This document shows positions 1 through 64,000 of a stretch of 64,000 nt of DNA, in pieces. The position numbers and the translations under genes are program-made. Positions within the stretch are counted from its first letter, which is position 1. Each line of letters starts with the position of its first letter. The stretch is from Pseudosulfitobacter pseudonitzschiae. Its GTDB lineage: Bacteria > Pseudomonadota > Alphaproteobacteria > Rhodobacterales > Rhodobacteraceae. The notes beneath the pieces are model-generated. The model saw only the letters and a program-made list of their open reading frames with translations. It searched no databases and had not been told where the DNA came from. Location: contig NZ_CP022415.1 in assembly GCF_002222635.1 (NCBI RefSeq), positions 2,232,001 to 2,296,000 on the forward strand, given 5' to 3'.

Positions 1-892
1 CCACGTAATCGGCCAGTTTCAGTGCCGTTTTGGTGGCAATGACCGAATTGCAGCCATGCGCGATATTGGCAAAAGGACCGCCATGGACAAAGGCAGGGTT
101 ATTCTCGAGCGTTTGCACCAGATTGGGCTGCATCGCGTCTTTCAGCAGCACCGTCATCGCACCATCCGCCTTCAGGTCGCGGGCAAACACCGGCGTGCGG
201 TCGCGCCGGTAGGCCACGATCATGTCACCCAATCGTTTTTGCAGGTCATTCAGATCGTTGGACAGACACAAGATCGCCATGACTTCGGAAGCCACGGTAA
301 TGTCAAAGCCCCCCTCGCGCGGGAAACCGTTGGCGACGCCGCCAAGGCTGACGTTGATCTGGCGCAGGGCGCGGTCGTTCATATCCACCACACGCCGCCA
401 GACCACGCGGCGCACGTCGATGTCCAACTCGTTGCCCCAATAAATATGGTTGTCAATCAACGCCGAAAGCAGGGAATGGGCGCTGGTGACGGCATGGAAA
501 TCGCCGGTGAAATGCAGGTTCATCTCTTCCATCGGCACGATCTGCGCATAGCCGCCGCCTGCCGCCCCGCCCTTCATGCCAAAGTTCGGACCCAGCGAGG
601 CCTCGCGGATGCAGATGCAGGCATTCTTGCCGATGCGGTTCAGACCGTCGCCCAGCCCCACGGTCGTCGTGGTCTTGCCCTCGCCCGCTGGCGTGGGATT
701 GATCGCGGTCACAAGGATCAGCTTACCATTGGCGCGGTCCTGCACACCGTCGATAAAACTTTGGCTGACCTTTGCCTTGTCGTGGCCATAGGGCAGCAAA
801 TCGTCGGGCGGGATGCCCAGAACGGCGCCAATCTCCTGAATTTTCAGTTTGCTGGCCTCGCGTGCAATCTGAATGTCGGTTTTATGGGCCAT
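1..892 (-). CDS. fhs: Formate-tetrahydrofolate ligase, 3' end outside window
   Basis: The cytoplasmic enzyme makes 10-formyl-THF from formate, ATP and tetrahydrofolate in one-carbon metabolism. About 297 N-terminal residues are visible of a family length near 555-560, so roughly the C-terminal half lies beyond base 1. The nucleotide-binding loop [14 protein letters not shown] is at residues 67-80, followed by the conserved [17 protein letters not shown] stretch. The ATG at 892 is preceded by a strong GGAGGAG ribosome site, which fixes the start. It is on the same strand as the MOSC gene but 156 bases away, so it may have its own promoter. Identity is secure from the motif set; nothing can be said about the missing C-terminal part. 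Confidence 0.95.
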
Positions 893-1048
893 GAATGTCT
901 CCTCCCGAGCGCGACCACGCAGCGGGTGCTGCGGTATTGCCCTAATGCATACAGGCCGGACCAGCCCCCGCAACGGGGCGTTTCCGACATTTTGCGCACC
1001 TGCACCGTCCAGATGCGCCTCAATCGTTTCTTTTCGGAAACCAAAGAC

Positions 1049-1660
1049 CTAGCGGCGGGCCTCGGCCAGATGCTTCCAGACCGGCTGGTCGGGAATATGC
1101 AGCACCAATGTGTCACCCACCGCAAAGGAACCTGCACGCTCGACCCAACCTGTCACCCCGCGCAAGTTGCGCGCGGCGGGTTTGAACCGTTTACCGAATC
1201 CCGGCATCTGCGTCTCGATCTCGCGGCCTGGCAGGATGCAGGGGCGGTTTTCCATATCCACCACCAGCGTCGCACCGCTTGGCCCCTGCAAGCGTGAAGA
1301 CGGCGGGATATGGCTGAAATCGGGGATGCCTTCGACGATCATCGACGCACCCAGCAGCGCGGGGTCAATCGCGTCCACGCCCATCTTTTGCGCGATCTGC
1401 GCCAGTTCCTCGGCCGACAGAATCGTCACCTGACGTGCATTGCCAATCTCGGTGCCCTTGGGGTGCTGCGATGTCACACGGCTGCATGACGGGCGGGAAA
1501 AGCCGCTGTGAACCTCGCCTTCGAAACCCTCCAGCGTGACGGCCACGCTTTCCAGCGGCTCCGAACGTAGGGCCCCTGCAATGCTGCTGTCTGCGGGGTT
1601 TGTATTACGCCCCAACCATGTGATGCGGGCGGTGAACGACGTAGGTATAAGCGCGGGCAT
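1049..1660 (-). CDS. MOSC domain-containing protein
   Basis: A 203-residue protein with the MOSC (molybdenum cofactor sulfurase C-terminal) fold. Visible signatures are GEVHSGFSRPSCSRV near residues 49-63 and a VVDMENRPC segment around residues 132-140, whose cysteine is the usual candidate for carrying sulfur or binding a metal-sulfur cofactor. MOSC proteins are thought to handle sulfur for molybdenum and similar enzymes, but most stand-alone ones, including this one, have no assigned substrate. There is no signal peptide, so it is cytosolic. The ATG at 1660 is chosen because an AAGG lies about ten bases upstream. It follows map on the same strand with about 90 bases between them. Confidence 0.8.
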   Translation of the reverse strand: MPALIPTSFTARITWLGRNTNPADSSIAGALRSEPLESVAVTLEGFEGEVHSGFSRPSCSRVTSQHPKGTEIGNARQVTILSAEELAQIAQKMGVDAIDPALLGASMIVEGIPDFSHIPPSSRLQGPSGATLVVDMENRPCILPGREIETQMPGFGKRFKPAARNLRGVTGWVERAGSFAVGDTLVLHIPDQPVWKHLAEARR

Positions 1661-1751
1661 AAGCGGATGGCCTTTTTGCTGGCGACGGCTGGCGGGTTCG
1701 GGCGCAATCTGGCCCGCAAGCGGACAAAAGAAAAGACCCGTCAGTTGCTAT

Positions 1752-2504
1752 TTATCCGCTTGGCATTGTCACGATGATCGCACCGCGATCAGTTGCAACC
1801 ACCGTATGTTCGTACTGCACCACCGGCGCACGCGGCGCACTGTAAAGCGTCCATCCGTCGTCGCCGTCATCGGCCCACTGGCCGCCAGTGGACAGGAACG
1901 GCTCGACCGTCAGTACAAGCCCCTTGTTGATCCGGCGTTTGTCATGGCGATTGGGCCATGTGGCGATCTCTTCGGGGTATTCGTGCAAGGACCGGCCCAC
2001 GCCGTGACTGGCAAGATTGCGGATCAGCGTATAGCCGCGCCCCGAGGCAAAGCGCCCGATGGCGTTGCCGATGCCTGCCAGCGGCTTGTTGCTGCCCACT
2101 TGCGCAATGCCGATCTGCATGGCGCGCCTGCCGTCGCGGCACAGGCGGGTCAGATCACTTTTGACAGGTGGCACCTGAAAGCTTGCGCCTGTATCCGCAA
2201 AAAATCCGTTCTTTGATGCCGACACGTCGATGTTAACCAGATCTCCCGCCGCAATGGCTCGCGCAGAAGGGATACCGTGGGCTATTTCTTCGTTCACGCT
2301 GATGCAGGTTGTTCCCGGAAAGTCATAGCACGCCTGCGGAGCAGATACGGCCCCCGCGTGCTCAAGAAAGACGCGGCCAATGTCATCCAGTTCACGCGTT
2401 GTCATGCCCGGCTCGATCGCCTTTGCCATTGCCTGCAGGGTGTCAGCGACGATCCTGCCGATTGCTTTCAGGCCCTCAAGTTCGCCCTGTTTTGTAATCG
2501 TCAT
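1752..2504 (-). CDS. map: Type I methionine aminopeptidase
   Basis: Removes the initiator methionine from nascent proteins. The 250-residue length is standard for the bacterial type I enzyme. All dinuclear metal ligands of the M24 family are present: D93 (NIDVSA), D104 (FADTGA), H167 (SHGVGRSLHE), E201 (TVEPF) and E232 (QYEHTVV), with the substrate-site histidine at H76 (EIAHGIP). The ATG at 2504 has AAGGA 10 bases upstream. It lies downstream of ftsH behind a terminator and is probably expressed independently, possibly together with the MOSC gene. It could be one of two map paralogues in the genome, which cannot be judged here. Confidence 0.95.
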   Translation of the reverse strand: MTITKQGELEGLKAIGRIVADTLQAMAKAIEPGMTTRELDDIGRVFLEHAGAVSAPQACYDFPGTTCISVNEEIAHGIPSARAIAAGDLVNIDVSASKNGFFADTGASFQVPPVKSDLTRLCRDGRRAMQIGIAQVGSNKPLAGIGNAIGRFASGRGYTLIRNLASHGVGRSLHEYPEEIATWPNRHDKRRINKGLVLTVEPFLSTGGQWADDGDDGWTLYSAPRAPVVQYEHTVVATDRGAIIVTMPSG

Positions 2505-2558
2505 CTGTCTGGTTCCTTGATGTCATGTTCTGGCGCAATTCCACGGTCGCCTTACAGC

Positions 2559-2581
2559 AAAAAGCCCCGCCGGTGCGGGGC
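2559..2581 (-). terminator. Rho-independent terminator after ftsH
   Basis: A GCCCCGC/GCGGGGC seven-base-pair stem (2564-2570 with 2575-2581) with a CGGT loop is followed, read on the minus strand, by five T residues at 2563-2559. It sits 38 bases past the ftsH stop and before map, so it closes the long tol-tilS-ftsH transcript. Confidence 0.8.
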
Positions 2582-2618
2582 CTTAAGTTTTGTTCTGCCT
2601 TGCCCTGACCGTCTTGGA

Positions 2619-4538
2619 TCAGGTCGGTTCCGGCTCCATGCCACCCTCGGACGAAGGTGTTTTTTTCTTCGCCTTGGCCTTGGGAATGGCGGTCAGGCTG
2701 GGTTTCTCTTCCACAGCGGCAGACCCGCCTTCGTCATCACTACCCGGTACGGGCGGATCACCGTTCATCACACGTTTGATTTCATCACCGGTCAGCGTTT
2801 CATATTCCAGCAAACCTTGGGCCAGACGTTCGAATTCAACGTTCTTTTCCTTGATGATCTTGGCCGCCCAGTCATAGCCGTCCTGAATGAACGTGCGCAC
2901 TTCCTGTTCGACGGTTTCCTTGGTGTTGGCCGAGACCGAGAAGCCTGCGGTTGCACCTTGGTAGCCCTGGGCCGCTTCGGAATAATCGATGTTGCCGACC
3001 TTGTCCGACATGCCCCATTGCAGCACCATCGCACGGGCCAGCGCACTGGCCTGCTGAATGTCGCCTGCGGGCCCGTTCGACACCGATTCCTCGCCGTATT
3101 TGATGATCTCGGCGGCTTTGCCCGCCATTGTCATCGCCAGACGCTGTTTGCACTCGTCCTTGAACATATTCAGACGGTCCATTTCGGGCAGGCTCATCAC
3201 CATACCAAGCGCACCGCCGCGCGGAATGATCGTGGCCTTATAGACCGGGTCGCACTTGGGCAGGGTCATCCCCACCAGCGCGTGACCGGCCTCGTGATAG
3301 GCGGTCATTTCCTTTTGCTCGGGCGTCATCACCATGCTGCGTCGCTCCGGGCCCATCATGACTTTGTCCTTGGCAGATTCGAAATCGATCATGGTCACGA
3401 ACCGGCGGCCCACACGGGCGGCCATCAGCGCCGCTTCGTTCACAAGGTTCGCCAGATCCGCACCCGAGAAACCGGGGGTGCCGCGTGCGATGATACGCAG
3501 ATCGACATCAGGCCCCAGCGGCGTCTTGCGCGCATGAACGTTCAGGATTTTCTCGCGACCTTTGATGTCGGGGTTGGGCACGGTTACCTGACGGTCAAAA
3601 CGACCCGGACGCAGCAGCGCTGGGTCCAGCACGTCGCGGCGGTTGGTCGCGGCCAGAATGATAACGCCTTCGTTCGCCTCGAAACCGTCCATTTCAACCA
3701 GCAACTGGTTCAACGTCTGTTCGCGTTCGTCATTGCCACCGCCATAACCGGCACCACGATGACGACCCACGGCATCGATTTCGTCGATGAACACGATGCA
3801 AGGCGCGTTTTTCTTGGCCTGTTCAAACATGTCACGCACACGGCTTGCGCCGACGCCGACGAACATTTCAACAAAGTCCGAACCGGATATGGTGAAGAAC
3901 GGCACACCCGCCTCGCCCGCAATCGCGCGCGCCAGCAGTGTTTTACCCGTGCCCGGAGGGCCCACCAACAACGCACCTTTAGGAATCTTGCCACCCAAAC
4001 GGCTGAATTTCTGCGGGTTGCGCAGGAACTCCACGATCTCTTCCAGTTCTTCCTTGGCCTCGTCGATGCCTGCGACATCGTCAAAGGTGACGCGACCCGA
4101 CTTTTCGGTCAGCATCTTGGCCTTGGACTTGCCAAAGCCCATCGCCCCGCCTTTGCCGCCACCCTGCATCCGGTTCATGAAATAAATCCAGACACCGATC
4201 AGCAGCAGGAACGGCAGCAGCGTCATCAGGAATGACTGAAGCCCCGATTGCTGTTGTTGCTCGGCTTTCACCGGCACATTGTTCGAAATCAACAAATTCG
4301 TGACCTCGGCGTCTGCCGGTTTGATGGTCACATAGTCGATCTCGCCTTCGCGAAAGCGTACCTGCTCTCCGTCCAGTGTCACGCTGGTGACCTTGCCGGT
4401 CTCAACCGACTGAACGAATTCGGAATAGCTGATTTCGCGGCTCTGCAAATTGCTGCCTGTACCGCTGAACAAATTGAACAGCGAAACGATCAATACAAGC
4501 AGGACAACCCAGAACGCGATATTGCGTGCATTACCCAA
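2619..4538 (-). CDS. ftsH: ATP-dependent zinc metalloprotease FtsH
   Basis: Membrane-bound AAA+ protease that extracts and degrades membrane and short-lived cytosolic proteins as a hexamer. Order of elements in the 639-residue protein: TM1 at about 5-23, a periplasmic segment, TM2 at about 102-122, Walker A GPPGTGKT at 193-200, Walker B IVFIDEID at 248-255, and zinc site HEAGH at 415-419. The start is taken at a TTG (4538) that gives an N-terminus of (M)GNARNIAFW, typical of the family in this group, with a GGGAGAG ribosome site just upstream. In-frame codons exist further upstream but add a 19-residue stretch unlike homologues. It lies 98 bases after tilS, a common pairing. Confidence 0.96.
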
Positions 4539-4636
4539 GGATACTCTCCCAAAAATTCTCGGGACCAGATGGCAGTGTGCCATAGTCACCCGCATAAGAT
4601 AGACATGCTGTCCGTCAGTTCAATGCGATAACAGCA

Positions 4637-5890
4637 TCATCGACGGGATAGAAGTGCGGCAAAAAAGGCATCATGCCCCCCGGTCACCTCGGCAGACCAT
4701 CCGTCAGCGTCGTCAAAAACCGGTGTCGCCAGTAAAGTCTGCCCCTTCCAGACAGCGGGCATCGACAGCAACGCCCCCCGTGGCAGGTCCAGATCACGCC
4801 AATCAGGCCGCTCTGCCAACGCGGCATCGCCCATCGGGCCGACTTGCAGCATCGGGTCGTGCTTTGGTCCCGAAATGCGCCAGCGATTGTCCCACAGGTC
4901 TCCGACACTGCAGCGGATGTCGCGCACTGCATTCAGCTCGCGAAAAACCCACAGGAAATCGCCGGAAAATGTCAGCTGACAGCCGTCCAGCGTGGTGGTG
5001 CGACCTTCTGCGATGGCGGCCTGCACGGCCGTTATGCCTCCGCGACGGGGCGGATAGTCACCTCCGTTGATCCACAGTATAGCATGAACCAGCAACCTGC
5101 GGGAAATTTCCGACGGCAGGGCGTGAAACCGCCCGACATCCAGCCGCACCGCACCCAGATGCACGGCAGCAACCTCGCGGGCTGCCAGAAAGGTTTGCCA
5201 GTCCAAAGCCTCGCGGGCCTGGCGCATGTTCCGCGCGACACCGGCCAGTGTCTTGGCCGTCAACCCCAGCGGTTCCAGTTGCGTCAGTGCCCGACGCATT
5301 GCCACGCGCGCAAAGCGGGTGTCGTCATTGCTGGGATCATCTGCCCAGACAATATTGTTACGCTTGAGATAGGCACGCAATTCGGCGCGGGTGATGTCCA
5401 GCAAGGGACGCACATAGGTTACGCCACCGCGCTGCCGTCGTGGCGCCATTGCCGACAGCCCGTCAACGCCTGCGCCGCGCGCCAGACGCATCATCAGGGT
5501 TTCTGCCTGATCATCGGCGGTATGGCCCAACAGGACAATGTCCAGCCCTGCGCCCTCGGCCCAGCGGTCGATCAGATCATAACGAGCGGCGCGGGCGGCG
5601 CCCTGCAAGTTACCTGCGCCGCCCCAGCCCTGCCAGTTCTCGACGTGATGCGGCAATTCCAGCGTGGCACACAGGTTGGAAACAAGCGCCAGTTCGTCTT
5701 GCACGCCAGACCGCAGGCCATGATTGACGCTGACAACTTGCACCTGAATGCCCCGCGGCTGTGCCACACGAGCGACCAAAGACAGCAAGGCCATCGAATC
5801 GCCGCCGCCAGACACAGCGACGCCGATCTTTTCAGGTAGGTTTGGCAGCAGTTGCGCCTCGATGGCTGCAATCAGCGCTGCATCATCCAT
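4637..5890 (-). CDS. tilS: tRNA(Ile)-lysidine synthetase
   Basis: Modifies C34 of the CAU-anticodon isoleucine tRNA to lysidine using ATP and lysine, switching both its codon reading and its charging identity; essential in nearly all bacteria. The N-type PP-loop SGGGDS is at residues 27-32, followed by further synthetase-like segments (VNHGLRSG, LLGHTADDQAETLMMRLARG). At 417 residues it is of normal length. The ATG at 5890 lies only two bases after the cpoB stop, so the gene is translated as part of the tol-pal-cpoB transcript and leads into ftsH. The C-terminal half is less conserved, as is usual. Confidence 0.93.
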   Translation of the reverse strand: MDDAALIAAIEAQLLPNLPEKIGVAVSGGGDSMALLSLVARVAQPRGIQVQVVSVNHGLRSGVQDELALVSNLCATLELPHHVENWQGWGGAGNLQGAARAARYDLIDRWAEGAGLDIVLLGHTADDQAETLMMRLARGAGVDGLSAMAPRRQRGGVTYVRPLLDITRAELRAYLKRNNIVWADDPSNDDTRFARVAMRRALTQLEPLGLTAKTLAGVARNMRQAREALDWQTFLAAREVAAVHLGAVRLDVGRFHALPSEISRRLLVHAILWINGGDYPPRRGGITAVQAAIAEGRTTTLDGCQLTFSGDFLWVFRELNAVRDIRCSVGDLWDNRWRISGPKHDPMLQVGPMGDAALAERPDWRDLDLPRGALLSMPAVWKGQTLLATPVFDDADGWSAEVTGGHDAFFAALLSRR

Positions 5891-5892
5891 GA

Positions 5893-6729
5893 TCAGCTGC
5901 AGCCAAGGGCGCTCATCTCGGTTTGCGCCCGCGTGGCCGCCTCGGTTTCGCCAAAACGCACCGGAACTTCGCCCAGTGTCACGCAGGCCTCGCCGGATTT
6001 GCCCAGTCGGCCCAGAGATACCCCCAACAGCAACAGCGCGTCGGGCGCTGTCTGGCCGGTCTGATCCGCCGAGAAGGACGCAAGATAGGCACGCGCGGCC
6101 TCGCGGGTGTCACCCAAGGCTTCCAGCGCCTTGCCGCGGCCCAGTTCGGCAGCGGCGGCTAGCGGACCACCCGGATAGGTCTGATTGAAGGCCGCAAACT
6201 GATCTGCGGCGCTGCGAAAGTCACCGGATGCGAGCGCCTCCGACGCCCGCGTAAAATCAGCCTGTTCCTGTGTTGCCAGTTGCGCCTCGTTCTGGGGCGG
6301 TGTTGTCACCGGACCGGGCAGCGTCGTGCTGTTGTCGCCCGTATCTCCACCCAGCACCGGCGTATCGCCAAGCGCACCCAGATCGCCGCCCTCAAGTTCG
6401 ACCAGACGGAATTCAAGGTCGCCGATCCGGTTGGTGCCGTCTTCGATCACGCGGCCCACCCGAAACTCAAGCTGTTCGGTCTTGGCGGTCACGCGCTGAA
6501 GCTCGGCTTCGATGGTGTTCAGCCGCTCCAACGTACTGCCCTGACCCACATCCACCGAAGCCGTGCCTGTCGTCGAAAGCTCGCGCCGCAGCTTCTGGAT
6601 CTCTACGTTCAATATGGTCAGCTCTTGCCGGATATCAGCCAACGTGCTGCCATCTGCCGACTGCGCCATACCCGTGGTTGGCCCCATAAGAACCAGAACC
6701 GTTACCAGAACCGCGAAACGCCGCATCAC
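5893..6729 (-). CDS. cpoB: Tol-Pal system protein CpoB (YbgF)
   Basis: Periplasmic regulator that links the Tol-Pal complex to peptidoglycan synthesis during constriction. The 278-residue protein has an N-terminal signal peptide (MRRFAVLVTVLVLMG, cleavage after about GMAQ). A heptad-like trimerisation coiled coil follows at about residues 28-90, then an acidic linker. TPR-type repeats fill the C-terminal half (about 150-278). It starts one base after the pal stop, and tilS follows two bases after its own stop. The domain order and position make the assignment firm, though sequence conservation in the linker is low. Confidence 0.9.
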   Translation of the reverse strand: MMRRFAVLVTVLVLMGPTTGMAQSADGSTLADIRQELTILNVEIQKLRRELSTTGTASVDVGQGSTLERLNTIEAELQRVTAKTEQLEFRVGRVIEDGTNRIGDLEFRLVELEGGDLGALGDTPVLGGDTGDNSTTLPGPVTTPPQNEAQLATQEQADFTRASEALASGDFRSAADQFAAFNQTYPGGPLAAAAELGRGKALEALGDTREAARAYLASFSADQTGQTAPDALLLLGVSLGRLGKSGEACVTLGEVPVRFGETEAATRAQTEMSALGCS

Positions 6730-6730
6730 C

Positions 6731-7246
6731 TTACCCCGTCAATCCACCGGCCAGCACTGTCACAGCACGGCGGTTCTTTGCATAGCATGCTTCGTTGCTG
6801 CACACTTCAATTGGCCGTTCCTTGCCGTAGCTGATCGTCCGCAGACGGGCCGAGGGCACGCCCTGACTGACCAGATAGGCACGTGCGGCATCCGCACGAC
6901 GCGCGCCCAATGCAAGGTTGTATTCGCGTGTGCCCTGTTCGTCGGCGTGGCCTTCGATGATGGCGGTGTAATCGCCGTTCTGGCTCAGCCATGCGGCCTG
7001 TCCGTCCAATGTGGCGCGGCCTTCTGCTGTCAGGGTCGACTGATCGACCATAAACAACACGCGGTCACCGACCGCCTGTTGGAAGTATGCCACCGAGGTA
7101 GGATCACTTGCACTGCCAGGAACGGCGCCGCCGGCCATGCCGTTGCCCATGCCATTGGCACCATCTGCACCAAAGCGGTCGGGATTTGTACAAGCCGCCA
7201 ACACCAGCGCGCCCACCAGCATTACGATTTTCGTCGAAAGTTTCAT
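6731..7246 (-). CDS. pal: Peptidoglycan-associated lipoprotein Pal
   Basis: Outer-membrane lipoprotein that holds the membrane to peptidoglycan and is the passenger of the Tol motor at the division site. The signal sequence ends in lipobox LAAC with the lipidated cysteine at residue 19. A linker rich in Gly, Asn and Ala leads into an OmpA-like domain carrying GHADEQGTREYNLALGARRA, whose Asp and Arg contact diaminopimelate. It is 171 residues, slightly short as usual for this order. It lies 82 bases after tolB, the largest gap inside the tol block, leaving room for a separate pal promoter that I could not pin down. Confidence 0.96.
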   Translation of the reverse strand: MKLSTKIVMLVGALVLAACTNPDRFGADGANGMGNGMAGGAVPGSASDPTSVAYFQQAVGDRVLFMVDQSTLTAEGRATLDGQAAWLSQNGDYTAIIEGHADEQGTREYNLALGARRADAARAYLVSQGVPSARLRTISYGKERPIEVCSNEACYAKNRRAVTVLAGGLTG

Positions 7247-7328
7247 GCTTAAAGCCTTTTGAATTGAGTTCTATGTCTCGCGTTCGGTTCAGTCTAGCAC
7301 GCTTACCCGCAAAGGGGAATCGTGCGGC

Positions 7329-8651
7329 TTAATTCTGCAACGGCCCCCAACTGGGGTCCGATCCGCCTTCGGGGGTGCGCACAGGACGCAGGTTGCGGCC
7401 CGTAATATCCACCGAATACAACGTCGAACGCCCTGATTCACCTTGGGTTTCGCGGGTGAACATAATCACCCGCCCGTTGGGCGCCCATGTCGGCCCTTCG
7501 TCAAGAAACGACGCGGTCAGCAGGCGTTCTTCACTGCCATCCAGCCGCATCACGCCGATGTGAAAACGCCCCTTGGACTGCTTGGTAAAGGCCACCAGAT
7601 CGCCGCGCGGCGACCAGACCGGCGTGCCATAACGCCCCTCGCCAAAGGAAATGCGTGTAGGCTCTCCGCCGCTGGCGGACATCACATACAATTGCGGAGC
7701 CCCCGAGCGGTCGCTTTCAAATACGATCTGGCTGCCATCTGGCGAATAGCTGGGGGCGGTTTCGATCGACGGCGCCGAGGTCAGTCGCGTGCTCTGCCCC
7801 GAGTTTATGTCCAACGTATAGATATCGGTATTGGCCCCTTGGCTCAGCGAATAAACCACCGTCTGACCATTCGGGTGAAAGCGTGGCGCAAAGCTCATGG
7901 TGCCTTCCTGACTTTCCAGAACCCGACGCTGTACACTGCCCACGTCCAGCACAAAAATCCGCGGAAATCCGGTTTCATAGCTGGTGTAAAGCACCCGATC
8001 GCCGGACTTTGAGAACCGTGGTGCCAGAACGATGCTTTCGCTGCCGGTCAGATACTGCACATTGGCACCATCGTAATCCATCACTGCCAAACGCTTTTGA
8101 CGGTCGGCCTTGCCGCCGGTTTCCGAAACAAACACCACGCGGCTGTCGAAATAGCCGCTTTCGCCGGTGATGCGGCTGTAAACGGCGTCGGCCACCTTGT
8201 GACCCATGCGCCGCCAGCCTGCGGTGGTGCCTGCAAATTGCAATCCGTTGCCCAGTTCGGCCCCCGAAAACACATCATACAGACGGAATTTTACCGTCAA
8301 CTGATCGCCCGACACGGCAACCGCGCCGGTGACCAGAGCCTGCGCATTCACGGCCTTCCAGTCGGCATATTGGATCGCGGCGTTAAAGTCGCTGACCCCG
8401 CTGATATAGGCGCTGGCAGGCACCTCGCGAAACAGGCCGGTGCCGATCAGATCGGCCGCCACCAGTTGCGCCAGCTGTTGCCCCATCTGCGCACTTTCAC
8501 CGTTTTCCGGCACAAAGGCCGGTACGGCAAAGGGCAAGGGTTCGATCACACCTTCGTCGATCACGATCCGCAGTGGCCCCTGCTGGGCCTGCACTGTGGG
8601 GGCGGTCCAGGCCAGAACGGCCATCATGCACACGAGAATTCGCCAAATCAT
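7329..8651 (-). CDS. tolB: Tol-Pal system beta-propeller protein TolB
   Basis: Periplasmic partner of Pal and TolA. The ATG at 8651 forms an ATGA overlap with the tolA stop and gives a 440-residue precursor with the signal peptide [22 protein letters not shown]. The N-terminal alpha/beta domain is followed by a WD40-like six-bladed propeller, visible as repeated segments such as [30 protein letters not shown] and [20 protein letters not shown] longer in-frame extension upstream lies inside tolA and is rejected. The gene is translationally coupled to tolA. Confidence 0.96.
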
Positions 8652-9766
8652 TTGATGCGCATCCTTTCGGGATTGAACGTCATTTCTATCTCTTGCCACT
8701 GCCCGTATTTTTCGGGCGGCAGATTATATCCTTTGGCCCCGCAGCGCACGATCGCACGGCGCGCCGCCTCAAAGGCCTGTGCAGCAGCGTCGCCAGACCC
8801 ACCAGAACTGCTGGTCATCCGGATCGACGAGATGACAGGCCGCGCATCCGGTGTCATCGACACACTGACCACCACTGTGGTGCGCAATGCCTCGGACGAC
8901 AAGGAACCGACGTTCCAGCAGCTTGAAACCGCCACCCGCAGCGCGTCTTTTTCGCCCGCGGACATCGGTGGGCCAGTGGGGGCCGCTGGTTCAGATGTGG
9001 CGCCGCCAAGCGCTTCGGCAAGGGCTGCATCCACAGCATCTTTGGTGCTGCTGCTGGTCGCGGGCGGCGTTTCCGGTGTTGGATCGGGTTCCGGTTCGGC
9101 GGTGGCAGTGCGCACCGGCGGCGTGGGCCGCGCAGGTGGTCGCGGCGACGCGTTGGGCGCGGCGCTGGGTTTTTCCGCCTCGGTCACAATTTCGGTCGCA
9201 GCCTCTTCGGGGGCTGTGGCCTGCTGCGATTCCTGCACGGTTTCGCCTGTCTCGGCCTGTTCTACGGCATCTTGCTGGACCGGATCGGGTTCGGCCTCGG
9301 GCGGGGGCGGTGCCACTGCTTCGGGGGCCACGCGTTCGACGGGGCGCGGCACGGGGCGGTCGCTGATTTCGGGCACGACAACGGCCACATCTGCGGGCGG
9401 GCTGGGCTGCACAGGAGCTGTGTCTTCGACTTCGGCCACGGGTGGTGCGGGCTGCGGCACCTCGGGCACGGTTTCCGGCTCGGGTGCTTGTGTGGTTTCG
9501 GGCGCAGGCTGCGGCGTCACCTCGGTTTCGGCAGGTGGCGGCGTGGCGGCTGTGTCTTCGGTGGCAGGCGGCTGCGGTTGGGCCACCTCGGTGCCCGATT
9601 GCGGTGGCTGCTGCGCCGCGACAATAGCCTCGTACGCTTCGGTCGAGATCACCGATACATCCGTCGTCTGAAACGGCAAAGGTTCAGTCTGGAAGGTGCC
9701 GCCAAACAGCAACCAGCCGATCAGGCCGATATGGCCCGCACCTGATATGACTTGCCCTGCGTCCAC
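8648..9766 (-). CDS. tolA: Tol system energy-transducing protein TolA-like
   Basis: Spans the periplasm and passes force from TolQR to Pal/TolB. The 372-residue protein has a short N-terminus with one TM (around [13 protein letters not shown]). A long linker of about 220 residues, rich in Pro, Glu, Ala, Val and Thr, follows instead of the Lys/Ala helix of enterics. The C-terminal domain of about 110 residues is TonB/TolA-like. The start codon is GTG at 9766, six bases after the tolR stop. Assignment rests on position and architecture more than on residue identity, because the linker is low complexity and fast evolving. Confidence 0.85.
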
Positions 9767-9772
9767 TGTGGC

Positions 9773-10252
9773 TTACCCGCCCGATATGTCCGTGCCGTCC
9801 AGCGCAGGACCGCCGGTGTCCGTCACCAGACCGATGTTGGAGAATCCGCCCGCGTTTAGCGCGCCCATGATCTGCATCACGTCGCTATAGGGCACGGCCC
9901 CGTCCGCACGCAAAAACACACGGTCGCCTTCACGCTCAGCTGCAATCGCACGCAGTTTGGCCACCAGTTGATCACGCGACGTTTCGGTGGTCTGGATCTG
10001 GATCGCCCCTTCGGCGGTGATCGTCACGGTCAGCGGCTCTTCCTGATCGGCGGTCAACGCGCCTGCGGCGGTCTTGGGCAGTTCCACCGGCACGCCAACC
10101 GTCAGCAAGGGGGCCGCCACCATAAAGATGATCAAAAGCACCAACATCACGTCCACAAAGGGCGTGACGTTGATCTCGGCCATGGGACGCGCGCGGCTGC
10201 GCTTGCGCCGCCGTCCACCACCTCCGTCGTTTTGCATGACACCTGCACCCAT
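9773..10252 (-). CDS. tolR: Tol biopolymer transport protein TolR
   Basis: ExbD/TolR family subunit of the proton-driven Tol motor. A Gly/Arg-rich cytoplasmic tail is followed by the hallmark PMAEINVTPFVDVMLVLLII, where the Asp in the single TM carries protons. A periplasmic domain completes the 159 residues. It starts three bases after tolQ and ends six bases before tolA. An internal Met at residue 6 (10237) is a possible alternative start, but the first ATG fits the usual MGAGV N-terminus. Confidence 0.96.
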   Translation of the reverse strand: MGAGVMQNDGGGGRRRKRSRARPMAEINVTPFVDVMLVLLIIFMVAAPLLTVGVPVELPKTAAGALTADQEEPLTVTITAEGAIQIQTTETSRDQLVAKLRAIAAEREGDRVFLRADGAVPYSDVMQIMGALNAGGFSNIGLVTDTGGPALDGTDISGG

Positions 10253-10255
10253 GGC

Positions 10256-10951
10256 TCAGCTGTCCAACTGGCGTGACAGGATGGTTGCAAACTCGTCCGA
10301 GAATGCCTCGTAGCCTGCAATGATGCGGTCGCTGTCCGATGACAGCTTGTTGTAAAAGATAACTGCGGGAATCGCAGCCAGCAGGCCCAGACCGGTGGCC
10401 AGCAACGCCTCGGCAATACCGGGTGCCACAACGGCAAGGCTGGTATTTTGTTGCTCTGCAATCTCGATAAACGAGTTCATGATACCCACAACCGTCCCGA
10501 ACAGGCCGATAAACGGCGCGGTCGAACCGACAGTGGCCAGCACCGACAGGCCCTTTTGCAGCTTTTCAGCCTCTTTGTTGATCGCTACGTCCATGCTGCG
10601 GTCGATCCGTGCGGTGGCGCCTGCGATCAATCCGCCGTCATCGCGGTGCGAGCGGCGCCATTCGGTCATACCGGCGGCGAATATCTTCTCGGCACTGCCA
10701 CGCGGTTCCGGCCCGATTGTGTCGAACAATTCGTCCAGCGGTTCGCCTGACCAGAATTTATCGTCAAAACGCGCAGCCTCGGCCCGCGCCGCGCGATAGC
10801 GGATCAGTTTTTGCACAATGATCGACCACGCCCAGAACGACGCGAAGATCAGAATGATCATGACAAGTTTAACTGCGAATGTGGCGCGTGCGAAAAGGCT
10901 CCACAGCGAGAAATCTATCCCCTGCGCCAAAGCCAGCGTTTCTGCTTCCAT
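10256..10951 (-). CDS. tolQ: Tol-Pal motor subunit TolQ
   Basis: Inner-membrane proton channel subunit of the MotA/TolQ/ExbB family. The chosen ATG at 10951 gives a 231-residue protein beginning MEAETLALAQGIDFS, as expected for the family. An upstream in-frame TTG adds 20 basic residues and is rejected. Three TM segments are visible: around residues 16-40 (FARATFAVKLVMIILIFASF), near 135-160 (TVGSTAPFIGLFGTVVGIMN) and 170-195 (GIAEALLATGLGLLAAIPAV). It heads the tolQRAB-pal-cpoB run, 100 bases after ybgC. Confidence 0.95.
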   Translation of the reverse strand: MEAETLALAQGIDFSLWSLFARATFAVKLVMIILIFASFWAWSIIVQKLIRYRAARAEAARFDDKFWSGEPLDELFDTIGPEPRGSAEKIFAAGMTEWRRSHRDDGGLIAGATARIDRSMDVAINKEAEKLQKGLSVLATVGSTAPFIGLFGTVVGIMNSFIEIAEQQNTSLAVVAPGIAEALLATGLGLLAAIPAVIFYNKLSSDSDRIIAGYEAFSDEFATILSRQLDS

Positions 10952-11051
10952 CTGCCTGCTCTTTTGTTTGCGGCTGTTATGTTCAGCCTTCTTTGGTCGG
11001 AATCTATCCAAAGACCAAGCGGAAAGCTATCACAATGGCGGCAACTGGCCC

Positions 11052-11441
11052 TCAGACCCCGCCCAATGCGCGTATTTTCGCTGGAAGCCGCGTCGGACGC
11101 CCCTCGGTTGACATGCACGCCGCCGTGACCTTGGCGCGAAAAATGGTCTTGTCACCCAAACGCACCTGCTGATCGAACACCCAGCGCACGGCGCCAACGG
11201 GCTGATGCGTGGTCACAACCGTCAAACGGTCACCCAGACGGGCCGATCCGACGTAATCCGCCTCGATGCGCGTCACCGCAAAAACAATGCCTTCGGCGCG
11301 CATGGCGCGCTGGTCGACGCCCAACTGCTCGACAATTTCCGACCGCGCGCGTTCGATGAACCGCAGATAGTTGGCATAATAAACGATGCCCGCCATGTCG
11401 GTGTCTTCGTAATAAACTGTAACAGAAAACTCATGTGCCAC
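11052..11441 (-). CDS. ybgC: Tol-Pal-associated acyl-CoA thioesterase YbgC
   Basis: Hotdog-fold thioesterase, classically encoded just upstream of tolQ. The catalytic-site signature YYEDTDMAGIVYYANYLRF is near the N-terminus, with the Asp characteristic of the 4-hydroxybenzoyl-CoA thioesterase family. I place the start at a GTG (11441) preceded by GGAGG at good spacing. This start lies inside the last codons of the preceding gene, overlapping by 11 bases, so translation is probably coupled. The resulting protein is 129 residues. The longer in-frame version adds an Arg/Trp-rich stretch unlike the family. Confidence 0.92.
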   Translation of the reverse strand: MAHEFSVTVYYEDTDMAGIVYYANYLRFIERARSEIVEQLGVDQRAMRAEGIVFAVTRIEADYVGSARLGDRLTVVTTHQPVGAVRWVFDQQVRLGDKTIFRAKVTAACMSTEGRPTRLPAKIRALGGV

Positions 11442-12060
11442 CCGAAACCTCCAATCGCGCCGCCAGTCGCAGCGCATGTGTCTGGTCGCGTGCCGCCACC
11501 GGCATCACCGGATCATAGGCCGCACGGATCACATCGGCGATGTCGGGGCGCAACACCGTGGTCTGCCCGACAACCGCCAGAGGCGAGCTGGCCACAAAGG
11601 CCAGATCCGACCACAGCACGATCGCCTGTGCCACCTGCCCCAACACCAGCGTATCAGCAGGCAATGCGTCCAGCGCGTCGTCCATGCGCAAAAACACGAA
11701 ACAGGCCTGAATGCCGCCCGCCTCATCAAAGCGGAATGCGCGGTACTGATTGGCATCCGCCGCTTTCAACCGCGCCACCAGCGGCCCGAGATCCGGCACC
11801 ATGCGGTCCAGCCCCGGCACCTGCGGCAGCTCGTCCCAGTCACGAAAAAAGAACCACATGAAATTGCTGCCCAACTCGGGGTCCATGTCCGTGGTCTCGT
11901 GGCCCGCAAGCGTGCAAACCGCCTCGATCGCGCCTTTGATCACGCCTAGGGTTTCATCCTGAACGCCAAAAGCAATCGGCGCGATGGGGCGCCCCCAGCG
12001 CGCAAAGGCATAAGATCCGTCAGCGCGGGTGAACAAGGCTTCGATCTGGTCAGGTGTCAT
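11431..12060 (-). CDS. Conserved hypothetical protein between ruvB and ybgC
   Basis: I do not recognise a named family. The protein is about 209 residues from the ATG at 12060, soluble, with no signal peptide or TM. It is fairly rich in Trp, Phe and Asp in the middle (MWFFFRDWDELPQVPG) with a Leu/Ala/Val-rich C-terminal half. Its end overlaps the ybgC start and it follows ruvB by 57 bases, so it is co-transcribed with both. The arrangement suggests a housekeeping role in this bacterial group rather than an accessory one. An upstream TTG would add six residues; the ATG is preferred although its ribosome site (AAAGAA) is weak. Confidence 0.75.
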   Translation of the reverse strand: MTPDQIEALFTRADGSYAFARWGRPIAPIAFGVQDETLGVIKGAIEAVCTLAGHETTDMDPELGSNFMWFFFRDWDELPQVPGLDRMVPDLGPLVARLKAADANQYRAFRFDEAGGIQACFVFLRMDDALDALPADTLVLGQVAQAIVLWSDLAFVASSPLAVVGQTTVLRPDIADVIRAAYDPVMPVAARDQTHALRLAARLEVSGGT

Positions 12061-12117
12061 ATGTTCTTTTGGCCGCAAATATCCTCGCGACAGACATAAA
12101 AGGTCTGGCGGGCGGTC

Positions 12118-13140
12118 TCAACCAAACAAATCATCAGGGCCGCGCGGCGCGTCAAGCCCCAGATGCGCCCAAGCCTTGGAGGCCAGCATCCGGCCACGCG
12201 GGGTGCGCTGGATCAGCCCCTGTTGCAGCATGAACGGTTCGATCACATCCTCAAGTGAGTCACGGCTTTCGCTCAGCGCCGCACTCAGTGTTTCAATCCC
12301 CACCGGCCCGCCGCCATAGTTTTCAGCGATCAGGCGCAAATAGCGCCGGTCGGCCCCGTCCAGCCCCAGATGATCCACACCCAGCCGCGTCAGCGCGCTG
12401 TCGGCCAGTTCCTTGGTCACCCGCCCGTCGCCTTCGACCACGGCAAAATCCACGACCCGCCGCAACAGCCGCCCCGCGATCCGTGGCGTGCCGCGCGCGC
12501 GGCGTGCAATCTCGCGGGCGCCGCCCTCGTCTGCCGGGGCGCCCAGCTTGCGGGCGTTACCGGTGACAATCTGGAACAACTCGTCTTCGGTGTAGAAATT
12601 CAACCGCGTCGGAATGCCAAAGCGGTCGCGCAACGGCGTGGTCAGCAGGCCCATCCGCGTGGTGGCCCCCACCAACGTAAAGGGCTGCAATTCAATCCGC
12701 ACGGTGCGCGCCGCTGGCCCTTCACCAATCACCAGATCCAACTCGAAATCTTCCAGTGCCGGATACAGCACTTCTTCGACGACCGGATTCAGGCGGTGGA
12801 TTTCGTCGATAAACAGCACATCGCGTGCTTCCAGATTGGTCAGGATCGCCGCCAGATCCCCAGCTTTGGCCAGCACCGGCCCCGAGGTCATGCGAAAGTT
12901 CACGCCCAACTCGCGCGACATGATCTGCGCCAGCGTGGTTTTGCCCAGCCCGGGGGGGCCGTGAAACAGCGTGTGATCCATCGCCTCGCCACGCTGGCGG
13001 GCCGACTGGATGAACACCCGAAGATTTGCCCGTGCTTCGGCCTGCCCCACGAAATCGTCCAGCATCTGGGGGCGCAGAGCGCGATCAAAGCCGTCTTCGG
13101 GCATTGGGTCAGGCCGCACAGTGGGGTCAATATCGCTCAT
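12118..13140 (-). CDS. ruvB: Holliday junction branch migration helicase RuvB
   Basis: AAA+ motor that, with RuvA, drives branch migration of Holliday junctions. The 340-residue protein has Walker [13 protein letters not shown] near residues 60-71, Walker [11 protein letters not shown] near 108-117, the sensor segment [10 protein letters not shown] with the following Arg finger region, and a C-terminal winged helix. It starts three bases after ruvA. The order ruvC-ruvA-ruvB is the canonical operon, here continuing into a hypothetical gene and ybgC. Confidence 0.97.
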
Positions 13141-13143
13141 GCC

Positions 13144-13812
13144 TTACCCCTTCGGTGCCAGCAGCTTCAGCGCGGCACGGATCAGGGTGGGTGTGTCGGC
13201 TTGCGGGTCATCGCGCGCGGCCTGCGCCACAGCGCCCGCCGCATCGCCGGGGCCATAGCCAAGGTTGCCCAAGGCCGACAGCGCGTCGGCCTGAGCTGTG
13301 GGTGTGGGTGCAGGTGCCACGGGCCGTGCAGGCGTTTCGATCGCTTCGCCCGCCACCTCTACCATCGCATCACCCGTCGCCTGTGCCACGCTGCCACCCA
13401 TGGCCATCAGGCCGGGCGCCTTGTCTTTCAGGTCCAGCACCACGCGCTGCGCGATCTTGGGGCCGACGCCCTTCGCCGCCTTCACCGCGTTCCAGTCGCC
13501 CAAGGCAATGGCCCGGCCCACGCCGTCGGGGCCAAGCGCGCCCAGAATGGCCAACGAGGCCTTGGCCCCCACGCCTTGCACCGACACCAGCAGGCGGTGC
13601 CATTCCTTTTCCACCAAGGTCAGAAAGCCGAACAGTTGCATCAGGTCTTCGCGCACTACAAGGTCTGTATACAGCGCCGCGATCTGCCCCGTTGCGGGCA
13701 AAGCCGCCAACGTCCGGTCCGAGCAATAGACAAGATAGCCCACGCCGTTCACGTCGATCAGCACATGATCCAGTGCGCGATAGTCGATCCGTCCGGTGAT
13801 TTTGCCGATCAT
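13144..13812 (-). CDS. ruvA: Holliday junction binding protein RuvA
   Basis: Tetrameric junction-binding protein that positions RuvB rings. The ATG at 13812 overlaps the ruvC stop as ATGA and gives 222 residues beginning [11 protein letters not shown]. An OB-fold N-terminal domain is followed by helix-hairpin-helix motifs ([34 protein letters not shown]). A Pro/Ala/Thr linker then leads to the C-terminal RuvB-contacting domain. An in-frame extension into ruvC is not used. Confidence 0.96.
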
Positions 13813-14315
13813 GCGCGTGCCCGTTCTACTGCCGCGGCAAGCCCGCCCGTGGGGCCGTGGTGCGCATGACAAATCGCAATCGCCAGTGCGTCCGCCGCAT
13901 CCGGCCCTGCAATCACCGCGCCGGGCAATTGCATTTGCACCATGTGTAACACCTGCACCTTGGCCGCGTGGCCCACGCCTACGACGGTCTTTTTTACGGT
14001 GTTGGGGGAATATTCGCCCACCTTCAACCCCGCCTGCGCAGGCACCAGCATCGCGATCCCGCGCGCCTGGCCCAGTTTCAGGGTGCCGGCACCGTCCTTG
14101 TTCACAAAGGTCTGCTCGACCGCTGCTGCATCGGGCGCATATTGCCTGACAATTGCAGTCAGTTGCGCGTGCAGCGACAACAGCCGGTCCGCCAGATCAC
14201 CCGGAAGCGACTGGCACACGCCGTTCGCCACATGGGTCAGACGTGATCCGGTCATGTCGATTATGCCCCAGCCAAGATTGCGCAGCCCCGGGTCGATGCC
14301 CAAAATTCGTGTCAT
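13809..14315 (-). CDS. ruvC: Crossover junction endonuclease RuvC
   Basis: Resolves Holliday junctions by paired nicking. The RNase H-like fold is marked by [15 protein letters not shown] (first catalytic Asp), AAAVEQTF (Glu) and the C-terminal [16 protein letters not shown] (Asp pair). The ATG at 14315 gives 168 residues; upstream in-frame codons lack family similarity. It is first in the ruvCAB run, and the upstream 330 bases contain the divergent DUF1127 control region. Confidence 0.96.
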
Positions 14316-14647
14316 GTGTCGCGCCCCGCCCGGCCTGTGTTGTAGCGTTTTTGCCACTTTGGACATCAAGTAGCACGAAACGCGAACATCCGCCAAGTGC
14401 TAACGCACAAGAAGGTTTTGGCTCGACTGGACCCAAAACTGCCAGAAACCGCCCCTTCCAAGCAGGAAAGCGACGCTTCCTGCAGGGTCCGGTCGCGCCA
14501 TGTCAAGAAAAATCCGCATAATTTTTCGACCCATGTAAATTTCGCATATCACACATGCAAACTTGGCGACTTGTGGCGTTAAATTGGGCAGACTATGTGC
14601 GCTTCACAACGACGATACAACGCAAATCAAACCAGAGGACTGCACCA
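14316..14647. other. Divergent intergenic region between ruvC and DUF1127 gene
   Basis: This 332-base stretch has no credible coding frame. It must hold the minus-strand ruvC promoter and the plus-strand DUF1127 promoter. A seven-base-pair hairpin GCAGGAA/TTCCTGC lies at 14462-14483 without a T-run, so it is not an obvious terminator. The last 130 bases become A/T rich, as expected for a promoter. Confidence 0.6.
14571..14599 (+). promoter_or_regulatory. Candidate promoter of the DUF1127 gene
   Basis: TTGTGG at 14571-14576 and TATGTG at 14594-14599 are spaced by exactly 17 bases, about 50 bases before the start codon. The -35 is also compatible with the TTG-type elements used by RpoH sigma factors in Rhodobacter relatives, where DUF1127 genes are stress induced. 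That reading is an inference. Confidence 0.4.
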
Positions 14648-14857
14648 ATGTCTGCTTTCGACACAACCCGCACCACTTACGGCTCTGCTATTGTTGCAGG
14701 CCGCATCACACGCACTATTTTCAACGTCATCGCATCGGTCATGGCATGGAATGACGCACGCGTCACCCGCAAAGCCCTGTCCGCTCTCAGCGACCGTGAA
14801 CTGCAAGACATCGGCCTGAGCCGTGGCGACATCGACGCGGCATCCTTCCGCCGCTAA
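14648..14857 (+). CDS. DUF1127 domain mini-protein
   Basis: A 69-residue basic protein ending in the DUF1127 helix pair: residues about 30-64 read VMAWNDARVTRKALSALSDR followed by ELQDIGLSRGDID, the family signature. Small DUF1127 proteins in alphaproteobacteria are implicated in RNA handling and in stress or phosphate responses; in Rhodobacter sphaeroides one is co-transcribed with CcsR small RNAs. The ATG at 14648 has AGAGGA upstream. The gene stands alone on its strand, followed at once by a folded leader-like RNA and a strong terminator, so a transcript carrying both message and processed small RNA is plausible. The function of this copy is unknown. Confidence 0.9.
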   Translation: MSAFDTTRTTYGSAIVAGRITRTIFNVIASVMAWNDARVTRKALSALSDRELQDIGLSRGDIDAASFRR

Positions 14858-14949
14858 TCCGGCCTTCGGGCGCCTCTGACCCTCCCTCATCAGGCGCTCT
14901 TGTCCGGATACTAAAAACCGCCTTCCCGTCACGGGTGGGCGGTTTTTTT
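14857..14949 (+). ncRNA. Candidate DUF1127-linked small RNA (CcsR/cuckoo-like)
   Basis: Directly after the DUF1127 stop the transcript can form an outer stem ATCCGG/CCGGAT (14857-14862 with 14904-14909). This encloses an inner stem GCGCCT/AGGCGC (14870-14875 with 14892-14897) whose 16-base loop contains CCCTCCCTC. A strong terminator hairpin follows. Pyrimidine-rich CUCC-type loops, a terminator end and location after a DUF1127 gene are the traits of the CcsR or cuckoo RNAs. The loop here is close to, but not identical with, the CUCCUCCC core I recall for that family. Folding is by eye only. Confidence 0.4.
14913..14949 (+). terminator. Strong Rho-independent terminator
   Basis: AAAAACCGCC (14913-14922) pairs with GGCGGTTTTT (14938-14947) around an inner CCCG/CGGG stem, and seven T residues run from 14943 to 14949. 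On the minus strand there is a matching five-T run, so it may work in both directions, but the opposite gene ends further on (15042). Confidence 0.85.
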
Positions 14950-15041
14950 GCGCCTTGCAACCCGGCCCACAGCCCAATGTAAAATGCCGCTCCGACATAT
15001 GTCGAAGCGGCTGGTACTTCTAAAAACAATCAAATTTCAGG

Positions 15042-15386
15042 TCAGAGCAGATTGGTTCTGGCAAAATCCACCATCACCTGCGTGACCGGATCGGCCTGCA
15101 TCACCCATGCGCCGCCCTGCTCAAGGATTGTGCCCTCCTGCAACTCGGTCAGACGGTCGGCATAGGTGCGTTCGCCCAGCGAGACCAGCATAAATGCCTT
15201 GAAGGCGAAAAAGCCCAGCGCAACCAGCATGGCCCCCCTCAGCGGAAACTGCATCCTGCGACGTCTGGGCTTGACCACAATCAGACCATCACCGCGCAGA
15301 CGGGTGGTGTATCCGTTGGACATACGACGGTGCTTGCGTGTCACCTGACGCAGGCGGGATTCAAAGTGTTGCTTGGTCTCAACCAT
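15042..15386 (-). CDS. Conserved hypothetical single-TM protein
   Basis: No named family recognised. The 114-residue protein from the ATG at 15386 (AGAGG upstream) has a strongly basic N-terminal 45 residues (RLRQVTRKHRRMSNGYTTRL, KPRRRRMQ). One TM follows around LRGAMLVALGFFAFKAFMLV, then a short periplasmic tail (ERTYADRLTELQEG). The positive-inside rule places the N-terminus in the cytoplasm. It sits alone, tail to tail with the DUF1127/RNA unit. The basic region could bind nucleic acid or membrane lipids, but nothing proves that. Confidence 0.7.
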   Translation of the reverse strand: MVETKQHFESRLRQVTRKHRRMSNGYTTRLRGDGLIVVKPRRRRMQFPLRGAMLVALGFFAFKAFMLVSLGERTYADRLTELQEGTILEQGGAWVMQADPVTQVMVDFARTNLL

Positions 15387-15493
15387 GGCAGCCTCTAGCG
15401 GTTCGGCCCCCACCGAAATGCCCGCTTAATATGCCGCTCAAATGTGGCGGAATCTGGGCAAATCGCCCAAATGCGGTTAAAAGACGGCACAAC

Positions 15494-16366
15494 TCACGGC
15501 TTTTTACGGACAGTAAGTGTCGTCCAGTCACCAATCATCTCGCGGTGATCAAGACTGTGTCCAGATTCGAGATAGTGGGCCAGAACGTCGTCGGCCTGCT
15601 CGTTGAGAATACCCGACAGAATCGCCACCCCTTCGGGGCGCAGATTGGCCGCAATATCGGGGGCAAGGGCCACAAGCGGCCCCTTGAGGATATTCGCAAA
15701 GATCAGATCATAGGGTGCCAGCGCCCGAAGATCGGGGTGGTCGAACCCTGCGGCCTCGACGCATTTGACCGCGCCCGCCATGTCATTGGCCGCCAGATTG
15801 GCCTCGGCCACGTCCACTGCCACCTCGTCGATGTCGCTGGCAATCACCTCGCCCTGCCAGATCCGCGCCGCAGCCATCGCCAGAACGGCAGTGCCACAGC
15901 CGATGTCGGCCACGCGGGCAGCGCTCCAGCCCGCAGCGGCCAGACGGTCCAGCGCGCGCAAACAGCCCAGCGTGGTGCCGTGATGTCCGGTCCCGAACGC
16001 CATCGCCGCCTCGATCAGCAGCGGCACGCTGCCTTCGGGCACCTTGTCGGCATCATGACTGCCAAAGACAAAGAACCGCCCCGCCTCGACCGGTGCCAGT
16101 TCGCGGCGCACATGGGCCACCCAATCGGTTTCGGGCAGTTCCGAGATCACAAAGGGTTTCGCGTCCATCGCCGTGGCCAGCAGGGCCAGTGCAGTGTCAT
16201 CGGGACGGTCCGAGAAATAGCCGCCCACTTCCCACAAGCCCGAGCCGTCTTCGACTTCGAACACGCCAATGCCCGTGGGTTCTGGCTCCAGCCGCTCCAT
16301 CGCGGCGCCCAGCGCCTCGGCTGCGGTTTTTCCGGTCAATGTGGTCAGGGCTGTAAATGTGGGCAT
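15494..16366 (-). CDS. prmA: Ribosomal protein L11 methyltransferase
   Basis: SAM-dependent enzyme that trimethylates ribosomal protein L11. The 290-residue protein has an N-terminal substrate-recognition domain, the linker signature AMAFGTGHHGTTLGCL, and the Rossmann motif I VADIGCGTAVLAMAAARI. The PrmA post-motif LIFANILKGPLVALAPD, with the Asn-Ile-Leu of the family, follows. It begins one base after the MATE gene stop, so MFS-MATE-prmA are read as one transcript. Substrate assignment is by family; it could also modify other proteins. Confidence 0.9.
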   Translation of the reverse strand: MPTFTALTTLTGKTAAEALGAAMERLEPEPTGIGVFEVEDGSGLWEVGGYFSDRPDDTALALLATAMDAKPFVISELPETDWVAHVRRELAPVEAGRFFVFGSHDADKVPEGSVPLLIEAAMAFGTGHHGTTLGCLRALDRLAAAGWSAARVADIGCGTAVLAMAAARIWQGEVIASDIDEVAVDVAEANLAANDMAGAVKCVEAAGFDHPDLRALAPYDLIFANILKGPLVALAPDIAANLRPEGVAILSGILNEQADDVLAHYLESGHSLDHREMIGDWTTLTVRKKP

Positions 16367-17749
16367 TCAACGTCTCCGAAAGCGGTCCAGATTCGGATAG
16401 GGGCGCGGCGGCGCGGGGTCAATGTCCGATTGCGGCCCCAGACGCGCAACATAGTGCCAGCCCCAACTTGCCGCCAGCACCCCCATAACGGCCCCCGCCA
16501 GCGCCTGACCGTAAATCACACCCGCCGCGCCAAAGCTGCCCGCAAGCAGGATCGCCGCAGGCCAGCTTAGCACGCCGTCCTTCATCCAGTTCACCAGAGT
16601 CGAGCGTCCCGGCTTGCCCAGATTGTTAAAGGCCGCGTTCGACACGAACAGCGCCCCCACAAACATAAAGGCCCCCACGCCCACACCGGCAAAGGCATGC
16701 AGCACTTCGGCCCCCTGTCCGGTCAGACCGAACATCAGACTGACATAAGGGATCGCCGTCCACAGCAGCGCCCACGCCACCAGCGTATAGATCGCGCAAA
16801 ACACCAGCGCGTCGCGATAGGTGCTGCGCAGCCGGTCATAATACCCTGCACCAAAATTCTGGCCAAAGATGCCGCCGATGGCCCCCGACAGCGCAAAAAT
16901 ACCGCCAAAGACCAGCACGGTCAGCCGCCCGACCACGGCCCATGCGGCAACCGCATCGTCGCCAAAGCGGGCCATGATCATGGTCAGGAAATAGTTGCCC
17001 GCAGGGGTGCTCATCTGGGTGGCAATGGCAGGCAGCGCCACCAGCATAAAGGGTTTGAAGATGCGCAGAACCATCGCACGGTCGGGCCGCTCTACCAGCT
17101 TCATCCGGATGATGGCGTAGTAAATCGCCAGCAGCAGCAGGCTGATCCGGAACACCACCAGCCCGATCGCCGCCCCGTCAATACCATAGTAGAATATCAA
17201 AAGCGGATCGATGAACATCGCCAGAACGCCCGAGAACAGCGTAACATACATGGCTTTGGCACCATATCCTTCGGCGCGCAGCACACCCGACCCCACCAGC
17301 GAAACCGCCATCGGCACCAGCGACGGAACCGTAATCGCCAGATACCGCGCCGCAAGGTCGGCGGTTTCCCCCGTGGCCCCCGCCATATCGACAAGCGGAT
17401 GACGGAACACAACCAGCAACGTGGCCACAATGGTCTGAATGCTGGCGGCAATCACCATCGCCGCCCCCGCCTGCTGACGGGCCAGCACACGTTCACCGCG
17501 CCCGATGCTGCGCGACACCAGCGCGGTTGCGGCAATCATCAACCCCACCCCGATCGACACCGAAAAGAACTGGATCGCAAAGGCAAAACCGATGGCCGCA
17601 ACCTGCTGCGGCGCGCCCCACTGGCTGAGCCATAGCAGATTGGCCGCATCGACCAGAAACACGAATGTGATGCCAAAAGCGCCCGTCGCCGTCATCCGCA
17701 CCACGTGGCCCATAGTGGAGCCGGTCAGAAATCGGCCTTGCCCCGACAC
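16367..17749 (-). CDS. MATE family multidrug/cation antiporter
   Basis: A 460-residue membrane protein with about 12 TM helices in two homologous halves and the MATE pattern of charged loops (ATALVSRSIGRGERVLARQQ in the first half). MATE exporters use sodium or proton gradients to expel cationic drugs and metabolites; the substrate of this one is unknown. The start is a GTG at 17749, one base after the MFS stop; internal ATGs at residues 13 and 19 are alternatives. Its tight link to an MFS gene and prmA looks operonic rather than functional. Confidence 0.88.
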   Translation of the reverse strand: MSGQGRFLTGSTMGHVVRMTATGAFGITFVFLVDAANLLWLSQWGAPQQVAAIGFAFAIQFFSVSIGVGLMIAATALVSRSIGRGERVLARQQAGAAMVIAASIQTIVATLLVVFRHPLVDMAGATGETADLAARYLAITVPSLVPMAVSLVGSGVLRAEGYGAKAMYVTLFSGVLAMFIDPLLIFYYGIDGAAIGLVVFRISLLLLAIYYAIIRMKLVERPDRAMVLRIFKPFMLVALPAIATQMSTPAGNYFLTMIMARFGDDAVAAWAVVGRLTVLVFGGIFALSGAIGGIFGQNFGAGYYDRLRSTYRDALVFCAIYTLVAWALLWTAIPYVSLMFGLTGQGAEVLHAFAGVGVGAFMFVGALFVSNAAFNNLGKPGRSTLVNWMKDGVLSWPAAILLAGSFGAAGVIYGQALAGAVMGVLAASWGWHYVARLGPQSDIDPAPPRPYPNLDRFRRR

Positions 17750-17750
17750 T

Positions 17751-18983
17751 TTACTCGGCCACTGCGGGCATGGTCCGCGTCAGCACTGTCTCGTGTCCGG
17801 GCACCGGATGCCGCGGGATCAGCAGTGCCAGCATCAGCGACGTGGCCGCCATCCCCGCAGCCAGAAAGAACACCACCGCAGGCGAGACCAGCCACAACAA
17901 CCCCAGCGGCGCAGGCAGGCCCACGGCGGCGATGTGGTTGATGGTAAATGCAACGGCGGCAGTGGGCGCGATGTCTTGCGGATCGGCGATCTTCTGGAAA
18001 TAGGTCTTGAGCGCCAGCGCCAGACCAAAGAACACATGATCGACCACATAAAGAAACGCAGCCACTGCGATGCCCCAACCCATATAATAAACGCCACCAT
18101 AGCTGAGGAACACGGCCACCAGACCGATGTATTCAAACCCCAGCGTCTTGCGTTCGCCATAGCGTTGCACGACGCGCCCCAGCAACGGCGCCACCAGCAT
18201 GTTGATCAGCAGATTGACCAGATAAAGCGTGGTCAGTTCGTCGACTTTAAAGCCGAACTTTTCGACCATCATGAAGCCCGCGAAAACAACAAATATCTGC
18301 CGCCGCGCGCCCGCCATGAATTGCAGCGCATAGTACAGCCAATAGCGTTTGCGCAGAATGAACTGTTTGCGCTGCGGATTGGGCGCTTCGAATTGCGGAT
18401 AGGCGAGCATCGCAAAGATGGCGATGGCCGCCGTCACGCCGCCACCAGCCATATAGACCATATTATAGGTCAGGTTCAGCGGCTCCCACAGCAACAGGAT
18501 CACCAGATAAACCACAAATGTAGCCGCCGATCCGATCGCCAGCAGCCAGCCCAGAACGCGCGGCGCGTGTTCTTTGTCGATCCATTGCAGTTGCAGCGAC
18601 TGGTTCACCGTTTCGTAATAGTGAAACCCGATCGAACTGAGCATGGTCAGCGTCAGGATACCGCCCAGCGACGGAAATTGCGCGGTGATCGCAGTGGCAA
18701 CACCCAGCAGCACCAGCGACACCAGCCCCAGCACCTGTTCGCGCACAAAGATGATGATGGCGATGACACCGATGGCCAGAAAGCCCGGAATTTCGCGCAC
18801 CGTATGCAGCAGGCCAATGGCGGCTCCGTCGAAATTCGCAGCTTCGATGACAAAGTTGTTCAACAGCGCCGACCACGTGTTGAACGCAATCGGCATGGCC
18901 ATTGCCATCAGGAACAGCAAAGCAATGGGGCGGCGCCAATACGGCAGGGCGGCAGCATCGCCGGTTTTTACGAAACGTGTCAT
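17751..18983 (-). CDS. Major facilitator superfamily transporter
   Basis: A 410-residue protein with about 12 hydrophobic helices and MFS-like halves. The N-terminus (KTGDAAALPYWRRPIALLFL) is cytoplasmic. The usual MFS loop between TM2 and TM3 is not canonical, and the substrate cannot be told from sequence. It is the first gene of the MFS-MATE-prmA run, with a 120-base A/T-richer upstream region shared with the priA end. The ATG at 18983 is the only well-placed start. Confidence 0.85.
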   Translation of the reverse strand: MTRFVKTGDAAALPYWRRPIALLFLMAMAMPIAFNTWSALLNNFVIEAANFDGAAIGLLHTVREIPGFLAIGVIAIIIFVREQVLGLVSLVLLGVATAITAQFPSLGGILTLTMLSSIGFHYYETVNQSLQLQWIDKEHAPRVLGWLLAIGSAATFVVYLVILLLWEPLNLTYNMVYMAGGGVTAAIAIFAMLAYPQFEAPNPQRKQFILRKRYWLYYALQFMAGARRQIFVVFAGFMMVEKFGFKVDELTTLYLVNLLINMLVAPLLGRVVQRYGERKTLGFEYIGLVAVFLSYGGVYYMGWGIAVAAFLYVVDHVFFGLALALKTYFQKIADPQDIAPTAAVAFTINHIAAVGLPAPLGLLWLVSPAVVFFLAAGMAATSLMLALLIPRHPVPGHETVLTRTMPAVAE

Positions 18984-19103
18984 GGGCTCTGCATTACGCC
19001 TTTTGTGAAATCGAGGCGAGACGAGAATTGTACCAAAAACCCGGAATTTCGTACATATTTGCGGCGATTTCAGTCACTTGACAGAACAACCAAATCGCGG
19101 CCG

Positions 19104-21299
19104 TCAGTAAAAGCTTTGCGGGTCGATATCTATGGCCAGCCGGATGTCACCTTTGATCTGCACCTGCTTGACCCATTTTCGCAGCGCGCCTTGCAGGGCC
19201 ACGCCTTTGTCCGCCTTGATCAGCATCCGCACTCGATGCCGTCCGCGCACGCGGGCGATGGGAGCAGGCGCTGGTCCGTAAACCTGCGCGCCCACCTGCC
19301 GCAACGGCCCGTCCGCCCGCGCCAGCTTGTTTGCGATGTCAAACACCGCCGCTACATCCGGCCCGCTCAGGATAATGCCCGCCATGCGCCCATAGGGTGG
19401 CACCCCCGCCGCCTCGCGCTGCGCGGCTTCGGCCCGCCAGAAACCTTCCTCGTCGCCCGCCAGAATCGCGCGGATCACCGGATGTTCCGGCTGATAGGTC
19501 TGCAACAGCGCCGTGCCGGGTTTGTCGGCGCGCCCTGCCCGCCCCGCCACCTGCCGCATCAACTGAAACGTCCGCTCGGCAGCGCGCAGGTCTGACCCTT
19601 GCAGCCCCAAATCGGCGTCGATCACACCGACCAGCGTGAGGTTGGGAAAGTTGTGCCCCTTCGCCACCAGCTGCGTGCCGATCACGATGTCGGTCCCGCC
19701 TTGCGCGATGTTCTCGATCTCGGCCTTCAGTGCGCGGGCGCTGCCGTACATATCCGAGCTGAGCGTGGCAATGCGCGCATCGGGCCACAACAACGCGGCC
19801 TCTTCGCCCAACCGCTCGACCCCCGGACCGACGGGGGCCAGCCGGTCCTCGGCCTCGCAGGACGGGCAGGTGGTGGGCATCGGTTTGGTCTCGCCGCACT
19901 GGTGGCACATCAGACGTTTCAGAAACCGGTGCTCGACCATACGCGCATCGCATTGATCGCACGCGATCTGGTGCCCGCAGGCACGGCACAGCGTGATCGG
20001 AGCATAGCCGCGCCGGTTAATGAACAGCATCGCCTGTTCGCCCGCATCAATTCGCGCCTGCACCGCCTTTTGCAAATCGGGCGACACCCAGCGATCTGCG
20101 GGCAGCGCGGCGGCGCGCATGTCGATCGTGCCCATCACCGGCATCACCGCAGGGCCAAAGCGCGAAGTCAGTTCCAACCGCTTGTATTTGCCCGCCTCGG
20201 CGTTGGCCCAGCTTTCCAGACTGGGCGTGGCCGAGGCCAGAACCACATGCGCCCCGCAGATCGACGCGCGCAGCACGGCCATGTCGCGGGCATTATACAG
20301 CACCCCGTCTTCTTGCTTGTACGAGGTGTCGTGTTCCTCATCCACGACGATCAAGCCAAGGTTCTGATAGGGCAGGAACAGTGCCGACCGTGCCCCGATC
20401 ACCAATTGCGCACCACCCTGCCCGACCATGCGCCAGATGCGGCGGCGTTCGGTCATCGTGGCACCCGAATGCCATTCGGCGGGCCGCGCGCCAAACCGTG
20501 CCTCGACCCGTTTGAGAAATTCGGCAGTCAGCGCGATCTCGGGCAGCAGCACCAGCGCTTGACGACCCTGGGCCAGACAGGCGGCAACGGCTTCCAGATA
20601 GACTTCGGTCTTGCCCGATCCGGTGACACCGCGCAGCAAGGTCGTACCGTAGGTTTCCGAACGGACAGCTTCGGCCAGCATCGCAGCGCCTGCGGCCTGA
20701 TCGTCGGTCAGTTCCTTGCCGGGCAGTGACGGGTCCAGCCGCCGGAACGGCACATCGCGCGGGGCGTCCTCTTCTGACACGACACCCTGCTTGACCAACC
20801 CTTTGACAACCGAGGATGTGACACCCGCCATCTCGGACAGCTCTTTGAGCGTGAACGACAGATCACCGTATTCGGCCAAGGTCTCCATCACACGACGGCG
20901 GGCATCGGTGGCGCGGTCCGGCTCCCCTTCGCCCCGACGGTAGATTTTGCGCATCGACGGCGGATCACCCAAGCCCGGCGCGCGGGTGGCAAGCCGCAGC
21001 ATCGCAGGCATTGGCGTCAGCGTGTATTCGGCGGCGCGCAGCAGAAATGTGCGCATCTCCTCGCGCATCGGGGCCGCGTCCAGCACGCGAATAACCGAGC
21101 GGACTTTGGCAATGTCCCAATCGCCGCGCCCCGGCCCCCAGACAATGCCCAGAACCTTGCGCGGGCCCAATGGCACCTCGACAAAGGCACCCAGCATGCA
21201 ACCGCCCTCTGGCGCCTTATAGTCCAGCAGACGGTCCAACGGCTGCGTGGTCAGCACGCCGACAAGGGCACCTTCATCGTAGAATTCGGGGCGCGTCAC
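19104..21299 (-). CDS. priA: Primosomal replication restart helicase PriA
   Basis: Superfamily 2 3'-5' helicase that reloads the replisome at stalled forks. In the 731-residue form, the N-terminal 3'-binding domain comes first, then Walker A GVTGSGKT at 224-231 and DEEH in motif II. A cysteine-rich zinc domain follows ([29 protein letters not shown]), then the C-terminal helicase motifs ([33 protein letters not shown]). I prefer a GTG at 21299 with GAGG upstream; an in-frame TTG five codons earlier is the alternative. It is monocistronic and divergent from the aldolase gene. Confidence 0.95.
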
Positions 21300-21427
21300 T
21301 TCTGGCCTCGGCAATTGTGGGTTTCAGTGAGTGTCCAGTTGGGGTACATGCAAACACAAAGCAAGACCATCGCGAACTGATCGTGTGCGGCCTTGTGATT
21401 GCGCTAACAGCCACTGGAGCCTTCAAC

Positions 21428-22081
21428 ATGAAATTCTTTGTAGACACCGCCGATATCGACGCCATTGCCGAACTGAACGATCTGGGCATGGTCGACGGGG
21501 TAACAACCAACCCTTCGTTGATCCTGAAATCGGGGCGTAATATCCTCGAAGTGACCAAGGAAATCTGCGATATGGTCGCAGGCCCGGTCAGCGCCGAAGT
21601 CGTCGCACTGGACGCCGACGCGATGATCGCCGAGGGCCGCAAACTGGCCGAAATCGCTGAAAACATCACCGTCAAACTGCCCCTGACATGGGACGGCCTG
21701 AAAGCGTGCAAAGTGCTGTCGGGCGAAGGCAAGATGGTCAACGTCACCCTGTGCTTTTCGGCCAATCAGGCGTTGCTGGCAGCCAAGGCAGGTGCCACGT
21801 TCATCAGCCCCTTTATCGGGCGTCTGGACGACATCAGCGTCGACGGTATGGACCTGATCGAAGACATCCGTACCATTTATGACAACTACGGGTTTGAAAC
21901 CAACATTCTGGCCGCCTCGATCCGGTCTGTCGCCCATGTACAGGATTGCGCACGCATCGGCGCCGACGTGATGACCGCACCGCCCGAAGTGATCAAGAAG
22001 CTGGCAACGCACCCGCTGACCGATGCCGGTCTGGACCAATTCATGAAAGACTGGGCGAAAACCGGTCAGAAAATTCTGTAA
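21428..22081 (+). CDS. fsa: Fructose-6-phosphate aldolase / transaldolase-like
   Basis: A 217-residue class I aldolase of the small transaldolase subfamily (FSA/MipB/TalC). Conserved TTNPSLI is at 26-32. The Schiff-base lysine is K83 in ITVKLPLT, and [19 protein letters not shown] and [10 protein letters not shown] follow. Members either cleave fructose-6-phosphate to dihydroxyacetone and glyceraldehyde-3-phosphate or act as true transaldolases; sequence alone does not separate these. The ATG at 21428 matches the family [10 protein letters not shown] start, and a long in-frame upstream extension is spurious. Confidence 0.93.
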
Positions 22082-22103
22082 ACTTGCGGGTTTAACCATT
22101 GCA

Positions 22104-22126
22104 CCGTCCGGCCCTGAGCCGGACGG
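22104..22126 (+). terminator. Hairpin after the aldolase gene
   Basis: A perfect nine-base-pair stem CCGTCCGGC/GCCGGACGG with loop CCTGA lies 23 bases past the aldolase stop. Only a weak TTT follows, so it may act as an imperfect terminator or as a 3' end stabiliser. Confidence 0.5.
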
Positions 22127-22292
22127 CACTGCGTTTCCGCCTAGGTTAGGGAATATGCACCACAATTCCCCCTGGGCGGGAATTCTGGCAACACATCAAA
22201 GACCCGTTTTCAAAACCTGCAATTTTCACCAAAAAAGGGCAGATTTTGAAGCGGCCGCGTGTTACGGTCCCACAAAATAAAATGAGCAGTCC

Positions 22293-23000
22293 ATGACCAG
22301 CAGCCCGAAAATCGACGACGCCCTGCGCGAGGCGATTATTTCGCGTCCCGATGTGATCCTTGATGACAAGGACATGATGCACGCCCTGATCGCCGCAAAT
22401 GAACGCAGCATGGGTGGCAATATCGTCGATCTGCGCGGCATCGCAATGGAACGGCTGGAATCGCGGCTGGACCGGCTGGAAGACACCCACCGCAGCGTGA
22501 TCGCCGCCGCTTATGAAAATCTGGCGGGCACCAATCAGGTTCACCGCGCGATTCTGCGGATGCTGGACCCTGTGGAATTTGAAACCTTTCTGCGCGATCT
22601 GGGCGGCGAAGTGGCCGAAATTTTGCGTGTGGACGCGGTGAAACTGGTGCTGGAAAGCGTGCAGAACGACAATGACCCTGCGGTGCAGCGTCTGGGTGAT
22701 GTGCTTAGCGTGGCCGAGCCGGGCTTTATCGACAGCTACCTGACCCAAGGCCGTGGCGGCCCCGTCCGTCAGATCACCCTGCGTCAGATACAGAACGGCA
22801 ACGCCGAGATTTACGGCAGCAACTGCGACTGGATCCGCTCAGAGGCGTGTTTAAAGCTGAACTTTGGCGCGGGCCGTCTGCCCGGTCTGCTGGTGATGGG
22901 CGCCGAAGACCCGCATATGTTCGGCCCGCAACAGGGCACCGATCTGCTAACCTTTTTTACCGGCGTGTTTGAACGCACCATGCGCCGCTGGCTGTCATGA
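22293..23000 (+). CDS. DUF484 family protein
   Basis: A 235-residue GAF-like DUF484 protein. The N-terminal helix carries PDVILDDKDMMHALIAANE and the conserved stretch GNIVDLRGIAMERLESRLDRL, with a GAF-type core ending NFGAGRLPGLLVMGAEDP. DUF484 genes commonly sit immediately before xerC, as here, where the stop overlaps the xerC start (ATGA, 22997-23000). The biochemical role is unknown; a regulatory link to the recombinase has been presumed from this linkage. The ATG at 22293 is chosen over other frames by family fit. Confidence 0.88.
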   Translation: MTSSPKIDDALREAIISRPDVILDDKDMMHALIAANERSMGGNIVDLRGIAMERLESRLDRLEDTHRSVIAAAYENLAGTNQVHRAILRMLDPVEFETFLRDLGGEVAEILRVDAVKLVLESVQNDNDPAVQRLGDVLSVAEPGFIDSYLTQGRGGPVRQITLRQIQNGNAEIYGSNCDWIRSEACLKLNFGAGRLPGLLVMGAEDPHMFGPQQGTDLLTFFTGVFERTMRRWLS

Positions 23001-23917
23001 GCCTGATCTCTCCGGCGGCGCGCGACGCGCTGGAGACGTGGCTGGACCACCAGCGGGCGCTTAAGGGTGCGGCTGCCAACACGATCATCGCCTATGCGGG
23101 CGATCTGGGCGAATTTCTGGCCTTTATCACCACCCACAAGGGATCGCCCCAAGGGCTGGGCGCGCTGTCGCATATCACTGTCAGCGACATGCGTGCATGG
23201 ATGGCATACACCCGTTCGTCTGATGTGGGGCCACGGTCGCTTGCGCGTAAGCTGAGCGCGGTAAAATCGTTCTATCGCTGGCTGGCGTCCCGCGAGGGAT
23301 TCGAGCCAACTGCCGTATTGTCCACCCGCGCCCCCAAATACACCCGCAAGCTGCCGCGCCCGCTGGCGGTGGATGCGGCGCATGATCTGGTCGAGACAAT
23401 CGGGATGCAGTCCGCAACCACTTGGGTCGGGCTGCGCGACATTGCCGTGCTGACGCTGCTGTGGGGCTGCGGGCTGCGGATATCCGAAGCGCTGGGGCTG
23501 CGTGGCGGCGACGCGCCGCTGCCGCAGGTCATGCGGATCACCGGCAAGGGCAACAAGGAACGGATCGTGCCCGTGGTGGGTGCGGCACAGCAGGCTGTCG
23601 AGGCCTATATCGCCGCCTGTCCGCACATCCTGCAAGATGACCAACCGCTGTTTCGTGCCGTGCGCGGTGGCGCGCTGGCACCGCGTGCGATCCAAAAGGC
23701 GATGGAAACGGCGCGGATGCAGCTGGGCCTGCCCGCCACTGCCACGCCCCACGCAATGCGCCACAGCTTTGCGACACATCTGCTGAACGCGGGCGGTGAT
23801 CTGCGCAGCATTCAGGAATTGCTGGGCCATGCGTCGCTGTCGACCACGCAAGCTTATACAGCGGTTGATACTGCGCGGTTGATGGATGTTTACAACAGTG
23901 CCCACCCCAAAGCCTGA
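22997..23917 (+). CDS. xerC: Tyrosine recombinase XerC
   Basis: Resolves chromosome dimers with XerD at dif. The 306-residue protein has the SAM-like N-terminal core-binding domain and a complete catalytic set: R161 (GCGLRISEAL), K184 (TGKGNKER), H252 and R255 (PHAMRHSFATHLL), H278 (LGHASLSTTQAYT) and nucleophile Y287. It overlaps the DUF484 gene by four bases and is therefore translationally coupled. The neighbourhood (DUF484, housekeeping genes) favours true XerC over a phage or integron integrase. Confidence 0.95.
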   Translation: MSLISPAARDALETWLDHQRALKGAAANTIIAYAGDLGEFLAFITTHKGSPQGLGALSHITVSDMRAWMAYTRSSDVGPRSLARKLSAVKSFYRWLASREGFEPTAVLSTRAPKYTRKLPRPLAVDAAHDLVETIGMQSATTWVGLRDIAVLTLLWGCGLRISEALGLRGGDAPLPQVMRITGKGNKERIVPVVGAAQQAVEAYIAACPHILQDDQPLFRAVRGGALAPRAIQKAMETARMQLGLPATATPHAMRHSFATHLLNAGGDLRSIQELLGHASLSTTQAYTAVDTARLMDVYNSAHPKA

Positions 23918-24008
23918 TCGTGCGGATTGCGAACCCGAACAGGCCAATCCGGCCAAAAGCCCGCATTTCCTTTTGCATCCACCCGCCCAATAAGCCATCA
24001 ACGGGTAC

Positions 24009-24704
24009 ATGACTCGCCAGATGAAAGCCCTCTCCGTCCATTTGTTGACCGCTACGGGCGCGGTCTTTGCCATGCTGGCCATGCTGGCTGCGGTCGACGC
24101 CAAATGGGATCTGATGTTTTTGTGGCTGGTGGTGGCCTTTGCCGTGGACGGCATCGACGGCCCGCTGGCGCGCAAGTATGATGTGAAATCCAACGCCCCC
24201 GAATTTGACGGCGTGCTGCTGGATCTGATCATCGACTATCTGACCTATGTGTTCATTCCCGCCTTTGCCCTGTTCAAATCGGGGCTGATGGACGGCTGGA
24301 CCGGCTGGGTGGCGATCATCCTGATCACTTTTGCCTCGGCGCTGTATTTTGCGGACACGCGGATGAAGACCAAAGACAACTCTTTCGCGGGGTTTCCGGG
24401 GTGCTGGAACATGCTGGTTCTAGTGATTTTTGCGATCGAGCCGAACTTTTGGGTATCGCTGGCGCTGGTCACCATTCTGGCGGTGGCGATGTTCCTGCCG
24501 CTGAAATTCATCCACCCCGTGCGCACCGTACGCTGGCGCAAGCTTAGCCTGCCGGTGGCGCTGGCGTGGACGGTGTTTGCGGGCTGGGCCGCTTGGGTGA
24601 ACTTTCATCCCGACACCTGGGCTGTATACGGGCTGGCGCTCACATCCGTCTACCTGACGTTTGCAGGCATCGCACAACAAGCGTTGTACGGCCCTGACGG
24701 CTGA
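24009..24704 (+). CDS. pcs: Phosphatidylcholine synthase
   Basis: CDP-alcohol phosphatidyltransferase of about 231 residues that condenses CDP-diacylglycerol with choline in the inner membrane. The motif begins VDGIDGPLAR at about residues 46-55 and continues FDGVLLDLIIDY, the Pcs version with a longer spacer than generic family members. About eight TM helices are visible. The single-step Pcs pathway is typical of alphaproteobacteria. The start is the ATG at 24009; the Met at residue 5 (24021) is an alternative. The gene ends five bases before the convergent ogt gene. Confidence 0.93.
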   Translation: MTRQMKALSVHLLTATGAVFAMLAMLAAVDAKWDLMFLWLVVAFAVDGIDGPLARKYDVKSNAPEFDGVLLDLIIDYLTYVFIPAFALFKSGLMDGWTGWVAIILITFASALYFADTRMKTKDNSFAGFPGCWNMLVLVIFAIEPNFWVSLALVTILAVAMFLPLKFIHPVRTVRWRKLSLPVALAWTVFAGWAAWVNFHPDTWAVYGLALTSVYLTFAGIAQQALYGPDG

Positions 24705-24709
24705 CCCCG

Positions 24710-25165
24710 TCAGATCAAAAAACCGCCCGCGCCTTCATGGCGCAACAGGGCCACCTTGGTTTCGACTCCGCCTGCCCCCGAAAATCCAGTCAGCCCCTTT
24801 GCCCCCATCACGCGGTGGCACGGAATAATCACCGGCACCGGATTGCCACCGCACGCCTGCCCCACCGCCTGCGCCGATGCGCCGACGTCTTTGGCAATCT
24901 CGCCATAGGTGCGGGTAAAGCCGTAGGGAATCGCAGACATCGCCGCACAAACCGCGCGTTGCAGATCAGACCCCGCCACGCGCAGCGGCAGGTCGAACCG
25001 CTCCAACGCGCCGGCATCATAGGCGCGCAGTTGCGCCACAGCCTCGCGCAGCACAGCCGTGTCGTCCGTGCGCCCCGACGCCTGCCAAGACAGCGCCGTA
25101 ATGGCCCCGTCGTTTTCGGTCAGGCACAGGGTGCCGAATTGTGTAGGTACATCATACAGGTTCAT
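24710..25165 (-). CDS. ogt: Methylated-DNA-[protein]-cysteine S-methyltransferase
   Basis: Suicide repair enzyme that takes the alkyl group from O6-alkylguanine onto its own cysteine. The 150-residue form has the active-site motif VIIPCHRVMG with nucleophile C116, preceded by the DNA-recognition helix (GFTRTYGEIAKDVGASAQAVGQA). There is no Ada regulatory domain, so it is Ogt-like. The ATG at 25165 fits family alignment; a longer version starts 17 codons earlier. Both have weak ribosome sites. Confidence 0.92.
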   Translation of the reverse strand: MNLYDVPTQFGTLCLTENDGAITALSWQASGRTDDTAVLREAVAQLRAYDAGALERFDLPLRVAGSDLQRAVCAAMSAIPYGFTRTYGEIAKDVGASAQAVGQACGGNPVPVIIPCHRVMGAKGLTGFSGAGGVETKVALLRHEGAGGFLI

Positions 25166-25252
25166 CACGGCAGGATGCGACCAAATCAGCGATCTCTCAA
25201 CCCGTAACCTGCGCAATGCGCACCGCCAGCTTTCTGACGGTGCGCAAAAGCC

Positions 25253-26665
25253 TTAGCGTTTGGCCAGCATGTAATACAGCGCGCCACCGATCAGCGCCCC
25301 GATCACCCAAGCATAGCCCGACAGAGCCGCCAACGCAGGCACCCAGACCGTCGCCACCGAGAACACAGCCGCAATAGCAAAGGCCACCACAGCCGGATTG
25401 TTCCAACCATTGCCAAAGCGGTACGGTCCGCCCGTCATGTCGTACAATCCCGCCAAGTCCAGCTTTTGACGGCGCAGCATGTAATAATCGACGATCATGA
25501 TCCCGTAGATCGGTGCCAGCGTCGCCCCCAGCGTGTTAACGAAACCGCCGATGCCGAAGCTGGCGATAAAGCTGACCCACAAGCCGCCGATGACAAAGGC
25601 AAAGCCCGATGTAATCAACCCCGCCATGCGAAAGCTGATCCTGTCGGGCGCAAGGTTGGCAATACCGTTCACCGCAGGGATGAAGTTGGCGACCAGATTG
25701 ATCCCCACGGTCGCCGCAAAAAACGTGATCGCGGCAATGACGCTAAGCAGCACACTGTCGGTACGTTCGACAATCTCGGTCGGGTTGATGATCGCCTCGC
25801 CATAAACCACTGCGGCCCCCGCTGTGGTCAGCAGCGCAAGGGCCGAGAACAGGATCATGTTGAACGGCAGCCCCGCAAGGTTGCCCCGCACCATCGCCGG
25901 CTTGTCCTTGGCATAGCGCGAAAAGTCCGAAAAGTTGATCATAACAGCAGCGAAATAGGCCACCATTGTGCCAACGATGGCAACAAAGCCGTTGAACTCG
26001 CTCAAGAATGTCGCATCCGGCTGCACAAAGATCGTCTGTACCGCGTTCAGCAACTGGCCGTCCGCCTTTTGCCACAGAACGATCACCAGCCCGATCATCA
26101 CCAGATACACAAACGGGCCTGCAATGTTCAAAAACGTCTCTACCCAGTCCATGCCGCGCCAGAAGATCACGATGTGAAAGGCCCAGACCACCACGAATGC
26201 CAGCCAGTCAACACCTGTCAGCCCCAGCACCTCGGCACCGCCACTGATACCCGTCAGCGACCGGATCAGCAGCGCCACGGCAGTCGAGGCGAAATAGACC
26301 TGCACCCCGTACCAGAACACCGCCACGATGGCCCGCAGAATCGCGGGCAGCTTGGCCCCCTGGGTGCCCAGACTGGCGCGCGCCAGCACCGGATAGGGAA
26401 TGCCGTACTTCTCGCCCGGCGCACCTGACAGGTTCACCAGAAACATCACGAACAATCCCGCGCAGATCAGCGCGGCAAAGGCGGTCCAGCCGCTGACCCC
26501 AAACGAGATGAACAGCGAAGCGACAAGAGAATAGCCGAAAAGCGACTGTACGTCATTGGCCCAGATGTTGAAGATTGCGAACGCGCCCCAGTTCTTTTCG
26601 GACGGGCTGACAGGGTTCAGCGTATTGCCGTCCCCGCCGGTTGATGTGTCGGTATGCATGGTCAT
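25253..26665 (-). CDS. NCS1 family nucleobase/hydantoin permease
   Basis: A 470-residue, roughly 12-TM nucleobase:cation symporter-1. Family features include NPVSPSEKNWGAFAIFNIW before and in TM1, GIPYPVLARASLG after TM2-3 and NFSDFSRYA in the middle. These carriers import cytosine, uracil, allantoin or hydantoins with a cation. The substrate cannot be settled here, although the N-terminal sequence looks more like allantoin/hydantoin carriers than like CodB. The ATG at 26665 has GAGGGA upstream; a 36-residue extension is rejected. No catabolic gene is adjacent, and I see no known riboswitch in its leader. Confidence 0.82.
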   Translation of the reverse strand: MTMHTDTSTGGDGNTLNPVSPSEKNWGAFAIFNIWANDVQSLFGYSLVASLFISFGVSGWTAFAALICAGLFVMFLVNLSGAPGEKYGIPYPVLARASLGTQGAKLPAILRAIVAVFWYGVQVYFASTAVALLIRSLTGISGGAEVLGLTGVDWLAFVVVWAFHIVIFWRGMDWVETFLNIAGPFVYLVMIGLVIVLWQKADGQLLNAVQTIFVQPDATFLSEFNGFVAIVGTMVAYFAAVMINFSDFSRYAKDKPAMVRGNLAGLPFNMILFSALALLTTAGAAVVYGEAIINPTEIVERTDSVLLSVIAAITFFAATVGINLVANFIPAVNGIANLAPDRISFRMAGLITSGFAFVIGGLWVSFIASFGIGGFVNTLGATLAPIYGIMIVDYYMLRRQKLDLAGLYDMTGGPYRFGNGWNNPAVVAFAIAAVFSVATVWVPALAALSGYAWVIGALIGGALYYMLAKR

Positions 26666-26895
26666 AAGTGTCCCTCGCTCTTGTGCGAAAAATATGCGGA
26701 CGGCGGCCTTTGGCCTTGGCGCCCTGTTGTTCCCTGGCGCAAGTTGCACCACGATACAGCGAACCTGCCACATCCCGTATGCCGTGCATAGAACGTAGTT
26801 AACCCAGGGTCATGGCAGTTCACCGGTCGCTTGAAATGCTAACGGCCCGCCCCCTTTCAGGAGCAGGCCGCAAGAAGTTTCAGACCGCGCTGCGT

Positions 26896-29799
26896 TCAGG
26901 TCAGTGCCTTGTCGCAGCGGCCACATACACCTGCGTGCGCGTGTGTGCCCACATCCGGCAGCACTTTCCAGCAGCGTTGACACTTTGCACCGGCAGCCTT
27001 TTCAAACACCACACCCACGCCCGAGACTTCCGGCAGACGGAACGCTTCGGCGGGGGACGCGTCGGCGGTGATCGCGATGTCGGACGTGATGCACAGATCT
27101 TCGAATGCCACCGATTGCAGGGCGGCACGCAGGCTGTCATCCTCGACATGCACCACCGGAGCCGCCTCAAGCGAGGCACCGATGACCTTGTCGGTGCGCT
27201 GCACCTCCAAGGCGGCGGTCACGGCACGACGGGCGGCACGCACACCGGACCATTTCGCGGCCAGCGCATCATTGCGCCAGTCCGCAGGCGTCGCGGGGAA
27301 ATCGGCCATGTGAACGGAACTGTCCGCATCCGGATTCCGCTCCAGCCAGACCTCTTCCATCGTGAACACAAGGATCGGCGCCAGCCATGTGGTCAGACGC
27401 TGGAACAACAGGTCCAGCACCGTGCGCGCGGCCCTGCGGCGCAGCGTATCGCCATCGCAATACAGCGCATCCTTGCGCACATCGAAATAGAACGCCGACA
27501 AATCCAGCGTGGCAAAGTTGAACACCGCCTGCCAGACGCCCTGAAAATCAAAGGCGGCATAGCGCGTGCGCACCACCTCATCCAGCTCGGCCAGACGGTG
27601 CAGCACCCATTGTTCCAGCTCGGGCATATCGGCGGCTGCGGTGCGGTCTGCTTCGGTAAAGTCCGAAAGCGACCCCAGCATGAATCGCATGGTATTGCGC
27701 AAACGCCGATAGCTGTCGGCCACACCTTTCAGAATCTCCGGCCCGATCCGCTGGTCGGCGGTATAATCGGCCTGCGCCACCCACAAACGCAGAATATCGG
27801 CGCCGTACTGGCGCACCACCTCGTCCGGCACGATGGTGTTGCCGATGGATTTTGACATCTTCATGCCCTTGGCATCCAGCGTAAACCCATGCGTCACCAC
27901 ATTGCGATAGGGCGCGCGGCCCGTCGTGCCCACCGATTGCAGCAGCGACGAATGGAACCAGCCGCGGTGTTGGTCGGTGCCTTCCATGTAGACATCGGCA
28001 ATGCCGTCTTCCGAGCCGTCTTCGCGGTCGCGCAAGGTAAAGGCATGGGTCGAACCGCTGTCGAACCACACATCCAGAATGTCGGTGACCTGATTGTAAT
28101 CGTCGGGGTTGACGATGCCGCCCAGAAACCGCTGTTTCGCACCATCGGCATACCACACGTCCGCGCCATCCGTCTCGAAGGCCTCGACGATCCGCGCGTT
28201 CACGTCCGCGTTGCGCAGCAGGAAATCTGCATCGGTCGGCAGCGCGCCCTTTTTGGTAAAGCAGGTCAGCGGCACGCCCCATGCGCGTTGACGTGACAAC
28301 ACCCAGTCGGGGCGCGCCTCCATCATCGAATGCAAACGGTTGCGGCCCGATTTGGGCGTCCAGTTGACGTTGTCGATCTCGGTCAGGGCACGTTCGCGGA
28401 TTGTCTTGCCGAATGTGTCCAGTCCGTCACCCACGACCTTGTCGATGGCGGCAAACCACTGCGGCGTGTTGCGGTAGATCACCGGCGCCTTGGACCGCCA
28501 CGAGTGCGGATAGCTGTGCTTGATCTTGCCACGCGCCAGCAGGCCGCCGACCTCGACCAGCTTGTCGATGATGGCGGCGTTGGCGTTGCCCTCCTTGCCG
28601 TTTGGCTTCAGGATCGCCTTGCCGCCAAAGAACGGCAGATCATCGCGGAAACGCCCGTCTTCCATGACGTTATAGGTGATGACCTGCTCCAGCATGCCCA
28701 GATCACGGTAGAGCTCGTATTCCTCCAACCCGTGCGAGGGTGCGCAATGGACAAAGCCGGTGCCTTCGGTGTCGGTGACGAAATCGGCGGCGCGGAAGTC
28801 GCGCAGGTCATCCCATTCGCCGTTGGAGCCCTCAGCGCCCTTCAATGGATGCTCGAGGCTGGCTTTGGCCAACTCGTCCTGAGTGACGTCACGCACACGC
28901 GTATACATGCCGCCCTCAAGTCGCGCGCGGCCCATCACCTCGTCGGCCAGCGCATCGCTCAACAGGAAACGCTCGCCCACCTCGACCCAGCATTCCTCGG
29001 GCGTCGCGGTCACTTCGTACAGGCCATAGGAGATGCCCGCGCCGAAAACCACGGCCTTGTTGCTGGGCATGGTCCATGGTGTCGTGGTCCAGATCACCAC
29101 CTTGGCACCGTCCAGATCACCGCCGGTGCCAACGACTGGAAACTTCACCCAAACCGTAAAACTCTCCTTGTCGTGATACTCGACCTCGGCTTCGGCCAGC
29201 GCGGTCTTTTCGACCGGCGACCACATCACGGGTTTAGACCCCTGATAAAGCGTACCGTTCATCAGGAACTTCATGAACTCCTCGGCGATCACCCGCTCGG
29301 CGTGGAAATCCATCGTCAGGTACGGGTTTTCCCAATTGCCCGTGATACCCAGACGCTTGAACTCGTCGCGCTGGATGTCCACCCAGCCACGCGCGAAATC
29401 GCGGCATTCGCCACGGAATTCGTTGATCGGCACCTGATCCTTGTCGCGGCCCTTCTTGCGGTATTCCTCTTCGATCTTCCACTCGATCGGCAGACCGTGG
29501 CAATCCCAACCGGGGATATACCGCGCGTCAAAGCCCATCATCTGGTGGCTGCGCACGATCATGTCCTTGATCGTCTTGTTCAGCGCATGGCCGATATGCA
29601 GATGCCCGTTGGCATAGGGTGGTCCGTCGTGCAGCGTAAAGGGCGTGCGTCCCTTTTTCTCGCGCAGTCGGTCGTAAACACCGATCTTTTCCCAGCGTGC
29701 CAGCCACTCGGGCTCGCGTTTGGGCAGGCCCGCGCGCATCGGAAAATCGGTGCGGGGCAAGTTCAGTGTGGTTTTGTATTCAGGCGTATCGGCGCACAT
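26896..29799 (-). CDS. ileS: Isoleucyl-tRNA synthetase
   Basis: Class I aminoacyl-tRNA synthetase charging isoleucine. The 967-residue protein carries HIGH at residues 68-71 (NGHLHIGHALNKT), the editing domain in the middle, KMSKS in GMKMSKSIGNTIVP, and an anticodon-binding region. A C-terminal zinc finger, CQRCWKVLP with CGRC, is characteristic of the bacterial-type enzyme. The ATG at 29799 has AAGGA eight bases upstream. It stands alone between the permease and the DUF2339 gene. Confidence 0.97.
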   Translation of the reverse strand: MCADTPEYKTTLNLPRTDFPMRAGLPKREPEWLARWEKIGVYDRLREKKGRTPFTLHDGPPYANGHLHIGHALNKTIKDMIVRSHQMMGFDARYIPGWDCHGLPIEWKIEEEYRKKGRDKDQVPINEFRGECRDFARGWVDIQRDEFKRLGITGNWENPYLTMDFHAERVIAEEFMKFLMNGTLYQGSKPVMWSPVEKTALAEAEVEYHDKESFTVWVKFPVVGTGGDLDGAKVVIWTTTPWTMPSNKAVVFGAGISYGLYEVTATPEECWVEVGERFLLSDALADEVMGRARLEGGMYTRVRDVTQDELAKASLEHPLKGAEGSNGEWDDLRDFRAADFVTDTEGTGFVHCAPSHGLEEYELYRDLGMLEQVITYNVMEDGRFRDDLPFFGGKAILKPNGKEGNANAAIIDKLVEVGGLLARGKIKHSYPHSWRSKAPVIYRNTPQWFAAIDKVVGDGLDTFGKTIRERALTEIDNVNWTPKSGRNRLHSMMEARPDWVLSRQRAWGVPLTCFTKKGALPTDADFLLRNADVNARIVEAFETDGADVWYADGAKQRFLGGIVNPDDYNQVTDILDVWFDSGSTHAFTLRDREDGSEDGIADVYMEGTDQHRGWFHSSLLQSVGTTGRAPYRNVVTHGFTLDAKGMKMSKSIGNTIVPDEVVRQYGADILRLWVAQADYTADQRIGPEILKGVADSYRRLRNTMRFMLGSLSDFTEADRTAAADMPELEQWVLHRLAELDEVVRTRYAAFDFQGVWQAVFNFATLDLSAFYFDVRKDALYCDGDTLRRRAARTVLDLLFQRLTTWLAPILVFTMEEVWLERNPDADSSVHMADFPATPADWRNDALAAKWSGVRAARRAVTAALEVQRTDKVIGASLEAAPVVHVEDDSLRAALQSVAFEDLCITSDIAITADASPAEAFRLPEVSGVGVVFEKAAGAKCQRCWKVLPDVGTHAHAGVCGRCDKALT

Positions 29800-29984
29800 A
29801 TCGGGCGTCCTTCGGATCAGGTCGGGAATAAGCGTAAAGTGAGGGTCGGTGCGATGGCTCGAACACCTGTTGCCCGGCGTCTCAAGGTGTCAGAGCGCCG
29901 GGGAAATAATTCGAATAATGAGCGCAGGTAGCATCATCATGCCCGCCTTATAAGCAGCGCGGCAAAGCCCTACAAGACCCCTTC

Positions 29985-30038
29985 TTTTGGCGTCAAATAT
30001 CCCGGGGGGCGGCCGCAGGCCGGGGGGGCTGCCCCCTA
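29985..30038 (-). repeat. G/C-rich palindromic intergenic repeat, copy A
   Basis: Read on the minus strand it begins at the TAG stop of the DUF2339 gene. It holds GGGGGCAGCCCCC, then CCGGCCTGCGGCCG, then CCCCCCGGGATATTTG and ends near CCAAAAGAA. The order and spacing match copy B after truA (36578-36632). The nested hairpin lets it act as a transcript end or processing site. Confidence 0.7.
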
Positions 30039-32753
30039 GCCGCCCTCGGGTGCACGCGCCACCGTCTTGCCTTGCGCCCAACGGTTCAGCCATGCCAGCC
30101 CCGCCAGCGACAATCCCAACACCAACAACGAAAACACCCGCACCAGACCGCCCAGCCCCGAAATGTCGATCAGGAACACTTTGGCCACTGCCAGTCCTAT
30201 CACCACCAGCCCCGCGCGCCGCATCAGTGCCGAATTGGCCGCCATTGACTGATAGAACAGCGCAGCACCTGCCAGCAGCAGTGCCACGGTATAGGTATAA
30301 AGCTCGCCCTGCCCCATGCCGCGATCCAGTTCCATCGCGTCCGGTCCCTGCCAGAAATGGCGGATCACGCAGAACAGCCAGAGCACCCCCAGCGCACCTG
30401 CCAGTCCCGCCATTGCCAGCCGCAGCAGCCGTGGCAAGGTGTCGATCCGCCACACGCCCAAGGCCAGCACAAGCGCCGGTGCCAGATAGGCCGGTGCCAG
30501 CGTGTTGACAACCGGCGGTCCCGCCACATCGGCAAACCACGAACTCAGAAGCGGCGAAAGCAAGATTGCCCCCAAGGCCAGTGCGCCCAGCCCGGTCAGG
30601 GCAAAGACCGTTGCCAGCCCCGCCCGCACCCACCGCAGCACAGGCCGTCTCGCCATACGCTGAGCTTGCGCCAGCGCCAGCCCGAACCAGATCGACGCAA
30701 ACAGCCCCATCGCCCAATGCGATCCGACGCTGTCCTCGTCCAGCACCGAAGCGATGGCGCGATAGACCAGCAGCGTCAGCAGTATGCCGCCAAACGACCA
30801 TGCTGCGCTGTCAAGGATCAGTACCGCTTCGTCCCGTCGTCCTTGTTCGACGCGCGGACGCAGCAGCCACAGCCCTGCCACCATCGCGGCAAAAGCGCTG
30901 CCATGGGCCAGCAGCATCTCGGGCAGGGTGACGTCGATGGCCCAGATCAGCCCCGGATCGACCACCAGCCGGTAGCCCAGCGTGGCCACGCCCGCAGCGA
31001 CAAACCAGCCCATTTGCGGCAAATCAAACCGCCGGTCCAGCCATGCGGCCACCACCACCGTCACCGCAATCGCCGCAGTCAACGCCGCCAGCGACAGGAT
31101 CAGCACCAGCGCAAAGGTGATGCACGACAGCGCCGACAGTACAAAAAACGCGGTGCGCAGGCGATGCTCCGGCCCGTCGACGCGGGCAAAGCGTTCTGCC
31201 ATTACCCCCATCATCAGCGCCAGTGCCGCCGCATGAAGCGCCCAAGGGTATGCGCCAATCGCAAGCGCGGGTCGCCATGTCACCTCGATCAGCACCGCCA
31301 ACCCCGGTGCGATCACCGCCGCCGCAGCCGCCCAAAGCGGGGCAAACGCCCCTCCGCGCATTGACCGCCACGCGGCCAGCAAGGACAACACCGCACCAAT
31401 CGCCACCAACACGCTGACCGCCCACGGAAACTTGGCTTCGGGCGCGTCAACATAAGTGTTCAGATAATCCGACACCACCTCTGCATGATCCAACCCGATC
31501 AGCGCCACTGCGGCACCAAGGCCCGCCAGTGGTAGCAAAGTTTGATCCTGCAAGGCCGGTGCGGGCACCGACCAACAGGTCCAGGCCCCCGCCAGAAGTG
31601 CCAACGCCAGAATCGACAGCCAGAACTCGGCCACGCCGCCATGCGCGGTCATCACCAGCGACACCACGGTCACACCCAGCGCCCCCACCGACAGCAGCGT
31701 CGGAAAGATCGGGCGTGCATCCTTGCGAAGCTGGTGGATCAAAACCCCGCTGTGGTCGGGCATCACCGACCGCGCCGGAATCAGCAGCGCCATCAGCGCC
31801 AGCGCAAAAACATAGGCCACGAATGCTGCAATCGTGTGATCCGCACCCGCCACCAGCAGCCAGCCCGCGACATAGGCCAGAACAAGGCTGAGCACCGAAA
31901 CCCAAGCCCAGCGCTTCAGCGTATCGATGCCCAGACCAAGCGCTGCGATAATGGCGAAATATCCGTAGAAAATCGTCGGATCATCCGACGAGCCGCCGAC
32001 CACAAAGGGCGCGGCAAAGGCGCCGATCACGCCAACAGCCGCCAGAAGCGGCCCGTAGAACCAGCCCAACACCAAGGCAACCAGCGCCACCAGCATCATG
32101 CCAACCAGCGCCGTTTCCGGCCCGATCAGGTCATAGAGCAGCCGCGCCGACAGCACGCCGCCGAACAGCGATACGATCCCTGCGCCGGAAAAGACCGACG
32201 GCAGATAGGCGGTGCTTGTGTCTTCTCCGTCTCCGAACCGGCGGCGGATGTATTCCCCCGCGCCGATCAGCACCGCGCCAAAGACCAGCGCCGCAGCAAC
32301 CCGTGCGGCAGGCGGCAACAAACCGTTCTCGACACCGTATTGCACCAAGAACAGCCCCGCCAATGCCAGCGACAGCGCCGAAACGGCATAGAACCAGTTG
32401 TCTGCCAGCCATGCGCTCAGCCGTTGCACCCACTCTGTCGCGCGCGACGGCGTTGGCGGTTTGGCGGCCGCAGCCTGACGCGCAGCGATCACAGCCGCGG
32501 CGGGCGGTTCGGGCCGCTTGGGCCGTTCGGACGGCTCTGGCCTGACCTGTGGGGCAACATCCGCAATGGTCGCACCGGCTGGCGCATCTGTTTCGGACGG
32601 CACGGGCAGGCCCCTGGTGCGCCGCAGCAGGGCCAGTTCCTTTTCGACGTCTTCGAGACGGGATTTCACACCGCTGTGGCTGATCAGCAAATAAATCAAC
32701 ACCACGGGAATCGCTAAAACGATTCCTCCGATCACAACCAGAAGACCTTCCAT
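30036..32753 (-). CDS. DUF2339 giant polytopic membrane protein
   Basis: A 905-residue protein made almost wholly of TM helices (about 25). It starts with a signal-anchor (LLVVIGGIVLAIPVVLIYLL), a short coiled coil (SRLEDVEKELALLRRTRG) and a charged Pro/Ala-rich cytoplasmic linker up to about residue 105. DUF2339 proteins have no assigned function; their helix-dense form resembles transporters or envelope scaffolds. The ATG at 32753 has GAGCGGA upstream. It is monocistronic, follows the ycjF-type gene by 77 bases and ends in the palindromic repeat. Confidence 0.88.
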   Translation of the reverse strand: MEGLLVVIGGIVLAIPVVLIYLLISHSGVKSRLEDVEKELALLRRTRGLPVPSETDAPAGATIADVAPQVRPEPSERPKRPEPPAAAVIAARQAAAAKPPTPSRATEWVQRLSAWLADNWFYAVSALSLALAGLFLVQYGVENGLLPPAARVAAALVFGAVLIGAGEYIRRRFGDGEDTSTAYLPSVFSGAGIVSLFGGVLSARLLYDLIGPETALVGMMLVALVALVLGWFYGPLLAAVGVIGAFAAPFVVGGSSDDPTIFYGYFAIIAALGLGIDTLKRWAWVSVLSLVLAYVAGWLLVAGADHTIAAFVAYVFALALMALLIPARSVMPDHSGVLIHQLRKDARPIFPTLLSVGALGVTVVSLVMTAHGGVAEFWLSILALALLAGAWTCWSVPAPALQDQTLLPLAGLGAAVALIGLDHAEVVSDYLNTYVDAPEAKFPWAVSVLVAIGAVLSLLAAWRSMRGGAFAPLWAAAAAVIAPGLAVLIEVTWRPALAIGAYPWALHAAALALMMGVMAERFARVDGPEHRLRTAFFVLSALSCITFALVLILSLAALTAAIAVTVVVAAWLDRRFDLPQMGWFVAAGVATLGYRLVVDPGLIWAIDVTLPEMLLAHGSAFAAMVAGLWLLRPRVEQGRRDEAVLILDSAAWSFGGILLTLLVYRAIASVLDEDSVGSHWAMGLFASIWFGLALAQAQRMARRPVLRWVRAGLATVFALTGLGALALGAILLSPLLSSWFADVAGPPVVNTLAPAYLAPALVLALGVWRIDTLPRLLRLAMAGLAGALGVLWLFCVIRHFWQGPDAMELDRGMGQGELYTYTVALLLAGAALFYQSMAANSALMRRAGLVVIGLAVAKVFLIDISGLGGLVRVFSLLVLGLSLAGLAWLNRWAQGKTVARAPEGG

Positions 32754-32830
32754 TCCGCTCTACCCTTGCCCAACGTTCAAAACGCACGATAACGCTTTGG
32801 TGAAGCGGCGCAAAGCATGGAAATCCTGAC

Positions 32831-33826
32831 CTAGCGATCTTTGGACCCGAACAGGCCGGTCAGACTGCGTTGGACGATGCCACGGCTGGTGGGACGTTTG
32901 CCTGCGGGGAAGGGCAAAGGGCGGCACACCTCCATTGCAGCCACACCGACGCGGGCGGTCAGCGCGCCGTTGACCAGCCCTTCGCCAAAACGTCGCGACA
33001 GCTTGCCCAGAAGCGACCCGCCCAGCACAGGTTCCAACATATCGTCGCCCACAGCCACGGCCCCCGTGGCCACCAGATGCGACAGCACGGCACGGGTCAG
33101 CCGCCAGCTTCCAAAGAACCCCGAGCGCCCGCCATACACATCCGCCACGCGGCGGATCATGCGCAAATTGGCGGTCAGCGCTGCAGCCACATCGGCCAGC
33201 GCCAGCGGCACCAGCGCGGTCACTGCGGCCACCTGCCGTGCCGCTGCTTCAACCTCGCGCGAGGCGGCGGTATCCAGCGGGGCCAGCAATTCGGCATCGG
33301 CCAGTGTCAGCAAAGCGGCGGCGTCCATCTGGTCGCCGCGCAATTCGTTCAGCCGGTCGCGGCCCCAGCGGGTGTCTTCGCGGCGGCTGTAAAGCGCCAC
33401 CAACCGGTCGGTAACTTTGCGCGCAGCCACCAGATCGGCGGCCTCGATCGCAGTGGCGGCCTGATGGCGCAGGTCGTCGATACGGGTCAGCCGCGCGAGT
33501 GCTGCCAGTTCGCGGATGGCCATCATCAGCAGGATCACAACGAACAGCGTAAACAACCCCGTGACGATCCAGCCCAGAACGGGTGCCCGCGCGATCAGGT
33601 CGTTGGCAAAATCCCACGCGGCAACCGAAACCACCGTGCCGGTCAGCGTCGTCAACACCCACCAGAACAGCCGCGCCAACAGTGACGGACGGCGCGCGGC
33701 CATCCGCGCGGCGGTCTGCATGGCGCGCCCTTGTGGCATCGGTGCCTCGATGGTGTCAGGCACCGGAGGCGCATCGGCCACCGAGGGCGTCTGGGAAAGA
33801 TCTATCAAAACCGGACCTTTGGCCAT
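32831..33826 (-). CDS. TIGR01620/DUF697 membrane protein (YcjF-like)
   Basis: A 331-residue inner-membrane protein from the ATG at 33826. Two adjacent TM helices lie around residues 55-105 (LFWWVLTTLTGTVVSVAAW and VLGWIVTGLFTLFVVILLMM). They are followed by a soluble helical DUF697 domain ending in a Gly-rich amphipathic region. It pairs with YcjX-type GTPase-like proteins, and the two are often phage-shock or envelope-stress linked; the exact role is unknown. Its start overlaps the GNAT stop as TAATG with AAGGAG upstream, so the three genes are coupled. Confidence 0.85.
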   Translation of the reverse strand: MAKGPVLIDLSQTPSVADAPPVPDTIEAPMPQGRAMQTAARMAARRPSLLARLFWWVLTTLTGTVVSVAAWDFANDLIARAPVLGWIVTGLFTLFVVILLMMAIRELAALARLTRIDDLRHQAATAIEAADLVAARKVTDRLVALYSRREDTRWGRDRLNELRGDQMDAAALLTLADAELLAPLDTAASREVEAAARQVAAVTALVPLALADVAAALTANLRMIRRVADVYGGRSGFFGSWRLTRAVLSHLVATGAVAVGDDMLEPVLGGSLLGKLSRRFGEGLVNGALTARVGVAAMEVCRPLPFPAGKRPTSRGIVQRSLTGLFGSKDR

Positions 33827-34281
33827 TACAGCGTCTCCTTGTCTGCGCGCCATTCATAGCGCACATCGGGCAGGCCAACATCATTGCCCGCCCCGTCTGT
33901 GTGTCGCACTGCACAAAAGCCCGCGCGCTCGTAAAAGCGGTTGGCCCCCGTGTTCGCGGTGAACGACCATAACCCCAGCCGCGTGCTGCACGCCTTGGCA
34001 TGGTCCAGCAACGCGGTGCCAACGGCGCGGTTCTGCACCTCGGGCGCGACATAGAGGCCTTGGATTTCGGTGTATTGCAACGCCAGAAACCCAACCACAC
34101 CCGCATCGGTGCGGGCGGTGGTCACCCAGCCTGCGTCGATCATGTCAGCGACAAACATGATCTCTTCGGCCCGCGAATGGACCCGTGGCAACCACGGCGT
34201 TGCGTCGACATTCGCGCCAAGGATCGCACCCACCGTGCCTGCATCCAGCGAGCGGGCGGCGCAGATTTGCACAGCGTTCAC
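33826..34281 (-). CDS. GNAT family N-acetyltransferase
   Basis: A 151-residue acetyltransferase. The acetyl-CoA-binding motif A is the segment LYVAPEVQNRAVGTALLDHA near residues 76-95, followed by FTANTGANRFYERAGF, the motif B signature. The target may be a small molecule, a protein N-terminus or a ribosomal protein; nothing shows which. It sits exactly between ycjX and the ycjF-type gene and overlaps both (four bases with ycjX, one with ycjF), an arrangement that implies co-translation. Confidence 0.9.
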   Translation of the reverse strand: MNAVQICAARSLDAGTVGAILGANVDATPWLPRVHSRAEEIMFVADMIDAGWVTTARTDAGVVGFLALQYTEIQGLYVAPEVQNRAVGTALLDHAKACSTRLGLWSFTANTGANRFYERAGFCAVRHTDGAGNDVGLPDVRYEWRADKETL

Positions 34282-35684
34282 AACTTGTCCCCGATCAGGA
34301 ATTGCGCGGCACGGTCCAGTCGGATGTGCGGCGGCCCGTCGCCCGGGCGCAGGGTCAGCGTGGCAGGGGCAAAGCGCATCACCTGATAGTCGCCTGCCAG
34401 CCAGTTTTCGCCGCGCTGCGGATTCAACAAGTGCGACGGATCGCTTGGCAGGTGACCGGGGAAAAACGCGGCCTGCTTGCCAGTGTCCAGCAGCTTGCCC
34501 TGCACCATGCCCAGCGTTTCGCCGTCATGCGGCATGTCGGTTTCGGTTGTCGCACGCAACGACGCGATGGCCAGCGACTGGGTATCGGCCCCCGCAAAGC
34601 GCGCCTTGTCCGTCGCATCGCGCACCAAGGCTTGCATGATCGCCGTCAGTTGCGCGTGCTGGCTGTGGTGCAAATGGTCGGCCTTGGTCGCGGCAAACAG
34701 AATTTTCTCGACCCGTTTTCCCATCAGCAGCCGCGTCAGAAACGCGTTCCGCCCGGGACGAAAGGCCGACAGGATGTCGGTCAGCGCCCCGCGCAGATCC
34801 TCAAGCGCTACGGGACCGTTGTGAACGGCCCCCAAGGCATCAACCAGCACCACCTGACGGTCGATGCGGGCGAAATGGTCGCGAAAGAACGGTTTGACCA
34901 CCTGCGATTTATAGGCCTCGTAGCGGCGGTCCATCTCGCGCAGCAGTGACCCGCGCGGGGCGCCCCCTGCAGGCAGTGGTGCAAAGGTCAGCACCGGAGA
35001 ACCCGCCAGATCGCCCGGCAACAAGAACCGGCCCGGTGCGCAATCAGAGTATCCCGCCCGCCGCGCGTCTTGCAAATAGGCGGCAAAACTGGCGGCAAGA
35101 TCTTGGGCTACGGGTTCGTCCAGCTTGGCGGCACCTTGAACCTGCGCGACTTTCGCGCGGTAGCTGGCGGCCTCTTCACGGCCGGCAATCGACTTCAGCG
35201 TTGCTGCGGACCATTCGCTGTAGGTTTTGTCCATCAGCGTCAGATCCAGCAGCCATTCACCGGGGTAATCGACAATGTCGACGTGCACGGTGCGCGGCCC
35301 TTTCAGCCCCGCCAGCAGCCCCTTGGGCCGCACCCGCAGGCTGACCCGCAGTTCCGAGATGTAGCGCGTGCTGTCAGGCCAGTGGGCGGGATCAGCAGTC
35401 AGCGCGCCCAGATGGCTTTCGTAATCGAATCGCGGAATCGTATCGTCGGGCTGCGGTTGCAGGAACGCCGCCTCGATCCGCCCTTCGGAAGCCGCAAGAA
35501 GGTGCGGCATCCGGCCACGGTCCAGCAGGTTGGCCACCAGCGAGGTGATGAACACCGTCTTGCCCGACCGCGCAAGGCCGGTGACACCAAGGCGCACGAC
35601 CGGTTCAAAAAGTGTTTCTGATACCGTGTCTTGTACCGTCTCGACGCTGCGCACCAGACTATCGGCAATTGCTGAAATGACCAC
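34278..35684 (-). CDS. YcjX family P-loop protein
   Basis: A 468-residue YcjX-type GTPase-like protein. The P-loop is GLARSGKT at residues 36-43 inside [20 protein letters not shown], and the second nucleotide motif region is [10 protein letters not shown]. The partner DUF697 membrane protein is encoded two genes downstream. I place the start at a GTG (35684) with AAGGG eight bases upstream, giving a usual family length. The longer in-frame region upstream runs into truA control sequence. Family members respond to heat or envelope stress, but the molecular role is undefined. Confidence 0.9.
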
Positions 35685-35799
35685 CCGTCGCACCCTTGTA
35701 ACCTGTGACCAGCCTTGTGGTGGCCCGTCCTGTTTCAAACAACATAGGCAGTCCATCACAGGCTTGCCAGTGGGGCTGCGTGGCGCTAGGGCATGCGCC

Positions 35800-36570
35800 A
35801 TGCCCCGTTACGCGTTAAAAGTCGAATATCATGGTGCGCCATTCGTCGGATGGCAGCGGCAACCGGACCAGCCGTCGGTTCAGGGTGCCATCGAAGCTGC
35901 GCTGGCCAAACTTGAACCGCGCGCCCACACGATCGCAGCCGCAGGACGTACCGATGCGGGCGTACATGCGCTGGCGCAAGTCGCCCATTGCGACATGGAA
36001 AAGGACTGGGACCCATTTCGTCTCTCCGAGGCGCTAAACTATCACCTCAAGCCCGCGCCGGTGGCAATTGTCGACTGCGCCGTGGTCGATGGAGACTGGC
36101 ACGCGCGGTTTTCGGCGCTGGAGCGCAAATACCTGTTCCGCTTGCTGATGCGCAGACCACCCGCGACGCACCAAGAAGGTCTGGTCTGGCGGGTCAATTG
36201 CGAACTGGATGTGGACGCGATGCGCGAAGGGGCGGCGCATTTGCTGGGATTGCATGATTTCACCACCTTCCGGTCATCGATCTGTCAGGCGGAAAGCCCC
36301 GTAAAAACGCTGGATGCGCTGGATATTGTGCGCGTCGAAACGGACTGGGGACCAGAGGTGCAGTTTACCGTGCGGGCACGGTCGTTTCTGCACAATCAGG
36401 TGCGCAGTTTCGTCGGCACGCTGGAACGGGTGGGCAATGGTGGCTGGACACCCGATGATGTGCGCCGCGCCCTGATAGCGTGTGACCGTGCTGCCTGCGG
36501 GCCGGTCTGTCCGCCGCAGGGGTTGTATCTGGCGGGTGTACAATACCCCGACAATCCGTTCGGCGGATAG
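35800..36570 (+). CDS. truA: tRNA pseudouridine(38-40) synthase
   Basis: Isomerises uridines 38-40 in the anticodon arm of tRNAs. The 256-residue protein has catalytic D52 within [17 protein letters not shown], the tRNA-binding segment [13 protein letters not shown] and the C-terminal [17 protein letters not shown] motif. The ATG at 35800 is preferred because it gives the canonical MPRYAL N-terminus; a longer frame runs over the divergent ycjX start. It ends eight bases before the palindromic repeat copy B. Confidence 0.95.
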
Positions 36571-36577
36571 GCCGGTA

Positions 36578-36632
36578 CGGGGGCCAGCCCCCGGCCTACG
36601 GCCTCCCCCGGAGTTTTTCTGGCAAGATGAAG
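36578..36632 (+). repeat. G/C-rich palindromic intergenic repeat, copy B
   Basis: Starts seven bases after the truA stop: GGGGGCCAGCCCCC, then CCGGCCTACGGCC, then TCCCCCGGAG, a T-run and CTGGCAAGATGAAG. It follows the same order as copy A (29985-30038), with both copies in sense orientation to the gene they follow. The hairpin plus T-run looks able to terminate truA transcription. Confidence 0.7.
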
Positions 36633-36638
36633 ACGGGT

Positions 36639-37217
36639 TCAGGCCTGCGGCTTTGGCAGGCCGAGCCAGAGCGGACCCTTGCGGTAGCCGCCACGGATCA
36701 GGTGGCCGCGTTTGCGCGCCTCCGGGAAGGTGTCCAGCCAGTCGCGGTAGCGGTCGTTGGTGACGATACGCGCGCCTTGATCGCGGGCGGCTTGCAAGAT
36801 CAGCGGATCGGCGGGCGTGCCCTTGTCCACCACCCTCACTTGACCATGCGGCAGGCCAAGGGCTGCGGCGAAGTCATTGTCGTGCCAATAGCTTCCTTTC
36901 AGCAGGTACCCTGCGTTGGCGTCAAAGATCACCGACGGGGACAAGCCCCGCGCGGTCAGGGCGGCGATCACCTCGCGGACGGGGGCAAGATCGGGGGTTT
37001 GGGTTTTCCAGTACATAACGTTTGATCCGTCGAGGATGACCGGTGGACCCGAGGACCTCTTTCGTTTCGGCGCTGGCTTTTGCTGACGCAACAGCAAGAT
37101 CGCGGCAGCCAAGGCCATCGGAGCTGCAAGCAACAACAGGTCAGACCAGCCGGGCACGACAAGAGCAACGGCAATACCAAAGAGCGAGATCAGGAAAAGG
37201 AAAAGAGGCGCACGCAT
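36639..37217 (-). CDS. Membrane-anchored Zc3h12a-like (NYN/PIN) ribonuclease
   Basis: A 192-residue protein. The N-terminal 45 residues form one or two TM helices (MRAPLFLFLISLFGIAVALV, LLLLAAPMALAAAILLL) followed by a KPAPKRKRSS basic stretch. From residue 60 it is a NYN/Zc3h12a-type PIN domain: VILDGSNVMYW (first acidic residue), VIFDANAGYLLKG, VVDKGTPADPLIL and RIVTNDRYRDW carry the metal-site acids. The family contains single-strand-specific RNases. The cytosolic domain held at the membrane suggests local RNA turnover, but substrates are unknown. It converges on truA and lies 46 bases from DoxX. Confidence 0.75.
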   Translation of the reverse strand: MRAPLFLFLISLFGIAVALVVPGWSDLLLLAAPMALAAAILLLRQQKPAPKRKRSSGPPVILDGSNVMYWKTQTPDLAPVREVIAALTARGLSPSVIFDANAGYLLKGSYWHDNDFAAALGLPHGQVRVVDKGTPADPLILQAARDQGARIVTNDRYRDWLDTFPEARKRGHLIRGGYRKGPLWLGLPKPQA

Positions 37218-37263
37218 GGCGCCGTTTTACCCCCGGACTGTGGCGGGGCCAAGTCTGGTTGTG

Positions 37264-37620
37264 TCAGCTTGCATCAGGGTGGCTTGCCAGTGCCAGAAGA
37301 CCGCCCGCAATCGCCCAGTTCTTGACGAAAATCGTCATCTGCCACGGATCTTCGGGGATGAAGTGAAAGACCGATGTGACCATGCAATAAGCGGCCAGTG
37401 CCAGCGCCATCAGGCCGAGGCGGATGCCGAACCAAAGGCAAAAGGCCCCCAGCACGTTGAACACCATTGCAGGCCAGACCAGCAGAGCGGGCAGGCCAAT
37501 GCCGCGTAGCAGGTCCATCGTTGGAACCGGATCGGTGATTTTCTGAACTGCCCCAGCCGCAAAAAGCGCGCCCAAAAGGACGCGCCCTGCGCGAAACGAC
37601 CACAGCCGGCAACCGGTCAC
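37264..37620 (-). CDS. DoxX family membrane protein
   Basis: A 118-residue protein with four TM helices and the DoxX pattern (RVLLGALFAAGAVQKITDP in TM1, AMVFNVLGAFCLWFG in TM2). The start is a GTG at 37620 overlapping the msrB stop as GTGA, with no strong ribosome site, so it probably depends on coupling to msrB. DoxX-like proteins have been tied to thiosulfate/quinone chemistry and redox stress; the role here is open. Its coupling to a methionine sulfoxide reductase points to redox work at the membrane. Confidence 0.82.
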   Translation of the reverse strand: MTGCRLWSFRAGRVLLGALFAAGAVQKITDPVPTMDLLRGIGLPALLVWPAMVFNVLGAFCLWFGIRLGLMALALAAYCMVTSVFHFIPEDPWQMTIFVKNWAIAGGLLALASHPDAS

Positions 37621-38093
37621 GCGGTTTCTGGGGTGAACGTCAGACTGACACCGTTCAGACAATGGCGTTTGCCCGTAGGCTGGGGCCCGTCGTCAAAGAT
37701 ATGGCCCAGATGGCTGCCGCAGCGGCGGCAATGGCATTCGGTGCGCACAAAAAACAGCAGTTTGCGGTCGTCTTTGGTGCCAATCGCATTGGGCAAAGCT
37801 TGGTAAAAGCTGGGCCAGCCGGTGCCGCTTTTGAATTTGGTCTTGGCGTCATACAGCGCCAGATCGCAGCCCTTACAGTGAAAGATGCCTGCACGTGTTT
37901 CATCGTTCAGGGGGCTGGTAAAGGCGCGCTCGGTCTCTTCCTCGCGCATGACGGCATATTCGGTATCGGTCAGCATCGCGCGCCATTCGGCCTCGGTGCG
38001 TGTGATTTCGAAACCGCCCTCGGAGGTGGCGGCAAACCCCGGACGCGCAAAGACCAGCGCGGTGCCTGAGGCTAGAAAATTTCGGCGTAACAT
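37617..38093 (-). CDS. msrB: Exported peptide-methionine (R)-S-oxide reductase
   Basis: Reduces methionine-R-sulfoxide in proteins. The 158-residue protein has a twin-Arg-like signal (MLRRNFLASGTALVFARPGF) and the MsrB fold with zinc cysteines C73, C76, C122 and C125. The catalytic C145 lies in RHCLNG. The signal predicts periplasmic action. It is coupled to DoxX by a four-base overlap and lies downstream of fasciclin. The reductant partner is not encoded here; DoxX or a quinone pathway is a guess. Confidence 0.92.
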   Translation of the reverse strand: MLRRNFLASGTALVFARPGFAATSEGGFEITRTEAEWRAMLTDTEYAVMREEETERAFTSPLNDETRAGIFHCKGCDLALYDAKTKFKSGTGWPSFYQALPNAIGTKDDRKLLFFVRTECHCRRCGSHLGHIFDDGPQPTGKRHCLNGVSLTFTPETA

Positions 38094-38202
38094 AAGGTGA
38101 TCCTTTCAAGACAAAGGTAGGTTTGAAGGGGATCGTGTCAAAAAGTGGGTTGGCCGCTGACATGGGGGGCCGGCAACCAACCCGGTCGGAAAATACGCGT
38201 AC

Positions 38203-38754
38203 TTACTTCGGCACAAGAACCGAATTGACGACATGAATGACGCCATTCGACTGGTTCACGTCCGCAATCGTTACTCTTCCGACTTTCCCGTTTTCATCAT
38301 AGATATAGACGTTTCGTCCCTTCACCTGCGCCGAGAGCGCATCACCCGACAAGGTTTGCATGTGAAAGAAGCCGTCTTTGGAATTCTTCGCATTCTGGAC
38401 AATCCTTGCGGCCGACAAATCGCCTGCAACGACGTGGGCTGTCAGCACTTTGGTCAACATGCCCTTGTTCTCAGGCATCAACAGCGTGTCCACCGTACCG
38501 TCGGGCAATTTTGCAAATGCCGCATTGGTGGGTGCAAAGACCGTAAAGGGCCCCGCGCCTTGCAGGGCATCAACCAGACCTGCGGCTTTGACGGCTGCAA
38601 CCAGCGTGGTGTGATCTGCCGAGTTCACGGCGTTTTCGATGATGTTTTTGTCTTCGAACATCGGCGCGCCGCCCACGTCGGGGTTGGCGGCAAATGCGGA
38701 TGTGGCCAGCACGGTGCCCAAAGTGAGGGCTGCAAGCGTTTTGATCGGTGTCAT
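38203..38754 (-). CDS. Fasciclin (FAS1) domain protein, secreted
   Basis: A 183-residue precursor: signal peptide to about residue 22 (TVLATSAFA), then one FAS1 domain with its H1 box (GPFTVFAPTNAAFAKLP) and H2 box (TIADVNQSNGVIHVVNSVLV). Secreted FAS1 proteins mediate adhesion or bind small aromatics; in alphaproteobacteria they often sit in ECF sigma regulons. It lies 136 bases downstream of an anti-sigma gene, separated by a strong hairpin. The ATG at 38754 has GGAAGGA upstream. Confidence 0.93.
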   Translation of the reverse strand: MTPIKTLAALTLGTVLATSAFAANPDVGGAPMFEDKNIIENAVNSADHTTLVAAVKAAGLVDALQGAGPFTVFAPTNAAFAKLPDGTVDTLLMPENKGMLTKVLTAHVVAGDLSAARIVQNAKNSKDGFFHMQTLSGDALSAQVKGRNVYIYDENGKVGRVTIADVNQSNGVIHVVNSVLVPK

Positions 38755-38817
38755 AACTTCATTCCTTCCAAGTTTGTGCAGCGGCGTTTCCCCCCTGCTT
38801 GACCCGAGCCACGCAAA

Positions 38818-38858
38818 ACGCCGCGTGAAGTTTCACGCGGCGTTCATTTTTTCCGATT
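38818..38858. terminator. Perfect hairpin between anti-sigma and fasciclin genes
   Basis: A 12-base inverted repeat ACGCCGCGTGAA/TTCACGCGGCGT spans 38818-38843. The long T-runs (38846-38852 and beyond) follow on the plus strand, while only TTTT follows on the minus strand, the direction of both neighbours. It may attenuate read-through from the sigma operon, or end an antisense transcript. Confidence 0.7.
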
Positions 38859-38889
38859 TTTTTTCGGCAGTGCGTTTTGGCGCGGCTTT

Positions 38890-39582
38890 TTACAGCGCCT
38901 GTTCCACCGCAGCCGCAGCCAGAACCGCCCCAGTCGGTGCGCCCGTGGGCGAGCCGCCAAGCGGTTCGTCAGACAAGGCCAGCGTCAGGCTGGCCGCCAC
39001 AGCACGCAGGTTATCAGGCAAGGTAAGCTGCCATTCGTCGTTCAGCGGCAATACACCCAGCGAAACAGGGGACGCATCGGGTGCAATCGCCCACAGCTCG
39101 GTCACGCGGCCCGCAGGCGGGGCCGATGTGCTGCTGCGCACAAGGTTCAGCAGGCCCGTTTCAGGTTGAAGTGTCACGGTCAGCACAAAGCTGCGCTGCT
39201 CTGGCGTCAGTTGCGCGGTATAGACCGGTCCGGTGGGTTGCATACGGTCGGGCGCATAGACAAACACGGCCACGGCGACCAAAGCAGCGGTGATCAGCCC
39301 GATCCACAGCGGCGGGCGCAGCCAGCGCAGCGCGTTTGCCGGTTTGGGACCAAAGACCTGCGCCATCAGTGCACGGCGCGCGGCAGCCGATGGTTGCACC
39401 GGTTCCAACGCATCCGCAAGCGCCGACAGGTCGCGTTGCCATGCGACGACTTCCTTGGCAAAATTTGCATCATCGCGCATGCGGCGGGCAGCTGTGCTTG
39501 CCTCCTCGGGTTCAAGCAGGCTCAGCGCATACTCTGCGGCCAGTGCGCGGTCTTCATCGGTGAGTGTATCTGTATCAGCCAT
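38890..39582 (-). CDS. Anti-sigma factor, RskA-like
   Basis: A 230-residue single-pass membrane protein. The N-terminal cytoplasmic part is helical with an LLEPEEASTAARRM segment, and lacks the zinc HxxxCxxC motif. One TM lies around 91-109 (PLWIGLITAALVAVAVFVYA). The periplasmic domain is of RskA C-terminal type (GLLNLVRSSTSAPPAGRVTE). It overlaps the sigma gene by eight bases and is thus its cognate anti-sigma. RskA-type factors are released by intramembrane proteolysis in response to envelope stress. Confidence 0.88.
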   Translation of the reverse strand: MADTDTLTDEDRALAAEYALSLLEPEEASTAARRMRDDANFAKEVVAWQRDLSALADALEPVQPSAAARRALMAQVFGPKPANALRWLRPPLWIGLITAALVAVAVFVYAPDRMQPTGPVYTAQLTPEQRSFVLTVTLQPETGLLNLVRSSTSAPPAGRVTELWAIAPDASPVSLGVLPLNDEWQLTLPDNLRAVAASLTLALSDEPLGGSPTGAPTGAVLAAAAVEQAL

Positions 39583-40117
39583 CGGACATACACTCGCGCA
39601 ATGCGATCAACCCACGGCGCAGCCATGTGCGCATGGTGTTCAGGGGTTGTTTGAATTCTTCGGCCAGTTCGGCATAACTGCGACCGTCCAGATAGGCACC
39701 GCGCACGGCGGCGGCGCGGTCGGGGGGCAGTTCATCCATGCAACCCGTCAGCTTGCGCGCCGACGAGGCGGCAACCACCTGCGCCTCGGGGCCAGGGTCG
39801 GGCGAGGCAAGCGCCAGCGCCGGATCATCCACGTCCGAGGCGAACTTGCGTTTGCGCAGCCGGTCGATGGCGGTATTGCGGGCAATCGTGATCAGCCACG
39901 TCATCGGGCTGTGGCCCGTGGTTTGATACCGTCCGGCGTGCGTCCAGATTTTGATATAAGCGTCCTGCATTGCATCCTCTGCTGAGGCCTTGTTGGACAA
40001 GACACGCAGGCAAACCGCAAGAAGTTTCGCCGAGGTGGCATCAAACAGGATTTCAAAAGCCGCACGATCACGTAGGGCGCAGCGAGAAATCAAATCTTCC
40101 AGTTCGGCATGATCCAT
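39575..40117 (-). CDS. ECF RNA polymerase sigma factor
   Basis: A 180-residue RpoE/SigK-like sigma factor. Region 2 spans about residues 20-85, with AEDAMQDAYIKIW in region 2.2 and TWLITIARNTAIDRLRKRKF in 2.3-2.4. Region 4 ends with GRSYAELAEEFKQPLNTMRT, the -35 recognition helix. It is the first gene of a two-gene unit with an overlapping RskA-like anti-sigma. The pairing and the nearby fasciclin, MsrB and DoxX genes resemble SigK-RskA-type envelope or redox stress circuits. Start ATG at 40117. Confidence 0.93.
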   Translation of the reverse strand: MDHAELEDLISRCALRDRAAFEILFDATSAKLLAVCLRVLSNKASAEDAMQDAYIKIWTHAGRYQTTGHSPMTWLITIARNTAIDRLRKRKFASDVDDPALALASPDPGPEAQVVAASSARKLTGCMDELPPDRAAAVRGAYLDGRSYAELAEEFKQPLNTMRTWLRRGLIALRECMSDG

Positions 40118-40235
40118 AGCCCATATGTGTCACAGCCGTCCGGCGTTTCAACAGTTAATCGTGCCCCTGCGCCCGAAATCTGCAGGAACCCGTTGGCGGA
40201 AAGTCTCCGCTATAAAAAGCATACGGTCCAGCAAG

Positions 40236-40264
40236 TTGACAATGCAAAGCAATCGCCGTCTTAT
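40236..40264 (+). promoter_or_regulatory. Candidate promoter upstream of the MarR gene
   Basis: A perfect TTGACA at 40236-40241 is followed after 17 bases by TCTTAT (40259-40264), or after 19 by TTATCT. It lies about 80 bases before the MarR start, leaving a moderate leader. Confidence 0.35.
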
Positions 40265-40343
40265 CTTGGGACATTCATATTCTCCATTAGAGGTTGCATC
40301 ACGAACCCGCAACATCTTCACCGTTTACCGGACACTCGATCGC

Positions 40344-40808
40344 ATGAAAGACAACGCACAGCCCCCCTCGCAATTTGATATGCGCCAGTACCTGACTTAT
40401 CGGTTGGCCAAATTACAAAACGCATTGAACGCGCAGGCGGCACAGATGCTTTCGGCACACAGCAACCTTACCCTGACCGAATGGCGCGTCCTGTTCATTC
40501 TGCGCACCATGTCCACAGCCACGATGAGCATGATCGTTCAGGAAAGCCGTCTGGACAAGGCGCAGATCAGCCGCGCGGTCAAAGCGCTGGTGGAAAAGGG
40601 CTATGTCGCCACCGTTCAGGATGAAAACGACCAGCGCCGCCAATTGCTCAGCGCCACGCCCGAAGGGCGCGAGTTGAAGGACAGATTGCTGCCGGTGATG
40701 ATGCGCCGTCAGCAGGCGCTGACCGATGGCTTGCAAAAGGACGAGGTCGAGACGTTTTTCAGGGTTCTTCAACAGCTTGAAGAAGTCGCCCTGCGTCGCG
40801 AATTCTAG
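40344..40808 (+). CDS. MarR family transcriptional regulator
   Basis: A 154-residue winged-helix regulator. The core WRVLFILRTMSTATMSMIVQ leads to ESRLDKAQISRAVKALVEKG, the recognition helix, and a wing with DENDQRRQLLSATPEGREL. It is followed by a C-terminal dimer helix. The ATG at 40344 is preferred, with a TTGACA promoter about 80 bases upstream; Met at residue 13 is an alternative and a much longer frame is unlikely. It converges on hutU. The ligand is unknown; hut control more likely rests with HutC at the far end. Confidence 0.9.
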   Translation: MKDNAQPPSQFDMRQYLTYRLAKLQNALNAQAAQMLSAHSNLTLTEWRVLFILRTMSTATMSMIVQESRLDKAQISRAVKALVEKGYVATVQDENDQRRQLLSATPEGRELKDRLLPVMMRRQQALTDGLQKDEVETFFRVLQQLEEVALRREF

Positions 40809-40850
40809 ACACACCACCGCGGGGGCTGTTGCGCCCCCGCAGCTCTGCAA

Positions 40851-42521
40851 TCATCCCCGCAGGATACCGGGCAGGTTCAGCCCGTTTTCGCGCGCGCAGT
40901 CCAGCGCGATGTCATAGCCCGCATCCGCATGGCGCATCACGCCTGTTGCCGGATCGTTCCATAGCACATTGGCGATGCGGCGGTCGGCGTCTTCGGAACC
41001 GTCACAGCAGATCACCATGCCCGAGTGTTGGGAAAAGCCCATGCCGACCCCGCCGCCGTGGTGCAGCGACACCCATGTCGCCCCGCTGGCCACGTTCAAC
41101 ATCGCGTTCAGCAGCGGCCAATCGCTGACCGCGTCCGATCCGTCCTTCATCGCTTCGGTTTCGCGGTTGGGCGATGCGACCGATCCTGAATCAAGGTGAT
41201 CGCGGCCAATGACGACCGGTGCCGACAATTCGCCGTTGCGCACCATTTCGTTGAACGCCAACCCCAGTTTATGACGGAGCCCAAGGCCAACCCAGCAAAT
41301 ACGGGCGGGCAGCCCCTGAAATGCGATGCGCTCGCGGGCCATGTCCAACCAGTTGTGCAGATGGGGGTCATCGATCAGCTCTTTAACCTTGGCGTCGGTC
41401 TTGTAGATATCTTCGGGGTCGCCGGACAATGCTGCCCAGCGGAACGGGCCGATGCCACGGCAGAACAGCGGGCGGATATAGGCGGGCACGAAGCCGGGAA
41501 AGGCAAAGGCATTCTCAAGCCCCTCTTCCTGTGCGACCTGCCGAATGTTGTTGCCGTAATCCAGTGTCGGCACGCCCGCGTTCCAGAAATCGACCATCGC
41601 GGCGACGTGGACCCTCATCGACGCGCGGGCGGCTTTCTCGACCGCCTTGGGGTCGCTTTCCTGCTTGGCGCGCCATTCGGCAACGGACCAGCCTTGGGGC
41701 AGATATCCGTGGATCGGATCGTGCGCCGACGTCTGGTCGGTGACGATATCGGGGCGCACGCCGCGTTTGACCAGTTCGGCAAAGACGTCGGCGGCATTGC
41801 CGATCAGCCCGACGCTTTTCGCCTCGCCCGCTTTGGTCCACGTCTCGATCATCTCAAGCGCTTGGTCCAGCGTGTGTGCCTTTTCATCGACGTAACGGGT
41901 GCGTAGGCGGAAATCGACGCGGGTCTCATCACATTCCACCGCCAGACAGCAGGCCCCCGCCATCACCGCCGCGAGAGGTTGCGCGCCGCCCATGCCGCCC
42001 AGTCCGCCGGTCAGAATCCAGCGACCTTTCAGATCGCCGTCGTAATGCTGGCGGCCCGCCTCCATGAACGTCTCATAGGTGCCTTGCACGATCCCTTGGG
42101 TGCCGATGTAGATCCACGATCCGGCGGTCATCTGGCCGTACATCGCCAGACCCTTTTTATCCAGCTCGTTGAAATGGTCCCAGTTGGCCCAATGCGGCAC
42201 AAGGTTCGAGTTTGCAATCAACACACGTGGCGCGTCCTTGTGGGTCTGGAACACGCCCACGGGTTTGCCCGATTGCACCAGCAGGGTCTGGTTGTCTTCC
42301 AGCTGTTTCAGGGCCGCGACGATGGCGTCGAAATCTTCCCATGTGCGTGCGGCGCGGCCGATGCCGCCGTAAACCACCAACTCGTGCGGGTTCTCGGCCA
42401 CATCGGGATGAAGGTTGTTCATCAGCATCCGCATCGGTGCCTCGGTCAGCCAGCTTTTGGCCGTGATCGTGGTGCCGGTATCGGGATAGACGTCGCGAAG
42501 GTTATGGCGCGGGTTGGTCAT
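40851..42521 (-). CDS. hutU: Urocanate hydratase
   Basis: Converts urocanate to 4-imidazolone-5-propionate using tightly bound NAD, the second step of histidine degradation. The 556-residue protein has the expected [34 protein letters not shown] (NAD site region) and [12 protein letters not shown] motifs. The ATG at 42521 with AAAGG upstream is chosen; a 93-residue in-frame extension runs into hutH and is not real. It is the last gene of the hutIHU run, and hutG or hutF does not follow. Confidence 0.97.
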
Positions 42522-42573
42522 GATGTGCCTTTCAACTGGAGGGTCAGATATGTGTGGTTGGGCTTGCTGCGCG

Positions 42574-44130
42574 TCATGTCGTCTCGCCCCGAACAAAGCC
42601 GTGCAAATCGGCGGACGCGACCAGATGACCGTCCTTGACCAATGCCGCTGCAGCTTCGAGGCTGGGGGCCATGTAGCGGTCTTCGACCACCTCTGGCACT
42701 GCCTGGCGCAGCGTGGTGATAACCGATTGCAGGGTGGCGCTGGTCTGCAAGGGCGCACGAAAGCCGATACCCTGCGCACCGCAGATCGCCTCGACGCCAA
42801 GGATCACGTTCAGGTTTGTATTCATCCGCGCCAGCCTGCGGGCGGCATGGGCAGCCATGCTTACATGATCCTCTTGATTGGCGGATGTGGGCGTGCTGTC
42901 GGTGGTACAGGGATTGGCCAGATGTTTGTTTTCGCTCATCAGGGCGGCGGTGGTGACTTCTGCGATCATCAGACCCGAATTCAGACCCGGATCAGGCGTC
43001 AGAAAGGGCGGCAGATCGCAGCTGAGCGTCGGGTCGACCATCAGCGCCACACGGCGTTGGGCAATTGCGCCCATCTCGGAAATTGCCACGGCAATCTGGT
43101 CAGCGGCAAAGCCCACGGGTTCGGCGTGAAAGTTCCCGCCCGACACGATCATGCCGCCATCGGGGTGACTGTCATCCACCAGCACCAGCGGGTTGTCGGT
43201 GACGGCATTGGCCTCGATTTCCAGCGTGCGGGCAGCAGCGTGCAGCAGGTCCATCGCTGCGCCGGTAACTTGCGGCTGGCAGCGGATGCAATAGGGATCT
43301 TGCACACGCGTGTCGCCGTCGCGGTGGCTTTCGCGGATTTGCGATCCGGCCATCAACGCGCGCTGCGCGCGGGCAACGGCGATCTGGCCCGCATGACCGC
43401 GCAGGGTGTGAATGGCATCTTCCAAGGGTGCGGTGCTGCCCATGATCGCATCAGTGCTGAGCGCGCAGGTCACCACACTGGCCGACGCGTTGGCCCACGC
43501 GCCCCACAGCCCCACCAGCGCGCAGGCGGTGGAAAACTGCGTGCCGTTGATCAGCGCCAGCCCCTCCTTGGGTCCCAGCGTAATCGGCTGCAAGCCTGCG
43601 GCGCGTAAGGCTTCACCTCCCGCCATGCGTTGACCGTCAAAGACAGCCTCGCCTTCACCGATCATCACGGCCGCCATATGCGCCAGCGGTGCCAGATCGC
43701 CCGACGCACCGACCGAACCCTGATCGGGAATCACCGGCATCACATCCTTGGCCAGCATCCCTTCAATCAGGGCCACGGTCGACCAGACCACACCTGACGC
43801 CCCGCGTCCCAGCGACAACAGTTTCAGCACCATCATCAGCCGCGTGGTGGCGGAATCCAGTGGTGTGCCGACACCGCAGCAATGCGACAGGATCAGGTTG
43901 CGCTGCAACCGCGCAGTGTCCTTGGTGGCAATCTTGACCGAGGCCAGCTTGCCAAAACCGGTGTTCACGCCGTAAACAGCCGCCTCGCCCGCAGCCGCCC
44001 GTGCGACCAGCGCCGCCGCCGCCTCGACGCCCGCACGGGCATCGGGGGTCAGGGCCGCTGCAGGCCCATGCGCCCAGATGTGATGCAGGGTCGCCAACGT
44101 CGTTGTACCGGGTGTCAGGGTTACGTTCAC
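42574..44130 (-). CDS. hutH: Histidine ammonia-lyase
   Basis: Deaminates histidine to urocanate. The 518-residue protein contains Ala142-Ser143-Gly144 in [14 protein letters not shown], which self-cyclises to the MIO electrophile, and the [10 protein letters not shown] substrate loop near residue 53. The start is a GTG at 44130 with GGAGG at ideal spacing, overlapping the hutI stop as GTGA. It lies between hutI and hutU, 52 bases before the latter. Confidence 0.96.
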
Positions 44131-45320
44131 AGGGTGCCTCCGAAAATGCGGGAATGTAGGGGATTAAAGCCGATGCGATAAGCAAGCTCGGCAGGTTCGG
44201 TGACGTTCCAGACCGCCAGATCGGCACGCATGGATGGCGCGATTTGACCTTGGTCGGACAGACCCAACGCCTGCGCCGCTGTGCGTGTCAGCCCCGCAAG
44301 CGCTTCGGCAGGTGTCAGGCGAAACAGCGTGCAGGCCATGTTCAGCGCCAGCAAGGGCGATGCCAGCGGCGACGATCCGGGGTTGCAGTCGGTTGCGATG
44401 GCCATCGGCACGCCCGCTTTGCGGAATGCGGCAACGGGCGGCATTTGCGTCTCGTGCAGGGTATAGAACGCACCGGGCAACAGAACCGCAACGCTGCCCG
44501 CCTGCCCCATGGCCCGCGCATCGGCGGCATTGGCATATTCGACGTGATCGGCGCTGAGCGCACCGTATCGGGCGGCCAGTTGCGTGCCGCCGATGTTCGA
44601 CAGTTGCTCGGCATGCAATTTCACCGGCAAGCCGAGCGCACGGGCCGCGTCAAAGACCCGCGCAATCTGGTCCGTGTCAAAGGCGATGCCCTCGCAAAAG
44701 CCGTCCACTGCGTCGACCAGCCCTTCGGCATGGGCCGCCTGCAGCGTCGGGATGCAGACCTGATCGATATAGCCGTCAGCATTGCCCGCAAACTCGGGCG
44801 GCACCGCGTGCGCGCCCAGAAAACTGGTGCACACGGTCACGGGGCGCGCATCGGCAATCCGCCGCGCCACGCGCAGCATCTTCAACTCGGTGTCGCGGTC
44901 CAGACCATAGCCAGATTTGACTTCGATGGTGCTGACCCCTTCGGCGATCATCGCGTCGACGCGTGTCAGCGCATCGCAAAACAGGGCATCGGGCGACGCC
45001 TGCTGCGTGGCCCGCACAGTCGAGACGATACCACCACCGCTGCGGGCGATCTCTTCGTAAGACACGCCCTCAAGCCGCTGCTCGAACTCGCCCGCGCGGT
45101 TGCCGCCAAAGACCAGATGGGTGTGACAGTCGATCAGCGCAGGTGTCACCAGCCGCCCGCCCAGATCGGTTGCATCCTGTGTTTCGTGGTCGGAGGGCAC
45201 ATCCGCCAACACCCCGACCCAGACGATCCGGTCACCTTCGATCACGATCGCGCCGTCGTTGATCATGCCATAACCGCTTGGGGCGGTCATCGTGGCGATA
45301 CGGGCATTGGTCAAAAACAT
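44127..45320 (-). CDS. hutI: Imidazolonepropionase
   Basis: Amidohydrolase that opens 4-imidazolone-5-propionate to N-formimino-glutamate. About 397 residues. The metal site begins with [19 protein letters not shown], and later elements include VEVKSGYGL-type and [10 protein letters not shown] strands and ATDCNPG, as in the family. The ATG at 45320 has GTGAG nine bases upstream; a GTG two codons earlier would be too close to that site. It is the first gene of the hut run and faces hutC across an operator-bearing gap. Confidence 0.94.
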
Positions 45321-45341
45321 AATCACGACTCACTTGTTATT

Positions 45342-45372
45342 TGTGCAGGTTTGTATTTATTATGTCTGCACA
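45342..45372. promoter_or_regulatory. Inverted repeat, candidate HutC operator
   Basis: TGTGCAG (45342-45348) and CTGCACA (45366-45372) form a perfect seven-base inverted repeat with an A/T-rich 17-base centre, 22 bases upstream of hutI and 146 bases before hutC. Position between the two divergent genes makes it the best candidate for HutC repression responsive to urocanate. Confidence 0.5.
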
Positions 45373-45517
45373 TATTAATCTGTCAAGCGCAGCATGATGA
45401 CGACATTCAAAGCACCGCTGCCGCTGGGCACTGGGCCGCTTCGGACAACCGACAGATGGCTTGCGTTGCCATCGTGACAGTCTATTGCAAGGTGCTGAAA
45501 ACTTTGGGGGACGGTTT

Positions 45518-46213
45518 GTGACAACAGCTTTTCGCAACTGGCAGGCAGTGCAACAGGAAGTGCTGCGCCGCATCCACGCGCGCGAATGGGCACCGGGTAA
45601 TCTGATTCCGAACGAGGCCGATCTTGCCGCCGAATTCGGCTGTGCCCGCGCCACGGTCAACCGTGCCTTGCGGGCGGTGGCCGAAGCCGGGTTGCTGGAC
45701 CGCAAGCGCAAGGCAGGCACCCGCGTTGCCCTGCAACCGGTTGCGCGGGCCACGTTGTCGATTGCCGTGATCCGGCAAGAGGTCGAAGACAAGGGCGCGC
45801 GCTATAGCTATGCGCTGTTGGAACGCGCAGTGGTGCGCCCGCCCGCCCCCGTGCGTGCGACGTTAAACACCGCTGACGCCGCTCTGCTGCATGTCCGCGC
45901 TATGCATTTTGCCGACGGCCTGCCCTATGCGCTGGAAGATCGCTGGATCAATCCGCAGGGCGCACCGGACGTTCTGGACCAGCCGTTCGACACAACCAGC
46001 GCGAACGAATGGCTGCTGGAACACACGCCCTATACAGGCGGCGACATTGCCCTGTCGGCGCACAACGCCACACATGTCGAGGCGCAGGAACTGGGCTGTA
46101 ACGAAGGCGCCGCACTGTTCGCCCTGACGCGCAACACTTGGAACGGTCCCGTCGCTGTCACCCGCGTACGGCTGCTGTTTGCCCCCGGTCACACGATGCA
46201 GGCGGATTTGTAG
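45518..46213 (+). CDS. hutC: Histidine utilisation repressor HutC (GntR family)
   Basis: A 231-residue GntR/HutC regulator. The N-terminal winged helix contains PNEADLAAEFGCARATVNRA, and the C-terminal UTRA domain includes GPVAVTRVRLLFAPG at its end. Members bind urocanate and release the hut operator. The start is a GTG at 45518 preceded by GGGGGA; an upstream ATG frame adds a Cys/Arg-rich stretch without support. It is divergent from hutI and ends one base before the convergent aldehyde dehydrogenase stop. Confidence 0.9.
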   Translation: MTTAFRNWQAVQQEVLRRIHAREWAPGNLIPNEADLAAEFGCARATVNRALRAVAEAGLLDRKRKAGTRVALQPVARATLSIAVIRQEVEDKGARYSYALLERAVVRPPAPVRATLNTADAALLHVRAMHFADGLPYALEDRWINPQGAPDVLDQPFDTTSANEWLLEHTPYTGGDIALSAHNATHVEAQELGCNEGAALFALTRNTWNGPVAVTRVRLLFAPGHTMQADL

Positions 46214-47653
46214 CTATTCCGCTGGCCAGCCGCTGATCGCGCGGACTTCCAGAAACTCTTCCAGCCCCCAGATACCGCCTTCGCGCCCGTTGCCCGATTG
46301 CTTCATGCCGCCAAAGGGTGCACCTGTGCTGCGGCGTTGTTCGTTGATCTCGACCATGCCCGAACGCACCTCGCGGGCGATGCACCGTGCGCGGGCGGGG
46401 TCGGCAGTCTGGACATAGTTTGTCAGCCCGTAATCGGTGTCATTGGCGATAGCGATGGCTTCGTCTTCGGTGTCAAAGGGCATCATCGACAGCACGGGGC
46501 CGAAGATTTCTGTGCGCATGATCGCCATGTCGGGCGTGCAATCGGCAAAGACCGTGGGCCGGACATAAAAGCCTTGATCCAGCCCGTCAGGACGGCCAAG
46601 CCCGCCCGCAACCAGTCGTGCGCCTTCGTCGATACCTGCGGCGATCAGGTTCTGGATCTTGTCGAATTGCGAGGCATTGACCACGGGGCCGATGTGCGGG
46701 GCGGCTTCGGACATTCCGCCCACGGTGAATGCCTCGGCGGTTTCTTTGGCCTGCGCCACCGCTTCGTCATAGCGCGACCGTTCGACCAGCATCCGGCTGG
46801 GCGCGTTGCACGACTGTCCCGAATTGTTGAAACAGCGCATGACCCCGTTTTGCACCGCATCAGCGTCCGCATCGGCAAAGATCATATTCGCACCCTTGCC
46901 GCCCAGTTCAAGACAGACACGTTTCACCGTATCCGCCCCTGCCCGCGTGATCGCGCGACCTGCGTCAGTCGATCCGGTAAAGCTGACCATATCCACATCA
47001 CGGTGCGCCGACAGTTGCGCCCCCACACCCTGACCGTCGCCGTTCAGCATGTTGAACACGCCCGAAGGCACGCCCGCTTCGTGCAATATTTCGGCAAACA
47101 ACATCGCGGACAAAGGTGCCTGTTCCGAAGGCTTCAGCACCGCGGTGCAGCCCGACGCCAGCGCCGGTATCACCTTGAGCACGATCTGCTTCATCGGCCA
47201 GTTCCACGGTGTTATCAACGCAGCCACGCCAATCGGTTCGTACAGGATACGGTCATGCGGCGTATCGGCACGCAATGGGTGGTCGAAATCGAACGCTTCG
47301 AGCGCATCCAGAAACCCTGTGAAATGCGATTTGCTGGTGCGAGCCTGTTGGGCGATCGACATCTCAAGCGGCGCGCCGACTTCGCGGCTGATCACGGCGC
47401 CCATCTCGTCCGAGCGGCGCATATAGACATCGCGGATGGCGCGGATCAGGTCCAGCCGTTGCGCTTTGGTCGATTTGCGCCAAGCGGGGAATGCCGCGCG
47501 GGCTGCAGCGACGGCGGCATCTGTATCGGCCTGACCGCCCAGTGCAATGGTCGCAAAGGGCAATTCCGTCGACGGATCAATCACCGGCTTTTCGGTTCCG
47601 GCCTTCGCATCAACCCATTGGCCGTTGATATAGAACTGACGCTTGTCCAGCAT
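46214..47653 (-). CDS. NAD(P)-dependent aldehyde dehydrogenase
   Basis: A 479-residue ALDH superfamily enzyme. Catalytic C282 lies in FNNSGQSCNAPSR and general base E249 in CLELGGKGAN. The NAD fold contains VSFTGSTDAGRAI, and the N-terminal oxyanion Asn is in ITPWNWPMKQI. It oxidises an aldehyde to the acid; the substrate is not defined. The ATG at 47653 has AAGGGA upstream. It converges on hutC and faces an imelysin gene divergently, so neither neighbour points to its pathway. Confidence 0.93.
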   Translation of the reverse strand: MLDKRQFYINGQWVDAKAGTEKPVIDPSTELPFATIALGGQADTDAAVAAARAAFPAWRKSTKAQRLDLIRAIRDVYMRRSDEMGAVISREVGAPLEMSIAQQARTSKSHFTGFLDALEAFDFDHPLRADTPHDRILYEPIGVAALITPWNWPMKQIVLKVIPALASGCTAVLKPSEQAPLSAMLFAEILHEAGVPSGVFNMLNGDGQGVGAQLSAHRDVDMVSFTGSTDAGRAITRAGADTVKRVCLELGGKGANMIFADADADAVQNGVMRCFNNSGQSCNAPSRMLVERSRYDEAVAQAKETAEAFTVGGMSEAAPHIGPVVNASQFDKIQNLIAAGIDEGARLVAGGLGRPDGLDQGFYVRPTVFADCTPDMAIMRTEIFGPVLSMMPFDTEDEAIAIANDTDYGLTNYVQTADPARARCIAREVRSGMVEINEQRRSTGAPFGGMKQSGNGREGGIWGLEEFLEVRAISGWPAE

Positions 47654-47887
47654 GGCGTGTTCCCTTGCGGCTGAGATCCTCAGGCGCAAATAGTCGTCGC
47701 CTCTTGCCTTGTCCAGCCACCCGCAGTGCGGTTGGTGGCAGAGGGGCCAACCAGAGACCAACTATTTTAATCGGGATTGACAATTCTGATGGATTTAGTC
47801 AGCTTTCGGGCATCTTCAAGGTCACTGCACGCCTCGCGGGCGGGCTTGGCCCAAGTCACCGAAATATCCGACCCCAAAGGACCAATG

Positions 47888-49144
47888 ATGAAACGCCTGT
47901 TTTTGACGACCTCACTTTGCCTGACGGCCGCAGCGTCGTTCGCCGATACCCGCGCCGATGTGCTGACCACCTATGCCGACATTGCTGCTGCGACCTATGG
48001 CGACAGTCTGGCCACAGCGCAAACCCTGAAGGCCGCCGTTGACGCGCTGATCGCCGAGCCATCCGAGACGAACCTGAACGCCGCCCGCACTGCTTGGTTG
48101 GCAGCGCGCGTGCCCTATCAGCAAAGCGAGGTTTTCCGCTTTGGCAATCCGATCGTGGATGACTGGGAGGGACGTTTAAACGCATGGCCGCTGGACGAGG
48201 GTCTGATCGACTATGTCGACACCACATATGGCGGGGCCACCGACGAAAACGCCGCCGCCGCGCTGAACGTGATTGCCAACCCCGTCTTTACCCTGTCTGG
48301 CACCGAAGTGGATGCGACCGAGATCACGCCCGCCCTGCTGTCGGATACCCTGCAAGAGGCCGACGGCGTCGAGGCGAACGTGGCCACCGGCTATCATGCG
48401 ATCGAATTCCTGCTGTGGGGACAGGATCTGAACGGCAACGGCCCGGGTGCGGGCAACCGTCCGTGGACAGACTATGCGACCGGCGATGCCTGCACCGGCG
48501 GCAATTGTGACCGTCGCGGCGATTACCTGAAGGCAGCAACCGATCTGCTGGTGTCCGATCTGGAATGGATGACCTCCCAGTGGGCCGACGATGGTGCCGG
48601 ACGTGCCCACGTGATGGCGGACGAAAATGCAGGCATCTCGGCGATGCTGACCGGCATGGGCAGCCTGTCATATGGTGAGCAGGCGGGCGAACGTATGCGT
48701 CTGGGACTGATGCTGAACGACCCCGAAGAAGAACACGACTGTTTCTCGGACAACACGCACAACAGCCACTATTACGACGGTCTGGGCATTCAGAACGTGT
48801 ACCTTGGCAGCTATACCCGCGTGGATGGCACAACCGTATCGGGTGCGTCCCTGTCCGATCTGGTGGCCGATCAAGACACGGCACTGGACACCGAAATGCG
48901 ACTGAAACTGGCGGCCACCATGCGCGAGTTGGGCGAGATCAAAGCCGCTGCCGAAAGTGGCTTTGCCTATGACCAGATGCTGGAAGCAGGCAACGCCGGT
49001 GGCGAGGATCTGGTGATGGGTGGCGTCAATGCGCTGATTGATCAGACGCGGTCGATCGAACGGGTGGTCACAATTCTGGGCGTGGACGAAATCGCTTTTG
49101 AAGGTTCGGACAGTCTCGACAATCCCGGCGCTGTGTTCGAATAA
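47888..49144 (+). CDS. Imelysin family periplasmic protein (peptidase M75-like)
   Basis: A 418-residue exported protein from the ATG at 47888 (AAAGGA upstream; an ATG one codon earlier is also possible). The signal peptide ends near AASFADT. The imelysin signature GxHxxE is intact as G168-Y-H170-A-I-E173 followed by FLLWGQD. Imelysins are helical iron-regulated proteins of bacterial iron uptake with an unclear direct role; despite the M75 name, protease activity is doubtful for most. A terminator follows, so it is a single-gene unit, distinct from the second imelysin locus 4 kb away. Confidence 0.93.
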   Translation: MKRLFLTTSLCLTAAASFADTRADVLTTYADIAAATYGDSLATAQTLKAAVDALIAEPSETNLNAARTAWLAARVPYQQSEVFRFGNPIVDDWEGRLNAWPLDEGLIDYVDTTYGGATDENAAAALNVIANPVFTLSGTEVDATEITPALLSDTLQEADGVEANVATGYHAIEFLLWGQDLNGNGPGAGNRPWTDYATGDACTGGNCDRRGDYLKAATDLLVSDLEWMTSQWADDGAGRAHVMADENAGISAMLTGMGSLSYGEQAGERMRLGLMLNDPEEEHDCFSDNTHNSHYYDGLGIQNVYLGSYTRVDGTTVSGASLSDLVADQDTALDTEMRLKLAATMRELGEIKAAAESGFAYDQMLEAGNAGGEDLVMGGVNALIDQTRSIERVVTILGVDEIAFEGSDSLDNPGAVFE

Positions 49145-49162
49145 TCAGGCCAAGACGCGATC

Positions 49163-49201
49163 AGGCGGGGTGCGCAGCCGTGCGCCCCGCCTTTATTTTT
49201 T
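49163..49201 (+). terminator. Terminator after the first imelysin gene
   Basis: AGGCGGGG/CCCCGCCT (49163-49170 with 49185-49192) with an inner CGCA/TGCG stem is followed by TTTATTTTTTT. It lies 18 bases past the stop and 20 before the DUF1289 start. Confidence 0.85.
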
Positions 49202-49222
49202 TATCGGAAACGACAGACTGCC

Positions 49223-49474
49223 ATGGCCAAATTGCCCAGCCCCTGTATCGACGTCTGCAAATACAAGCGCGCGGGCCACTGCATCGCCTGTTCGATGACG
49301 AAACCACAGAAAAAAGCATTCAAATCGCTGAAAAAAGAAGACCAACGGCACGGGTTTGTGCAGCTGGTCATGGCCCAACAAGCGCAGATGGGCAAGTTCA
49401 GGGCGTGGCCTGCGGCCTACGAAAAGAAATGCCGCAAAAAGGGTGTATCCGTTCCGCACATTCCCGAAGACTGA
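49223..49474 (+). CDS. DUF1289 cysteine-rich small protein
   Basis: An 83-residue cytosolic protein with the DUF1289 cluster CIDVCKYKRAGHCIAC (Cys at 8, 12, 20 and 23), which looks able to hold a metal or Fe-S centre. The rest is Lys/Gln-rich and helical. The family has no assigned function. It is preceded by a terminator and converges on dps, 12 bases apart. Confidence 0.85.
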   Translation: MAKLPSPCIDVCKYKRAGHCIACSMTKPQKKAFKSLKKEDQRHGFVQLVMAQQAQMGKFRAWPAAYEKKCRKKGVSVPHIPED

Positions 49475-49486
49475 TCCATTGCCGGA

Positions 49487-49957
49487 TCAGGCCAGATGCG
49501 AGCGAAGCATCCAGGCAAATTTTTCATGAACGCGTCCCCGTTCAATCGCCAGATCTTCGGTCAGCGTGTCGCCGTTTTCAGATGACACGTGTTCGACCCC
49601 CGACATGGTTGCCGACAGCTGCTCCTGCGCGTCCAGCAGGATCTGGATCATTTCCTTGTCAGACTGGTGCCCATCCTGCTCGGCGATCTTCGAGCGTTTC
49701 AACATGCCTGCCAACTGGCCTTCGGCGTGGCAGTCCAGCGCACGGATACGTTCGGCCAAATCGTCCTGAGCGACAAAGTGGTCTTCGTACATGGTCTGGA
49801 ACAAGGTATGAAGCGGGCCAAAGGACATGCCTTTGACGTTCCAGTGGAAATTCTGTGCCAACATGGTCGCCACGGCTGTTTCCGCCACAGCCTGATTTAG
49901 CGCTTCCGCGATGGCTTCGCGGGCGCTGGTGCTGATCTCTGTTACGGGTTGTCCCAT
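49487..49957 (-). CDS. dps: DNA-protection/iron-storage protein Dps
   Basis: A 156-residue ferritin-like Dps subunit forming a hollow dodecamer that oxidises and stores iron and shields DNA from peroxide. Ferroxidase ligands across the dimer interface are visible: H38 (NFHWNVKG), H50 (PLHTLF), D65 and E69 (AQDDLAERI). The N-terminal tail lacks a strong lysine cluster, so DNA binding may be weak. It is 12 bases downstream of a hypothetical gene on the same strand, probably co-transcribed, and sits among iron genes. Confidence 0.94.
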   Translation of the reverse strand: MGQPVTEISTSAREAIAEALNQAVAETAVATMLAQNFHWNVKGMSFGPLHTLFQTMYEDHFVAQDDLAERIRALDCHAEGQLAGMLKRSKIAEQDGHQSDKEMIQILLDAQEQLSATMSGVEHVSSENGDTLTEDLAIERGRVHEKFAWMLRSHLA

Positions 49958-49969
49958 TGAACGTCTCCT

Positions 49970-50392
49970 TTAAATGTTCGCATATAATGTACTACGATCC
50001 ATTGCGTCGGCAACGCGACGCACCAAAAAAGCGACCCAACGACGAAAATGGGCTGGAACGCGCCGGGTGATCAGAAAATACTCACTGTCCGAATCCTCGC
50101 GTCTGGCTGCATCAATTGCAGACAGCAACCACCGCTCGTCAAAGCTCAGCTCGGAAGAGCCGAGTTGATAGAACCGTGTGGGGCGACCAAACGCCACCGG
50201 AAGCGCGGCCAGCAATGTGTGCAATGCCTTGTCCGGGGATGCGTCAATGATCGCGCAGGCCTGCTCGACTTCCATGCGCGCCGACGCACGGCACCCGCAT
50301 GCGGCAATACGCAGCAACGCCAAGGTGGCACGATCGGGTTCCACTTGGTCAGAACCAAAGGCATACCAAGGCTGAATGTGAGAGGCTTTCAT
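49970..50392 (-). CDS. Conserved hypothetical protein upstream of dps
   Basis: About 140 residues from the ATG at 50392; a TTG two codons earlier is also possible. No family is recognised. The protein is soluble and helical, with several Cys early on (IAACGCRASARMEVEQACAI) and a basic C-terminal helix set (RRVPAHFRRWVAFLVRRV). No signal peptide or TM. It begins in the divergent gap before the DUF1111 gene and leads straight into dps, so it may be part of the same iron or stress response. Confidence 0.65.
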   Translation of the reverse strand: MKASHIQPWYAFGSDQVEPDRATLALLRIAACGCRASARMEVEQACAIIDASPDKALHTLLAALPVAFGRPTRFYQLGSSELSFDERWLLSAIDAARREDSDSEYFLITRRVPAHFRRWVAFLVRRVADAMDRSTLYANI

Positions 50393-50461
50393 GGTCAAAC
50401 CCGTTTGTTTTAGTCACTTTGAACTGGACGATTCGAATTTCCGACAATATTGCTCAGGTTT

Positions 50462-52003
50462 ATGAAGGACACAAGTTCACTCTTTCTTGCCAGCTGTTTC
50501 AGCACTGTCATGCTCTCTGCGGCTGGCGCGCAACCCGACCGCTATATCGCCATAACGGACGATCCGCATCTGGACGTGATACCGCGCACCGCAGCCGAAA
50601 CCGCGCGTATCGCCAAGGTGCTGGCGCCCCCGCATGATTTCAACACACCGCAACGGTTCGAGGATCTGCCGGGCGGAGCGGCAACGGTGCGGGTCAAGCC
50701 GGACGCCGATGCGTTTTCACAACCTTCGGGCAACATCGGTTTTGAAGAGGAACTGTTGTTCAAGGTCGGCAACGGGCTGTTCCGCAAAATCTGGGTTTCA
50801 TCGCCCTCTTCGACATTGGCCTCGGACGGACTGGGGCCGCTTTACAATGCGCGGTCATGCCAGCGCTGCCACATCAAGGACGGACGCGGCCACCCGCCTG
50901 CACCGGATGACGACAACGCGGTGTCGATGTTCCTGCGCATCTCTATTCCGGACGAGACTGCGGGGATTGCCGATATTCAGGACTATCTAGGCACCGCACC
51001 CGATCCGACCTATGGCACCCAACTGCAGGATTTTGCCCTGCCCGGTCTGCCTGCCGAATATCGTTTGCAGATCGACTATTCCGACCGCCCCGTGACCTTT
51101 GCCGACGGCACCACTATCGTGCTGCGCGATCCCACCTATACCGCTGCCGATCTTGGCTATGGTCCGCTGCATCCGCAGGCGATGCTGTCGCCGCGTGTTG
51201 CGCCGCAGATGATCGGGCTTGGGCTGCTCGAAGCGATCCCAGCCGCCGACATCATCGCGCTGGCGGACCCCGACGATGCCGACGGCGACGGCATTTCCGG
51301 TCGCCCCAATGTGATTTGGTCCGCCGAGTTCGACCGCCCGATGCTAGGCCGCTTTGGCCTCAAGGCTGGCGCGCCGACGGTGATGCAGCAAAGCGCGGGT
51401 GCCTTTGCGGGCGACATGGGCATTTCCAACCCGCTGTTTTCTGACCCGTTTGGCGAATGTTCGACCATTCAGGATGCCTGCCGCAAGGCGCCGCACGGAG
51501 CTGGCGATGTGCGCGGCTTCGAGATTGACCAAGAGGGGCTGGACCTTGTGGTGTACTACTCGCGCAATCTGGCGGTGCCAGCGCGGCGCAATGTGGACGA
51601 CCCGCAGGTGCTGCGCGGCAAGCAGGTGTTTTACGACACCGGCTGTGCTGCCTGCCACCAGCCATCCTTTGTCACCCACCGCCTGAACGATCGCCCCGAG
51701 CAGAGCTTTCAGCTGATCTGGCCACACACAGATATGTTGCTGCACGACATGGGCCCTGGTCTGGCCGATAACCGTCCCGAAGCGGTGGCCAGTGGCACCG
51801 AATGGCGCACCGCACCACTGTGGGGGATCGGTTTGACGCAACAGGTTTCGGGCCATACGCTGTTCCTGCACGATGGTCGCGCGCGGTCGTTGATGGAGGC
51901 GATCTTGTGGCATGGTGGCGAAGCCCAACCTGCCCGTGACCGGATACTGGCCATGCCCGAACCGGACCGCGACGCCCTTATAGCCTATCTGGAGAGCCTC
52001 TGA
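50462..52003 (+). CDS. Di-heme c-type cytochrome, DUF1111 (thiol oxidoreductase-like)
   Basis: A 513-residue exported protein with signal MKDTSSLFLASCFSTVMLSA. There are two haem c motifs, CQRCH at 133-137 and CAACH at 395-399, the latter in the C-terminal half typical of DUF1111. Such proteins resemble MauG/cytochrome c peroxidases and recur next to imelysins in iron-regulated loci. The ATG at 50462 is preferred over a TTG four codons earlier. The stop overlaps the next start as TGATG, so it is coupled to the second imelysin. Confidence 0.92.
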   Translation: MKDTSSLFLASCFSTVMLSAAGAQPDRYIAITDDPHLDVIPRTAAETARIAKVLAPPHDFNTPQRFEDLPGGAATVRVKPDADAFSQPSGNIGFEEELLFKVGNGLFRKIWVSSPSSTLASDGLGPLYNARSCQRCHIKDGRGHPPAPDDDNAVSMFLRISIPDETAGIADIQDYLGTAPDPTYGTQLQDFALPGLPAEYRLQIDYSDRPVTFADGTTIVLRDPTYTAADLGYGPLHPQAMLSPRVAPQMIGLGLLEAIPAADIIALADPDDADGDGISGRPNVIWSAEFDRPMLGRFGLKAGAPTVMQQSAGAFAGDMGISNPLFSDPFGECSTIQDACRKAPHGAGDVRGFEIDQEGLDLVVYYSRNLAVPARRNVDDPQVLRGKQVFYDTGCAACHQPSFVTHRLNDRPEQSFQLIWPHTDMLLHDMGPGLADNRPEAVASGTEWRTAPLWGIGLTQQVSGHTLFLHDGRARSLMEAILWHGGEAQPARDRILAMPEPDRDALIAYLESL

Positions 52004-52962
52004 TGCGCTTTGCCATCCTCTTTGCCTTGCTACCCTTTTCTGCTTTGGCCGACGGGCGGGTTGATGCTGCACTTGACCAGCACATTCTGCCGAGTCTGGC
52101 CCGTCTGGCTGACAGCACCGCCGCGCTTGCAGGTTCTGAGGACTGCGCACCCATCGCGGCATGGGCGCAGGCATCGGACGCTTGGCAGGCGGTATCGCAC
52201 CTGCGCTTTGGCCCCACCGAAGTGGACATCCGCGGCTTTGCGCTGGCGTATTGGCCTGACCCGCGCGGCGCAACGCCCAAGGCGCTGAACACCTTGCTGG
52301 GTGATGCGGCCCCCGCTGTGGCTGATGCATCGGTGGCAGGGCGCGGGTTTTATGCGATGGAGTTCCTGCTGTTCGATCCGGCCTATCCTGCCAGCGAAAC
52401 GCGGTGCGCGCTGATGCATGCACTGGCCGATGACGCCAGCGCAACGGCCACGGCCATAGCGCAGGACTGGACCGACCGCTATGCCGCTCTGCTGCGTGAC
52501 CCGTCCAACCCGACCTATCAATCCGATACCGAAGCCTTGCAAGAGCTGTACAAGGCCTTGCAAACGGGCCTTGAGTTTACCTCGGACACCCGCATCGGGC
52601 GCCCCTTGGGCAGCTTTGACCGCCCCCGCGCAGCCCGCGCCGAAATGCGCCGGTCGGGACGGTCCCTCAACAACGTAGTGGTGTCGCTGACCAGCCTGCA
52701 ACAATTGGCGCAGGCCTTGGCATCGCAAGACCCTGCGCTCGCGCGTGAAATAGACGCCGCATTCGACGTTGCATTTGCCCGCGCCGACGAGATCGCCCGG
52801 ATCGACGGCGGCGCTGATTTCAGTCTGGTCGATCAACCGCAAAACCGTCTGAAGCTGGAAGTTCTGCAACAGAACATCGACAGCATCCGCGACCTGTTGG
52901 CAATGAAACTGGGGCCGCAACTGGGCGTAAGCGTCGGCTTCAACTCTCTGGACGGCGATTGA
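52003..52962 (+). CDS. Imelysin family protein with altered GxHxxE site
   Basis: A 319-residue exported imelysin (signal MRFAILFALLPFSALADG). The signature reads G115-F-Y117-A-M-E120, so the His of GxHxxE is replaced by Tyr; surrounding helices (MEFLLFDPAYPASETRC, DFSLVDQPQNRLKLEVLQQN) keep the fold. It is middle gene of the DUF1111-imelysin-DUF1513 operon, overlapping the first by one base and one base before the third. In this operon type the imelysin is thought to sit in the periplasm with the cytochrome. The changed site suggests a non-metal-binding or paralogous role. Confidence 0.9.
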   Translation: MRFAILFALLPFSALADGRVDAALDQHILPSLARLADSTAALAGSEDCAPIAAWAQASDAWQAVSHLRFGPTEVDIRGFALAYWPDPRGATPKALNTLLGDAAPAVADASVAGRGFYAMEFLLFDPAYPASETRCALMHALADDASATATAIAQDWTDRYAALLRDPSNPTYQSDTEALQELYKALQTGLEFTSDTRIGRPLGSFDRPRAARAEMRRSGRSLNNVVVSLTSLQQLAQALASQDPALAREIDAAFDVAFARADEIARIDGGADFSLVDQPQNRLKLEVLQQNIDSIRDLLAMKLGPQLGVSVGFNSLDGD

Positions 52963-52963
52963 C

Positions 52964-54028
52964 ATGGCCAACCGCCGTCAGTTCCTTGCAGGGCTGTTGG
53001 CCTCTGGCCTTGCCCCTGTACCCACATGGGCCGACGCGGGCAGCCCCGCCTATCTGTCGGCGGCCCGTCTGCCCGACGGGCGCTATGTATTGACCGGACT
53101 GGACCGCGCAGGCACCGAGCGTTTTCGCATTCCGTTGCCCGATCGCGGCCATGCTGCCGCCGCTCACCCCACACGCCCCGTTGCAGTGGCTTTCGCCCGC
53201 AGGCCGGGTCGCTTTGCCTTGGCGCTGGATTGCCGCGATGGCACGGTTCTGGCGCAATTGGACAGCCCCGAAGGGCGGCATTTCTACGGTCATGGCAGCT
53301 TTGACGCGACGGGCCAATATTTGTTCACCACCGAAAACGACTATGATGCTGGCGCAGGGCGAATTGGCGTTTGGGACGTGCAACAGGGCTTTGCCCGCAT
53401 CGGCGAATTTGCCTCGGGCGGTGTCGGTCCGCATGACATCAAGCGGCTGCCTACGGGCGGCTTTGTCGTTGCCAACGGCGGCATCGACACCCATCCCGAC
53501 AGTGGACGGCTGAAGCTGAACTTGCCGACCATGCGGCCCAATCTGGCATATCTATCCGAAGACGGCGATCTGCTTGAGGTGGTCGAACCTGAGCAGCACC
53601 TCGCCTCGACCCGTCATCTGGCCGTGCGCGGTGACGGGCTAGTGGCGGTGGGGATGCAATGGCAGGGCGACGTGGCGCGCGCACCTGCTCTTGTGGCGCT
53701 ACACCGGCGCGGTGGACCGTTGCAGCTGCTGGGGGATGCTTCGGCGCTGGAAGGTTACGTGGGCAGCATCGCCTTTTCCGGTGATGGCACGCAGGTGGCA
53801 ATTACGTCCCCCCGTGGCGGCACGCTTGAAGTATTCGACGTAAAGACACGCGCACTGGCTCAGCGACTGGCCGAGGCGGACATTTGCGGCGTGGCCGCGG
53901 CACAGGATGGATTGCTGGCGACCACCGGACTTGGCCGCGTAATCCATGCCGACAACAAAGCGCGGACACTGAACGCAGCCCAACTTGCCTACGACAACCA
54001 CCTTGTGGTGATTGCTCAACCGGGCTGA
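52964..54028 (+). CDS. DUF1513 beta-propeller-like periplasmic protein
   Basis: A 354-residue protein with a twin-Arg signal (NRRQFLAGLLASGLAPV). Propeller-like strands then repeat in blocks such as FYGHGSFDATGQYLFTTEND, VGPHDIKRLPTGGFVVANGG and GSIAFSGDGTQVAITSPRGG. DUF1513 proteins occupy this place in imelysin/DUF1111 iron loci but have no proven activity. Tat export suggests folding or cofactor loading in the cytoplasm. It begins one base after the imelysin stop and ends the operon. Confidence 0.9.
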   Translation: MANRRQFLAGLLASGLAPVPTWADAGSPAYLSAARLPDGRYVLTGLDRAGTERFRIPLPDRGHAAAAHPTRPVAVAFARRPGRFALALDCRDGTVLAQLDSPEGRHFYGHGSFDATGQYLFTTENDYDAGAGRIGVWDVQQGFARIGEFASGGVGPHDIKRLPTGGFVVANGGIDTHPDSGRLKLNLPTMRPNLAYLSEDGDLLEVVEPEQHLASTRHLAVRGDGLVAVGMQWQGDVARAPALVALHRRGGPLQLLGDASALEGYVGSIAFSGDGTQVAITSPRGGTLEVFDVKTRALAQRLAEADICGVAAAQDGLLATTGLGRVIHADNKARTLNAAQLAYDNHLVVIAQPG

Positions 54029-54127
54029 ACAGAACAACAGACGGGTTTGCCGTGTCGGTCACACTATAATGGGGCTTTTTGCACTGGTATTGTCCGCGGC
54101 AAACACGAACAAACGCCGGTGCAATAA

Positions 54128-55111
54128 TCAGGCACGGCCCCCTGCCCTGCAAAGCCAGCCGTGTGCTGACACCATTTTCTCCAGAACAATGCGGCTGTGC
54201 ACGAAGGGATAGATATCGTTCTGACCGATGGACCGGTTCACATGGTTCAGCGCCAGACCATATGCCCCCGCCGTTTCGATCAGGGCCTTGGCGCTGGATT
54301 CGGCATAGGCGTCGTATTTGAGGTTGTTCAGGACCGGAAGCGTCAGCCCTGCCTCGACCGCGCTGTCAAGCATGTCGGTCAGGTGCATCACATGCGCCGA
54401 TGTCTCTGCCCAATCCTCGTGCGCGTGGGCCGAAGCATAGGGCGTGATAAAGCGGTTGTTCCAGTCGGCAGGCGCGCCGTTGGCATAGTGACGTTTAAGC
54501 GCAGCACCGTAATCCGCCTGCGGATCATCAAAGACCCGACCGAAGCGGGATGCAAAATCGGGGTGATCGACGGCCAGACGTTCGTACAGGAAATGCGCGA
54601 TCTCGTGCCGAAAGTGGGCTGTCATGGTGCGCAACCGTTCGCTCAGCGCCTCGCGGCGGCGGACCTCTTCGATGGGATCGGCTTCTGCCAAATTGATGGT
54701 GACCAGTCCGTTCTGGTGACCCATTATGACGTTGGTACGGCCTTTGGCGGTGTCCTCGGACAGCAGATGAAAACGCGGGTTCGGCCCCTGATCGGCATCG
54801 GTGAACCAGCCCCAGCGGCCCAGCGTCGCCAGCACCCAACGCTTGGACGCCTCGGCGCGCGACCACAGAGCCAGATTGTCGCCCTGTTCGATATCGGGCA
54901 CCACTTCAGTCATGGCACACGACCGGCAAAGGTCCGTGTCGCCCTGCTCGGCCACCCAGTTGCAGCCGATCCGCGACCGGTTGGCACAGCTTTTCCTGCC
55001 AGCGAAAAAGCCATCTTGTTCAGGATCATAGACCAGTGTGTTGCCGCAAATGCAGCGCAGGTTCGAGAAGTAAGCGGTGGCCTTGCAGTTGGGGCAGGCA
55101 TGAATACGCAT
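54128..55111 (-). CDS. Zinc-ribbon putative metallopeptidase
   Basis: A 327-residue cytosolic protein. The N-terminal zinc ribbon uses C6, C9, C20 and C22, and a second Cys set lies at 42, 50, 62 and 65. A zincin-like helix H169-E-I-A-H173 in FRHEIAHFLYER fits HExxH peptidases, and a downstream HAHEDWAETSAHVMH may supply the third ligand. This is the putative zinc-binding peptidase family found near transglutaminase/ATP-grasp clusters. It lies 114 bases beyond the last gene of that cluster on the same strand, so co-expression is likely but not proven. Confidence 0.85.
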   Translation of the reverse strand: MRIHACPNCKATAYFSNLRCICGNTLVYDPEQDGFFAGRKSCANRSRIGCNWVAEQGDTDLCRSCAMTEVVPDIEQGDNLALWSRAEASKRWVLATLGRWGWFTDADQGPNPRFHLLSEDTAKGRTNVIMGHQNGLVTINLAEADPIEEVRRREALSERLRTMTAHFRHEIAHFLYERLAVDHPDFASRFGRVFDDPQADYGAALKRHYANGAPADWNNRFITPYASAHAHEDWAETSAHVMHLTDMLDSAVEAGLTLPVLNNLKYDAYAESSAKALIETAGAYGLALNHVNRSIGQNDIYPFVHSRIVLEKMVSAHGWLCRAGGRA

Positions 55112-55225
55112 TGCGTGTGGTCCGTTCTAAAAGGCCGTCTTGGCGGTGTCCCTGCCGTTTGACAGGGCGAAGGGATCAGGGCGGTATTTGCGCGTGCGGC
55201 GCGGGGTCTGGGCAGGTGGCGCTGC

Positions 55226-56104
55226 TCAGGTCACCACTTTGACATCAACAGACTGTACGGTGGTCTGGTTCCCTGCCGATCGCAGATGGCCGATATCGGG
55301 GCTGACATCGGCGTAGTCGCGCCCGTAACCCACAACGATGTGATCCGTACCCACGACGCAGCGGTTGGTGGGGTCGTACTCCACCCATCCCAACGCCGCA
55401 CCGCACCACGCCTTGACCCAGGCGTGCATGGCATCGGCCCCTTCCAGACGGGTGCCCCCCTTGGGCGGCAAGGTGCGCAAGTAGCCGCTGACATAGCCTG
55501 CGGGAATGCCGAGAGACCGCAGGGCGAGGATCATGATATGACTATAGTCCTGACAGACCCCGCGTTTCTGGATAAAGGCATCGACCGGATTGGTGTCCAC
55601 GGTGGTGGCTGTCGGATCAAAGGTCATAAGCGCGTGCAGCGCCTCGCCCAGCCGCACGACTGTGTCCGCAACACTTTCTGCATCGCGGCGGATGCTGTGG
55701 GCAAAGGCCGAGATTTCGGAGTTTGCAGCCAGACGCGGCGACGGGCCCAGAAAATGCGTGGGTGACAGCGGCCCCATTTCGCGCAGGTCCGCCAGTTCGA
55801 CCGCCAGTTGCGCCGCGTCCAACGGAAAGTCCAGCAACGGCGCGGGCGCTTGCACCGCAACCCGGCAGGCCATCGAAATCACCATTTTGCTGTGCACATC
55901 CGCATGAACAAAGGTGGTGGTCTGGTTGCCAAAGAAATCAACGCTGTCGAACTGCTCGGACGGTGACGGCGTGATCGTCAGCATCGACAGCTTCAACTGC
56001 TGGCGCTGGCCCAGTGCGCGCGGCACCACACGCACCACATGCCGCCCGTTTCCTGCAGGCAAATGATAGGTGTGGGACAGGGACAGGCGGATATCATATT
56101 CCAT
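55226..56104 (-). CDS. Transglutaminase-like domain protein
   Basis: A 292-residue protein of the bacterial transglutaminase family. A beta-sandwich N-terminal domain is followed by the papain-like core with the triad C184 (GVCQDYSHI), H227 (AMHAWV) and D244 (GWVEYDPTN). No signal peptide. The ATG at 56104 is two bases after the ATP-grasp gene stop, so they are one transcript. In this gene setting such proteins may cleave or exchange amide bonds in peptides made by the partner ligase. Confidence 0.93.
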   Translation of the reverse strand: MEYDIRLSLSHTYHLPAGNGRHVVRVVPRALGQRQQLKLSMLTITPSPSEQFDSVDFFGNQTTTFVHADVHSKMVISMACRVAVQAPAPLLDFPLDAAQLAVELADLREMGPLSPTHFLGPSPRLAANSEISAFAHSIRRDAESVADTVVRLGEALHALMTFDPTATTVDTNPVDAFIQKRGVCQDYSHIMILALRSLGIPAGYVSGYLRTLPPKGGTRLEGADAMHAWVKAWCGAALGWVEYDPTNRCVVGTDHIVVGYGRDYADVSPDIGHLRSAGNQTTVQSVDVKVVT

Positions 56105-56106
56105 TG

Positions 56107-58512
56107 TCACACCAGATAGGCTTCGGTCAGCGCGTCGGACAGCGCCCATAGTTCGCGTTCGATCTTGTCAAACAGCTTGGGCGTCAGCCCGTCGGTGGTG
56201 ATGGTTGCCAGTTGGGTGTCCAACAGCAAGATGCGTCGCGCCACATCGCCCAGAACCGCGCCGCCCGTCTGGCCCGGAAGCTCTTTGATCTGCTCGTTGG
56301 CGCGGGCGACGTGAAACCGGATCGAGCGCGGGTTGTAGGTATCCAGCGCCAGCATGTGAAACACCGATGCGATGTCTGCCACCACCGAGAACCGCGCGCG
56401 GTGCGACACAATGCTGTCGCCCAGTTCCAGCGCAAGATTCAGCGCGCCATCGGGCGCATCCTTGTGCCCCAGTTCGCGCAGCACCCGCGTCATGCCGGCC
56501 GCCCTTTCAAGTGAAGTGCCGAGGCTGAGAAAGCGCCACCCGTGCGAGCGATACATGTTCTCGTGCACCAAGCCGGAAAACCCGGTGATCTTGCGCAAGA
56601 GCAGGCTGATTTCCGACAGAATTTCGTCCGGCTCGACCTTTTCCGCGCGCAGACGGTCCACGTCCGACACAATGTCCTTAAGCGCCTTCATCCCGTCGGG
56701 CGAAAAGCGGTCACCGATCTTGGTTGCGGCCTGCAACGCCTGATACAGTGGTGTTTCAAACCGTCCGGCCATCGTTGCCACGTCTTGGGCCACGCCGTAC
56801 ATCAGATGCTTGCGGATATAACGCAGGATCGGTGCATCGTGGCGCACGCCGTCACTGACGCGGGCGAAATAGGCGCGGAACAGGCGCACGTTGAATTCGG
56901 CGCGTTCGACGTTGCGCCCGACCCAGAACAGGTTGTCGGCGGCGCGCGACGGCAGCGCCGCTTCCGAGAAGGCGCGCGCGGGCGCATCGGCTTTGGGCGT
57001 CAACAGGCTGGTTTGCGGCACTGGCGTGTCGGATACGATCCACACGTCGGCCACCTGCCCGCCGCGCTGCATTGCCAACGCCTTGGGGTCGTTGCCACCG
57101 CTGACGCGGGCATAGCCACCGGGCATCATCTGCCAGCCGCTGGCCGTGCGTACCAGAAACACCCGCAGACACATTGGCCGCGCCACAAGCTGGTTGTTTT
57201 CGTAGACCGGCGTGGTCGACAGGGTCACGGTCTCTTGCCCCACCAGTTCGCGCCCTGAGGTCTGCAACAGTTTGATCACATGATCGGGAAAACTGCCCTG
57301 TTTGTCCGCATCGAACACGAACATGCTTGGATCCGCCATCAACGGCACGGTGGAAAAGGCCGAGCCCACCATCATCTGTTCGCAATGTTTGATCACATGA
57401 TCGCGCTCGGCGGCATGGCCACACCACCACGTCGCGATATTGGGCATAATCAGGGGTTGGCCCAGATGCTGCCGCGCAATCTTGGGCAGAAAGGCCATCA
57501 ATGCGCGGGTCTCTAGCAGGCCGGCACCTTCTGCGTTCAGGGTCCGCAGCGTGCGCCTGCGCAGTGCGTCCAGCAAGCCCGGCGTGCCAATCAGCGATCC
57601 CGCATCCAGTTCCAGCGGGTCGATCATCGCCGCAGGGACACGGTTCCAAAGCAGGCTCAGTGGTTTTGGCCCCGAGACCGTGCGCACCATCGCCTGACCG
57701 TTCGAGACGATCAGATCCTCGCCCTCGACCAGCAAAAGACCCAGATAGCGCGCCAGATAGGTGTGTTCAGCATAGTGCTGGTTCATCGGTCCGGGGCTGA
57801 GCATGGCGATCTGGCCCGCGCCCTTGCCCTTGAGGTCGAACAGACGCTGCTGGATTGCCTGAAAAAAACCTGCGATACGATGCACGTTGGAATTGCTGAA
57901 AAAGTTCGGAAACACACGCGACAGGGCCACGCGGTTTTCGATGGCAAAGCCGGTGGTCGAAGGTGTTTCCACCAAATCGCTGATGACCCACCATTTGCCA
58001 TCCGGACCGCGCCCGATCTCGAAAGACAGGAAATTCAGAAAGGGTTCGGATTTGGGTTGGACGCCCATCATCGGGCGCAACCACGCAGGATTCTGACCCA
58101 ACAGTGCTGCGGGGATCTGACCCGAGCGGACCAGATCGTTCGCGCCGTAGAAATCCCGCACCACATATTCCAGCAGGTCGGCACGCTGAACCAGCCCTGC
58201 GCCGATCTCGGCCCATTCGCTTTCGCCCAATACCACCGGAATATGACTAAGCGGCCATTCGCGTTCGGACGACACCGTGTCGTCATACTGACGATAGAAC
58301 ACGCCCGCCTCGCGCAGATACTGGTCGCCACGGGCAAAGCGGTGGGCCAACCCTTCGGTGGTCAACCCGCCAAGGTGGTCCATCAGGTCACGCCATGCAG
58401 GTTTCACTGCGCCGTCCACGCCGATCATCTCGTCGTGGACGCCCGGTTGTGTGGCGTAGTTGGCAAGCAAGTCATTGCCTGCCACGCCTGTGTTTATTTG
58501 TCTGCTGGCCAT
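56107..58512 (-). CDS. Circularly permuted ATP-grasp / alpha-E fusion protein
   Basis: An 801-residue two-domain protein. About residues 1-480 form a circularly permuted ATP-grasp domain (CP_ATPgrasp type), with the elements HIPVVLGESEWAEIGAGLVQ, FYGANDLVRSGQIPAALLGQ and YLARYLGLLLVEGEDLIVSN. The rest is an alpha-E helical domain beginning LPSRAADNLFWVGRNVERAE. ATP-grasp enzymes of this type are predicted peptide or amide ligases. In many genomes the two halves are separate genes; here they are fused, which supports them acting as one enzyme. The ATG at 58512 is 10 bases after the DUF2126 gene. Confidence 0.92.
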   Translation of the reverse strand: MASRQINTGVAGNDLLANYATQPGVHDEMIGVDGAVKPAWRDLMDHLGGLTTEGLAHRFARGDQYLREAGVFYRQYDDTVSSEREWPLSHIPVVLGESEWAEIGAGLVQRADLLEYVVRDFYGANDLVRSGQIPAALLGQNPAWLRPMMGVQPKSEPFLNFLSFEIGRGPDGKWWVISDLVETPSTTGFAIENRVALSRVFPNFFSNSNVHRIAGFFQAIQQRLFDLKGKGAGQIAMLSPGPMNQHYAEHTYLARYLGLLLVEGEDLIVSNGQAMVRTVSGPKPLSLLWNRVPAAMIDPLELDAGSLIGTPGLLDALRRRTLRTLNAEGAGLLETRALMAFLPKIARQHLGQPLIMPNIATWWCGHAAERDHVIKHCEQMMVGSAFSTVPLMADPSMFVFDADKQGSFPDHVIKLLQTSGRELVGQETVTLSTTPVYENNQLVARPMCLRVFLVRTASGWQMMPGGYARVSGGNDPKALAMQRGGQVADVWIVSDTPVPQTSLLTPKADAPARAFSEAALPSRAADNLFWVGRNVERAEFNVRLFRAYFARVSDGVRHDAPILRYIRKHLMYGVAQDVATMAGRFETPLYQALQAATKIGDRFSPDGMKALKDIVSDVDRLRAEKVEPDEILSEISLLLRKITGFSGLVHENMYRSHGWRFLSLGTSLERAAGMTRVLRELGHKDAPDGALNLALELGDSIVSHRARFSVVADIASVFHMLALDTYNPRSIRFHVARANEQIKELPGQTGGAVLGDVARRILLLDTQLATITTDGLTPKLFDKIERELWALSDALTEAYLV

Positions 58513-58522
58513 ATCCGGCTGA

Positions 58523-61500
58523 CTACAACCCCGCGCGTCTCCGCAGGTCAAGCGTCAATGGGAACTCGGGGTGTGGTATTTCCGATGGTGGCGTAAAGGC
58601 ACCCGTGGTGTGACCCAGCGGTTCGAACCGCGACAAGCGCCGCGCTTCGGCCTCGTTTCCGTTGACCGGGAACGTGTCAAAGTTACGCCCGCCGGGGTGT
58701 GCCACATGATAACGGCACCCGCCAAGCGATCGGCCTGTCCACGTATCGTAGATGTCAAAGGTCAGCGGCGCGTCAACCTCAAGCACTGGATGCATCGACT
58801 GCGCAGGCTTCCACGCCTTGTAGCGTACTGCCGCCACACGCGACTGCGGCGCACGGGTCTGGGCCAAGGGCACGACCCGCTGGTTGGCGGTAACCTGATA
58901 GCGGTCGGGGTTTGCGCCCGTCAGTTTGACCTGCAATCGCTCGACCGAGCTGTCGGTATAGCGCACAGTACCACCAATCGCGCCGGTTTCCCCCAGCACA
59001 TGCCATGGCTCAAGTGCCTGACGCAATTCCAGTGTCAACCCTTCGTAAGTGACCTGACCGCAGAACGGGAAACGGAATTCGGCCTGGGCCTCGAACCACA
59101 TCGGGTCCAACGCCATATCGTGCGCCTGAAGGTCGTCGAGCACTTCGAGGAAATCGTCCCAGATAAACTCGGGCAGCATGAAGCGGTCGTGCAACTGCGT
59201 ACCCCAACGGGTCAGTTTACCGCTGATCGGGTCATCCCAGCACCGTGCGATGATCGCGCGGATCAACACCTGCTGCGCAAGACTCATGCGTGGGTTGGGC
59301 GGCATCTCGAAGCCGCGGAATTCGACCAGACCCAAGCGGCCCGTCGGACCATCGGGCGAATACAACTTGTCGATGCATATCTCGGTCCGGTGGGTGTTGC
59401 CGGTGACGTCAATCAGGCTGTTGCGCAACAAACGGTCGGTCAGCCAAGGTGGTGGCACATCGCCCTTTTCTGGCGGCCATATCTGGTCCAGCGCGATTTC
59501 CACCTCGTAAAGTTGGTCATGACGCGCCTCGTCGATGCGCGGCGCCTGACTGGTCGGGCCGACAAAGGTGCCCGAAAACAGATAGGACAGACTGGGATGA
59601 CGCTGCCAGAAATGGATCAGGCTTTTCAGCAGATCTGGACGGCGCAAAAAGGGGCTGTCGGCGGGTTTGGAACCGCCGACAACCACATGATTACCACCGC
59701 CGGTGCCCGTATGGCGTCCGTCGATCATAAATTTGTCCGCGCCCAGACGGCACTGGCGCCCCTGTTCATAAACGATCTCGGTTGTGTTCACACATTCACC
59801 CCAAGTGGACGCAGGGTGAATATTAACCTCGAGCACGCCGGGATCGGGGGCCACGCGGATCACGTCGATACGCGGATCGCCGGGCGGGCTATACCCCTCG
59901 ATCAGCACCTTGTGGCCGGTCGTTCTGGCCGCTGCTTCGGTCGCAGCGATCAGTTCAAGATAATCCTCCAGCGTTTCCACAGGCGGCAGGAAGACGCACA
60001 AACGTCCGTCGCGCGGCTCGACCGAGATGGCGGTGCGCACGGCGCCGCTCAGATCGCCGTCCTTGGCCATTGTTTGTTCCACAACCTCCTGCCCTGCAGT
60101 GGCATCGGTGCGGTGCGCGACAGCCTGCGGGCGCGCCGCGATGTCAGCGGGGTTGGCCAGCGGTGCCCGCTCTTCCATCGGGTCTTGCGGATTGATGAAG
60201 GGAAAGTCGGTCTCGGGGATATGCGGCAACGTTCCCAGCGGCAGACGATAGCCCACAGGGCTGTCACCGGCGACCAGAAAAACCTTGCCGCGGCGCATGT
60301 TCCAGACTTCGGACATCCAGCGGCTTTCGGCACGCGCCTGCCAACGCTGCACCGGCAACACATATCCGGCAGGTGTGGTCAGACCACGTTCGAACACCCG
60401 CGCGATACGGGCGCGCTCTTCGGGATCTTTCAGCTTGTTGTTTTCGGGTGTCACATTTTCCGGCAGGCTGGCCTCTTTGATAATCCAGTCGGCAGGATCT
60501 TCGAAAGCGGGAAGCACGTTTTCCTGCGGCACGGCCAGATGTTCGGCGATACTGTCCAGCAATGCCTTGGCGTCTTCGGGGCCAACGTCCTCGTTGGTAT
60601 CTTCGCGGGCCAACAGGTCGGGATTGTTCCAGATCGGCTTGCCGTCCTTGCGCCAGTACAGCGAAAAGGTCCAACGCGGCAGCGTCTCGCCCGGATACCA
60701 TTTGCCCTGTCCGTAGTGCAGCAGCCCACCGTTTGAAAACCTGTCTTGCAAACGGCGGATCAATTTGTCGGCCAGCACCCGTTTTGTGGGGCCAACAGCA
60801 TCCGAGTTCCACTCGGGGTTTTCAAAGTCGTCAATCGACACGAATGTCGGCTCGCCGCCCATGGTCAGACGCACATCGCCATCCTCAAGCCGTTTGTCGA
60901 TCTTCTGGCCCAAGGCGTTCAACGCGTCCCATGACGCATCCGAGAACGGCTTGGTGATGCGCGGATGTTCGGCTGTGCGCTTGACCTGCATGTCAAAGGA
61001 AAAAGCAACCTCGGCAAAACTTGCAACGCCCGTGATTGGTGCGGCATTGGCGTAGTGCGGAGTCGCGGCCAGCGGAATGTGGCTTTCGCCCGCCAACAAT
61101 CCCGAAGTCGGGTCCAGACCGATCCAGCCCGCACCGGGCAGGTAAACCTCGACCCATGCGTGCAGGTCGGTAAAATCATGGTCTGTACCCGCAGGCCCGT
61201 CCAACGCGACGAGGTCCGGTTTCAACTGGATCAGATAGCCCGAAACAAAACGCGCGGCTATCCCGAGATTGCGCAGAATCTGCACCAGTAACCAACTGCT
61301 GTCGCGGCACGACCCGGAGGCGCGGCCCAGCGTGACTTCGGGCGTTTGCACACCGGGTTCCATGCGAATTTCATAGTTGATTTCGTTGGCCAGCCGCATA
61401 TTCAACGCCACTAGAAAGTCGATCGTAACCATCTTGTCGCGCGGCACCGATGTCAGGAATTGCTGAAGCAACGGGCCCGCAGTTTCGGTTTTTAGGTAGA

Positions 61501-61846
61501 TTGAGAGGTCATCCGCGATCTCTTCACCGTATGTAAACGGAAAATCCTTGGCGCTGTCTTCGACGAAGAAATCGAACGGGTTATAAACGGACATATCCGC
61601 AACCAGATCCACCTCGATCTTGAATTCCCGAACCGGTTCGGGAAAAACCAGCCGCGCCATCCAGTTGCCATAGGGGTCATGCTGGTGGTTCACGAAATGC
61701 TCTGATGGAGAGACCGACAAAGCGTGCGAAATCACTCGCGTGCGTGAATGCGGCGCAGGCCGCAGACGGATAATTTGCGGCCCGAGCGTGACGGGGCGGT
61801 CATACTTATAATGCGTCAGGTGATAGATGCTTGCGGTGATCGACAT
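58523..61846 (-). CDS. Transglutaminase-DUF2126 large protein
   Basis: A 1107-residue cytosolic protein. The N-terminal domain (1-80) is of bacterial transglutaminase type, and the papain-like core carries the triad C180 ([10 protein letters not shown]), H229 (DLHAWVEVY) and D245 (GLDPTSG). From about residue 335 a long DUF2126 region follows, with [40 protein letters not shown] and [16 protein letters not shown]2126 resembles amidoligases of the glutamine-synthetase type (carboxylate-amine ligase). The ATG at 61846 has AGGAG upstream. It is the first gene of the cluster. Confidence 0.93.
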
Positions 61847-62186
61847 GAAAGTCTCCTTTCGCGCACCATCGCGCCGCGCTTGGGTCGCAGCAACGTCTAA
61901 CATGCGGTTTCGCGGATAATGTAGCTCTACCAGGCTGCAATTGCGACCAATCGCTTGGAAACAGGGCAAAACCTTGCGTTACGCACGTGGGCGTTATTGC
62001 GATCTGCCCAACAAAAGGTACGCTCTATCGGCAATTTCACAAAAAGAGGTGAGGCGCCCAATTGCAGGCATCTTTACGGTTTTAAAGTCATTGGCGGCCG
62101 AAGTTGTGAATTGGCCCCCCGGATACCGCGATGGTTTGGGCCAAGAAAACAATCCCGGGTTGGACGATTTGAAACCGGAATTGCGA
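61847..62186. other. Intergenic gap before the mobile region
   Basis: These 340 bases hold no supported gene. An open frame continues leftward from the PAS fragment, but it reads as non-coding. The stretch contains the minus-strand promoter of the DUF2126 operon near its left edge, and presumably the lost control region of the PAS gene. Confidence 0.5.
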
Positions 62187-62387
62187 ATGTCCAAAGCCGA
62201 CCATATCATTGCCCGCGTCTCGCCCGACCGCAAGATCATGTCGATCAACGAACGGTTTTGCGGCTTGCTGGGCGTTGAAGCGTCCGGATTTATCGGCACG
62301 GAGTATGAACAGATCGTGCGCAAACAAGACCACAACAGCGACGAATTCGCCAAGATATGGCACGCAGCAAAGCCGTGCAACCGCAGT
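62187..62387 (+). pseudogene. Truncated PAS-domain protein gene
   Basis: About 67 residues from an ATG at 62187 look like the start of a PAS domain (IIARVSPDRKIMSINERFCG, EASGFIGTEYEQI), similar to the PAS domains of bacterial chemoreceptors, where EFAKIWH matches the downstream EYxxFW stretch. The reading then enters the inverted repeat of an IS481-like remnant and is lost. It is therefore a 5' fragment of a sensor gene whose 3' part was removed by the insertion. The N-terminal start is uncertain and an upstream in-frame codon is possible. Confidence 0.45.
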
Positions 62388-63190
62388 AAGGTTGATGCGC
62401 TCAAACGGTTTTATGTGCTCAGTTACTGCGTTTGGTGCATCGGATTGATGATGAATCTGTCTGACGCAGAAGTCCAGATCTTGCAGATATTTTCGTAGCG
62501 CGTGAGCGCCGTTGAGGGACTTGAGCCGAAGTGCAAGGTTGTAAGCGGCCATGGAGTCGGCGAGGTACGTGCGCAGTTGATCATGGCTGTCGTAATGGCA
62601 TCGCTTTCCTGTCGCCTCCTTGATCATGCGGTTCATTCGTTTGGCCTGACCATTGGACCACGGAAGGTTTGGCTTGGTCAGTCGATGCTCGATCCCATTT
62701 GCCTCGCAGATCATGTCGAACCGCATCTGCCGCGAAAATGTTGTGCTCGGATTATGTGACCGCTTGGCGGACTGGATGCCGCTCACAATCAGGATCGTAT
62801 GGATACGGAACGGACGGTTGGAGAGCATAGGGACAATCATCCAGCGGCAGCAGTGTGTGCCGCCGGAATGCGGCGATCATTGTCTCGTCCGCTTCGGTCA
62901 GAACGGTCGAACGCGACTCCCTCGGCCCGGTCTTCAAATCCGCGACCGTCGCACGTTTGCGCCATTTCGCGACGGTCTTGGGATTGATACCCAGTTCCTT
63001 GCTCAACTGCGCGAGCGAAGATTTCCCCTTTCGGACCATTACTGCCCAATGCACTGCCGGACAGTGGAACCCTGTATTGCGGCTCTGACGGCGGGCATGG
63101 CCGTGGCGCTTTCGTGACGAACTTGTCCCGCTATGCTTCCTTCCATTCCTGCGAAAGGATCGCCCCATCAAACCGTGGGATCAAACATCT
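62388..63190 (-). mobile_element. Decayed IS481-family insertion sequence
   Basis: Imperfect terminal inverted repeats share ACGGTTT-ATG: ACGGTTTTATG at 62405-62415, and CATCAAACCGT at 63166-63176 whose reverse complement is ACGGTTTGATG. Between them, on the minus strand, lie broken pieces of an IS481-type DDE transposase. The outer ends are approximate. No intact transposase remains, so it cannot move by itself. Confidence 0.7.
62423..63135 (-). pseudogene. IS481-family transposase, internally deleted and frameshifted
   Basis: Pieces in order: an N-terminal QVRHESAT-type start; the helix-turn-helix part LAQLSKELGINPKTVAKWRK; RHTLLPLDDCPYALQPSVP; then a junction near 62820. There the frame changes and the protein resumes at FRIHTIL, followed by MRFDMICEANGIEHRLTKPN and WSNGQAKRMNRMIKEATGKR. 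About a hundred residues of the catalytic core, including the first Asp, are deleted, and the usual DNG reads VSG. Near 62500 a further frameshift leads to the true family C-terminus (YENICKIWTS) ending in TAA at 62423-62425. Confidence 0.75.
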
Positions 63191-63217
63191 TATGTGTCCC
63201 GTCTCTGCTATATTCGG

Positions 63218-63360
63218 CCCGTCGTCGGCCCCGGCCAGGGCCAACGACGGGGTAGGATACAGCGCTGAACACCTTGTGGCCTGACCACGTGCGCTAGCCG
63301 GCTGATCCTACCTCTCCTCACCGTCTCGAACAATTGACGGCGGCCCGTTCGTGGGACCGC
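63218..63360 (+). ncRNA. Candidate bridge (seek) RNA of the IS110 element
   Basis: The leader of the IS110 transposase folds by eye into several stems. Hairpin 1 is CCCGTCGT/ACGACGGG (63218-63225 with 63244-63251) with an inner GGCCC/GGGCC. A long stem-loop is closed by GTAGGAT/ATCCTAC (63252-63258 with 63305-63311) with inner AGCGC/GCGCT and GTGG/CCAC. Further stems are CCGTC/GACGG (63321-63325 with 63336-63340) and GCGGCCC/GGGACCGC (63340-63360). IS110-group elements carry their guide RNA in this position. A TATATT at 63209-63214 could be the -10 of a promoter completed on circularisation. Loop assignment to target and donor is not made. Confidence 0.5.
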
Positions 63361-63384
63361 GAAGCATAAGGAAGAGAGAGTGAC

Positions 63385-64000
63385 ATGATAGCAGCAATTA
63401 ATGTGATCGGGATAGATGTGTCCCGCGACTGGTTGGACGGATTTCGTCTTCCTGGCCTGCAGAGGTTTCGCTTGGCCAATTCACCAGAAGGGCATGAAGA
63501 ACTGATTTCGATGATCTGTCAGATGTCCGAACTCGTTCAGGTCGGGTTTGAGGCAACCGGCGGACAGGAATGGGCATTGTGGGCCGCGCTTGTCGAGGCG
63601 GGGGACGAGGCGCGGCAACTTCCTCCCGCCCAGATCAAGGCTTTTGCCATGTCGCGGGGTACACGGGCCAAGACGGACCGGATCGATGCAGAACTCATCG
63701 CCCATTTCATGATGTTCCGGCCCGAGGCCGGGCGGACGTTGCCAAGTGATAACTTGCGTGTTCTCAGGGCCCTGACGACGCGACGCGCTCAGATCGTCGA
63801 AATGCGCAAGCGGCTGACGGCGCAGATCTCGGCACGCAAGAAACAAGGCATCCCCGCAGACATCGAGGATCTCGATGCCGAATTGAAAGCCATGCTGGAT
63901 GCTCAAATCAGCGACCTCGAGCAGCGCATCAACCGCGCCATTTCAAGCGAAGAAACGTCCGCCACCAAAGCTCACCTTCTTCGTTCCATTCCCGGCATCG
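63385..64000 (+). CDS. IS110-family transposase (DEDD recombinase), cut by window end
   Basis: The visible 205 residues are the N-terminal RuvC-like DEDD domain: D11 (VIGIDVSRDW), E56 (VGFEATGGQEWALW), D98 and D101 (RAKTDRIDAELIAHF). A coiled helical segment follows (LKAMLDAQISDLEQRINRAI) and the start of the C-terminal serine domain (LLRSIPGI). The catalytic Ser domain lies beyond base 64000. The ATG at 63385 has GGAAGAGAG upstream. All four acidic residues are present and the frame is open, so this copy may be active, unlike the adjacent IS481 remnant. Confidence 0.92.
   Translation, partial: MIAAINVIGIDVSRDWLDGFRLPGLQRFRLANSPEGHEELISMICQMSELVQVGFEATGGQEWALWAALVEAGDEARQLPPAQIKAFAMSRGTRAKTDRIDAELIAHFMMFRPEAGRTLPSDNLRVLRALTTRRAQIVEMRKRLTAQISARKKQGIPADIEDLDAELKAMLDAQISDLEQRINRAISSEETSATKAHLLRSIPGI

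What the first reader, a model, noticed from the sequence alone, without database searches (positions are those of the whole stretch)
63190..63384. Structured non-coding leader of an IS110 element, a likely bridge RNA
The 195 bases before an intact-looking IS110 DEDD transposase contain at least four perfect or near-perfect hairpins in tandem, including a CCCGTCGT stem and a nested stem closed by GTAGGAT/ATCCTAC. IS110-group elements are known to encode a guide (bridge or seek) RNA here that pairs with donor and target DNA through two loops. A TATATT lies just upstream of the first stem, suiting a promoter completed at the joined circle ends. The two guide loops of this copy could define its insertion preference.
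Basis: partly seen in the sequence, partly recalled or inferred. Interest (0 to 1): 0.72.

Follow-up and report, generated by a model that had tools for sequence, protein, structure and literature searches.

The report
IS110 bridge RNA targeting IS481 ends
The stretch before this transposase gene encodes a guide RNA of a known kind (an IS110 bridge RNA), and comparison with relatives indicates that it steers the mobile element to the ends of another mobile element, IS481; the transposase gene beside it is itself cut short.

Summary
The 195-nt leader folds better than shuffles (z -2.5), and 31 homologous leaders keep one structure with compensatory change (18 of 37 pairs changed on both sides; 0 of 500 shuffles reach the covariation score). 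It is an IS110-type bridge RNA: 5' hairpin, target-binding loop, donor-binding loop. In this copy the donor guides match the element's own ends (ACAATTG; CATAAG/CTTATG); across relatives guides and ends change together. The element runs from core CT 63189-63190 to core CT 64357-64358, past the window. Its left flank is an IS481 end; left guide CTGAACACCT reads IS481 ends, right guide CTAG the CTAG beside them. Joined ends would make a TTGCTT-17-TATATT promoter, a layout seen in 44 of 44 elements checked. Corrections: the transposase is not intact (in-frame stop at codon 263), and this copy pairs only moderately with its present flank (4 Watson-Crick + 2 G-U of 7). Bridge RNAs are established and end-targeting members of the family have precedents, so this is a new member of a known kind. 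Its modest novelty is a guide that reads an 'IS481 end + CTAG' junction, with left-guide switching in sister subfamilies.

The parts
63189..63190 (+). left copy of the core dinucleotide CT; left boundary of the IS110 element (the right copy is at 64357-64358, outside the window)
   Evidence: Conserved sequence starts here in 51 of 58 aligned leaders while flanks vary; right end, coordinates
63191..63196 (+). left end of the element next to the core (right donor): TATGTG
   Evidence: Matches RDG as reverse complement; changes with it in relatives: TATG/TATG 24, TCTG/TCTG 20, TGTG/TGTG 1, other 6 of 51 rows
63209..63214 (+). -10 box TATATT of a promoter whose -35 (TTGCTT, spacing 17) arises only when the element ends are joined in a circle
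   Evidence: 44 of 44 elements: 3 of 6 consensus bases at the joined -35, 0 of 6 in the inserted state; -10 mean 4.25 of 6
63219..63250 (+). 5' stem-loop of the bridge RNA
   Evidence: 12 pairs, 8 with changes on both sides, 95.1% of cells paired
63252..63311 (+). target-binding loop: stem 63252-63263 / 63301-63311 (GTAGGAT/ATCCTAC), apical hairpin GTGG/CCAC 63276-63288
   Evidence: Stem: 11 pairs, 9 with changes on both sides, 97.4% of cells paired
63265..63274 (+). left target guide, CTGAACACCT, ending in the core CT
   Evidence: Own guide versus left flank beats permuted guides over 35 unique pairs, 0 of 10000
63294..63297 (+). right target guide, CTAG (core CT + AG)
   Evidence: Right flank starts AG in 40, AA in 3, AT in 1 of 44 rows
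63324..63377 (+). donor-binding loop: stem TCTC/GAGA (63324-63327 / 63374-63377), apical hairpin 63340-63360
   Evidence: Stem 100% and hairpin 98.4% of cells paired, but nearly invariant (1 of 10 pairs with changes on both sides), so little covariation
63330..63336 (+). left donor guide ACAATTG, same as the element's right end ACAATTG|CT (64350-64356)
   Evidence: ACAATTG/ACAATTG 3, ACAGTTG/ACAGTTG 35, other 6 of 44 rows; once in the leader
63365..63370 (+). right donor guide CATAAG, reverse complement of CTTATG at the left end
   Evidence: Once in the leader; covaries with the left end
63385..64000 (+). IS110 DEDD transposase, start; continues past the window and stops in frame at 64171-64173 (codon 263), so C-terminally truncated
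   Evidence: PF01548 E 1.7e-21, PF02371 to 69/87; NF033542 166.3 bits, cut-off 140; stop
62752..63188 (-). 5' part of a decayed IS481-type element whose end GTGGGATCAAACAT is the left target of the IS110 element
   Evidence: NF033577 41.3 bits, below the 224 cut-off for a full protein; tblastn with an IS481 transposase from L076, E 2.8e-36; other copies

Best explanation
63189-63384 is the left end of an IS110-group insertion sequence and encodes its bridge RNA. When the element is excised as a circle, its joined ends create a sigma-70-like promoter (TTGCTT-17-TATATT) that would transcribe the leader. The RNA has a 5' hairpin and two guide loops. The donor loop pairs with the element's own ends around core CT (ACAATTG on one side, CTTATG on the other). 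The target loop pairs with a site shaped CTGAACAC-CT-AG, the end of an IS481-type element followed by CTAG. The recombinase then joins donor and target at CT. In this copy the element sits against an IS481 end. Shown here by sequence: element ends, conserved structure, co-changing donor guides and ends, association of target guides and targets. Inferred: transcription, complex formation, recombination. The truncated recombinase suggests that this copy no longer moves unless an enzyme is supplied in trans.
For: Structure and covariation. Donor guide/end co-change and target guide/target association; the guide is the best or joint-best place for the flank in 27 of 35 leaders. Element ends from relatives. 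Target-like sites in the own genome: 5 GGGATCAAACAYCT and 2 GGACTRAACAYCT, reversed-pattern controls 0, each at an IS481-type end. A sister element in G001 has 13 copies at one motif, and 33 uninterrupted sites GGTCCWGASCCTAG remain, control 0. Circle promoter. A covariance model finds leaders it was not built on: G032 (45% protein identity) at 93 bits and a second G000 copy at 167 bits. Homology of an intact relative to IS621 and ISCro4 structures, E about 6e-30. Architecture as published for IS621: passages.
Against: This copy's left flank matches its guide imperfectly (4 WC + 2 GU + 1 mismatch of 7), and two other places in its leader match that flank slightly better (7 against 6 of 10). 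Within subfamily A alone the association is not significant (765 of 10000). The exact site CTGAACACCTAG is absent from the genome. Four of 28 subfamily A rows lack the target motif, and five have the motif without further IS481 similarity. Rows are not independent: 13 are near-identical G001 copies. No Rfam family reached its threshold in 62000-64000. None of 25 relatives matched across the joined flanks of the window locus. Transcription untested.
Confidence: 0.93

Rival explanations
1. The leader is a structured 5' UTR that regulates transposase translation and does not guide DNA recognition.
For: It lies directly upstream of the start codon and is strongly structured.
Against: The loop segments match the element's ends and change with them (ACAGTTG/ACAATTG, CTTATG/CTTCTG/CTTGTG) and match target flanks by subfamily (0 of 10000 permutations). 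A leader for translation control alone has no reason to do so.
Confidence: 0.03
2. The hairpins are a terminator or fossil inverted repeats with no present RNA function.
For: The 5' hairpin is strong and GC-rich; this copy's transposase is truncated.
Against: The architecture is kept across 31 leaders with compensatory change. Loss of function may be true of this one copy but not of the family.
Confidence: 0.02
3. The element is an IS110-group member with a bridge RNA, but the IS481 neighbourhood of this copy is incidental and its real preference is another CTAG-containing repeat.
For: Imperfect pairing of this copy with its flank; of 28 subfamily A rows, 4 lack the motif and 5 have it without IS481 similarity beyond it; sister subfamilies use other repeats.
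Against: 17 of 28 subfamily A rows (some of them near-duplicates) show IS481-end similarity beyond the target itself above a 99% shuffle level; an IS481 transposase match lies upstream in 10 of 28, two of these weak; L066 and L125 match their flanks at 7 of 7 positions.
Confidence: 0.12

Closest known systems
IS621 bridge RNA and recombinase (IS110 group; PMC11208160, PMC11208158)
   Same: Leader upstream of the transposase; left end 191 bp there, 196 here; 5' stem-loop plus two stem-loops with internal loops; core CT; target loop before donor loop; promoter formed at joined ends (passages of PMC11208160). Recombinase homologous, E 6.5e-30 for an intact relative.
   Different: Target CTGAACAC-CT-AG at IS481 ends instead of the IS621 target; transposase of this copy truncated at codon 263.
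IS1111-type elements IS4321/IS5075, which target Tn21-family terminal inverted repeats, and IS1383, which targets the inverted repeats of IS1384
   Same: Elements of this wider family that use another mobile element's ends as their site (known here only from reference titles).
   Different: Those papers were not read. IS1111 elements usually have the guide downstream of the gene and sub-terminal inverted repeats (passages); here the guide is upstream.
ISEc11/ISXne4 natural target switching (PMC11187229)
   Same: Related elements whose guide segments differ in step with their targets (passages).
   Different: Here the left target guide differs between subfamilies while the right guide stays CTAG or close to it.
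ISCro4 recombinase (PDB 9t56)
   Same: Best sequence match among solved structures to an intact relative, E 5.9e-30.
   Different: Target and RNA of ISCro4 were not compared here.

Membership tests
IS110 family (DEDD transposase) | DEDD RuvC-like domain and C-terminal Transposase_20 domain with the conserved SG | tested here: met
   PF01548 77.1 bits, PF02371 56.6 bits; NF033542 'IS110 family RNA-guided transposase' 166.3 bits over cut-off 140; DSG present in the translation
IS110 family (DEDD transposase) | Full-length transposase | tested here: not met
   In-frame stop at codon 263; PF02371 match ends at 69 of 87. Intact copies exist among relatives
IS110 group rather than IS1111 group | Long non-coding region upstream of the transposase gene, short one downstream | tested here: met
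   196 bases from core to start codon; the next stop in the frame, where the family frame ends, begins at 64342 and the right core is at 64357-64358
[quoted passage not shown]
   the donor-loop stem is nearly invariant, so supported by pairing, hardly by covariation
IS110 bridge RNA | Donor guides match both element ends around the core | tested here: met
   ACAATTG and CATAAG, once each in the leader; co-change across 44 and 51 rows
IS110 bridge RNA | Target guides match both sides of the insertion site | tested here: met
   Across relatives; for this copy alone only partly (4 WC + 2 GU of 7 on the left, AG on the right); not significant within subfamily A alone
IS110 bridge RNA | Promoter formed across the joined ends | tested here: met
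   TTGCTT-17-TATATT; 44 of 44 elements; sequence only
IS110 bridge RNA | Transcript made and bound by the recombinase | not testable with these tools
   Needs small-RNA sequencing and binding assays
IS1111 group | Long non-coding region downstream of the transposase | tested here: not met
   About a dozen bases between the end of the family reading frame and the right core
IS1111 group | Sub-terminal inverted repeats of 7-17 bp | not tested
   No search for them was made
Rfam RNA families | A match at gathering score | tested here: not met
   6 matches up to E 5 in 62000-64000, all below their gathering scores

The most novel reading that the evidence does not exclude
A lineage of IS110 elements lives as a commensal on IS481: the left half-guide reads the outer bases of IS481 ends and the right half-guide reads the CTAG that flanks IS481, so the RNA recognises the junction that IS481 makes and the insertion leaves the IS481 end whole. 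Sister subfamilies keep the CTAG half and swap the left half to reach other CTAG-ending repeats, which would be natural retargeting by one half-guide.
Probability: 0.55. Interest if true: 0.55.

Novelty: new member of a known kind. Interest (0 to 1): 0.4.

Why it matters
It gives a complete, comparatively supported bridge RNA (ends, core, four guides, promoter, target) in an alphaproteobacterial IS110 lineage, with a natural series of related guides and sites in which one half of the target guide changes and the other stays. That series can test how many mismatches and G-U pairs real insertions tolerate, and how an RNA-guided element comes to depend on another mobile element. For this window it is one inactive-looking copy of an established type.

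Tried and rejected
Rfam gave no family. The idea that the conserved flank bases belong to the element was rejected: near-identical G001 copies have differing left flanks, and 33 uninterrupted copies of the 14-base site exist there, with 0 for the reversed pattern. The idea that every subfamily targets IS ends was dropped: of 23 uninterrupted G001 sites seen in 20 fetched stretches, 14 share further upstream DNA (attaatg or atcaatg before the motif) and look like a dispersed repeat; no search for IS ends was made there, and by eye one of them (L152) has IS481-like sequence after CTAG. No empty site was found for the window locus: of 26 genomes searched, the own one apart, 13 of 25 gave only short one-sided matches and none spanned the joined flanks. 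An excess of G-U pairs was seen overall (0.41 of non-Watson-Crick positions against 0.32 permuted, 0 of 5000) but not within subfamily A (0.35 against 0.39), so I do not claim it. A pattern search for the promoter in the inserted locus gave 0 (0.09 expected), as expected for a promoter made only on joining.

Papers. Searches listed no paper whose title or shown abstract start reports IS110 elements directed to IS481 ends or to CTAG. This covers only the held open-access library; most listed papers, including the 10 that hold both IS110 and IS481, were not opened. Of PMC11208160 and PMC11187229 I saw passages; of PMC11208158 a term search returned no passage; the others only as search listings.

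Rows dropped: 7 of 58 aligned leaders (L049, L059, L060, L077, L078, L079, L095) have a truncated, rearranged or misaligned left end and were left out. Other loci were excluded by name or by short upstream DNA before the alignment, among them the distant families L020-L027 and L118-L123. Alignment A1 used 31 of the 33 leaders kept (L074 and L088 dropped); L017, L098, L124 and L134 had been set aside. L088 and L134, with boundaries shifted by one base, were kept in the target test and count against it. Rows are not independent: 13 of the 51 are near-identical G001 copies (collapsed to 5 unique pairs in the 35).

Full report
What was checked. The window is G000:C1:2232001-2296000. The leader 63190-63384 lies directly before an IS110 transposase start at 63385. 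It folds at -81.1 kcal/mol, z -2.50 against dinucleotide shuffles, 3 of 200 shuffles as good. Rfam has nothing for it. The window ends inside the gene, so I fetched the locus beyond it (L008).

The element. Fifty-nine related loci were found among genome contigs, and matches in 32 of 101 relatives and, at E 1e-40, in 17 of 394 family members. Of 58 aligned leaders, 51 share a sharp left start, mostly CTTATG or CTTCTG (CTTGTG, CTTACG and CTGTTG once each), while the DNA before it varies. Of 43 downstream sequences printed, 39 share an end of the kind ACACAGTTGCT or ACACAATTGCT, after which the DNA varies; L050, L051, L059 and L101 do not. With core CT on both sides, this copy runs from 63189-63190 to 64357-64358. 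The transposase matches PF01548 and PF02371 and NCBIfam's 'IS110 family RNA-guided transposase' above its cut-off, and an intact relative (L047) matches the solved IS621 and ISCro4 recombinases at E about 6e-30. This copy has an in-frame stop at 64171-64173, codon 263 of about 320. Of the 43 sequences, this copy and L066 have a stop at that position, 37 read on, and 4 (L048, L051, L072, L101) are not in register for the comparison.

The RNA. On 31 leaders the structure named has 96.8% of 1141 cells paired and 18 of 37 pairs with changes on both sides (shuffles 12.7, 1 of 500). Its covariation score is 0.351, against 0.177 (sd 0.008) shuffled, 0 of 500, and at most 0.099 slid; RNAalifold on its own found 20 of 43 pairs with such changes. 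The 5' hairpin and the target-loop stem carry 17 of the 18; the donor-loop stems are almost invariant, so they are supported by pairing, hardly by covariation. A covariance model built on these leaders was run on 61 genomes with the tool's stricter filters and gave 22 matches at E 0.01 or better in 3 genomes: 3 in G000, 18 in G001, 1 in G032. Twenty are full length (3, 16, 1); two are reverse-strand matches of the 5' hairpin alone. The window and G001 elements were in the model and match by construction; the G032 leader (93.1 bits) and a second G000 leader (C2:112621, 166.7 bits) were not. Three of the 20 are relics: G001:C1:1082411 and G001:C1:856218 had no transposase match in the 2.5-3 kb fetched, and G000:C2:418655 has only a distant one (24% identity) starting about 390 bases downstream. 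In 16 further loci, 12 gave full-length matches and L026, L027, L078 and L121 gave none; some of the 16 cover the same place, and L121 covers that of L021, which did match.

Guides. The donor-loop segment ACAATTG (63330-63336) equals the element's right end, and CATAAG (63365-63370) is the reverse complement of the left end CTTATG. Each occurs once in the leader, and both together occur in 0.0001 of letter-shuffled leaders. They change with the ends: of 44 rows with a right end, 35 have ACAGTTG on both sides, 3 ACAATTG on both and 6 differ; of 51 rows, 24 have TATG on both, 20 TCTG, 1 TGTG, and 6 differ. Thirteen rows are near-identical G001 copies. The target-loop segment CTGAACACCT (63265-63274) ends in the core. 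Over 35 unique flank/guide pairs the own guide matches 5.23 of 8 positions, against 3.38 (sd 0.30) for permuted guides, 0 of 10000; the guide is the best or joint-best ten-base place for the flank in 27 of 35 leaders. Over the seven positions next to the core there are 169 Watson-Crick matches, against 107.9 permuted (largest 144 of 5000); 24 of 35 pairs have five or more, 12 of 35 pair fully if G-U is allowed. Most of this signal lies between subfamilies: inside A (21 pairs) 765 of 10000 permutations do as well, in the rest (14 pairs, called B here, L017 included) 1 of 10000. The right guide CTAG fits right flanks beginning AG in 40 of 44 rows (AA 3, AT 1). More distant leaders show the same by eye: flank GAAACGCTTG with loop GAAACGCTTG (L118), flank ACCCACCCTTG with loop GACCCACCCTTG (L121). 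These were read, not scored.

The target of this copy. The left flank is the end of a decayed IS481-type element. In the own genome GGGATCAAACAYCT occurs 5 times and GGACTRAACAYCT twice, reversed-pattern controls 0. These are the window copy, the two ends each of the short copies L002 and L003, and single ends at L004 and L007. L002 has CTAG on both sides; L003 has TTAG and CTAG. The exact sequence CTGAACACCTAG does not occur in the genome. An IS481 transposase match lies within the 1.6 kb upstream in 10 of 28 subfamily A rows (L056 and L064 only short matches; 5 of the 28 have under 400 bases of upstream DNA). Seventeen of 28 show IS481-end similarity inward of the target above a 99% shuffle level, some of them near-duplicates; L054 ties, L053 is not assessable, five (L046, L047, L066, L067, L137) have the motif only, and L045, L050, L057 and L068 lack it. 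This copy pairs with its flank by 4 Watson-Crick and 2 G-U pairs and 1 mismatch over seven positions; two ten-base stretches elsewhere in its leader match the flank 7 of 10, against 6 at the guide. So for this copy alone the target loop would not have been convincing; the relatives make the case.

Sister targets. In G001 thirteen copies sit at CCAGA[C/G]C before the core CT (10 of 13 GGTCCAGA) with AG beyond, and 33 uninterrupted GGTCCWGASCCTAG sites remain, control 0. Of 23 such sites seen in 20 fetched stretches, 14 share further upstream DNA and look like a dispersed repeat. L128 instead abuts an IS5-family transposase (NF033580; end seen). The left guide therefore differs between subfamilies while the right guide stays CTAG or nearly so.

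Promoter. Joining the ends gives TTGCTT-17-TATATT here. In 44 of 44 elements the joined -35 has 3 of 6 consensus bases (TTG) and the inserted state 0 of 6; the -10 averages 4.25 of 6. This matches the published account that joined IS110 ends rebuild a promoter for the RNA (passage).

Verdict. An IS110-group bridge RNA, well supported by comparison, in a copy whose recombinase is truncated. The kind is known (passages of PMC11208160 and PMC11187229). Targeting of other elements' ends by this wider family has precedents (reference titles, papers not read). The searches listed under Tried and rejected showed no report of IS481 ends as an IS110 target. Interest is moderate, mainly for the half-guide switching and the IS481 dependence.

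Noticed in passing
L060 2340-2420 (junction near 2380): An IS481 end (…GATCCACCAGATACCGGTACTGAACACCT) is joined straight to the leader just after the left target guide: the crossover lies in the ten bases that target and guide DNA share, as if target and guide-coding DNA had recombined.
   Followed up: partly
L008 2172-2174 (window numbering 64171-64173) and L066: The window copy and L066 (85% protein identity in the best segment) both have a transposase stop at the same codon; L066 also matches over a shortened stretch.
   Followed up: partly
G000:C2:112621-112810 (L170): A second, subfamily B-like bridge RNA leader in the same genome, with target GGGTCCTGACC; only a 5' fragment of a transposase was matched in the 3 kb fetched.
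   Followed up: partly
L106, L147, L148 (G001): The sequence GTCACATACCCATAAAAGGGATTCAC follows directly after the CTAG or GCTAG of the subfamily B target; in L106 a DDE-type (IS5-like, by eye) frame follows, so another element may use the same CTAG.
   Followed up: no
G001, 33 sites: A dispersed sequence GGTCC(A/T)GA(C/G)CCTAG; 14 of 23 sites viewed share attaatg/atcaatg and further DNA upstream; function unknown to me. L152 has IS481-like sequence directly after CTAG.
   Followed up: partly
window 61941-62498 (+) and about 62400-63188: A reading frame (PAS-like by eye) runs into the decayed IS481-type element, whose far end is degenerate.
   Followed up: no
G000: At least 26 IS110-type matches to this transposase in one genome (26 of 48 candidates were scored), most of them distant.
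   Followed up: no
L049, L059: Leaders truncated on the left within a few bases of the CTAG of the right target guide, a sequence that also flanks IS481 copies (by eye).
   Followed up: no
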